Part shown: one piece after another, positions 1 to 38,672 of the stretch
Layout of the letters: the number at the start of each line of letters is the position of its first letter
Numbering within the stretch: the first letter of the stretch is position 1
Origin: Myxococcales bacterium
GTDB taxonomy: Bacteria; Myxococcota_A; Polyangia; Haliangiales; Haliangiaceae
Assembly (NCBI GenBank): GCA_016794545.1
Contig: JAEUJX010000233.1
Coordinates: forward strand, 1 to 38,672
Direction: 5' to 3'
Length of the DNA: 38,672 nt
Position numbers and translations under genes: made by a program
Notes under the pieces: model-generated
What the model was told of the DNA's origin: nothing
Seen by the model: only the letters and a program-made list of their open reading frames with translations
The model's database searches: none

Positions 1-1
1 C

Positions 2-778
2 AAGGCGGCCGACTACGCGCAGCTCGTCGCGGACGCCGACCGCGTGCCCCTCGAGGACCTCGTCCGGCGCGCCGACGAGCTCTCCGCCGCCGCCTGGCCC
101 GGCGCGCCGGACGTCGCCCTCTGGATCGCGGATGCGCTCCGCACGCGCGGCCGGTCCGCCGAGGCGCTCCGCCGCTACGAGACCGCGAGCGCCCGGTGGC
201 CCGAGCGCGCGGTGGCGGCGCGGCGCGGGGCCGCGGGCAGCGCGATCGACGCGCACGACTGGGCCGCCGCCGAGCGGCTGATCGCGCAGCTGCCGGCGAT
301 GACCCCCACCGACGCGCTGCTCCGCGACAACCTGCAGGCCGATCTGCGGTCGGCGCGCACGACGTCGCGCCGCGCCCTCGCGTCCTGGATCGCGCTCGCG
401 CTCGCGCTCGCCGCGCTCGTCGGGTCGCTCGCCGAGGCGACGTTTCGCGGAGGCCGCCGGTGGCCGTCGCTGCGCCCGCCGTTCGAGGTGCTGTTCCTCG
501 CGCCGATCGCGCTGGTGATGATCGCCGTCGCGTTCCTGACGCGCGCCGTGGTCGCGCCCGCGATCGCACAGATCTCGCTCGGCGGCATCGGCTTCGCGTG
601 GCTGTCGGGCATGACGCTCGACCTGCTGCGCGCGCGGGACCGCCGTGTCCACCTGCGCTCGCTCCTTCACATCGTGGCCTGCGCCGCCGGCGCGGTCGCG
701 ATCGGCTACCTCGCGATCGTGCGGGGCGGCCTCGTCGAGCTGCTCGCCGAGACCGTCCAGGCCGGGCCCGGCGCGTAG
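2..778 (+). CDS. TPR-like multi-pass membrane protein, 3' end only (partial)
   Basis: The reading frame is open from the first bases of the window, so this is the C-terminal part of a longer gene. A GTG at 44 is in frame but is not needed as a start. The first ~100 visible residues are Ala/Leu/Arg-rich helices with a TPR-like spacing (segments around WIADALRTRGRSAEALRRYE). After them come four hydrophobic segments, roughly residues 110-130, 150-170, 175-195 and 208-228 counted from position 44. This suggests a cytoplasmic or periplasmic helical repeat domain tethered to the membrane by a C-terminal four-helix unit. I do not recognise a family. The gene ends 16 bases before the small ORF at 795. 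Function unknown; confidence in coding is high from frame length and codon bias. Confidence 0.75.
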   Translation, partial: KAADYAQLVADADRVPLEDLVRRADELSAAAWPGAPDVALWIADALRTRGRSAEALRRYETASARWPERAVAARRGAAGSAIDAHDWAAAERLIAQLPAMTPTDALLRDNLQADLRSARTTSRRALASWIALALALAALVGSLAEATFRGGRRWPSLRPPFEVLFLAPIALVMIAVAFLTRAVVAPAIAQISLGGIGFAWLSGMTLDLLRARDRRVHLRSLLHIVACAAGAVAIGYLAIVRGGLVELLAETVQAGPGA

Positions 779-782
779 GTGC

Positions 783-788
783 TAGAGT
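783..788 (+). promoter_or_regulatory. -10-like hexamer TAGAGT directly before the 795 start
   Basis: TAGAGT sits 6 bases before the GTG at 795, preceded by TG at 780-781 with one intervening base, giving an extended -10 form (TGC-TAGAGT). A transcript from it would begin at or within a few bases of the start codon, so the message would be leaderless. No Shine-Dalgarno sequence is visible. This is a sequence match only. Confidence 0.4.
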
Positions 789-794
789 ACCCGT

Positions 795-971
795 GTGAAG
801 CGCGGCCGGATCCTGGCGATCAAGTGGGGCATGAACCCCAACTCGTCGAGCCTCGGCGTCGATGTCACGTTCCTCCTGCTCGGTGCGACGGCCCTCGCGG
901 TGGTGACCCCCGTGATCGGCGCCCTGCTCCGCTGGCGCAAGCCGGCCGTCACGGCAGAGCCGGAGGCGTAG
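795..971 (+). CDS. Small single-pass membrane protein, 58 aa
   Basis: A GTG start at 795 opens a 58-residue frame ending in TAG at 969-971. The product has a basic N-terminus (MKRGRILAIKWG), a short polar stretch, one clear hydrophobic helix at about residues 22-46 (FLLLGATALAVVTPVIGALL), then RWRKP and a short acidic tail. The positive charges on both sides of the helix leave topology open. Codon third positions are strongly G/C, as in neighbouring genes, and a -10-like hexamer lies 6 bases upstream of the start. Its 3' end overlaps the convergent gene at 949-1656 by 23 bases. The function is unknown. It could be a small membrane subunit or regulatory miniprotein. It is shorter than most gene finders accept. 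Confidence 0.55.
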   Translation: MKRGRILAIKWGMNPNSSSLGVDVTFLLLGATALAVVTPVIGALLRWRKPAVTAEPEA

Positions 972-1656
972 CGAGCCACCTCTCGATCGCGGCGATCTGC
1001 GGGCGCACCAGCTCGATCACGACGCTGCCGAGCAGCACGTAGCGCCGGCCCTCGACGCGCAGCGGCGGCGCGAGTCGCGCCTCGTCGAGGGAGAACGTCT
1101 GCGAACCGGCGCGCTGGGCGATCCGCGCGAACGAGCTGCGCGGCAGCCACCGCAGCGCGCGCGCGAGCGTGCGCGAGCTGCGATCGGGGAGGACGAGGTC
1201 GGCCGGCAGCTCGAAGCACGCGTGAAAGCAGCGCTCGGCCTCGATGAGGAGCGCGCGGTCGCCGTCGAGGATCACGGCGAACGTGATCTCCTCGTCGGGC
1301 CCGCCGGCCGCCCACCGGTACGCGCGGTCGAGCACGTTCTCGCTCGCCGAGACCGCGAGCGCCTCCCGGTACGGCGCGCTCGCCGTCACGTGCACCCACG
1401 TCGTGACGCTCTCCGAGGTGGTCGCGCGCGCCGGGCGCACGAGCTCGTCCGGCGCGAACATCTCCGCGAGGCCGAGGCCATCGAGCCCGCGCTCGATCGG
1501 CGTGCCGCGCGGCCGCCCGTAGCGCGGCACGAACACGAGCTGGGTCGGCGTCACCACGAGCTCGCCGCCCCGGATCAGGCCGCCGCGCAGGTACACCGGC
1601 AGCCGATCGAGCTCGGGCTCGGGCGGCCGCTCGGGGGCGGTGCGGTACGGATCCAT
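949..1656 (-). CDS. Hypothetical protein, 235 aa
   Basis: The frame is open much further upstream, but the ATG at 1656 is the natural start because it lies 2 bases after the stop of the preceding gene on the same strand (1659-2048). The product begins MDPYRTAPERPPEPE and is soluble, with no signal peptide or membrane segment. The N-terminal third has β-strand character (GGELVVTPTQLVFVPRYGR), resembling a PH/GRAM-like 'output' strand pattern, but I cannot assign a family. The middle (EEITFAVILDGDRALLIEAERCF) also looks α/β. The gene is probably co-transcribed with the NTF2-like gene upstream. Its 3' end overlaps the small membrane protein gene at 795-971. Function unknown. Confidence 0.7.
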   Translation of the reverse strand: MDPYRTAPERPPEPELDRLPVYLRGGLIRGGELVVTPTQLVFVPRYGRPRGTPIERGLDGLGLAEMFAPDELVRPARATTSESVTTWVHVTASAPYREALAVSASENVLDRAYRWAAGGPDEEITFAVILDGDRALLIEAERCFHACFELPADLVLPDRSSRTLARALRWLPRSSFARIAQRAGSQTFSLDEARLAPPLRVEGRRYVLLGSVVIELVRPQIAAIERWLATPPALP

Positions 1657-1658
1657 GC

Positions 1659-2048
1659 TCACACCGGCGCGCCGTGGCACGCGGAGCCGCGGAGGATCCG
1701 CCGCTCGTCGTCGAGCTCGAGCACCTCGGTGACGTACCGCCGCCCGACGCTCCGGTAATGGATGACGACCTGGTTCACGCCGCCGTACGCGCCGAGCAGC
1801 TCGAACCGGAGCGGCGGCGTCGCCGCGAGCCCGGCGGCCCAGTACGGCCGGACCTGGCCCTTCCCGCGCAGCACGCCGGTCTCCGCGAAGCCGCGCTGGA
1901 CGATCAGCGGCGAGCGCATCTCGAAGTCCTCGACGTAGTGCGCCAGGATCCGCTCGAGGTCGTGGCTGTTCCACGCAGCGATCCACTCCGCGGCGAGCGT
2001 CCCGGCGGCGGCGGTGTCGATCACGGCCATGTGCGCACGGTAGCTCAT
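1659..2048 (-). CDS. SnoaL/NTF2-like domain protein
   Basis: The 129-residue product has the compact α+β pattern of the NTF2-like/SnoaL superfamily. An N-terminal helix carries the typical WIAAWNSHDLERILAHY signature, followed by a strand (FEMRSPLIVQ) and later β-strands (VNQVVIHYRSVGRRYVTEVLEL). Such proteins act as small hydrolases, isomerases or ligand-binding subunits, and the family alone does not give the substrate. A second ATG at codon 7 (2030) is an alternative start. The gene begins 15 bases from the divergent radical SAM gene and is followed after 2 bases by the 235-residue unknown gene, so the two minus-strand genes probably form an operon. Confidence 0.8.
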   Translation of the reverse strand: MSYRAHMAVIDTAAAGTLAAEWIAAWNSHDLERILAHYVEDFEMRSPLIVQRGFAETGVLRGKGQVRPYWAAGLAATPPLRFELLGAYGGVNQVVIHYRSVGRRYVTEVLELDDERRILRGSACHGAPV

Positions 2049-2052
2049 CGGC

Positions 2053-2058
2053 TACAGT
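2053..2058 (+). promoter_or_regulatory. -10-like hexamer TACAGT before the radical SAM start
   Basis: TACAGT ends 5 bases before the GTG at 2064, inside the 15-base gap between two divergent genes. There is no room for a conventional leader and ribosome site, so a leaderless message or a later internal start is implied. Confidence 0.4.
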
Positions 2059-2063
2059 GCCGC

Positions 2064-3377
2064 GTGCTCCGCCGCGTCCGCCAGCTCGTGGTCCGCACCG
2101 TCGATACCGGGCGGGCGCTCGTCGAGCGGGCGCGGGCCGAGCGCGCGCACCCGGCTCGCAAGGTCCGCTTCGAGCGGTTCGGCGCGATCGTCCAGACCGT
2201 CGTGCCGCGCGCGCTGGTGTTCGTCGATCGCGCGTACGCCCGTCGCGTGCTCGGCGCGCGCGAGGTCCCGATCTGGCGCGGTGACGAGACCGGTGTGGGC
2301 GAGGTCGTGCTGTCCGCACCGCTCGAGGCGCACCTCCAGCTGACGAACCGGTGCACCGCCGGCTGCAGCGGCTGCTACACCGGCGCCTCGCCCGACGGCG
2401 CCCCGAACGAGTGGGGCCTCGCCGAGTGGACGCGCGCGATCGATGCGCTCGCCGACGCGGGCGTGTTCCACGTCGCGCTCGGCGGCGGCGAGAGCGCGGT
2501 GCTGCCGTGGCTCGGCGAGCTCGCGGCGCACGCGCGGCGGCGCGGCATCGTCCCGAACCTGACGACGTCGGGCCTCGACGGCCTCGATCGTCTGATCCCA
2601 CTCGCCCCGCTGTTCGGGCAGATCAACGTCTCGATCGACGGCCTGCACGAGGCCTACGCCGCGGTCCGCGGCTTCGACGGCTTCGCGCGCGCCGACGCGG
2701 CCGTGCGCCGGCTCCGCGCGGTGAAGGCCGAGGTCGGGATCAACGTCGTGGTCACGCGCCACAACATCGACCAGCTCGACGCGCTGTTCGCGTACGCCGC
2801 CGAGCGCCGGCTCTCCGAGGTCGAGCTCCTGCGGTTCAAGCCGAGCGGCCGCGGCGCGCGCACGTACGAGGCGCAGCGCTGCACCGACGCGCAGCACCGC
2901 GCGTTCCTGCCGGCCGTGCTCGCGGCGGCGAAGCGCCACGCCGTGCGCGTCAAGGTCGACTGCTCGTACACGCCGATGCTGGCCCACCACGCGCCCGACC
3001 GCGCGCTGCTCGCGGAGCTCGCGGTGTACGGCTGCACGGGCGGGGACTTCCTCATCGGTGCGAAGCCGGGCGGCCAGCTCACGGCGTGCTCCTTCGCCTC
3101 ACCGCCGCCGCCGCGATCCGATGGCGACCGACCGCGCGTCGATGGTCTCGCCGAGTACTGGGGTGCTCCGGATGCGTTCGGCGCGTTTCGCACCTGGGCC
3201 GCGGCTCCCGCCGAGCCGTGCGCGAGCTGCACCTATCACTCGCTGTGCCGGGGCGGTTGCAAGGTCGTGTCCGCGCACGCTTGCGGCACGCTCACCGCGC
3301 CCGATCCCGAGTGCCCGCGCGTGGTCGACCACGCGTCGCGTCAGCCGAAGCCCCGTCATCACCTGCCCGTGTTATAG
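2064..3377 (+). CDS. Radical SAM/SPASM domain protein
   Basis: The 437-residue product carries the radical SAM cluster motif C97-x3-C101-x2-C104 (CTAGCSGC), followed by a GGGE SAM-binding motif at 140-143. Its C-terminus has a full SPASM pattern: C324 and C342, then C386-x2-C389-x5-C395-x3-C399-x17-C417, which should hold auxiliary Fe-S clusters. SPASM enzymes typically modify peptides (PqqE, AlbA, mycofactocin maturases), so this is likely a peptide- or protein-modifying enzyme, but the substrate is unknown. Residues ~33-63 (KVRFERFGAIVQ...LVFVDRAYARRVLG) resemble the strand-helix element found N-terminal in many such maturases. The GTG at 2064 was chosen because it follows the divergent gene closely; the frame itself is open back to 1674. 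No precursor peptide gene is obvious nearby. Confidence 0.88.
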   Translation: MLRRVRQLVVRTVDTGRALVERARAERAHPARKVRFERFGAIVQTVVPRALVFVDRAYARRVLGAREVPIWRGDETGVGEVVLSAPLEAHLQLTNRCTAGCSGCYTGASPDGAPNEWGLAEWTRAIDALADAGVFHVALGGGESAVLPWLGELAAHARRRGIVPNLTTSGLDGLDRLIPLAPLFGQINVSIDGLHEAYAAVRGFDGFARADAAVRRLRAVKAEVGINVVVTRHNIDQLDALFAYAAERRLSEVELLRFKPSGRGARTYEAQRCTDAQHRAFLPAVLAAAKRHAVRVKVDCSYTPMLAHHAPDRALLAELAVYGCTGGDFLIGAKPGGQLTACSFASPPPPRSDGDRPRVDGLAEYWGAPDAFGAFRTWAAAPAEPCASCTYHSLCRGGCKVVSAHACGTLTAPDPECPRVVDHASRQPKPRHHLPVL

Positions 3378-3380
3378 AGT
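3370..3380 (+). promoter_or_regulatory. Extended -10-like element before ppsR
   Basis: TG at 3370-3371, one base, then TATAGA at 3373-3378 forms an extended -10-like element. An overlapping TAGAGT at 3375-3380 gives a second possible hexamer. The element overlaps the stop codon of the radical SAM gene and lies 9-11 bases before the ATG at 3390. It could give ppsR its own nearly leaderless transcript. No -35 was identified with confidence. Confidence 0.35.
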
Positions 3381-3389
3381 CGCGCAGTT

Positions 3390-4198
<809 letters not shown>

Positions 4199-4202
<4 letters not shown>

Positions 4203-4690
4203 GCGTGTACCGGACCTCGGCGGGCGCGTCGTGCCCGCGCTGTCGCAACGTCCTCGCGCGCGAGACCGACGGCGAGCTCCGCTGCACCCAGAATGGCTGC
4301 GGTACCTGGCTGCCGAAGAAGCTCGTCGACGACATCGTCGGGATGGATGCGGTCGCGAGGTCCAAGGGCAACCCGTTCCGCGCGACGCCGCTGCGGCCGA
4401 CGAAGTGCCTGGTCTGCAAGCAGCCGCTGAACGATCTCTACAAGGGCGCACACGACGTGCTCACGATCGGCCAGTGCGTCGAACACGGCATCTGGATCGA
4501 GCGCTCGAGCCGCAGTGATCTCGAGGCGCTGTTCGCGCCCGAGCGCCGGGCCCGCGAAGCGGCGGCCGCGCGGGAGGCCGAGCTCGCGAAGCTCGACCCG
4601 GTCGACCAGCTCGCGCTGCGCGTCGAGCAGCTCGAGAAGGTCGTCTCCCAGTTACAGGCGGAGATCTCGTCGCTGAAGTCACGGCTGTAA
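4199..4690 (+). CDS. Double zinc-ribbon protein with C-terminal coiled coil
   Basis: The GTG at 4199 overlaps the ppsR stop. The 163-residue product has two apparent zinc-binding units. The first is C12-x2-C15 with C29 and C34. The second is C70-x2-C73 with C93 and H96, where CVEHGIWIERSSRSDLEALF resembles the zf-TFIIB type ribbon. Residues ~110-163 are a charged helical region (VEQLEKVVSQLQAEISSLK) likely to form a coiled coil. There is no signal peptide or membrane span. The function is not known. The coupling to ppsR suggests co-expression, possibly as an adaptor for the same regulatory step or only as a convenient neighbour. A likely intrinsic terminator follows. Confidence 0.8.
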
Positions 4691-4712
4691 CGCGACCGAC
4701 AAACATTACCGA

Positions 4713-4745
4713 GGCGCCATCGGGGGTTACCCCAGGCGCTCTTTT
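4713..4745 (+). terminator. Likely intrinsic terminator after the ppsR unit
   Basis: A hairpin can form from GCGCC (4714-4718) pairing with GGCGC (4735-4739), then a small internal loop, then GGGG (4722-4725) pairing with CCCC (4730-4733) around a GTTA loop. It is followed directly by TCTTTT (4740-4745). It lies 23 bases after the zinc-ribbon gene and before the ATG at 4778, so it should end the ppsR transcript. Confidence 0.55.
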
Positions 4746-4777
4746 GAGTGACCGGCTGGCGGCTCCAGAATCGGGGC

Positions 4778-5942
<1,165 letters not shown>

Positions 5943-5971
<29 letters not shown>

Positions 5972-6608
5972 TCGCGAGGCGCGTCGGCGTGACGCGCGCG
6001 TCGACCTCCTCGAAGCCGGCGGACACGAGGCCGCGGCGCAGCGAGCGCGTCGAGAACCGCGTCGGGTGGATGTCGCGCCGCGAGAAGCCCGAGCGGCGCG
6101 CGATCACCTCGAGCACGGTCGACTCGAGCGCGGGCAGCCACGGCTCGCCATAGTTCGGCGTGGACAGCCAGAGCCGGCCGCCCGGCACGAGGGCGCGGCG
6201 CAGGCCGGCGAGCCACGCGGGCCAGGCGAGCACGTGCTCGACGACCTCCTTCGCGTAGATCGCCGCGAACCGGTGCGTGGCGCCGAGGGAGCGATCGATC
6301 GGCTCCTCGGGCGGGACGACGGTGCCGCCGGTGATCCGCGCATCGCCGCGGGCGAGCACGGCGGCGACCGCGCGGTCGTCGATGTCGGCGACGTGGAACG
6401 ACAGGCCGCTCGGCGCGGCGTCGATCTCGTGAAGCAGGCCGCAACCGACGACGAGCACCTCGCCGGTCGGGTGCTCCGCCGCGACCTGGCGCAGGAACTT
6501 CACCAGGTCCTTCTCGAGCGGCTGGTGATAGAGCGTCCACGGGAACTGGCGCGCGCGCGCGTGGTTCGCGAAGTAGTCCGACGAAGGCTCCGCGCCTGGC
6601 GTGCTCAT
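5943..6608 (-). CDS. Class I SAM-dependent methyltransferase (221 aa)
   Basis: The ATG at 6608 overlaps the stop of the upstream methyltransferase gene (ATGA), which fixes the start. The 221-residue product has the class I Rossmann motifs: motif I as VLVVGCGLLHEI (~50-61), the acidic residue after strand 2 in HVADID, and the strand-4/5 segment FAAIYAKEVVEHV...RRALVPGGRLWLSTPNYG. This pattern is typical of Methyltransf_11/UbiE-like enzymes acting on small molecules or lipid-linked sugars. The substrate cannot be told. It forms a coupled pair with the next gene and lies beside a divergent membrane glycosyltransferase, which hints at modification of a surface glycan or lipid. Its 3' end overlaps the PEGA protein gene. 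Confidence 0.88.
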
Positions 6609-7507
6609 CGCGGCAGGTCCGTGGCCTCGGCGATGATCATGTACTCGTACGCCGTCGGCGAGTCGGCGGCGACCAGCGTGTCGCTGACCGCCCAGCGCAC
6701 GAGCCTGGCGATCGGGGCGAGCGCCGCGTCGGGCAGGAAGCGCGCGAGCTTCGACGGATAGCTGCCGGTCAGCTTCTTGACGAGGAACGCACCGAACGCC
6801 GGCGGCATGAACAGGCGGAACAGGAACTCCGAGCGCGCCGACCCCATGCCGTAGATCGCGCGCACGCGCCAGCCGTGCTGCTGGAGCAGGCGCGTCCAGA
6901 CCTTCGCATCGTAGAGGTGCCAGTGCTGGAAGAAGCCGTTGAGCGCGCCGGACACCGTCATCGCGAGCCGCGGCGCGTGGCGGAGGAGCCACGCCTGCGT
7001 GCGGCCCTGGTACGCCCAGCGCGGCGTGGGCACGAACATCACGAGCCGGCCGTTCGGCGCCGCCGCCTTGCGGAGGTTCGCGAGCGCGGCGTCGATGTCG
7101 GGCACGTGCTCGAGCGAGCAGTTGCCGATGATCTGCTCGAACCTCTTGGTCGGGAACGGCTGCTCGCGCGACACGTCGGTCAGCTGGGCGGTGATCCGCT
7201 CGCGGGCCTGCGCGATCTCGCGCGCCGAGATGTCGATGCCGTAGACCTCGCGGTTGTCGTGATCGCGCAGCGTCCACCAGAAGCCATCGCCGCAGCCGAC
7301 GTCGAGCACCGGGCCCGGGCCCTTCGCCACCGCCTCGATCGCGGCGAGCCGGTGGATCTCGCGCAGCGCCAGCGACAGCGGGGCATGGCGGAGGTACGCA
7401 TACGCCCAGCGCTCGATCTGCTCGGCGGACGGCGCGGTCACGTCGTCGGGCGGCGTCGTCTGCGGAGTGTCGAGATCGCGGACCAGGCTGGGCACGGCGC
7501 AAGGCAT
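6605..7507 (-). CDS. Class I SAM-dependent methyltransferase (300 aa)
   Basis: The 300-residue product contains motif I as VLDVGCGDGFWW (~67-78), an acidic residue after strand 2 (VYGIDIS), and the strand-4 region FEQIIGNCSLEHVPDID, followed by LRKAAAPNGRLVMFVPTP. The last third is a longer helical extension with hydrophobic patches (FLFRLFMPPAFGAFLVKKL), as in methyltransferases acting on membrane-associated or lipid substrates. It is the first gene of a two-gene minus-strand unit; its stop overlaps the start of the second methyltransferase by four bases. The divergent glycosyltransferase starts 34 bases away. Which molecule is methylated is unknown. Confidence 0.88.
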   Translation of the reverse strand: MPCAVPSLVRDLDTPQTTPPDDVTAPSAEQIERWAYAYLRHAPLSLALREIHRLAAIEAVAKGPGPVLDVGCGDGFWWTLRDHDNREVYGIDISAREIAQARERITAQLTDVSREQPFPTKRFEQIIGNCSLEHVPDIDAALANLRKAAAPNGRLVMFVPTPRWAYQGRTQAWLLRHAPRLAMTVSGALNGFFQHWHLYDAKVWTRLLQQHGWRVRAIYGMGSARSEFLFRLFMPPAFGAFLVKKLTGSYPSKLARFLPDAALAPIARLVRWAVSDTLVAADSPTAYEYMIIAEATDLPR

Positions 7508-7523
7508 AGCACACGCACCCTGT

Positions 7524-7529
7524 TACATT
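7524..7529 (+). promoter_or_regulatory. Extended -10-like TGT-TACATT before the GT39-like gene
   Basis: TG at 7521-7522 followed after one base by TACATT at 7524-7529 lies 12 bases before the ATG at 7542, within the 34-base divergent gap. It would give a leader of only a few bases. Sequence match only. Confidence 0.3.
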
Positions 7530-7541
7530 CCGGCTCGCGAC

Positions 7542-9131
7542 ATGGACGGCAGGCTGGCCCGCGCGATCTTCGTGACCACGCTCGCGGTCTATCTGCTGAC
7601 CAGCGGGCGCGAGCCGCCGTGGAGCGACGCGAACATCCAGTACATGGCGGCCGAGAGCATGGTGCGCCGCGGCGCGGTCGACATCCCGAAGCCGTGGCCC
7701 GACGACATGCCGAAGGACGCCGAGGGCAAGTGGTACTCGACGTACCCGCTCCTCACGTCGGTCGTTCACTTCCCGGGTCTCGCGCTGCTCGCGATCGCAC
7801 CGCAGCAGGCGAAGGGCCTCGCGAAGCCGCTGACCTCGCACCTCGCGTGCTCGCTGTTCGGCGCGCTCGCGTGCGTGCTGTTCTTCCAGCTCTGCCGGCA
7901 GCGCCGGTTATCGCTGCGCGCGTCCTCGCTCGCGACCGCGATCGTCGCGTTCGGCACGACGACCTGGGTCTACGCGCACTACAGCTACTCCGAGATCGCG
8001 CAGACCGCCGCGTTCACCGGGCTCGTGCTGTGGTGGCTCCGCACCGACGACGATCCGACCAACCGGAGCGCGCGCTGGCTCGGGCTCTACGCGGGCTTCC
8101 TGTTCGCGACCAAGTACATCTACGCGCCCGGGATCGCGGTCGCGCTGCTCGTCCTCGCGTGGCGCCATCGCGCGCGGAAGCGGGGCCTCATCCCGCTCGC
8201 GCTCCACGCCGCCGCGCTCGCGGCGCCGTTCGTGATCGCGTCGATGGTGTTCAACTACCTCTGCTTCGGCTCGCCGCTCGCGACCGGCTACGCCGAGTAC
8301 TTCGACAAGTACTGGGGCGAGAACCCGATGACGCGCCTGTGGGCGATGTTCCTGTCGCCGGGCAAGAGCATCTTCCTCTACTCGCCGCCGCTCGTGCTCG
8401 GCATCGCCGCGCTGCCGCGGATGTGGCGCGAGCACCGCGCCGCGTGCGTCGCGATCCTCGCGGCCGGCGCACCGGTGCTACTCGTCTACAGCCGCTACAA
8501 GCTCAACGGCGACTGGGCGTGGGGGTATCGGTTCACCGTGTTCCTCGTGCCCGCACTCGCGCTCTCCGTCGGCGTGCTCGTGGATCGGTGGCTGCCGGCG
8601 CTGACGCGCCTCCGCAAGGCGGTGCTCGCGCTCGCGATCGCCGCGGGCGTGGCCGTGCAGCTCCTCGGCTGCGCGATCTACTGGGACCACTTCACGCGGA
8701 TCTCGCAGGACGTGCGCATCGCGTGGCTGGGCTCGCCGAACCGCTCGGGCGCGATCATCCCGCAGCGCGCCGACGGCCGGTGCGACGGCTGCTTCGAGGA
8801 CGTGCACCAGCTCGAGTGGTTGCCGCCGTTCCAGCCGATCGTCGGCCAGGCGTGGCTGCTGCGCTCGATCGCGACCGACGCCTCGGCCGAGGAGGCCGAG
8901 GCGAACGCGCCGTGGCACCGCTACACCTCGGCGACGTTTCCGATCAAGAGCAGCTACGACCGCGCGCGCCTCGACTGGTGGGGCATGCTCTGGATCAAGG
9001 ATCATCCCCAGACGCGCACGCTCGGCATCGCGCTGCTCGTGCTGTTCCTCGGCGGCACCGTGGCCGGCGTCAGTCTCTGGCGACGGGCTTTGCGACCGCC
9101 GCCACCCGCCGATCCGCCGCCGGCAGGATGA
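7542..9131 (+). CDS. Multi-pass membrane glycosyltransferase, GT39/ArnT-like
   Basis: The 529-residue product has an N-terminal hydrophobic helix followed by an Asp-containing first loop (REPPWSDANIQYMAAESM) and about ten further membrane spans. This is the layout of polyprenyl-phosphate-sugar dependent glycosyltransferases (GT-C fold; PMT, ArnT and related families). These transfer a mannose or other sugar from a lipid carrier on the outer face of the inner membrane. A soluble loop of about 100 residues near the C-terminus contains CDGC, and a last helix precedes a Pro-rich tail. The ATG at 7542 is preferred over upstream in-frame codons, since those overlap the divergent methyltransferase. 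The sugar and acceptor are unknown. The 3' end overlaps the convergent lipoprotein gene by 62 bases. Confidence 0.78.
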   Translation: MDGRLARAIFVTTLAVYLLTSGREPPWSDANIQYMAAESMVRRGAVDIPKPWPDDMPKDAEGKWYSTYPLLTSVVHFPGLALLAIAPQQAKGLAKPLTSHLACSLFGALACVLFFQLCRQRRLSLRASSLATAIVAFGTTTWVYAHYSYSEIAQTAAFTGLVLWWLRTDDDPTNRSARWLGLYAGFLFATKYIYAPGIAVALLVLAWRHRARKRGLIPLALHAAALAAPFVIASMVFNYLCFGSPLATGYAEYFDKYWGENPMTRLWAMFLSPGKSIFLYSPPLVLGIAALPRMWREHRAACVAILAAGAPVLLVYSRYKLNGDWAWGYRFTVFLVPALALSVGVLVDRWLPALTRLRKAVLALAIAAGVAVQLLGCAIYWDHFTRISQDVRIAWLGSPNRSGAIIPQRADGRCDGCFEDVHQLEWLPPFQPIVGQAWLLRSIATDASAEEAEANAPWHRYTSATFPIKSSYDRARLDWWGMLWIKDHPQTRTLGIALLVLFLGGTVAGVSLWRRALRPPPPADPPPAG

Positions 9132-9912
9132 GCACGTAGCTGCCCGGCCCGCGCTCCCACAGGATCACGTTGTCGGGCGCCGCGCGCGACAGCAGCGGGA
9201 ACCAGTCCTCGATCCGCACCATCGGCATCGGCGCGACGACCTCGGGCACGACGAGATCGAGCTCGACGACGCCGCCCCCCAGATCCTTCTGGAGGTTCCG
9301 CGCGTACGACAGATCCTCGAGCGGCCAGCGCGGGAACAGATCGTTGTGCAGCGCCCCGCCGTACACGATCACGGCGCGATCGGAGACCAGCGCGCGCGCC
9401 GCGACGCCGAGCTTCTCGGTGACCAGCTCGAGCAGGCGCAGGAAGTCGACGCGCCCCGTACCGTCGAGCAGCGAGCCGTGCTCGATGCACGTCATCGGCA
9501 GGCCGTGCGTCTGGAGCCGGCGCAGCGCGCTCCGCATCTTCAGCGCCTCGATCTCGAGCCCCTGCCCCGCCGGGCGCCCGGTCGCGTCCTGCACCTCGCG
9601 CTTCACCTGCGTCGACGCACCACCACAGCCGTCGTCGAGCCAGGTCTCGACCACGAGGTGCCGCGACCGCGGCACCAGCTTGTCGAGGATCTCGTGCGTG
9701 AACCGCGACAGCGGCGAGGACGCGCGGGTCGCCCGCGTCGGGTGGTACTCGCCGATCGCGTACACCCGCGCCGGCCCCGCCTCGTCGAGCAGCGCGTCCA
9801 TCGCCGCGCCCGTCGTCGGGAACTCGCGGAACGCGAGGTCGTCCGTCGGGTCGTACACCGCATAGCAGCCGCCGAGCACACAGACGGCGGCCACGGCGAT
9901 GGCGAGTCGCAT
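9070..9912 (-). CDS. Lipoprotein with Tiki/TraB/ChaN-like domain
   Basis: The ATG at 9912 starts a classic lipoprotein signal with lipobox LGGC, giving lipidated C16. The mature part (about 265 residues) has the sparse motifs of the Tiki/TraB/ChaN superfamily: YAIGEYHP (~51-58), a Glu at the end of a strand (HLVVETW), a Cys/His segment (MTCIEHGSLLD), and VIVYGGALHND near residue 190. These suggest a metal- or heme-binding α/β domain; family members include proteases and heme-uptake lipoproteins. The assignment is by motif only. The preceding gene on the strand (9945-11117) ends 32 bases upstream, so the two may be co-transcribed. Confidence 0.72.
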   Translation of the reverse strand: MRLAIAVAAVCVLGGCYAVYDPTDDLAFREFPTTGAAMDALLDEAGPARVYAIGEYHPTRATRASSPLSRFTHEILDKLVPRSRHLVVETWLDDGCGGASTQVKREVQDATGRPAGQGLEIEALKMRSALRRLQTHGLPMTCIEHGSLLDGTGRVDFLRLLELVTEKLGVAARALVSDRAVIVYGGALHNDLFPRWPLEDLSYARNLQKDLGGGVVELDLVVPEVVAPMPMVRIEDWFPLLSRAAPDNVILWERGPGSYVLILPAADRRVAAVAKPVARD

Positions 9913-9944
9913 GGCCCAGGAGACACCGCCGGCGGGAAAAAGTT

Positions 9945-11117
9945 TCAGGCCCCGCCCGGATCGACCATGCCGTCCGGGAGGGTCTCGTGGTCCACGAACG
10001 GCACGAACCCGTACGGCAGGTTGAACACCTCCCACAGGCCGTGGAAGAACTTCTTCGCGGGTTTCGAGCGCTTCTCGAACAGCCAGTCGCAGAACCCCTG
10101 GGCGTTGAAGCTGATGCCGATGTAGCTGTGCTTGCTCTCGCGGTAGCGCGGGTACCCGAGCGGCGGCTCGGGCTTGTAGCCGTTGCTGCCGTAGCCGACC
10201 GCCACGTCGATGAACCGGAAGATCGTCCCGTACCGCAGGGTGCGCAGGCGCTCGAACGCCCCGAGGTGGAGCGCGAGCATGTAGGTCTGGCCGGTGTAGT
10301 CCTCGGCGACGTTGACATTCCCGCCCTCGAGCTGATCCCAGTACGCCTGGGTCGGCGAGTACTGGACGCGGAAGTCGATCAGCTCGTCGAGCCGCGGCCA
10401 TAGCGACATCGCGACCGCGAGCCCGGCGCCGAGCGTGTTGAACGTGAAGTCGCCGTAGCTGAACTCGTAGTAGAAGCCGTCCTTGATCTCGACCCCGAAG
10501 AACAGCAGCTCGGAGAGCCCCGACGCGATCAGCGTCGACGGCAGCCGGTCGAAGCCGCCCCACTGCACGAGCAGCTCGGTGCCGCCGCGCGCGAGCCCGT
10601 AGGTCGCCCACGCATGACCGAGCTTGTCGGCGCCGGCCGAGTAGCGGCGCGAGCCGAACCAGCCCTCGCGGTCGTTCCAGACCTTCCAGTTGCCGTCACC
10701 ACCCCACCGGAACTCGGACAGCGGCTTGTGCTGCCGGTACCACGCGAAATAGGTCCAGGTGGTGAATGCCCCATAGATGCCGGCGAGGGTCAGGCCGGCG
10801 GCGAGCTTGCGGCTGGGCTGGGCCGGCTCGGCCCGCGCCTCGAGCACGGGAGTTGGGCCCTGGTCCAACCACGGCGTGGGGGCGGGGTTGTCTCGAACTG
10901 TGGCGTTCGGATCATGGGGAGACCCCGGAGCTACCCACCCTCCGACGGGATCGGCCACCGTGCGCTGGTGCAACACCGCGATCAGCAACAGGGCCGTCAG
11001 GCCGGTCCGCACGGCCCGCCAGATCTCATGGGGGATGGGTAATGACAAGCGCGGACCCTCAACTTTCCGAGGTTCGGTGACCGGGGTACGGGTGAGGTGG
11101 CAAGATGCGTCAACCAA
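9945..11117 (-). CDS. DUF2279 (YfiM-like) predicted envelope protein
   Basis: The product (up to 390 residues) contains the DUF2279 core DKLGHAWATYGLARG, followed by hydrophobic helices and FFGVEIKDGFYYEFSYGDFTFNTLGA. Family members are small predicted envelope proteins of unknown function (E. coli YfiM), and this one has a much longer C-terminal region. A hydrophobic export segment (VRTGLTALLLIAVLHQ) lies about 35 residues from the ATG at 11117. A TTG at 11048 would place it nearer the N-terminus, so the true start is uncertain. A second hydrophobic segment (AGLTLAGIYGAFTTWTYFAW) precedes the core. The protein is probably anchored in or exported across the inner membrane. Its role and the meaning of its pairing with the Tiki-like lipoprotein are unknown. 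Confidence 0.75.
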   Translation of the reverse strand: MVDASCHLTRTPVTEPRKVEGPRLSLPIPHEIWRAVRTGLTALLLIAVLHQRTVADPVGGWVAPGSPHDPNATVRDNPAPTPWLDQGPTPVLEARAEPAQPSRKLAAGLTLAGIYGAFTTWTYFAWYRQHKPLSEFRWGGDGNWKVWNDREGWFGSRRYSAGADKLGHAWATYGLARGGTELLVQWGGFDRLPSTLIASGLSELLFFGVEIKDGFYYEFSYGDFTFNTLGAGLAVAMSLWPRLDELIDFRVQYSPTQAYWDQLEGGNVNVAEDYTGQTYMLALHLGAFERLRTLRYGTIFRFIDVAVGYGSNGYKPEPPLGYPRYRESKHSYIGISFNAQGFCDWLFEKRSKPAKKFFHGLWEVFNLPYGFVPFVDHETLPDGMVDPGGA

Positions 11118-11118
11118 C

Positions 11119-11147
11119 TTGAGTTATTGAGCGATTCGGCATAGGGT
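11119..11147 (+). promoter_or_regulatory. Candidate sigma-70-type promoter for the GT2 operon
   Basis: TTGAGT at 11119-11124 and TAGGGT at 11142-11147 are separated by 17 bases, in the 124-base divergent region before the GTG at 11242. The match is moderate (4/6 and 3/6 to the consensus). The resulting leader would be ~85 bases, unlike the leaderless pattern of other genes here. Confidence 0.35.
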
Positions 11148-11241
11148 GCGGTCACTACCCAGGGCACTTACTCGCTTCTTCCCGCCCTGCTGTCGATAGC
11201 TTTCTTGCCGTGAAACCTCGCCTCATGATTCGGAGCGTCGC

Positions 11242-12597
11242 GTGACCACCCATACCTTGTGGGTGATTTGTTACTGCCTCGCGATGGTGGTGTTCGTGAA
11301 CCGCTACATCGCCGGCATCGCGATGAGGGTGGCTCGCCGGAAGACCTGGGACGAGACCCGGGATGATTACGAGCCGACCGTGACGGCCGTGATCCCCATG
11401 TTCAACGAGGGATCCGCCATCAAGGAGACCCTCCAGAGCCTCCTCGACTCGGACTACCCGGCCGACAAGCTCAGCATCATCTGCATCGACGACTGCTCGA
11501 CCGACGACAGCTACGAGCAGGCCCGCGAGATCGCGAAGAAGTCGGGCGGACGCCTCAAGGTCATCCGCAACCGGACCAACCAGGGCAAGCGCCGCTCGAT
11601 CATCCGGGCGACCCGGGAGGCCGAGTCCGAGATCATCGTGTCCGTCGACTCGGACGTGGTGGTCGATGCCGACGCGGTCCGCCAGCTGACCCGCCGGTTC
11701 ACCGACGACAAGATCGCTGCGGTCGGCGGCTGGGTCGACGTCCGCAACAAGCAGGAGAACTGGCTCACCCGGATGCAGGTGACCAAGTACTGGTACTCCT
11801 ACTTCTTCTTGAAGAACCTCGAGTGGGGGTTCAAGCGCGTGATGTGCCTGTCGGGCTGCCTCACCGCCTACCGGCGTCACGTCCTCATCGAGCTCGAGCC
11901 GGTGCTCGAGAACCGCGAGGTCCTCGGGGTCCCCATCAAGTACGGCGAGGACCGGTTCCTGACCCGCCAGATCGTGAAGGCCGGCTACCTCACCACGATG
12001 ACCCTGGCGGCCCGGTGCCGCACGTTCGTGCCGTCGACCCTGTCGGCGTACTTCAGCCAGCAGCTGCGCTGGCGCCGCTCGAACATCGTCGACTACGCCG
12101 GGGCGATGTCGCACGTCTGGCGCCTCAACCCGCTGCTCGCGATTCACTACCTGTCGCAGTTCGCGCTGCTGCTGGTCTACCCGATCGCCGTCATCCGCGC
12201 GCTGATCGCGTTCAAGTTCTTCCCGGCGCTCGTGCTCCACATTGAGGTCGTCGTCGTCCTCGGCCTCATCTATCGCTGGCGCACGCGGAAGTACCCCAAG
12301 GAGGAGCGCGTCAACGCGCTCGCCTTCGTGCCGCTGTCGCTGCTCATGCCGGTGACGTACGCGCTGCTCACGCCGCTCGCGCTGTTCACGCTCGACACGT
12401 CGAGCTGGGAGACGCGCAACCACGAGGCCACGGCTTCGGACGCCAGCGAGGCGGTCGCCGAGGCGGGGCTGGCGGTTCCGGAGCAGGTCGTCGAGGTCGT
12501 CAGCGCGCCGCTGCCGGTCTCCGCGATCCCGGAGGCGATCACCGCCACGGGCCGTCTGGCGCGCCAGAATTCGCATGCAGAAATGCCTGCGGCTTGA
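11242..12597 (+). CDS. Processive family 2 glycosyltransferase (polysaccharide synthase)
   Basis: The 451-residue product begins with a GTG codon and an N-terminal membrane helix. A cytosolic GT2 domain follows with every hallmark of processive β-glycan synthases of the hyaluronan/chitin/PNAG type: DD at 83-84, DSD at 136-138, the acceptor-site SGC at 204-206, GED at 235-237, and QQLRW (Q/RxxRW) at 273-277. About three to four membrane helices follow (~residues 300-400). It should polymerise a nucleotide-activated sugar and pass the chain through its own membrane channel. The sugar cannot be deduced. The C-terminal tail is Ala/Val/Glu-rich and probably disordered. The adjacent adaptor gene starts 12 bases downstream, indicating an operon for synthesis and export. 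Confidence 0.9.
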   Translation: MTTHTLWVICYCLAMVVFVNRYIAGIAMRVARRKTWDETRDDYEPTVTAVIPMFNEGSAIKETLQSLLDSDYPADKLSIICIDDCSTDDSYEQAREIAKKSGGRLKVIRNRTNQGKRRSIIRATREAESEIIVSVDSDVVVDADAVRQLTRRFTDDKIAAVGGWVDVRNKQENWLTRMQVTKYWYSYFFLKNLEWGFKRVMCLSGCLTAYRRHVLIELEPVLENREVLGVPIKYGEDRFLTRQIVKAGYLTTMTLAARCRTFVPSTLSAYFSQQLRWRRSNIVDYAGAMSHVWRLNPLLAIHYLSQFALLLVYPIAVIRALIAFKFFPALVLHIEVVVVLGLIYRWRTRKYPKEERVNALAFVPLSLLMPVTYALLTPLALFTLDTSSWETRNHEATASDASEAVAEAGLAVPEQVVEVVSAPLPVSAIPEAITATGRLARQNSHAEMPAA

Positions 12598-12609
12598 TAA
12601 GGACGGCCC

Positions 12610-13410
12610 ATGGAAACGCGACCCTCGACCAACCGGCCCAAGTTCTGGACCGCGTTGCAGCCCACGATCGTCCGGGTCTACAAGGTCGCGGGCCTGGTCG
12701 CGCTGACCGCGATCCTCGTCGGGCTGCTCTCGTTCCTCGTCGTCAACGTGTTCTACTTCTTCGACCACACGTGGGTTCGCCCGGTGGTGCTGTCGCCGAC
12801 CCACCACAAGGTCGTCGAGGCCTCGACGCAGCTCGCGGACGCCAAGCTTCGCGCGGCCCAGATCGAGACCGAGCGCGTCGAGATCGATGCGGCGCTCGCG
12901 CAGATCGAGCGCGAGATCGCCTCGGATGATCGGTTCCTCGCCGAGGTCGGCACCACCGCCGACAAGCCGACCACGAACGACGCCTGGATGCTCCACCGCG
13001 AGGTCGAGAAGGCGAAGCTCGACAAGGAGAACGCGCTCGGGCGCAAGGTCCCGCTCAACCAGCGGCTCGAGAGCCTGAAGCTGCGCAAGGCCGATCAGGA
13101 GGCCCTCGTGAAGCGCCTCGAGGCCTCGCCGTACCTGAAGGCGGTCAACAACAAGGTCGTGCTCGCGTTCGTGCCGTACCAGAACCTCCGCAACGTGAAG
13201 ATCGGCACCAAGCTCTACGGCTGTGCGTGGGGCCTGGTCGCCTGCTCGAACGTGGGCAAGGTCACGGGTGTTCTCGAGGGTGAAGTGGACAACGTCCACC
13301 CCCACGACGAGAGCATCCAGCGCGGCGTGATGGTCGAGATCGACGTCTCCACGTCGGCGGCCGGCGAGCGCGTGCTGTTCGCCGGCGGCAAGCCCCTGTT
13401 CCTGTTTTGA
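12610..13410 (+). CDS. HlyD-like periplasmic adaptor partnered with the GT2 synthase
   Basis: The 266-residue product has a cytosolic N-terminus, one membrane helix (~26-51) and a long charged coiled-coil hairpin (~70-172). Its C-terminal β-barrel-like region (KVVLAFVPYQNLRNVKIGTKLYGC...GKVTG...QRGVMVEIDV) has the pattern of HlyD/membrane-fusion proteins. C205 and C212 may form a periplasmic disulfide. It lacks an obvious lipoyl half-motif pair and is shorter than typical type I secretion adaptors. Together with the synthase it resembles the synthase-plus-adaptor arrangement of alginate (Alg8/Alg44) systems, though no PilZ domain is present here. An AAGGA sequence 7 bases before the ATG is a good ribosome site. 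No outer-membrane export channel lies in the window. Confidence 0.82.
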   Translation: METRPSTNRPKFWTALQPTIVRVYKVAGLVALTAILVGLLSFLVVNVFYFFDHTWVRPVVLSPTHHKVVEASTQLADAKLRAAQIETERVEIDAALAQIEREIASDDRFLAEVGTTADKPTTNDAWMLHREVEKAKLDKENALGRKVPLNQRLESLKLRKADQEALVKRLEASPYLKAVNNKVVLAFVPYQNLRNVKIGTKLYGCAWGLVACSNVGKVTGVLEGEVDNVHPHDESIQRGVMVEIDVSTSAAGERVLFAGGKPLFLF

Positions 13411-13502
13411 TCGGGGCGGATCGGGGCTGACCGGGCACGGCGCGGCTCGGCCTCACCGGCAGCTATCGCTGAGACCGCCGGGGCCCGTGGTACCTCGATA
13501 GG

Positions 13503-15197
13503 GTGACGCCGGAGGAGCGGGAACAGAATCGGCGCGCCTTCATCGCCGATGCGGTGGAGGTCATGAACCGCTCCCTGGACTACCAGGAGACGCTGGTGGC
13601 TCTGGCGCAGGTCGCCGTGCCCCGGATCGCCGACTGGTGCGCGGTGGACATGGTCGAAGGGGGAGCGCTCCAGCGCCTCGCGGTGGCGCACGTCGATCCA
13701 GCGAAGCTCTCGCTCGCACGCGAGATCGAGCGGCGCTGGCCGGCAGACCTCGCCGCGGCGGGCGGCGTGCCCGGCATCATCAAGACCGGACGGCCCCGGA
13801 TCGTCTCCGAGATCACCGACGAGATGCTCGCGGCCACGCCCGACGCGGAGCACCGCGCGGCGCTGGGCGCGCTCGGGCTGCGCTCGTGGATCGGCGTGCC
13901 GCTCCGGCGCGGCGAGCAGACGATCGGCGTGATCTCGCTGATCATGGCGGAGTCGGGCCGGCGCTACGACTCGGCGGACCTCGCGCTCGCGGTGACGCTC
14001 GCCGACCGGGCGTCGAGCGCGATCGGCAATGCGCACGTGATGCGCGAGCTGGCACGCGCGCACGAGCAGGCCGAGGCCGCGTGCCGCGCCAAGGACGAGT
14101 TCCTCGCGATGCTCGGCCACGAGCTGCGCAACCCGCTCGCGCCGATCCTCACCGCGCTCGAGCTGATGCAGCTGAAGGCGCCCGTGGTCTGCGAGCGCGA
14201 GCGCGAGATCATCAAGCGTCAGGTCCGCCACGTGGTGCGGCTCGTCGACGATCTGCTCGACGTCTCGCGCATCACGCGCGGGACGATCGAGCTCGAGCAG
14301 ATCGAGCTCGACGTCGCCGACACGATCGGCAAGGCGATCGAGATGGCGTCGCCTCTGCTGGAGGAGAAGAAGCACGAGCTCGTCACGAGCTACCAGCGCG
14401 GGCTCGTGGTGAGTGCGGACCCGGTGCGGCTCGCGCAGGTCGTCGCGAACCTCGTCACGAACGCGGCGAGGTACACCGAGCGCGGCGGCCGCATCACGAT
14501 CAGCGCGAGCCGCGAGGGCGAGCGGGTCGCGATCCGCGTGAAGGACACCGGCATCGGCATCGCGCCGGAGGTGTTGCCGCAGGTGTTCGAGACGTTCTAT
14601 CAAGGCCCGCAGGCGCTCGACCGCAAGCACGGCGGGCTCGGGCTCGGGCTCGCGATCGTGCGGATGCTCGTCGCGCTCCACGGCGGCGAGGTGTCCGCGA
14701 CGAGCACACCGGGAGCGGGGAGCGAGTTCACGGTGTGGCTGCCGGCCGTCGCGAACAGCTCTCGGCCGCGACCGCCGATCGGCACGCCGATCAAGGGCGC
14801 GCGCCCGCTCTCCCGCGAGCAGATCCTGATCGTCGACGACAACCCTGACGCCCTGTCGATGCTCGCCGACGCGCTCGAGTCGCGGGGCCTGTCGATCCAC
14901 CGCGCGCACGACGCGCCGAGCGCGCTCGCGGTCGCGGAGAAGGTGGCGCTGCGGGTGGCACTGCTCGACATCGGGCTGCCCGTGATGGACGGCTACGAGC
15001 TCGCGCGCCGGTTGCGCGAGCTGCCCGGCCTCGCGGACATCCAGCTGGTCGCGATCACCGGCTACGGGCAGCCCTCGGATCTCGATCGCTCGCGGCGCGA
15101 GGGCTTCGCCGCGCACCTGGTGAAGCCGATCGCGCTCGATGCGGTCCAGGTCACCATCGAGCAGCTGCTCGCGCACGCGCCGCCGCGCGTCGCGTAG
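13503..15197 (+). CDS. Soluble hybrid histidine kinase (GAF-HisKA-HATPase-REC)
   Basis: The 564-residue product has no membrane segment. Residues ~10-180 form a GAF-like sensor (RIADWCAVDMVEGG ... SWIGVPLRRGEQTIGVISLIM). HisKA follows with the phosphoacceptor H206 in MLGHELRNP. The ATPase domain has the N box NLVTNAARYT (316-325), the G1 box DTGIGI (348-353) and the G2 box GGLGLGLAI (377-385). A C-terminal receiver domain has the acidic pair VDDN (444-447), the phosphoacceptor D489 (LLDIGLP) and K541 (HLVKPI). All catalytic residues look intact. It should sense a cytoplasmic small molecule, redox or light signal through GAF and pass phosphate to its own receiver and then to an unlinked partner. 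It stands alone as a transcription unit 92 bases after the adaptor gene. The start codon is GTG. Confidence 0.93.
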   Translation: MTPEEREQNRRAFIADAVEVMNRSLDYQETLVALAQVAVPRIADWCAVDMVEGGALQRLAVAHVDPAKLSLAREIERRWPADLAAAGGVPGIIKTGRPRIVSEITDEMLAATPDAEHRAALGALGLRSWIGVPLRRGEQTIGVISLIMAESGRRYDSADLALAVTLADRASSAIGNAHVMRELARAHEQAEAACRAKDEFLAMLGHELRNPLAPILTALELMQLKAPVVCEREREIIKRQVRHVVRLVDDLLDVSRITRGTIELEQIELDVADTIGKAIEMASPLLEEKKHELVTSYQRGLVVSADPVRLAQVVANLVTNAARYTERGGRITISASREGERVAIRVKDTGIGIAPEVLPQVFETFYQGPQALDRKHGGLGLGLAIVRMLVALHGGEVSATSTPGAGSEFTVWLPAVANSSRPRPPIGTPIKGARPLSREQILIVDDNPDALSMLADALESRGLSIHRAHDAPSALAVAEKVALRVALLDIGLPVMDGYELARRLRELPGLADIQLVAITGYGQPSDLDRSRREGFAAHLVKPIALDAVQVTIEQLLAHAPPRVA

Positions 15198-15386
15198 CCG
15201 TTGCGTACATAAGCGTCGCAAGGTGGCGAGATCGCTCGCTACCCCAGCATAACTCCTACTGTTAACGCCGCTTTAAAGATCAGATCGGGGGCGATCTGCG
15301 GCACCGCGTCCTGTACCATGAAGAACGTTTGGGGACGGCATCCGTCGTGGGTGCAGGTCGGCGGTTCGTTTGGAGGACACTGATCG
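15198..15386 (+). promoter_or_regulatory. Leader/promoter region of the kinase operon
   Basis: This 189-base gap is noticeably richer in A/T than its surroundings. It holds a TACTGT hexamer (15257-15262), overlapping a GTTAAC palindrome (15261-15266), then TTTAAA (15272-15277). A hairpin follows, CAGATCG (15281-15287) pairing with CGATCTG (15292-15298) around GGGG. A strong ribosome site GGAGGA (15372-15377) lies 9 bases before the ATG. This is the only gene here with both a long leader and a near-perfect Shine-Dalgarno sequence. The exact promoter is uncertain. Confidence 0.4.
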
Positions 15387-18300
15387 ATGAGTGATGACAA
15401 GACCCGTCTTGGAGTGACCCCGGACCCGGGCGGTGCCCAACCGCCGCAGGCCGCTGACCCGCAGCTCAAGGCCGCCGCCGCGGGCAGTGGCTCGCTGCGT
15501 ACTCCGAGTGACGCCACGATCGTCCTCGGCGACGAGCCGAAGCGCACCAAGACGCTGTCGGGTGTTCCGCCGATCGCGGCCACACCGTCCACGCACAAGG
15601 GACCGCACGACGCGACGGTGGTCCTCGGGCACGCAGGACCTGCGCCCACGCCGCCGCACACCATGCCGAATGGCACGCCACCGAGCACGCCCGCGATGGC
15701 GCCGCCGCAGGCCAACACCCTCCAGGGCAAGGCAGGCGGGACGCGCAACGAGCACTCGGGCCTCCTGCCGCGCACCGGCCGCAGCGCGTGGGACTCCTCG
15801 TTCGAGGCCGAGACCACGGGTGTCCACGCGACCAGCGCGATGCCGACCCCGGGCGTCCGCATCAACCAGTACGAGATCATCAAGCTGCTCGGCGAAGGCG
15901 GCATGGGCAGCGTGTTCCTCGCCCGCGACCTCCGGCTCGGCCGCCGCGTCGCGATCAAGGTCCTGCAGTCCCAGCAGGAGGAGCTGACCCAGCGCTTCCT
16001 CGTCGAGGCGCGCACGACCGCGCGCTGCCAGCACGACAACATCGTCGTGATCTACGAGGTCGGCGAGCACGGCGGCGCGCCGTACATCGTCCTCGAGTTC
16101 CTGAACGGCAAGCCGCTCACCGAGTACACGAAGGACGGCCAGAAGCTGCCCTACGCGCGCGCGGTCGAGATCATGGTCCAGATCCTCAAGGCGCTGCAGT
16201 GCGCGCACGAGCACGGCATCGTTCACCGCGACCTCAAGCCCGACAACATCTTCGTGATGGACTCCGGCAACCTGAAGGTCCTCGACTTCGGCATCGCGAA
16301 GGTGCTGCAGGGCGGTGCGTCGGAGAACCAGGGCAGCAGCAAGTCGGCGGCGGCGGTCCGCATGCCGAGCCCGCTCGAGCTCGCGACCGGCACGAACACC
16401 AGCCTGACCCGGGTCGGCACGATCATGGGCACGCTGAAGTACATGTCCCCCGAGCAGTGGGGCATCGGCATCGAGATCGATCACCTGACCGACATCTGGG
16501 CGTGCGGCATCCTGCTGCACCGGATGATCTGCGGGCGCCACCCGCTGCACCCGCTCGATGGCAACCAGCTCGTCGTGACGGCGATGCTCGAGCTGCCCAT
16601 GCCGTCGATGCAGGAGGCCGCGCCGCCCGACGTGCCGCGCGAGCTGATCCAGATCGTCGATCGCTGCCTGCTCAAGATGAAGGAGCAGCGCTGGCAGTCG
16701 GCCGAGGAGCTGCTCCGCGCGCTCGAGCCGTTCCTGCCCGGCCGCCGCGCCACCAAGGAGCTGCAGATCGACGAGAGCCCGTACGCGGGTCTGTCGTCGT
16801 TCCAGGAAGGCGACGCCGACAAGTTCTTCGGCCGCAACCGCGAGATCGCGGCGATGGTGACCCGCATCCGCGACCGGCCGCTGATGGCCGTCGTCGGCAG
16901 CTCCGGCGCCGGCAAGAGCTCGTTCGTCCGCGCCGGTCTCGTGCCCGCCCTGAAGCGCTCCGGCGAGACGTGGGAGACGCTCGTCATCCGCCCCGGCCGC
17001 TCGCCGATCGAGGCGCTCGCCGGCGTGATCCAGCCGATGGTCGCGACCGCGGCGAACCTCGCCGACGAGATGGAGGAGCAGAAGAAGCTCGTCGAGAAGC
17101 TGCGCAAGGAGCCGGGTCACCTCGGCCACGTGCTGCGCGGACGCGCGCGCCGCGACAACCGGCGCCTGCTCCTGTTCGTCGATCAGTTCGAGGAGCTGTT
17201 CACGATGACGGCGGACCCGGCGGAGCGCGCCGCGTTCATGGCATCGCTGTCGGCCGTCGCCGACGACGCGACGAGCCCGCTGCGCGTCGTGCTGTCGATC
17301 CGCTCGGACTTCCTCGACCGCCTCGCCGAGGATCCGCAGTTCCTCGCCGAGCTCACGCAGGGCCTGTTCTTCCTCGGACCGCCGGGCCGCGACGGTCTGC
17401 GCGAGGCGATCACGAACCCGGCGGAGATGGCCGGCTTCGCGTTCGAGCTGCCCGCCACCGTCGAGGACATGCTCGACACCCTCGAGACCACGCCGGGCGC
17501 GCTGCCGCTCCTCCAGTTCGCCGCGAGCAAGCTGTGGGAGTCGCGCGACAAGGCCCGCAAGCTACTGACGCACAACGCGTACACCCAGATGGGTGGCGTG
17601 ACCGGTGCGCTCGCGAGCCACGCGGACCACGTCGTCCGCGAGCTCGGCCAGGCCAAGCAGCCGCTGGTCCGCGCGATCATGCTGCGCCTGGTCTCGCCGG
17701 AGCGCACGCGCGCGATCGTGCCGATGGCCGAGCTGCGCGAGCTGTCGCGCGAGGTCGGCGAGGTGCAGCGGCTCGTCGATCAGATGGTCGATGCGCGCCT
17801 CCTCGTCGTGCAGACGATCGAGGGCGGCAAGGGATCGACGGTCGAGATCGTGCACGAGTCGCTCGTGCAGAACTGGCCGACGCTCCGGCGCTGGCTCGAC
17901 GAGAACCAGGACGACGCCGAGCTGATCGATCAGCTGCGCACCGCGGCTCGCCAGTGGGCGCAGAAGGGCCGCGACGTCGGCCTCCTGTGGCGCGGCGACA
18001 CCGCCGAGGAAGCGAAGAAGTTCAAGAAGCGCTACAAGGGCCCGCTGTCCGACGTGGAGCGCGCCTTCCTCGAGGCCGTGGTCACCTACGAGGTGCAGCA
18101 GGCGCGCAAGCGGCGCAGCCTGGTGATCGCGGGCTTCGTGGCTCTCGGCGCGGTGGTGATCGCGGCGATGGTCGCCCTTGTCATCATCCAGAAGTCGCGC
18201 GCCACCGCCACCGCGAACGCGAAGCGCGCCGAGGAAGCGAAGGTCGAGGCCGTGGCCGCGCAGAAGACCGCCGAGGAGGCGCTCGCCGCCGCCCAGGAGA

Positions 18301-18650
18301 AGGAGCGCCAGCGCATCGCCGCCACGGCCGCGCAGAAGACCGCCGAGACCAAGACGACGGTGGTCACCCAGCAGCTCGGCGTCGCGGAGCAGGATCTCGC
18401 GAAAAAGAACCAGGAGCTCGAGGCCCAGATCCTCGTGAGCAAGGAGAACGAGGAGAAGGCGAAGGTCGCCGCGGCGCGTGCCGAGGCGGAGTCGCGCAAG
18501 GCCATCGCCGCGGCCGAGGAAGCGCAGAAGGCCCGCGACAAGGCCGAGGCCGAGCGCGTGCGTGCAGAGAACGCCGAGAGGGCCCAGAAGGCCCGCGCGG
18601 ATCGGTTCGAAGCGCAGATGGGTTCGAAGTCGATCGAAGAGCTGAAGTAA
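15387..18650 (+). CDS. Ser/Thr protein kinase - nSTAND1 NTPase - TM - coiled-coil protein
   Basis: The 1087-residue product starts with a ~160-residue Pro/Thr-rich, probably disordered region holding three DxT-x-(x)-LG motifs (T6, T44, T77). The kinase domain (~162-450) has GEGGMGSV, the ATP lysine K191, HRDLKPDN with D282, DFG at 300-302 and SPE at 354-356, so it should be active. The DFG-to-SPE segment (about 57 residues) is long for this family. A STAND-type NTPase follows (~466-890), with Walker A GSSGAGKSS (504-512) and Walker B LLLFVDQFEEL (~594-604). One membrane helix (~911-933) is followed by ~150 residues of Ala/Glu/Lys coiled coil. STAND kinases of this class usually end in WD40 repeats; none is present. 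It is the first gene of a likely three-gene unit with two envelope proteins. Confidence 0.93.
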   Translation: MSDDKTRLGVTPDPGGAQPPQAADPQLKAAAAGSGSLRTPSDATIVLGDEPKRTKTLSGVPPIAATPSTHKGPHDATVVLGHAGPAPTPPHTMPNGTPPSTPAMAPPQANTLQGKAGGTRNEHSGLLPRTGRSAWDSSFEAETTGVHATSAMPTPGVRINQYEIIKLLGEGGMGSVFLARDLRLGRRVAIKVLQSQQEELTQRFLVEARTTARCQHDNIVVIYEVGEHGGAPYIVLEFLNGKPLTEYTKDGQKLPYARAVEIMVQILKALQCAHEHGIVHRDLKPDNIFVMDSGNLKVLDFGIAKVLQGGASENQGSSKSAAAVRMPSPLELATGTNTSLTRVGTIMGTLKYMSPEQWGIGIEIDHLTDIWACGILLHRMICGRHPLHPLDGNQLVVTAMLELPMPSMQEAAPPDVPRELIQIVDRCLLKMKEQRWQSAEELLRALEPFLPGRRATKELQIDESPYAGLSSFQEGDADKFFGRNREIAAMVTRIRDRPLMAVVGSSGAGKSSFVRAGLVPALKRSGETWETLVIRPGRSPIEALAGVIQPMVATAANLADEMEEQKKLVEKLRKEPGHLGHVLRGRARRDNRRLLLFVDQFEELFTMTADPAERAAFMASLSAVADDATSPLRVVLSIRSDFLDRLAEDPQFLAELTQGLFFLGPPGRDGLREAITNPAEMAGFAFELPATVEDMLDTLETTPGALPLLQFAASKLWESRDKARKLLTHNAYTQMGGVTGALASHADHVVRELGQAKQPLVRAIMLRLVSPERTRAIVPMAELRELSREVGEVQRLVDQMVDARLLVVQTIEGGKGSTVEIVHESLVQNWPTLRRWLDENQDDAELIDQLRTAARQWAQKGRDVGLLWRGDTAEEAKKFKKRYKGPLSDVERAFLEAVVTYEVQQARKRRSLVIAGFVALGAVVIAAMVALVIIQKSRATATANAKRAEEAKVEAVAAQKTAEEALAAAQEKERQRIAATAAQKTAETKTTVVTQQLGVAEQDLAKKNQELEAQILVSKENEEKAKVAAARAEAESRKAIAAAEEAQKARDKAEAERVRAENAERAQKARADRFEAQMGSKSIEELK

Positions 18651-18686
18651 CTCGTCCTTACGTCATCGTCCGGGGAAACGATAACC

Positions 18687-19832
18687 ATGATCAAAGCCAT
18701 CGTGAGGGTGGGGCTCTGCCTCGTGCTGAGCTCCGGAGTCGCGCTTGCACAAGCGCCCACGCCCACGCCGACGCCGGCGCCGGCACCGGATCCGAAGAAG
18801 CCGCCGCCGACGAAGACGGACGAGAAGGCCGGCAAGGACGAGTCGCTCCAGCACAGCTCGACGGGTGAACGCCCGTGGGCCGCGGGCGTGACGCCCGAGA
18901 AGCAGCGCGCCGCCCTGAAGAAGTTCCAGGAGGGCAACCAGCAGCTGAACGACGGCCTGTTCCCCGCCGCCGTGAAGCTCTACCGCGAGGCCCTCAAGGA
19001 CTGGGAGCACCCGGCGATCTACTACAACCTCGCGCTCGCGCTGCTGAACCTCGACCAGCCGATCGAGGTGTACGAGAGCCTGCAGAAGGCGATCAAGTAC
19101 GGCGCCGCGCCGCTCGAGAAGGACAAGTTCGATCACGCGAAGGAGTACCTGCTCCTCGTCGAGAAGCAGATCGCGACGGTCGACATCTCGTGCAGCAAGC
19201 CGGGCGCGAAGATCTCGGTCGACGGCAAGGAAGTCTTCACCGTCAGCGAGGACGGCACGAAGGGCCACTACGTCGGCCGCGTGAAGATCGGCAAGCACAC
19301 GTTCGTCGCCGAGAAGCCGGGCTACAACGCACAGGTCGATGCCCCGTTCATCGGCCCCGGCGAGACCTACCGCCTCGAGCTCACGCTCTACACGGCCGAG
19401 GAGCTCACCCGCTACAAGCGGCGCTGGGAGGCGAAGTGGATGCCGTACGCCGTGATCGGCGGCGGCGTGGTGCTCGGCCTCGCCGGTGCGCTGCTGCACG
19501 TCTCGGCGACCAGCTCCTACGAGGACTACGACGCGGCGGTCGCGAAGTGCAACGCCGACTCGATGTCGATGGGCTGCGCGAACGACGGCGCGGTCGCCGA
19601 CATGCGCAAGAGCGGCGATACCAAGACCACGATGGGCTACATCGGGTACGGCGTCGCCGGCGCGGCGCTCGTGACCGGCGCCATCCTGCTCTACCTGAAC
19701 CGCTCGCAGTCCTACCAGATCACCGCGGACGACTACCGCAAGGAGCTCCGCGAGAAGGAGCAGCCCGCGGTGTCCGTCTCCCCTGTCATCGCCCCCGAGT
19801 ACGCCGGCGCGGCGCTCGTCGGTTCGTTCTAG
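18687..19832 (+). CDS. Exported TPR / PEGA domain protein with two C-terminal membrane helices
   Basis: The 381-residue product has a signal peptide (cleavage likely after AQA, residue ~23) and a Pro/Thr/Lys-rich linker. A TPR-like helical region (~70-160: AALKKFQEGNQQLNDG...IYYNLALALLNL) is followed by a PEGA-like domain (~163-235: VDISCSKPGAKISVDGKEVF). Two hydrophobic helices lie at ~253-273 and ~316-338, separated by a loop with two cysteines. The TPR and PEGA portion should therefore lie outside the cytoplasm. It sits 36 bases after the kinase gene and 12 before the Cys-rich lipoprotein gene. It could be a periplasmic partner for the kinase's coiled coil, though that is inference from gene order. 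Confidence 0.85.
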   Translation: MIKAIVRVGLCLVLSSGVALAQAPTPTPTPAPAPDPKKPPPTKTDEKAGKDESLQHSSTGERPWAAGVTPEKQRAALKKFQEGNQQLNDGLFPAAVKLYREALKDWEHPAIYYNLALALLNLDQPIEVYESLQKAIKYGAAPLEKDKFDHAKEYLLLVEKQIATVDISCSKPGAKISVDGKEVFTVSEDGTKGHYVGRVKIGKHTFVAEKPGYNAQVDAPFIGPGETYRLELTLYTAEELTRYKRRWEAKWMPYAVIGGGVVLGLAGALLHVSATSSYEDYDAAVAKCNADSMSMGCANDGAVADMRKSGDTKTTMGYIGYGVAGAALVTGAILLYLNRSQSYQITADDYRKELREKEQPAVSVSPVIAPEYAGAALVGSF

Positions 19833-19844
19833 GAGCCCGAATCC

Positions 19845-24011
<4,167 letters not shown>

Positions 24012-24013
24012 CC

Positions 24014-24053
24014 CGATTGTGCGGCGCAACATATTTGCTGCGCCGCACAATCG
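24014..24053. promoter_or_regulatory. 15-base perfect inverted repeat between the lipoprotein and SDR genes
   Basis: CGATTGTGCGGCGCA (24014-24028) is repeated in perfect inverse at 24039-24053, with a 10-base A/T-rich loop (acatatttgc). It starts 2 bases after the lipoprotein stop. No T-tract follows, so it is a weak candidate as an intrinsic terminator. It lies just upstream of an extended -10-like element, which makes an operator or a bifunctional terminator/operator equally likely. Confidence 0.7.
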
Positions 24054-24062
24054 TGATATAGC
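24054..24062 (+). promoter_or_regulatory. Extended -10 element TGA-TATAGC before the SDR gene
   Basis: TG at 24054-24055, one base, then TATAGC at 24057-24062 lies 7 bases before the ATG at 24070. Transcription would start at or next to the start codon, and the inverted repeat would occupy the -35/-10 spacer region and beyond. There is no Shine-Dalgarno sequence. Confidence 0.4.
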
Positions 24063-24069
24063 GGCGGGC

Positions 24070-24837
24070 ATGCAGCTCTCCGCTCTCAAGATCATCGTCA
24101 CCGGCGCGGCCCAGGGCATGGGCGCGCACTTCGCTCGCCGCCTCGCCGAGGCGGGGGCTCAGGTCGCCGCGGGCGACGTCATGGAGGAGGGTCTCGCGAC
24201 CCTCGCCGAGACGACCCGCGGGCTGCCCGGGCGCGTGCACACCCGACGGCTCGACGTCTCCAAGGAGGACGACGTCGGGGCGTTCGTCGAGTGGGCGCAC
24301 GGCCAGATGGGCGGCCTCAACGGCCTCATCAACAACGCCGGCATCCTGCGCGACGGCCTGCTCGTGAAGAAGGACAAGGCGACCGGCGAGATCACGAAGC
24401 TCACGAAGGACAAGTGGGACGCGGTGATCGGCGTCAACCTGACCGGCGCGACGTTCATGGTGCGCGACGTGGTGGCGAAGATGGCGGCCACCGAGCAGAA
24501 GCCGGGCGTCATCGTGAACATGTCGTCGATCGCGCGGCACGGGAACCGCGGCCAGTCGAACTACACGTCGGCGAAGGCGGCCCTCGCCGCGAACACGGTG
24601 ACGTGGTCGCGGGAGTTCGCGGCGTTCGGCGTGCGCGTCGGGGCCGTCGCTCCCGGCATGATCGAGACCCCGATGACCCAGGGCATGAACCAGAAGGCGC
24701 GCGACGCGCTGGTCGCGAACATCCCGGTCGGCCGCATCGGCGTCCCGGAGGACATCTGGCTCGCGGTGAAGTTCGTGCTCGAGTGCGACTACTTCAACGG
24801 GCGCACGATCGACGTCGACGGCGGCCTGTCGATGTAA
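24070..24837 (+). CDS. Short-chain dehydrogenase/reductase (FabG-like)
   Basis: The 255-residue product is a classical SDR. It has the cofactor motif TGAAQGMG (11-18), an Asp after strand 2 (D36, favouring NAD(H) over NADP(H)), NNAG (88-91), a Ser at 152/153, and the YxxxK active site Y165/K169. The NAVxPG-like segment appears as GAVAPGMIETPM, and the C-terminus ends in GRTIDVDGGLSM as in 3-oxoacyl-ACP reductase-like enzymes. It should reduce or oxidise a hydroxy/keto group on a soluble or acyl substrate; the exact substrate is not deducible. Residues ~92-115 contain a Lys-rich insertion compared with standard FabG. The next gene begins 12 bases downstream. Confidence 0.92.
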   Translation: MQLSALKIIVTGAAQGMGAHFARRLAEAGAQVAAGDVMEEGLATLAETTRGLPGRVHTRRLDVSKEDDVGAFVEWAHGQMGGLNGLINNAGILRDGLLVKKDKATGEITKLTKDKWDAVIGVNLTGATFMVRDVVAKMAATEQKPGVIVNMSSIARHGNRGQSNYTSAKAALAANTVTWSREFAAFGVRVGAVAPGMIETPMTQGMNQKARDALVANIPVGRIGVPEDIWLAVKFVLECDYFNGRTIDVDGGLSM

Positions 24838-24849
24838 GAAGCTCCCCGC

Positions 24850-25272
24850 ATGGGGAGAGTCTCGTTCTTCACGATGCTCGTCGACGACAACATGTCGTGG
24901 ATCGAGCGCGATGCGATCAACAGCGCGCACGACCGGGCGGATGCGGCGATGGAGGTCGCGGCCGCCCAGGGCGATGCCTTCGGCACGGCGATCGCCGCGA
25001 TGCAGCGCACGATCCAGCAGCAGCAGCAGCAGCTCAAGCTGATGGGCTCGATGATCGGCGTGCTCGCGGCGGTGCTGCGCGACAACGGCGTCGTCGATGC
25101 CGACATCCTCGATGCGCGGCTCGAGGCGGCGATCGAGAACGCGCAGGAGGAGATCAAGCAGGAGGCCGACAACGTGATGTGCATGCGGTGCAGCACGCTG
25201 CAGCCCAAGGCCCGCACGAACGTCACCGAGCTCGGCGTCGTGTGCGACCGGTGCCTCGCCCAGATGGGCTGA
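24850..25272 (+). CDS. Hypothetical zinc-ribbon protein with polyglutamine coiled coil, 140 aa
   Basis: The 140-residue product has an acidic helical N-terminus and a central helix with six consecutive Gln residues (56-61, coded by six CAG codons). A C-terminal zinc-ribbon-like pair of knuckles follows, C111-x2-C114 and C132-x2-C135 (CMRC...CDRC). There is no signal peptide. An in-frame ATG at 24874 (codon 9) is an alternative start. It starts 12 bases after the SDR gene and so may be co-transcribed. Its 3' end lies 4 bases from the convergent DUF2914 gene. I recognise no family. A small oligomeric metal-binding protein is the most one can say. Confidence 0.72.
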   Translation: MGRVSFFTMLVDDNMSWIERDAINSAHDRADAAMEVAAAQGDAFGTAIAAMQRTIQQQQQQLKLMGSMIGVLAAVLRDNGVVDADILDARLEAAIENAQEEIKQEADNVMCMRCSTLQPKARTNVTELGVVCDRCLAQMG

Positions 25273-25276
25273 GGCG

Positions 25277-25642
25277 CTACTGCACCGCGAACGCGACCGT
25301 GCCGAGCTTGGCGCCGTCCGCGCTCTGCACCTCGACCTCCCACGCCCCCGCCTTGGGGATCGTGCGACGCGACTGCGTCGACCACTTCTTGCCGCCGACC
25401 CGCAGCGTGGCCGTCCAGACCTCCCTGCCGTCGCGCTTCCACACGTGCTTCACCGAGCCTTCCCCGTCGGTGATCTTCGACCAGACCCACACGGTGGTGC
25501 CCGCCGGGAAGGTCGCCGACTCGCCGACGACCTCGCGCTTCTCGACGCCGGTGCCGGCCTTCACCTCCGCGCTCGGATCCGCCACGGCCACGCTCGACAC
25601 GACCAGACCCAGACCAAACGCGATCGAAGCAAGTGCTCTCAT
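25277..25642 (-). CDS. DUF2914 domain protein, secreted
   Basis: The ATG at 25642 (MRALASIAFGLGLVV) is chosen over the upstream ATG at 25663 because GGAGGC precedes it at ribosome-site spacing and it starts a clean signal peptide (cleavage near AVA-DP). The 121-residue precursor yields a ~97-residue β-sandwich-like protein. The DUF2914 pattern is FPAGTTVWVWSKITDGEGSVKHVWKRDG, then a tryptophan-containing strand (KKWSTQSRRTI) and GAWEVEVQSADGAKLG at the end. DUF2914 proteins are small, widespread in deltaproteobacterial lineages and of unknown role, probably periplasmic binding or structural modules. It stands alone between convergent and same-strand neighbours. Confidence 0.82.
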   Translation of the reverse strand: MRALASIAFGLGLVVSSVAVADPSAEVKAGTGVEKREVVGESATFPAGTTVWVWSKITDGEGSVKHVWKRDGREVWTATLRVGGKKWSTQSRRTIPKAGAWEVEVQSADGAKLGTVAFAVQ

Positions 25643-25681
25643 GTTCGCCTCCGTTCCATCCAACGCGGCGAACCTATCCCG

Positions 25682-27130
25682 CTATTCACGCGCGATCAGC
25701 CGCGCGAGTGTCCGGATTCCATCGGCCACGCGGTCAGACCACGGCGAGCCCGCGGAGATCCGGATGAAGTTCGCGAACCTCTGCCGCGCGGAGAACAGGG
25801 GGCCGGGCGCGACCACGATGCGGCGGCGCAGCGCCTGCTCGTGGAGCGCGAGCGCGTCGACGCCGGGCGGCAGCTCGACCCACAGGACGAAGCCGCCGCG
25901 CGGCGCCGAGACGCGCGTGCCGTCGGGGAACTGCGTCGCGATGGCCTCGCGGTAGCGCTCGACGTTGCCGGCGACCGCGGCGCGCAGCCGGCGCAGGTGG
26001 CGATCGTAGCCGCCCGAGGCGAGGAACTCGGCGACGGCCATGCCCGGCAGCGTGGGGCACGCGAGCGACTGGGAGTACTTGATGCGGACGATCTGGTCGT
26101 GCCAGCGGCCGCCGGCGATCCAGCCGACGCGATATCCCGGCGCCAGGGTCTTCGAGACCGAGCTGACGAGCAGCACGTGACTGTCGTCGCTGGGGCCGGC
26201 GAACGCGCGCAGCGGGCGAGGCCGCGAGCCGTCGAACACGAGCTCGCCATAGACGTCGTCCTCGATCACGGGCAGGTCGAGCTTGCGCGTGACCTTGACC
26301 AGGCGCTCCTTCTCGTCGTCCGGCATGATCGAGCCCGTCGGGTTCGACACGGTCGGTGTCACGACGACCGCGCGCACCGGCTGCGTGCGCACGATCTCCT
26401 CGAGCGCCGAGACATCGAAGCCCGTCCTCGGGCTCGCCGGGATCTCGAGCGCGCGCATGCCGAGGCCCTCGATCGCCTGCAGCACGCCGAAGTACGCCGG
26501 CGACTCGACCGCGATCACGTCGCCGGGCTTCGCGACCGCGCGCAGCGCCAGCGACAGCCCTTCCGTCGCGCCGATCGTGGTGCACAGGTCCGCCTCCGAC
26601 AGCGCGACGCCGGCATCGACGGAGCGCCGCGCGATCTGCCGGCGCAGGGTCAACAAGCCGGGCGCGCCCTCGTAGCGCGCGCCGACCGTGGTCATCTCGC
26701 GCGTCACCTGGGTGACGATCCGGTTGAGCGCGGCGATCGGCAGGTACGTCGGATCGATCGTGGCGCACCCGAACGGCAACAGCTCGGGATCGCGCATCGC
26801 CTGCAGGATCTTCGTGTAGGCGTCGGACACCGTCACGCGCGACGGCGTCGCGCACGCGCGCGGCGAGCGCGGCTCGGCGGTGAGCATCCCTCGGCGTCGT
26901 ACGAAGTGTCCCGACTTCGGCCGCACCTCGATGAGACCGGCGTTCTCGAGCCGAAGGTACGCTTCGAGCACCGTGGCGACGCTCACGCTGCGCTCCTGCG
27001 CCAGGCGCCGCACCGACGGCAGCCGGTCGCCCGCACGCAGCGCGCCCCGATCGATCGCCTGACCTAGCTCGTCGGCCAGGTGCTCGTACAGGAAGCCACC
27101 GGTTGCCACCATGCATCGAAGTGTACCCAT
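25682..27130 (-). CDS. MocR-type GntR regulator with aminotransferase-like PLP domain
   Basis: The 482-residue product (ATG at 27130; alternative ATG at 27112) joins two domains. The first is an N-terminal GntR winged helix (~13-80: HLADELGQAIDRGALRAGDRLPSVRRLA...VSVATVLEAYLRLENAGLI). The second is a class I aminotransferase-fold domain with SNPTG (262-266), DDVYGEL (291-297) and the PLP lysine K327 in SSVSKTLAPGYRVGW. MocR regulators bind PLP or an amine/amino-acid adduct and switch neighbouring genes. It is divergent from an EamA exporter gene, with repeated half-sites between, so it likely controls that exporter and itself. A substrate such as an amino acid or amine is inferred, not shown. 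Confidence 0.92.
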   Translation of the reverse strand: MGTLRCMVATGGFLYEHLADELGQAIDRGALRAGDRLPSVRRLAQERSVSVATVLEAYLRLENAGLIEVRPKSGHFVRRRGMLTAEPRSPRACATPSRVTVSDAYTKILQAMRDPELLPFGCATIDPTYLPIAALNRIVTQVTREMTTVGARYEGAPGLLTLRRQIARRSVDAGVALSEADLCTTIGATEGLSLALRAVAKPGDVIAVESPAYFGVLQAIEGLGMRALEIPASPRTGFDVSALEEIVRTQPVRAVVVTPTVSNPTGSIMPDDEKERLVKVTRKLDLPVIEDDVYGELVFDGSRPRPLRAFAGPSDDSHVLLVSSVSKTLAPGYRVGWIAGGRWHDQIVRIKYSQSLACPTLPGMAVAEFLASGGYDRHLRRLRAAVAGNVERYREAIATQFPDGTRVSAPRGGFVLWVELPPGVDALALHEQALRRRIVVAPGPLFSARQRFANFIRISAGSPWSDRVADGIRTLARLIARE

Positions 27131-27141
27131 CACCTTTCCGA

Positions 27142-27222
27142 TCGACCAGCACAGTTCGAGGGACCCGGAGCAGCACAGCGAATCTGTGCTGGTCGACCCG
27201 AACAAATCGTGGCTCTGTACTG
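27142..27222. promoter_or_regulatory. Candidate MocR operator: repeated CTGTGCTG half-sites
   Basis: The divergent region holds four CTGTGCTG-like half-sites: CAGCACAG at 27147-27154 and 27171-27178, CTGTGCTG at 27184-27191 and CTGTACTG at 27215-27222. The first is part of a perfect 13-base inverted repeat, TCGACCAGCACAG (27142-27154) with its complement at 27184-27196. The second and third form an 8-base palindrome with a 5-base loop. Such clusters are typical of MocR/GntR operators. The last half-site contains a -10-like TACTGT for the exporter gene. Confidence 0.62.
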
Positions 27223-27241
27223 TTCGGCGGATGACGTCACC

Positions 27242-28180
27242 ATGAAGTCCATGCTCGTCGACTCCTCCGCCGCGACACCGGTCGCGCACGCCCCAGCGAC
27301 CGCCGCACCCCGTGTCGATCCGCGCCTCATCCTCAGCCTGGCCGCGGTGTACGTGATCTGGAGCTCGACGTACCTCGCGATCCGGATCGCGCTCGTCGAT
27401 CTCCCGCCGCTGGCCTCGGCGAGCCTGCGGTTCGTGGCCGCCGGCCTCGTGCTGCTCGCGATCGCGAAGCGCCGCGGCGCCGCATGGCCGGGCGTCCGCG
27501 AGTGGCTGGCGATCGTGCCGATCGGCGGCCTGCTGTTCCTCGGCGGCAACGGGCTCGTCGTGCTCGCCGAGCAGAGCGTCTCGTCCGGCGGCGCGGCCGT
27601 GGTGTGCGCGACGATGCCGCTGTGGATGGGCGTGCTCGGCGTGGTCTCCGGCGATCGTCCGACGCGGCGCGAGTGGCTGTCGCTCGCGATCGGCTTCCTC
27701 GGCGTGTTCGTGCTGATGGGCGGTCCCACGCTGTCGGGCGAGCCACACCACATCGTGATGCTGATGCTGTCGCCCGCGTGCTGGGCGCTCGGGTCGGTGC
27801 TCGCGCGCCGGCTGAAGGGCCCCGCGGCGAGGGACAGCTTCATGCTGCCGGCGATGCAGATGCTGGTCGGCGGCGCGCTGCTGTTCGCCGGCGCGGTCCT
27901 CCGCGGAGAACGCATCCCGACCGATGCGTCGGCAACCTCGTGGCTCGCGCTCGGCTACCTGTGGCTCGCGGGCTCGCTGCTCGGCTTCACGGCGTACAGC
28001 TGGCTGCTGCGCAACGCGCGGCCCGTCGTCGCCACGAGCTACGCGTACGTCAATCCGATCCTCGCGGTCGTGATCGGGGCCGTGATCTCCGGAGAGCCGC
28101 TCGGCGTCACGACGGCGATCGCGAACGTCCTCATCGTCGGAGCCGTCTGGCTGGCGCTGCGCCGTCCGCGCGCGATGTAG
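27242..28180 (+). CDS. EamA-family (DMT) exporter
   Basis: The 312-residue product (ATG at 27242; another ATG at 27251) contains ten hydrophobic helices arranged as two EamA repeats. Typical segments are VYVIWSSTYLAIRIAL in helix 1, LLFLGGNGLVVLAEQSV near helix 4, and GYLWLAGSLLGFTAYSWLLR in the second repeat. DMT exporters of this RhaT/YedA type move amino acids, amines or drugs out across the inner membrane. The divergent MocR regulator and the half-sites in between suggest induction by an amino-acid-like ligand. The frame is open back to 27080, but the longer N-terminus would overlap the operator and is not expected. Confidence 0.9.
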   Translation: MKSMLVDSSAATPVAHAPATAAPRVDPRLILSLAAVYVIWSSTYLAIRIALVDLPPLASASLRFVAAGLVLLAIAKRRGAAWPGVREWLAIVPIGGLLFLGGNGLVVLAEQSVSSGGAAVVCATMPLWMGVLGVVSGDRPTRREWLSLAIGFLGVFVLMGGPTLSGEPHHIVMLMLSPACWALGSVLARRLKGPAARDSFMLPAMQMLVGGALLFAGAVLRGERIPTDASATSWLALGYLWLAGSLLGFTAYSWLLRNARPVVATSYAYVNPILAVVIGAVISGEPLGVTTAIANVLIVGAVWLALRRPRAM

Positions 28181-28249
28181 CGGATCCGCGCGGGCGCCGA
28201 CGAGAGCCTGCGGGGTTGTGCTGGCACGGAGGGTGCTGCTGCTCGCGTC

Positions 28250-28459
28250 ATGCCCCGCGATCCGTCCGCCTCCGACTTCGAGTCGCTGCGAGGCTTTGTG
28301 CCCCAGCCACCGCGCGCCCCCGAGCCACCGCCCGACGAGGAACAGGACGATCGCCGGATCAGCGTGATGGCGTGGCTCGGCGCGCTCGGCGGCGCCGTCA
28401 AGCGGCGGTTTCGCACTGTACCGGGCTCACCGCTGGCCCGGATCCACGCCCGGCGCTAG
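28250..28459 (+). CDS. Possible small protein, 69 aa
   Basis: An ATG at 28250 opens a 69-residue frame with an acidic, Pro-rich N-terminal half (VPQPPRAPEPPPDEEQDD) and a basic amphipathic C-terminal half (MAWLGALGGAVKRRFRT). Third codon positions are G/C-rich, like real genes here. There is no good ribosome site at usual spacing; a GGAGGG lies 15 bases upstream. There is no family match. It fills most of the otherwise empty 340-base gap between the exporter and the TPR lipoprotein. It may be real or may be an open frame kept by high GC content. Confidence 0.4.
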   Translation: MPRDPSASDFESLRGFVPQPPRAPEPPPDEEQDDRRISVMAWLGALGGAVKRRFRTVPGSPLARIHARR

Positions 28460-28508
28460 CCCGGAGGAGGCCCCGGGTCGCGAAGTGGCGCGGCTCGTCG
28501 GCATTCGC

Positions 28509-28514
28509 TACCCT
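28509..28514 (+). promoter_or_regulatory. -10-like hexamer TACCCT before the TPR lipoprotein start
   Basis: TACCCT fits TANNNT and ends 6 bases before the ATG at 28521. No Shine-Dalgarno sequence is present. This supports the ATG at 28521 over the in-frame ATG at 28485. Confidence 0.38.
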
Positions 28515-28520
28515 CTGCGG

Positions 28521-29708
28521 ATGCTGGTTCGCTTGCTGGGGCTCGCGCTCTCGGGTGCGCTCGTCACGGCCGTGCCCGCGTGCGGCGGCCCGGCCACGCC
28601 GAAGAAGACCACCAAGATCAAGCCGAAGGGCCCGTCGCAGAAGTCGCTGCTGTCCGACGCTCGTCAGGCCGCGAAGTCGGGCGAGGTCGACACGGCGGAC
28701 GCGCGCTACGCCGCCGCCTACGACGTCGACAAGGAGTTCGACATCCTCGAGGAGCGTGTCGACTTCCTGATCCACGCGGGCCGGGCGTCGCGCGCACAGG
28801 AGATCGCGAAGGCGTACTACGACGCCAACGCGACGGACGTGAACGGCTACAAGCTGTACTGCGAGGCGCTGCTCGCGGGGAGCAAGGGCGCCGAGGCGCT
28901 CGAGATCGCCGATCAGATCCTCGGGATGACGCCCGACGATGCCGCGGGCCACGACAAGCGCGGCCGCGCGCTGCTGCTCCTCGACAAGGATCAGGAGGGC
29001 ATCGTCGAGCTGCGCAAGGCCGTGCAGCTCGACAGCAAGAGCGCGCAGTTCCACATGTCGCTCGGCAACGCGCTCCACAAGACCGGCGAGGTCAACGAGG
29101 CCGCGCTCGAGTTCCGCGCCGCGCTCAAGGCCTCGCCGCAGGACGCGCAGGCGAACGTGTTGCTCGGCATGGCGCTGCGCGACCAGAACGAGCTCGACGA
29201 GGCGAAGCACTACCTCGACGAGGCGGTCAAGCTCGACGCGAACAACGGCCAGGCCTACTTCGAGCTGGGCGTGCTCTACAACCGCCAGGGCAAGCAGGCC
29301 GACGCCGAGAGCGCGTTCGCGAAGGCCGTGCAGAAGGTCCCGAACGAGTCGCGCTACTGGTACGCGTACGGCGAGATCTTCCGCGTCCAGGAGCGCTTCG
29401 ACGAAGCGCTCAAGGCCTACTACAAGGCGGTCGAGCTCGACCCGCCCTACCCCAAGGCCGTCGCGAAGCTCGGCCTGCTCCTGGTCGAGCGCAAGAAGTG
29501 GGATGACGCCGAAGCGTTCCTGATCCAGGCGATCCGCAAGGACAAGAAGAACCCGGTGAACTACCTGCACCTGGGCGCCACGTACGCCGGCCAGAAGAAG
29601 AACAAGCTGGCGATCGAGAACTTCCAGACGTTCCTCGAGCTGGCGCCCAAGAACGACCCCGACCGGGCCCGCGCCCAGGAAGCGATTCGCGAGCTGAAGC
29701 GGCGTTAG
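28521..29708 (+). CDS. TPR-repeat lipoprotein
   Basis: Starting at the ATG at 28521, the product has 395 residues with a lipoprotein signal (MLVRLLGLALSGALVTAVPAC; C21). The mature protein is about eight to nine consecutive TPR units, for example AQFHMSLGNALHKTGEVNEA, ANVLLGMALRDQNELDEAK and AYFELGVLYNRQGKQADAE. TPR lipoproteins of this kind (PilF/Tgl, BamD and NlpI-like) act as scaffolds in outer-membrane or pilus assembly. The repeat count here is higher than in PilF, and no specific assignment is justified. The sulfate-assimilation operon starts 61 bases downstream with its own promoter-like sequence. Confidence 0.88.
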   Translation: MLVRLLGLALSGALVTAVPACGGPATPKKTTKIKPKGPSQKSLLSDARQAAKSGEVDTADARYAAAYDVDKEFDILEERVDFLIHAGRASRAQEIAKAYYDANATDVNGYKLYCEALLAGSKGAEALEIADQILGMTPDDAAGHDKRGRALLLLDKDQEGIVELRKAVQLDSKSAQFHMSLGNALHKTGEVNEAALEFRAALKASPQDAQANVLLGMALRDQNELDEAKHYLDEAVKLDANNGQAYFELGVLYNRQGKQADAESAFAKAVQKVPNESRYWYAYGEIFRVQERFDEALKAYYKAVELDPPYPKAVAKLGLLLVERKKWDDAEAFLIQAIRKDKKNPVNYLHLGATYAGQKKNKLAIENFQTFLELAPKNDPDRARAQEAIRELKRR

Positions 29709-29719
29709 CCGGATGAATT

Positions 29720-29771
29720 TCCGTTATCGTTGACAGGTCGTCCGCCGGGGGTGTAGACAGGTATCCGTTAT
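29720..29771 (+). promoter_or_regulatory. Promoter region of the sulfate-assimilation operon with nested direct repeats
   Basis: A perfect -35 hexamer TTGACA (29730-29735) is followed after 18 bases by TAGACA (29754-29759). That places the transcript start close to the ATG at 29770. Two direct repeats flank and overlap it in an A-B-B-A order: TCCGTTAT at 29720-29727 and 29764-29771, and GACAGGT at 29732-29738 and 29756-29762. They could be regulator sites. Confidence 0.45.
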
Positions 29772-30489
29772 GGCGGATGCCCCGATCGACGTCCCCGCGG
29801 CTGCCGCCGAGCTCGAAGGCGCGTCCGCGGTCGACATCCTCCGCTGGGCCAGCCAGCGCCTCGCTCCGAAGCTGACGTTCGCGACGGGCTTCGGCGCCGA
29901 GGGCTGCGTGATCATCGACCTGATCGCGAAGCACCACCTGCCGATCGATCTGTTCACGCTCGACACCGGCGTGCTGTTCCCCGAGACGTACGCGCTGTGG
30001 CGCCGGCTCGAGGACACCTACGGCGTGACGATCCGCCCCGTGCGCCCAGCGCTGTCGATCGACGCGCAGGCGGCGACGCTCGGCCCCGCGCTGTGGACCC
30101 GCGATCCGGATCGCTGCTGCGACCTGCGCAAGGTGAAGCCGCTCCGGCAGGCGCTCACCGGCTTCGACGCGTGGATCACCGCGATCCGCCGCGAGCAGAC
30201 GCCCGAGCGCGCGACCGCCAGGGTCGTCGAGCACGACCAGAAGTTCGGCCTCCTCAAGATCAACCCGCTCGTCCGGTGGTCTCACGACGACGTGTGGGCG
30301 CACATCTACGCGAACGACGTCCCGTACAACGAGCTCCACGACCAGGGCTTCCCGTCGATCGGCTGCCAGCCGTGCACGTCGGCGGTGGCGCCCGGCGAGG
30401 ACGCGCGCGCGGGCCGGTGGCGCGGCGCGGGCAAGAAGGAGTGCGGGCTGCACGTGATCCAGCCGCCGTCCCGGGACGAGGCGCGATGA
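29770..30489 (+). CDS. cysH: Adenylylsulfate (APS/PAPS) reductase CysH, iron-sulfur type
   Basis: The 239-residue product is a PAPS/APS reductase that reduces adenylylsulfate to sulfite using thioredoxin. It carries the four Fe-S cysteines of the APS-reductase class, C116-C117 and C199-x2-C202, which bind a [4Fe-4S] cluster and are absent in E. coli-type PAPS reductases. The catalytic Cys is C225 in KKECGLH. The nucleotide-binding signature near the N-terminus (FATGFGAEGCVIIDL) and LDTGVLFPETY are standard. The class suggests APS as substrate, although some members also use PAPS. It is the first gene of a five-gene unit, its stop overlapping the next start (ATGA). Confidence 0.93.
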   Translation: MADAPIDVPAAAAELEGASAVDILRWASQRLAPKLTFATGFGAEGCVIIDLIAKHHLPIDLFTLDTGVLFPETYALWRRLEDTYGVTIRPVRPALSIDAQAATLGPALWTRDPDRCCDLRKVKPLRQALTGFDAWITAIRREQTPERATARVVEHDQKFGLLKINPLVRWSHDDVWAHIYANDVPYNELHDQGFPSIGCQPCTSAVAPGEDARAGRWRGAGKKECGLHVIQPPSRDEAR

Positions 30490-31565
30490 CCGAGATCGTC
30501 GATCGAGTGACGCGCGCTCCGGTGGCGCTCGCCGCGCGCGCCGCGAACCTGCCGAGGATCACGCTCGACGCGCGCGAGCTCGCGGACCTCGAGCTGATCG
30601 CGACCGGCGCGGCCCGCCCGCTCACCGGCTTCGTCGGCAAGGCCGACTATCACTCGATCCTCACGACCAGCCGCCTCGCGAACGGCGCCGTGTGGTCGAT
30701 CCCCCTCACGCTCGCGCTCGGCGACGACGTTCTCTCCTCCGCGTCGCCGGGCGCCGAGCTCTCCTTGTACGACGCGGCGGGCCGCCTGCGCGGCATCCTG
30801 ACCGTGAAGGACGTGTTCGAGCGCGACACCGCGCGCGAGCTCGACGTGGTCTACGGCACGCACGACCCGGCGCACCCGGGCGTCGCGTACCTCGTGTCGC
30901 GCCCGCGCAAGCTCGTCGGCGGTGACGTCGAGGTGCTCGCGTTCCGCCCGCTTGGCGAGCGCGAGCCGAAGAACCGCGCGACCGACGGCTTCATCCTGTG
31001 GTTCACCGGCATGTCGGGCGCGGGCAAGTCGACCCTGTCCGCGGCCGTCGCGAGCCAGCTCGACGGCGAGCGCCGCATCGAGGTGCTCGACGGCGACGAG
31101 GTGCGGACGCACCTCTCGAAGGGCCTCGGGTTCTCGCGCGAGGACCGCGACACCAACGTCCACCGCATCGCCTTCGTCGCGCGCACCCTCGCCGCGCACG
31201 GCGTCGGCGTGATCACCGCCGCGATCTCGCCCTATGCCGAGACGCGCCGCGCCGTCCGCGCACTCGCCGAGGAGCGCGGTCTCGCCTTCATCGAGGTTCA
31301 CGCGCACAGCTCGCTCGAGGCGCTCGTCGCGCGCGACGTGAAGGGCCTGTACGAGAAGGCGCTCGCCGGCGAGGTCACGCACTTCACCGGCGTCTCGGAT
31401 CCCTACGAGGCCCCGGAATCGCCCGACGTCCGCGTCCACACCGACGTCGAGACGATCGAGCAGAGCACCGCGAAGATCATCGAAGCGCTGCGCGCGCGCG
31501 GGCTCGTCCGCTCGCCGGTGCGGACCGCGACCACCAACGGCGTGCGCCCGCACGCAGGAGCCTGA
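30486..31565 (+). CDS. cysC: PUA-like (ATP-sulfurylase N-domain) - APS kinase fusion
   Basis: The 359-residue product has two parts. Residues ~1-158 match the N-terminal PUA-like domain of ATP sulfurylase (LELIATGAARPLTGFVGKADY, SIPLTLALG, VVYGTHDPAHPGVAYL, LVGGDVEVL). Residues ~166-340 are a complete APS kinase, with P-loop GMSGAGKST (175-183), LDGDEVR (201-207), a conserved NVHRIAFVA segment, RDVKGLY (283-289) and FTGVSDPYE (300-308). The ATP-sulfurylase catalytic domain that normally lies between or beside these, with its QxRNPxHxxH motif, is missing. The protein should phosphorylate APS to PAPS but cannot make APS. The PUA part may be a structural or regulatory remnant. The start overlaps the cysH stop. 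Confidence 0.9.
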   Translation: MTEIVDRVTRAPVALAARAANLPRITLDARELADLELIATGAARPLTGFVGKADYHSILTTSRLANGAVWSIPLTLALGDDVLSSASPGAELSLYDAAGRLRGILTVKDVFERDTARELDVVYGTHDPAHPGVAYLVSRPRKLVGGDVEVLAFRPLGEREPKNRATDGFILWFTGMSGAGKSTLSAAVASQLDGERRIEVLDGDEVRTHLSKGLGFSREDRDTNVHRIAFVARTLAAHGVGVITAAISPYAETRRAVRALAEERGLAFIEVHAHSSLEALVARDVKGLYEKALAGEVTHFTGVSDPYEAPESPDVRVHTDVETIEQSTAKIIEALRARGLVRSPVRTATTNGVRPHAGA

Positions 31566-31566
31566 C

Positions 31567-32166
31567 GTGAGCACTGCCCTGTACCCCGTGTTCCTCAAGC
31601 TCGACGGCCTCCCGGTCGTCGTCGTGGGCGGTGGCCCCGTCGCGGCGGGCAAGCTGGACGGCCTGCTCGCCGCCGGTGCGCGCGTGCTCGTCGTCGCGCC
31701 GAAGATCACCCACGCGATCCGCGTGCAGGCGGGCCCGCGGGTCGTGCTCGTCGAGCGCGCGTTCGTGCCGTCGGATCTCGACGGCGCGCGCTGGGTCGTC
31801 GCCGCCGCGCCACCCGAGATCAACCAGCAGGTCGCGGCGGCGGCCGCCGAGCGCGGGCTGTTCGTGAACGCCGTCGACGCTACGACCGCGGCAACGGCGG
31901 ATCTCGGCGGCGTGATCCGGCGCGGCGAGGTCGAGGTCGCGATCTCGACGGGCGGCACCGCACCGGCGCTCGCCGGCCTGTTGCGCGAGGCGCTCGACTC
32001 GCTGCTGCCGTCGGAGCTCGACCGGTGGGTCGATGTCGCGAAGCGCGCGCGCGAGGAGTGGAAGCGCGCCGGCGTCCCGATCACGAAGCGCCGCTCGCTG
32101 CTCCTCCGCACGCTGGTCCAGCTCTACCGCGCGGACATCGTCGCGCTCGAACGAGGTGCCGCGTGA
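31567..32166 (+). CDS. Precorrin-2 dehydrogenase (siroheme synthase N-domain, Met8/SirC-type)
   Basis: The 199-residue product (GTG start one base after the previous stop) has the NAD-binding motif VVVVGGGPVAAGK (17-29), NAVDA with D104 corresponding to the catalytic Asp of the CysG N-domain, and STGGTAPALA (127-136). It oxidises precorrin-2 to sirohydrochlorin and may also insert iron, as in Met8/CysG. SirC-type proteins of this length are sometimes dehydrogenase only, so a separate ferrochelatase may exist elsewhere. The Ser phosphorylated in CysG (S128) appears here as Thr. The gene lies between the APS kinase and the methyltransferase, with its stop overlapping the next start, so siroheme is supplied by the same operon as the sulfite reductase that needs it. 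Confidence 0.9.
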   Translation: MSTALYPVFLKLDGLPVVVVGGGPVAAGKLDGLLAAGARVLVVAPKITHAIRVQAGPRVVLVERAFVPSDLDGARWVVAAAPPEINQQVAAAAAERGLFVNAVDATTAATADLGGVIRRGEVEVAISTGGTAPALAGLLREALDSLLPSELDRWVDVAKRAREEWKRAGVPITKRRSLLLRTLVQLYRADIVALERGAA

Positions 32167-32927
32167 CCGGCTTCGTCTCTCTCGTCGGCGCCGGCCCCGG
32201 CGATCCCGAGCTGCTCACGCTGCGCGCGCTCCGGCGCCTGCGCGATGCGGACCTCGTGCTGAACGACGCGCTCGTGCAGGAGGATCTCCTGCAGCTCGCG
32301 CCGAAGGCGCAGCGGTTCTACGTCGGCAAGCGCGCCGGCCGGCACTCGATCGACCAGGAGGGTATCCACCGCCTGTTGGTCCGCGCCGCGAAGCGCGGGC
32401 AGAAGGTCGTGCGCCTCAAGTGCGGCGACCCGTTCGTGCTCGGCCGCGGCGGCGAGGAAGCGCTCGCGCTCGAGGCGGCGGGCGTCGCCTACGAGGTGGT
32501 CCCCGGCATCAGCTCGGCGCTCGCCGCGCCGGCGCTCGCCGGCATCCCCGTCACGCACCGGGGGCTCGCGTCGGCGTTCGCCGTGGTCTCGGGCCACGCC
32601 GAGAGCTCGTACGCGCCGATCCTCGACGGCATCGCGCCCGGCTCGCTCACGCTCGTCGTGCTGATGGGCGTGCGCACGCGCGGCGCGATCGCGGCGCACC
32701 TGATCGGCCGCGGCTGGGCGGCGCACACGCCGGCCGCGATCATCCACGGCGCATCGCACCCCGGCTCGTTCACCTGGATCGGCGACCTCGCCACGCTCGG
32801 CGAGGCGTCGTTCGAGACCGACCTGCCCGGCATCCTCGTCATCGGCGAGGTCGTGAAGCTCTCCAGTCAGATCCGTTCGGAGCAACAGAGCGCGGCGCCC
32901 GGTGCCGCCGAGAGGTTCTTCCTATGA
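32163..32927 (+). CDS. cobA: Uroporphyrinogen-III C-methyltransferase (SUMT)
   Basis: The 254-residue product methylates uroporphyrinogen III at C-2 and C-7 to give precorrin-2, the first dedicated step to siroheme. Family signatures are VGAGPGDPELLTL (8-20), CGDPFVLGRGGEE (87-99), VPGISSA (113-119) and PVTHRGLA (129-136). The length matches stand-alone SUMT. The GTG start overlaps the preceding stop (GTGA). Together with the preceding gene it replaces the single fused CysG of enterobacteria. It could be named sumT or cysG C-domain; the context (sulfite reductase next) indicates siroheme rather than cobalamin as the main destination. Confidence 0.93.
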   Translation: MTGFVSLVGAGPGDPELLTLRALRRLRDADLVLNDALVQEDLLQLAPKAQRFYVGKRAGRHSIDQEGIHRLLVRAAKRGQKVVRLKCGDPFVLGRGGEEALALEAAGVAYEVVPGISSALAAPALAGIPVTHRGLASAFAVVSGHAESSYAPILDGIAPGSLTLVVLMGVRTRGAIAAHLIGRGWAAHTPAAIIHGASHPGSFTWIGDLATLGEASFETDLPGILVIGEVVKLSSQIRSEQQSAAPGAAERFFL

Positions 32928-34684
32928 GCGTTGTCGATCTCCCGCCTCCTCCCCCGCCCGGCCGTCTCGGGTTCGCGCGCCACGAGGACGTCGATCTGTT
33001 CGTCCAGAAGCTCGAGGACTTCGAGACCGGCAAGCTGTCGGCCGACGACTGGCGCGGCTTCCGCCTCCTGAACGGCGTCTACGGCCAGCGCCAGGACGGC
33101 GTGATGATGATCCGCGCGAAGCTGCCCGGCGGCTTCGTCACGCCCGCGCAGCTCGAAGCGTTGGCGGTCGTCGCCGAGAGGTTCGGCGGCGGCAAGGGCC
33201 ACGTCACGACGCGGCAGAACGTGCAGTACCACTTCGTGCCGATGGCCGACGTCGAGACCGCGCTGCGGATCCTCGCCGACAGCGGCATCACCACGAAGGA
33301 GGCGTGCGGTCACTCGGTGCGCAACTGGACGTGCTGCCCGTTCGCGGGCGTCGCGGCCGACGAGCCGTTCGATCCGACGCCATACGTCGAGGCGCTCGCG
33401 CGCCACCTGCTGCGCGGCCCGTACAGCTCGACGCTGCCGCGCAAGCTGAAGCCGTCCCTCGGCGGGTGCTGCGGCACCGACTGCTCGCAGGCGTTCATCA
33501 ACGACCTCGGCTTCCTGGCCACGACGCGCGACGGCGCGCCCGGCTTCAAAGTGCTCGCCGGCGGCGGCCTGTCCACGCTGCGGCGCTCGGCCCTCACCGT
33601 CGAGGAGTTCGTGCCGCTCGCCGAGACGCTCGAGGCCGCCGACGCGGTCGTGCGGGTGTTCCACCGGATCGGAAACCGCAACAACAAGGCGAAGGCCCGC
33701 CTCAAGTGGGCGATCGACAAGGTCGGTCCCGAGGCGTTCCTCGCCGAGTACCGCGCGGAGCGCGAGAAGATCCGCGGCGAGGGCGGCGTGCCGCTCGTGC
33801 TGCCGCCGCAGCCCGTGCCGCCCGCGGCGGGGTCGCCGAGCGCGCGAGGCGGCAAACGTCTGCTCGCCCAGGTCAACGAGCCCGTTCCGGGCTACGCCGA
33901 GTGGGCGCAGCACAACGTGCGCACGCAGAAGCAGCACGGCTTCTCGTCGGTCGTGATCCGCCTCGTCCTCGGCGACATCACCGCCGCGCAGCTGCGCGGC
34001 CTGATCCCGCTGATCACGCAGTACGGCGAGGGCGAGCTGCGCACCACGAACGAGCAGAACCTCGTGCTGCGCTACGTGCCCGACGCGCGGCTGCCGTCGC
34101 TGCACCGCGAGCTCGTGCGGCTCGGCCTCGCGCTCGGCGGCGCGAACACGCTGGCCGATGTGGTGTCGTGCCCCGGCGCGTCGTCGTGCAAGCTCGCCGT
34201 CACGGCATCGCGCGGCCTCGGCGGCCAGCTCACCGAGCTGCTCGACCGCCGCCCCGACCTCGTCACCGCGGCCCACGGGCTCGACGTCAAGGTGTCGGGC
34301 TGCCCGCACGGCTGTGGCCAGCACTACATCGCGGGCATCGGCTTCCAGGGCGGCATGCGCAAGCTCGCCGGGCGCCCCGCGCCGCAGTACCTCGTGTACG
34401 TCGGCGGCGGCATCAAGGCCGACAAGGCCGAGTTCGGCCGGCTGATCGGCAAGGTGCCGGCACGGCGCGCCGGGGCCACGCTCGAGCGCCTGCTCGACTT
34501 CTACATCGCGTCCGGTGCGACGTCCCGCGACTTCTGGAGCACCGTTCCGGCCGACCAGCTGAAGGCGCAGATCGCCGATCTCGAGAAGCTCGCCGACGCC
34601 GACGCCGTCGAGGCCGACTTCATCGACCTCGGCGAGCAGCGCGCGTTCGAGGTGGTGAGCGGCGAGGGCGAATGCGCCTCGTAG
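32924..34684 (+). CDS. sir: Ferredoxin-type nitrite/sulfite reductase, likely assimilatory sulfite reductase
   Basis: The 586-residue product contains the two-fold repeat of the nitrite/sulfite reductase family. The siroheme/[4Fe-4S] motif is C416-x5-C422 ... C460-x3-C464 (CPGASSC, CPHGC). Other family patterns include GGKGHVTTRQNVQYH (~89-103), RNWTCCP, and RTTNEQNLVLRYVP in the second half. It should reduce sulfite to sulfide by six electrons, probably from ferredoxin, as no flavin domain is present. Nitrite reductase is the main alternative from sequence alone, but the operon with cysH and cysC favours sulfite. An extra Cys-rich segment GGCCGTDCSQAF (~180-191) occurs in the first half. The ATG overlaps the previous stop. 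Confidence 0.9.
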   Translation: MSVVDLPPPPPPGRLGFARHEDVDLFVQKLEDFETGKLSADDWRGFRLLNGVYGQRQDGVMMIRAKLPGGFVTPAQLEALAVVAERFGGGKGHVTTRQNVQYHFVPMADVETALRILADSGITTKEACGHSVRNWTCCPFAGVAADEPFDPTPYVEALARHLLRGPYSSTLPRKLKPSLGGCCGTDCSQAFINDLGFLATTRDGAPGFKVLAGGGLSTLRRSALTVEEFVPLAETLEAADAVVRVFHRIGNRNNKAKARLKWAIDKVGPEAFLAEYRAEREKIRGEGGVPLVLPPQPVPPAAGSPSARGGKRLLAQVNEPVPGYAEWAQHNVRTQKQHGFSSVVIRLVLGDITAAQLRGLIPLITQYGEGELRTTNEQNLVLRYVPDARLPSLHRELVRLGLALGGANTLADVVSCPGASSCKLAVTASRGLGGQLTELLDRRPDLVTAAHGLDVKVSGCPHGCGQHYIAGIGFQGGMRKLAGRPAPQYLVYVGGGIKADKAEFGRLIGKVPARRAGATLERLLDFYIASGATSRDFWSTVPADQLKAQIADLEKLADADAVEADFIDLGEQRAFEVVSGEGECAS

Positions 34685-34701
34685 TGTGATACGCCTCCGG
34701 C

Positions 34702-36639
34702 GTGAGCCACGAAGAGCCCGATGTCGAGGTCCCCGAGGCCAAGCTCCTCAAGGATGAGCTGAAGGCGCTGAAGGGCGACGGCGAGCCGCCGCTTGGCGCC
34801 GTCCTGCCACTCGAGCCCACCCCGCGCGGCGATATCACGTGGCAGGTCATCGTGGCCGGCGTGCTCGTCGCCGTGCTGATGGGCCTGTCGTACCCGTACA
34901 TGGTGCTGAAGCTCGGCTTCGGCCCCAACGTGTCGGTGGTCGCGGCGTTCTTCGGCTTCCTGTTCCTGAAGCTGATCGACATCGCGCTGCGCGGGAAGCA
35001 CTTCAACCGCTGGCAGAACAACCTCGCCGAGGCGATGGGCACGAGCGCGGCGCAGACCGCGTTCATGTGCGTCCTGCTCGGGGCGTTCGACATCCTCCGC
35101 TACAACACCGGCGGACGGTTCTCGATGGAGCTGTCGCCGTTCACGTCGTTCCTCTGGCTGACGTGCGCGTGCACGCTCGGCGTGCTGCTCGCGGTGCCGC
35201 TGCGCCGCCACTTCGTCGTCGACGAGAAGCTGCCGTACGTCGACGGCCTCTCGACGGCCGAGACGATCACGGTGATGGATCCGCCGCGCGACGCGACGCC
35301 GGAGATCAAGCGCAACGCGTTCCGCGCGTTCAACGCGGTCATGATCGGCGTGCTGCTCTCGGGCCTGATCATGCTGTTCCGCGAGGACGCCCAGTTCCGC
35401 GACTGGATCCCGGAGGGCTGGTACCCGAAGACGATCCTCGAGGACACCGTCGTGGTCGGCGGCGTCGCGGTCGCCACCAAGCTCGTGTTCGCGAGCTACG
35501 CGGTCGGCGTGCAGTTCAGCCTGCTCAGCATCGGCAGCGGCATGCTGGTCGGTCTGCGGATCAACATCTCGATGATCATCGGCGGCGTGCTCGCGTGGGT
35601 CGTCGCTCCGATCCTGCTCGTCAAGTACGGCGTCGAGCTCCACCGCGACGCCAACCACCAGGCCGTGTTCACCGGGTCGCCGACCCGCACGGAGGTGCTG
35701 TTCTGGGTGATGTGGCCCGCGACCGGCATGCTCGTCGCCGGCGGCCTCACCGCGCTCGCGCTGCGCTGGCGCCTGCTGATCTCGACGTTCAAGAGCCTGC
35801 GCGGCGCGAAGATCGGCTCCGCCGAGATGCCGCTCTCGTTCGTCGGCGGCGGCATCGCCCTCTCGGCGATCGCGCTGATCATCGTCCAGTACCAGTTCCT
35901 CCACATGCCGGTGTGGATGACGCTGACGGCGATGCTCCTGTCGCTGCCGCTGATGCTGGTCGGCCTGCGCGTGCTCGGCGAGACCAACTGGGGCCCGATC
36001 AGCGCGCTGTCGAACATGATGCAGGGCCTGTTCGCCGCGGTCGCGCCCGGCAACGTCGTCGCGAACATGGTCGCGAGCGGCACCACCGGCACGATCGCCA
36101 CGTCGTCCGAGGCGATCATGCAGGACTACAAGTGCGGCCAGGTGATCGGCACCAAGCCGCGCAACCTCACGATCATGCAACTCCTCGCGGTGCCGATCGG
36201 CGCGGCGTGCGTCTCGCTGATCTATCCGCAGCTCGTCGCGACGTGGGGCATCACCGGCGACGACGCGAAGCTGACCTCGCCGATCTCCAACAAGTGGTCC
36301 GGGTTCGCGCAGATCCTCGAGGAGGGCATCAGTGCGCTTCCGACCTCCGCACTCTACGCGCTGATCATCTTCAGCGTGCTCGGCATCGTGTTCACGGTGC
36401 TCGAGTCGAATCCCAAGCTGAAGAAGTGGGTGCCCTCCCCGACCGGCATCGGCATCGGCATCCTGGTCCCGTTCGTCGTGGTGTTCACGATGTTCCTCGG
36501 CGGCCTGATCGGCTGGATCTGGGAGAAGAAGGACAAGAAGAGCGCCGACATCTACATGGTGCCGCTCGGCTCCGGCTTCATCGCCGGCGAGGCGCTGGTC
36601 GCCGTCATCCTCGCGATCTACTTCGCCGCGACGACCTGA
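34702..36639 (+). CDS. OPT-family oligopeptide transporter
   Basis: The 645-residue product (GTG start) contains about 14-16 membrane helices and the OPT signatures LSYPYMVLKLGFGPNVSVVAAF at its start, KLPYVDGLSTAET near residue 175 and a Gly-rich SGTTGTIATSSEAIMQDYKCG later (residue ~460). OPT transporters bring in oligopeptides, glutathione or metal chelates driven by protons. It starts 17 bases after the sulfite reductase gene and on the same strand, so read-through from the sulfur operon is likely. Uptake of glutathione or other sulfur peptides is an attractive inference. The 3' end is 3 bases from a convergent lipoprotein gene. Confidence 0.9.
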   Translation: MSHEEPDVEVPEAKLLKDELKALKGDGEPPLGAVLPLEPTPRGDITWQVIVAGVLVAVLMGLSYPYMVLKLGFGPNVSVVAAFFGFLFLKLIDIALRGKHFNRWQNNLAEAMGTSAAQTAFMCVLLGAFDILRYNTGGRFSMELSPFTSFLWLTCACTLGVLLAVPLRRHFVVDEKLPYVDGLSTAETITVMDPPRDATPEIKRNAFRAFNAVMIGVLLSGLIMLFREDAQFRDWIPEGWYPKTILEDTVVVGGVAVATKLVFASYAVGVQFSLLSIGSGMLVGLRINISMIIGGVLAWVVAPILLVKYGVELHRDANHQAVFTGSPTRTEVLFWVMWPATGMLVAGGLTALALRWRLLISTFKSLRGAKIGSAEMPLSFVGGGIALSAIALIIVQYQFLHMPVWMTLTAMLLSLPLMLVGLRVLGETNWGPISALSNMMQGLFAAVAPGNVVANMVASGTTGTIATSSEAIMQDYKCGQVIGTKPRNLTIMQLLAVPIGAACVSLIYPQLVATWGITGDDAKLTSPISNKWSGFAQILEEGISALPTSALYALIIFSVLGIVFTVLESNPKLKKWVPSPTGIGIGILVPFVVVFTMFLGGLIGWIWEKKDKKSADIYMVPLGSGFIAGEALVAVILAIYFAATT

Positions 36640-36642
36640 CGC

Positions 36643-38208
36643 TCACTTCTTCGGCAGCGTCGCGGTCGCGCGCAGGATGCGCGTCACGACGCGGCCGTCG
36701 TCGATGACGGGCTGCGTCCACACCGCGTACAGCGCGCGGCGCTTCACGTCGATGACGAGCGCGGACGTGTCGCCGAGCGCGCGTGGCGGATCGCGATCCA
36801 GCGCGAACACGGCGAACCGCGCGTCGCTGATCGCGCCCTGCTCGGTGCACGCGGCAGCGCCCGTCCTGCACGTGGCGCGCGCATAGCGCCCGCCGCCGCG
36901 GTTGTCGTACCAGCCGACGTGCAGCGTGCCGGTCGTCGGATCGAGCGCGAGCGCGGGGGCGAGCTGCGTCGCGCAACCGTCGCCGCCGGCGCGCGTGCGC
37001 TTCCACACGTTCTTGCCGTCGCGCTTCGACGCCGCGATCACGAGCTCCCAGACCGCGTCGCGGCCGCCGCGCACGTACGCCGCGTAGACCTGCTTGCGCT
37101 TCGTATCGACCGCGACCGCGGGGATCGCGCCGAAGAACGGGAGCCGGTCGTCGCGGTCCGACAGGCGCTGGGCCTTCGCGAACGTACGGCCGTTGTCGGA
37201 GGACGTCGTGTACAGGATCCGGTGATCCGCCGAGCCGAACCCCGGCACCGCCGTCCCCGGATCGAGCGCGACGACGTGCAGCGTGCCGTCGGCGCCGACC
37301 GTCGCGGCCGCGAGCAGCCCCGGCACCGCCGTGACGGGCCGGCGGAACGTCGCGCCCTCGTCGTGCGACGTCGCGACGCGGATGCCGCCGCCCGCGGCGT
37401 AGAGCACGTGGACGAGATCGTTGCCGGTCCCGGGCGAGGCCGCGCCGATCGCGATCGCCGGGCGATCGAGGCACGCGGGATCCCGGTCGTCGCACTGCGC
37501 GGCGTCGACCGTGTCGGGCGTGCTCCACGTCCTGCCGCCGTCGCGCGAGCGCGCGAGCTCGATCCGGCGAGCGCGGCCCTCCGCCGCGAGCCACACCGCG
37601 TAGAGGATGCCCTTCTTGTCGCGTGCGAGCCGCGGCTGCGCGTGCGTGTCGCCGGTCGCCCACGCGATCACGTCGCCGCCGTCGGTGATCACCGCGCTCG
37701 GATCGCGCTGCGCTCCGGTGGCGGTGGTCGCGCGCACCGCCGCTCCGAACGCCTTGTCGCGGGCCGCGCCGAAGGCCGGGCAGCGCCGCGGAACGATGAC
37801 CGCGGTGTTCGGGATCAGGCAGGCGTGCCAGTCGTGGTCGCAGACGTAGCCCTCGGAGGTGCGGCACTCCGCGTCGGTGGTGCAGCGCGCGAGGCATTGC
37901 GCGCCCGACCGTGCGGTGGCGACACACTCGCCCTCGGGGCACTCGCCGACCGCCCCCGGCGTGCACGCCGACGCGCAGTAGCCGCCGGGCTGCGGCGTAC
38001 ACGTCATCCCCTCGGCACACGCGACCACACCACACGCCTCGCCCCGCAGCGCCAGCGCGGGTGGCACGTCGAGCACGGCCGCATCGACGGGCGGTGGCGC
38101 CCGGCCGGGCGGCGGCCACTGGAGCGGCGGGGCAGCCGCGGGCCCCGAACAGCCCCCCAGCGCCGCGATGAATAGAGCCGCCGACCGCACCGTCACTGAG
38201 CAACGCAC
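36643..38208 (-). CDS. Lipoprotein with Cys-rich region and Asp-box (sialidase-like) propeller
   Basis: The product (521 residues from the GTG at 38208; GTGs at 38196 and 38190 are also possible) has lipobox AALGGC with lipidated C20. A Pro-rich linker follows, then a Cys-rich module (~59-130, CGVVACAEGMTC...DHDWHAC) resembling other myxobacterial surface modules. The rest is a β-propeller with several Asp-box motifs: SRDGGRTW, SHDEGATF and SSDNGRTF, as in sialidases and BNR-repeat proteins. Catalytic arginine-triad and nucleophile Tyr residues of true sialidases were not identified, so it is more likely a carbohydrate- or protein-binding surface protein. The frame is open to 38400, but the start at about 38208 is the only one giving a lipoprotein signal. 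It is divergent from the gene at 38282. Confidence 0.82.
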   Translation of the reverse strand: MRCSVTVRSAALFIAALGGCSGPAAAPPLQWPPPGRAPPPVDAAVLDVPPALALRGEACGVVACAEGMTCTPQPGGYCASACTPGAVGECPEGECVATARSGAQCLARCTTDAECRTSEGYVCDHDWHACLIPNTAVIVPRRCPAFGAARDKAFGAAVRATTATGAQRDPSAVITDGGDVIAWATGDTHAQPRLARDKKGILYAVWLAAEGRARRIELARSRDGGRTWSTPDTVDAAQCDDRDPACLDRPAIAIGAASPGTGNDLVHVLYAAGGGIRVATSHDEGATFRRPVTAVPGLLAAATVGADGTLHVVALDPGTAVPGFGSADHRILYTTSSDNGRTFAKAQRLSDRDDRLPFFGAIPAVAVDTKRKQVYAAYVRGGRDAVWELVIAASKRDGKNVWKRTRAGGDGCATQLAPALALDPTTGTLHVGWYDNRGGGRYARATCRTGAAACTEQGAISDARFAVFALDRDPPRALGDTSALVIDVKRRALYAVWTQPVIDDGRVVTRILRATATLPKK

Positions 38209-38268
38209 GAGACCCGGGGCGCGTTCAAGATTCCAGCACGCTCGTGAACGGCCCGGTTTCCCTCGCGC

Positions 38269-38274
38269 TATGGT
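38269..38274 (+). promoter_or_regulatory. -10-like hexamer TATGGT before the 38282 start
   Basis: TATGGT fits TANNNT, four of six bases to the sigma-70 -10 consensus, and ends 7 bases before the ATG at 38282. No Shine-Dalgarno sequence is present. It lies in the 73-base divergent gap. Confidence 0.4.
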
Positions 38275-38281
38275 CGCCCCC

Positions 38282-38672
38282 ATGAAGCTCGCTTCCCTCG
38301 TGCTCCTCGGCGCGCTGGCCGGCTCGGCCGCCGCGCAGCCCGGCAAGAAGGCGCCCCCGGGTCCTCCCGCGACGATGCCCGCGAACGGCGACTCGCTCAC
38401 GGTCTTCGGCGCGCCGACCTGGACGAAGCGCGACTGGCTCTACGATCAGCCGTCGGAGAAGGACGCCGCCGGCAAGGTCGTCATCCACTGGTTCTGCGCG
38501 CCGAAGGTCAAGACGTGCGTCGACGACCTCGCGCGCATCGTGACGCTCAAGGAGAACGGCCGCGCCTATATCGTCGCGCACGTGAGCGGCTCGAAGCGCG
38601 AGGCCAAGAAGCTCGACCCGATCCGCGAGAGCGAGGGCGTCGGCCAGGGGACGGTCGCGTTCGGCAGGGGCG
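38282..38672 (+). CDS. Secreted thioredoxin-like protein, 5' part only (partial)
   Basis: The gene starts at the ATG at 38282 and runs off the window after 130 codons. It has a signal peptide (MKLASLVLLGALAGSAAAQ) and a Pro-rich linker. The folded part has the pattern of a thioredoxin-like domain (KVVIHWFCAPKVKTCVDDLARIVTLKENG, then YIVAHVS). The two cysteines C72 and C79 are spaced CX6C rather than the redox CXXC, so ordinary disulfide exchange is doubtful. A peroxiredoxin/TlpA-like fold with structural cysteines, or a copper chaperone-like role, is possible. The missing C-terminus prevents more. Confidence 0.72.
   Translation, partial: MKLASLVLLGALAGSAAAQPGKKAPPGPPATMPANGDSLTVFGAPTWTKRDWLYDQPSEKDAAGKVVIHWFCAPKVKTCVDDLARIVTLKENGRAYIVAHVSGSKREAKKLDPIRESEGVGQGTVAFGRG

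Follow-up and report, generated by a model that had tools for sequence, protein, structure and literature searches.

The window analyzed here, a 38,672-nucleotide stretch of DNA from a Myxococcales bacterium, contains two adjacent forward-strand genes. The first (11242..12597; 451 amino acids, GTG start) encodes a GT2 synthase of the NodC/hyaluronan/chitin synthase branch, and the second (12610..13410; 266 amino acids, ATG start) a membrane-fusion-like protein with a short hairpin, referred to below as the adaptor. They are separated by 12 bases, and the sequence AAGGA at 12599..12603 on the same strand is a likely ribosome binding site for adaptor translation. Gene calling gave 32 genes in the window, all of which were scanned against Pfam; 8 have no significant match, the adaptor among them, and the synthase alone matches a polysaccharide-type family, such that the statement in an earlier note on this DNA that there are no other polysaccharide genes holds at the Pfam level. 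Neither an alginate-type partner family nor a T1SS-type ABC exporter was found by Pfam among the window genes. The divergent neighbor of the pair (9945..11117, reverse strand) is a DUF2279 gene by Pfam and encodes a predicted periplasmic lipoprotein; genes of its protein cluster are present at eight loci including the window, and it is retained next to the pair in close relatives, any functional tie to the pair being putative. We also note a multi-span membrane protein (7542-9131) with no significant Pfam match, whose sequence on visual reading suggests a possible GT-C enzyme.

The synthase matches GT2 Pfam models with E-values down to 3e-32 and has the motifs of a processive enzyme: the first catalytic aspartates D83-D84 (11488..11493), DSD at codons 136-138 (D136-S-D138; 11647..11655), GED at 235-237 (G235-E-D237; 11944..11952) and QQLRW at 273-277 (12058..12072), all on the forward strand and each invariant in six of six aligned copies. 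The combination of DD, DSD, GED and Q(Q/R)xRW with a GT2 domain places it within the NodC, HAS and chitin synthase branch of processive GT2 enzymes. Five aligned synthases are retained at 71-87% identity, and G(E/D)D is present in 36 of the 37 synthases compared, PgaC being the sole exception. The synthase is 31.5% identical to NodC (E 9e-46) and 24% identical to PgaC (E 3e-21), and its hydrophobic pattern resembles that mapped for NodC (PMC4132801; here and below, statements from cited papers refer to the available portions of their text). The best NCBIfam model is also NodC (TIGR04242), with a score of 186 bits against a curated cut-off of 550, and the synthase thus falls outside the NodC equivalog. 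A structure prediction for the synthase from six sequences was set aside at a pLDDT of 47.9, and no chain length was read from residues 19 and 349, the product-length ruler of NodC, because the alignment is unreliable at both sites. Phages yielded nothing but distant GT2 proteins for the synthase, and a search of viral contigs using the adaptor alignment gave no relative.

The adaptor has a single hydrophobic span at residues 19-53 (12664..12768, by hydropathy, with a predicted helix at 12-52), a predicted coiled-coil hairpin formed by helices 66-113 and 123-171 (12805..13122) and a strand-rich, barrel-like part at residues 183-259 (13156..13386, from structure prediction and fold comparison), all encoded on the forward strand; the mean pLDDT of the predicted structure is 73.8. 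Gene calls, Pfam and structure prediction therefore bear out the earlier description of two frames 12 bases apart that encode a synthase with processive motifs and a single-span hairpin adaptor. The adaptor matches no Pfam family and no HlyD-type model (HlyD_3, HlyD_D23 and kin) at E-values up to 1, and HlyD-type models are absent among the matches listed (25 of 36 families) for 30 adaptor homologues. A sequence search of the PDB gave no match, profiles of the adaptor and of the TolC-like family described below gave weak coiled coils only, and comparison with E. coli MacA (67 columns, E 0.074, probability 0.8%) was not significant. With the adaptor model as a Foldseek query, the best ten PDB rows are all membrane-fusion proteins (MacA, EmrA) or MacAB-TolC chains, with a best E-value of 6.6e-6 and low TM-scores of 0.15-0.29; VIA-align on residues 60-182 recovered generic coiled-coil hairpins only, which speaks neither for nor against an adaptor fold. 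The N-terminal anchor, alpha-hairpin, strand-rich domain and best fold matches are together those of a membrane-fusion protein, at these low TM-scores.

Adaptor identity at eight named loci is 58-83%, and the only cysteines of the window protein, C205 and C212, form a CX6C pair (13222..13245, forward strand) that is conserved without exception across 30 aligned homologues. From the span onward, exactly two cysteines are present in all 29 of 29 adaptors; for the long adaptors a broader statement of two cysteines per whole protein was dropped, with up to four extra in the frame before the called start, and one short adaptor (Sfar_G022) has seven extra cysteines in its frame. The invariance of the pair fits a structural disulfide better than a redox switch.

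A search of 95 genomes of relatives recovered the adaptor in 28, the synthase in 30 and both in 27 (Fisher p 2.8e-19, relatedness ignored). Two adaptor classes, short and long, are distinguished by their hairpins. Short adaptors lie immediately downstream of a synthase in 18 of 24 cases (17, together with G006, whose synthase is truncated at a contig end), and 26 of 27 long adaptors are no more than 3 kb from one. The two patterns named in advance as speaking against the pair are thus not seen: the genes are not separated in most relatives, and among labelled neighbors no adaptor stands beside a type I exporter, with ABC-2 genes nearby at L053 and L092. That the two genes are a neighborhood relic whose proteins do not cooperate is very improbable. 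Six of the 24 short adaptors do lie apart from a synthase: those of G009 and G005 and one G011 copy have none on the same contig, those of G019 and G022 are 9-13 kb from one, and a further G011 copy is separated from one by 4.5 kb that includes ABC-2 sugar exporter genes. No synthase or TolC-like gene lies closer than about 9 kb to the G327 adaptor (L092). Of 55 synthases, 13 are without an adaptor inside 3 kb, some of them adjoining ATP-grasp or ABC-exporter genes. Adaptor-less synthases are intermixed with the short type in the synthase tree, so the partners have not strictly co-evolved. Against a relic, however, adjacency is retained across families in two layouts, with 17 short adaptors in tandem with the synthase and 22 long ones divergent from it, and the two genes occur together in 27 of the 31 genomes that have at least one of them. 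A functional pairing of synthase and adaptor is thereby supported at the level of gene content and order.

The longer-hairpin sister form is present in this same genome, in other Myxococcota and, as a distant copy, on a Paraburkholderia plasmid. It is accompanied by a TolC-like protein, for which a profile search of the window found no gene, and often by GlcNAc-type genes; among 46 loci, WbqC is present in 13, PIG-L in 12 and a GlmS-like gene in 4 (by Pfam, one member each). That the two-gene layout is the basic form is not supported, since the same family elsewhere has TolC-like and sugar genes. The distribution of the TolC-like family coincides exactly with that of the long adaptors (19 genomes), all 9 short-only genomes being without it; this genome encodes two of its members, and the three most distant adaptors found all have TolC-like genes, two of them beside another GT2. 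Among 11 short adaptors the hairpin span is 128-129 residues, apart from one of 80; it is 217-243 residues in the 17 long adaptors, out of 18, for which it was measured. A tip motif, [LM]I[DT], is found in 18/18 long and 0/11 short adaptors, at a fractional hairpin position of 0.47-0.48 in the 12 long adaptors soundly measured, and is followed immediately in 12 of the 18 by R-x3-L-x6-(A/S), whose spacing is that of the TolC-binding motif RxxxLxxxxxxS, in which the MacA substitution S143A retains some activity (PMC3391258). The synthases differ as well: a C-terminal PAA (12586..12594, forward strand, in the window) is present in 10 of 11 short-type, 0 of 18 long-type and 0 of 6 adaptor-less enzymes compared.

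The TolC label itself is weak: Pfam OEP is matched by 5 of 15 members of the family (best E 0.0028), none of which matches a PDB sequence; the Paraburkholderia gene is missed by both Pfam and the family profile, and its label comes from position and reading. In two lineages the TolC-like protein is fused in one frame with a companion protein, which looks LamG-like by eye and in which a Pfam scan finds nothing. A phospho-motif in the tails of long adaptors was discarded, being present in only 6 of 18. An adaptor tree with an outgroup gives short and long forms as sister groups with moderate support (90/80), replacing a first tree, rooted on Paraburkholderia, in which the short form was nested in the long; a loss in the short branch thus rests on parsimony.

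Two other readings of the short adaptor are each possible but unlikely. By one, the short pair would after all belong to a full three-part exporter, its adaptor docking, like AcrA with a similarly short hairpin, to a general channel of the TolC type whose gene lies elsewhere in the genome. The predicted hairpin, at about 48 residues per arm, is comparable to those of RND-pump adaptors, whose range includes this length; the organism's own genome has the two TolC-like proteins noted above; and ordinary OEP proteins are plentiful in short-only genomes, with matches above the Pfam cut-off in 10 of 10 genomes tested (its own and nine short-only, 6 to 37 stretches each), so a shared TolC is possible. 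The short adaptors, however, uniformly lack the tip motif, have a strict RxxxLxxxxxx(S/T) in just 1 of 11 (S_G032) and are weakly conserved at the hairpin end. By the other, the adaptor forms no conduit and chiefly serves the synthase as a subunit with a structural or regulatory role, comparable to PgaD or the BcsB membrane anchor, in keeping with its single span and with the nine short-only genomes that have no TolC-like partner. The additional channel helices that chitin synthases have are described as missing from NodC-type enzymes (PMC4132801), which could therefore depend on a helix supplied by a partner. A fold resembling membrane-fusion proteins, with a hairpin and a strand-rich part, argues against a mere subunit, as does the co-occurrence of the long sister form with TolC-like genes.

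The synthase product is likely a GlcNAc-containing polymer, judging by its relatives. A hyaluronan-like polymer of GlcNAc and uronic acid appears improbable, even though hyaluronan synthases are the best PDB sequence matches and WxTR, present in 35 of 35 family synthases, aligns with a hyaluronan synthase motif. The window version, WETR (codons 389-392; 12406..12417, forward strand), aligns at the place of the gating loop WGTR(G) of class I hyaluronan synthases, including that of Chlorella virus (CvHAS), and the Paraburkholderia synthase has a WGTR identical to that of CvHAS. The second residue in the window motif is nevertheless E rather than G, and a G to A change there (G455A) inactivates CvHAS (PMC11750622). 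UDP-sugar dehydrogenase genes near the synthase at L049, L091 and L096 could indicate a uronic-acid polymer at those loci, but Pfam finds none among the 32 window genes, many long-form loci have PIG-L and WbqC instead, and NodC, the closer relative, makes chitooligosaccharides (PMC4132801).

NodC shares the GED and QQLRW motifs with the window synthase, but nodC adjoins nodB and nodI rather than an adaptor gene. PgaC-PgaD, for PNAG, likewise pairs a GT2 that uses GlcNAc with a small partner in the membrane, although PgaD is a 137-residue protein and PNAG is exported via the porin PgaA. The alginate pair Alg8-Alg44 resembles the window pair in joining a synthase to a membrane-anchored adaptor. 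By Pfam, the window adaptor is without the PilZ domain that marks Alg44, as the earlier note had it. The earlier comparison with alginate overlooked closer precedents. One is BgsBA of Sinorhizobium meliloti and Rhizobium etli, likewise a bicistronic GT2 synthase and membrane-fusion (HlyD-like) protein (PMC9495663, PMC7902896), a unit present in the R. etli bgs genes that we inspected. The gene order is the reverse of that in the window, BgsB matches Pfam HlyD models where the window adaptor matches none, and hhalign (probability 0.2%) does not indicate homology between the two; the window synthase is 24% alike to BgsA (E 7e-11), whose product is a mixed-linkage beta-glucan (PMC9495663). The other is XcsA-XcsB-TolC of cyanobacteria, a route from synthase via HlyD-like adaptor to TolC that has been proposed for cellulose; it is like the long form here, and a 2025 review treats it as a model lacking experimental proof (PMC12430437). 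XcsA differs from the window synthase in being a PilZ-containing cellulose synthase, and the T. vulcanus Xcs genes are scattered (PMC12430437), whereas long-form synthase, adaptor and TolC-like genes lie together here. No PilZ model is matched by synthase or adaptor at E-values up to 1, as previously suggested, but to conclude from this that control must differ is weak: c-di-GMP activates BgsA by way of a C-terminal domain that its authors call novel (PMC9495663), and an EAL gene is adjacent at the Paraburkholderia locus. BgsBA, XcsAB-TolC and Alg8/Alg44 are known systems of the kind to which the window pair probably belongs.

We lean towards a model in which synthase and adaptor form a complex in the membrane for the production and onward passage of a sugar polymer. 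At the cytoplasmic face the synthase would extend the chain by sugar units, among them most likely N-acetylglucosamine donated by UDP-GlcNAc, and would thread it through the few membrane helices of the enzyme. The adaptor, with its one-span anchor and a putative disulfide as stiffener, would sit on the periplasmic side of the synthase, helping to complete or guard the exit and leading the chain into the periplasm. In the long form, the docking tip of the longer hairpin would reach the adjacently encoded TolC-like outer-membrane channel, forming a synthase-driven three-part exporter; the short form has neither tip nor dedicated channel, so its product would stay in the periplasm or be handed to another outer-membrane exit. 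The window pair is probably a stripped, two-part branch of this synthase-adaptor-TolC exporter family. More speculatively, the family as a whole may be a new one, with a NodC/hyaluronan-type synthase serving as inner-membrane motor for a TolC-type conduit and joined to it by a disulfide-locked adaptor; in the window branch, an adaptor shortened by about 90 residues would have lost docking tip and channel, giving two-part delivery of a GlcNAc polymer to the periplasm. We found no prior description of the synthase-adaptor system in the open-licence PMC literature.

A synthase driving a TolC-type conduit through a membrane-fusion protein has been proposed for cyanobacterial cellulose, with genes that are not in one operon (PMC12430437). 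Here several lineages have the synthase, adaptor and TolC-like genes clustered, with exact co-occurrence across the searched genomes, and sister long-form systems with an apparent outer-membrane tunnel make the proposed export design testable. A single genome with both long and short versions is, moreover, a natural experiment on the role of the adaptor. The well-studied exopolysaccharide of M. xanthus is made by a Wzx/Wzy pathway (PMC7484181); the system described here would add a likely GlcNAc-based, synthase-dependent polysaccharide to the Myxococcota.

The synthase (11242-12597) and adaptor (12610-13410) frames are present where the earlier note placed them, both on the forward strand and separated by 12 bases, with AAGGA lying six bases upstream of the adaptor ATG. 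The pair is real, and the note's statement that there are no other polysaccharide genes agrees with Pfam scans of all 32 genes in the window, which revealed no further polysaccharide family. The pair has named relatives in MAGs labelled Deltaproteobacteria, Myxococcales and Kofleriaceae, which makes Myxococcota the likely origin of the window; adaptor identity is 58-83% across eight named loci, and five aligned synthases are 71-87% identical to that of the window. In close relatives a DUF2279 gene (9945-11117) is oriented divergently to the synthase, and at locus L056 it adjoins the adaptor with no synthase in between. The gene at 15387-18650 joins a Ser/Thr kinase to an nSTAND NTPase; its protein cluster also occurs downstream of the adaptor in loci L035, L037, L038, L039 and L040, which may be simple synteny. 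The sulphate assimilation genes at 29770-34684 (PAPS reductase, sulphurylase/APS kinase, siroheme genes and sulphite reductase) are unrelated to the synthase and adaptor.

Among 95 relatives, the adaptor occurs in 28 genomes, the synthase (counted at E <= 1e-60) in 30, and both in 27. The adaptors merge into 54 places, comprising 24 of a short form, to which that of the window belongs, 27 of a long form, and three that are distant. In 17 of 24 places the short adaptor immediately follows a synthase of the same orientation, and that of genome G006 additionally follows a synthase truncated by the contig end; for the others the synthase is 9-13 kb away (two), 4.5 kb away (one), or absent from the contig (three). 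All but one of the 27 long adaptors have a synthase no more than 3 kb away, in 22 cases divergently arranged, although one of these 26 is a second copy whose synthase is also counted for another adaptor. Of 55 synthase places, 13 lack an adaptor within 3 kb, including some at contig ends. The synthase and adaptor are most likely functionally linked. Among family synthases without adaptors, four (L060, L061, L062 and L063) are divergent to genes of a single protein cluster, identified as ATP-grasp from the member scanned. ABC-2 sugar exporter genes lie near family synthases in L053, L064 and L066, accompanied in the first two by a UDP-GlcNAc 2-epimerase gene.

The synthase matches GT2 models in Pfam (best E 3e-32, with Chitin_synth_2 ranked lower); its top NCBIfam model is NodC, at a score far below that model's cut-off, and among PDB sequences a hyaluronan synthase ranks first (E 2e-18). 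Direct comparisons gave 31.5% identity to NodC (E 9e-46), 24% to PgaC (E 3e-21) and 24% to Rhizobium etli BgsA (E 7e-11). Its hydrophobic segments (residues 1-19, 298-318, 320-346 and 357-384) resemble the mapped layout of NodC, for which PMC4132801 describes three spans, an interface helix and a C-terminus in the cytoplasm. At residues 389-392, WETR lines up with WGTR in the gating loop of the Chlorella virus hyaluronan synthase; WxTR is present in 35/35 family synthases, and NodC has WLSR at this place. We infer that the donors include UDP-GlcNAc. The C-terminal PAA (12586-12594), found in 10 of 11 synthases of the short type but in none of 18 long-form synthases or six without adaptors, is a second mark of the short class and could be a docking or turnover signal.

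By sequence the adaptor has no significant match in Pfam, NCBIfam or PDB. An AlphaFold model built from eight sequences (pLDDT 73.8) predicts an anchor helix, a hairpin (66-113/123-171) and a strand-rich part. The first ten PDB matches in Foldseek are chains of MacA or MacAB-TolC, Spr0693, EmrA and ZneB, with E values of 6.6e-6 to 0.018 and low TM-scores (0.15-0.29); ZneB is a membrane-fusion-type protein, and the matched chains within the complexes were presumptively assigned by length. Cysteines 205 and 212 are placed on strands flanking a short, low-confidence turn. They are invariant in 30/30 chosen homologues, and 29/29 paired adaptors have just two cysteines between the start of the membrane span and the C-terminus (in two, where the start of the span was not detected, the whole frame has only two). 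CX6C is retained in two out of three more distant adaptors, and the third has CX7C. The evidence lends no support to the earlier proposals that these cysteines could form a redox-sensitive clasp and that control must differ from that in alginate systems.

The two adaptor classes differ in hairpin length, taken from a post-membrane W..P to an FVPY motif: 128-129 residues in 10 of 11 short adaptors (80 in genome G017) and 217-243 in the 17 long ones measured, out of 18. [LM]I[DT] is present in each of the 18 long adaptors, sitting 0.47-0.48 of the way along the hairpin in the 12 measured soundly, and this tip was not found in any short adaptor. In 12 of the 18 it is followed immediately by R-x3-L-x6-A (11) or R-x3-L-x6-S (one), with the same spacing as the TolC-binding RxxxLxxxxxxS described in PMC3391258, which also indicates that MacA S143A retains some activity. 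A whole-genome search found a putative outer-membrane-channel (TolC-like) family in 19 of the 95 genomes, exactly the 19 with long adaptors, and in 0/9 short-only genomes; treating the genomes as independent, although they are not, chance would give this match once in 6.9 million. Lengthy proline-rich tails precede the span in long adaptors, and six of the 18 (L042, L045, L057, L073, L074 and L078) have T-x-V-[DT], which resembles motifs read by FHA domains.

Long-form loci commonly run companion (an exported protein without a Pfam match), TolC-like, long adaptor, then divergent synthase, WbqC, PIG-L deacetylase and sometimes a GlmS-like gene; across 46 loci compared, the TolC-like cluster occurs in 15, companion in 13, WbqC in 13, PIG-L in 12 and GlmS-like in four. 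The window's own genome has one such locus (L042, contig C765). In G036 (L047) genes for a heparinase-type lyase, synthase, adaptor, TolC-like protein and companion stand in a row, and a single frame combines the TolC-like and companion parts in G100 and G306. In a 377-genome sample of the phylum the adaptor occurs in 11, four of them new (G100, G306, G327 and G331); G331 has it with a TolC-like gene and a divergent GT2, and G327 with none of the partner genes nearby. A Paraburkholderia plasmid (L096:10800-17739) encodes on one strand EAL, an adaptor retaining CX6C, TolC-like, UDP-sugar dehydrogenase, GH16 and synthase, the TolC-like label being our reading of a gene with no match by Pfam or the TolC-like profile. 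A further adaptor group lies alongside TolC-like genes in L050, L058, L059 and L093; in the last three it adjoins a divergent GT2 protein with KQRxRW, which may be another synthase type on the same kind of conduit.

In a tree of 10 short and 17 long adaptors, with distant long adaptors as outgroup, the two classes are sister groups (support 90/80). The adaptors of the outgroup, the long form and Paraburkholderia are uniformly long, which makes shortening the more economical interpretation. The synthase tree is less clear-cut: short-type synthases require three label changes and intermix with adaptor-less ones.

At the level of sequence, the families, their pairing, the two adaptor classes and the tight link between the long class and the TolC-like family are established. 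The synthase would polymerise and translocate a sugar chain, with the adaptor positioned at its exit; the long form would extend onward to the outer membrane, and the short form would either make no such extension or borrow another channel. Short-only genomes contain OEP proteins in abundance, and therefore such borrowing could occur. Of the minimal two-gene unit proposed earlier, the pair itself stands, and its minimal layout probably represents a reduced offshoot within a wider family of exporters. BgsBA is a known two-gene unit of GT2 synthase and membrane-fusion protein, and a synthase-HlyD-TolC chain has been proposed for cyanobacterial cellulose, where it is unproven. The window's family falls outside both by sequence, with no match to an HlyD model or BgsB and no PilZ, yet it probably works like them, and we therefore regard it as a variant of known synthase-adaptor systems.
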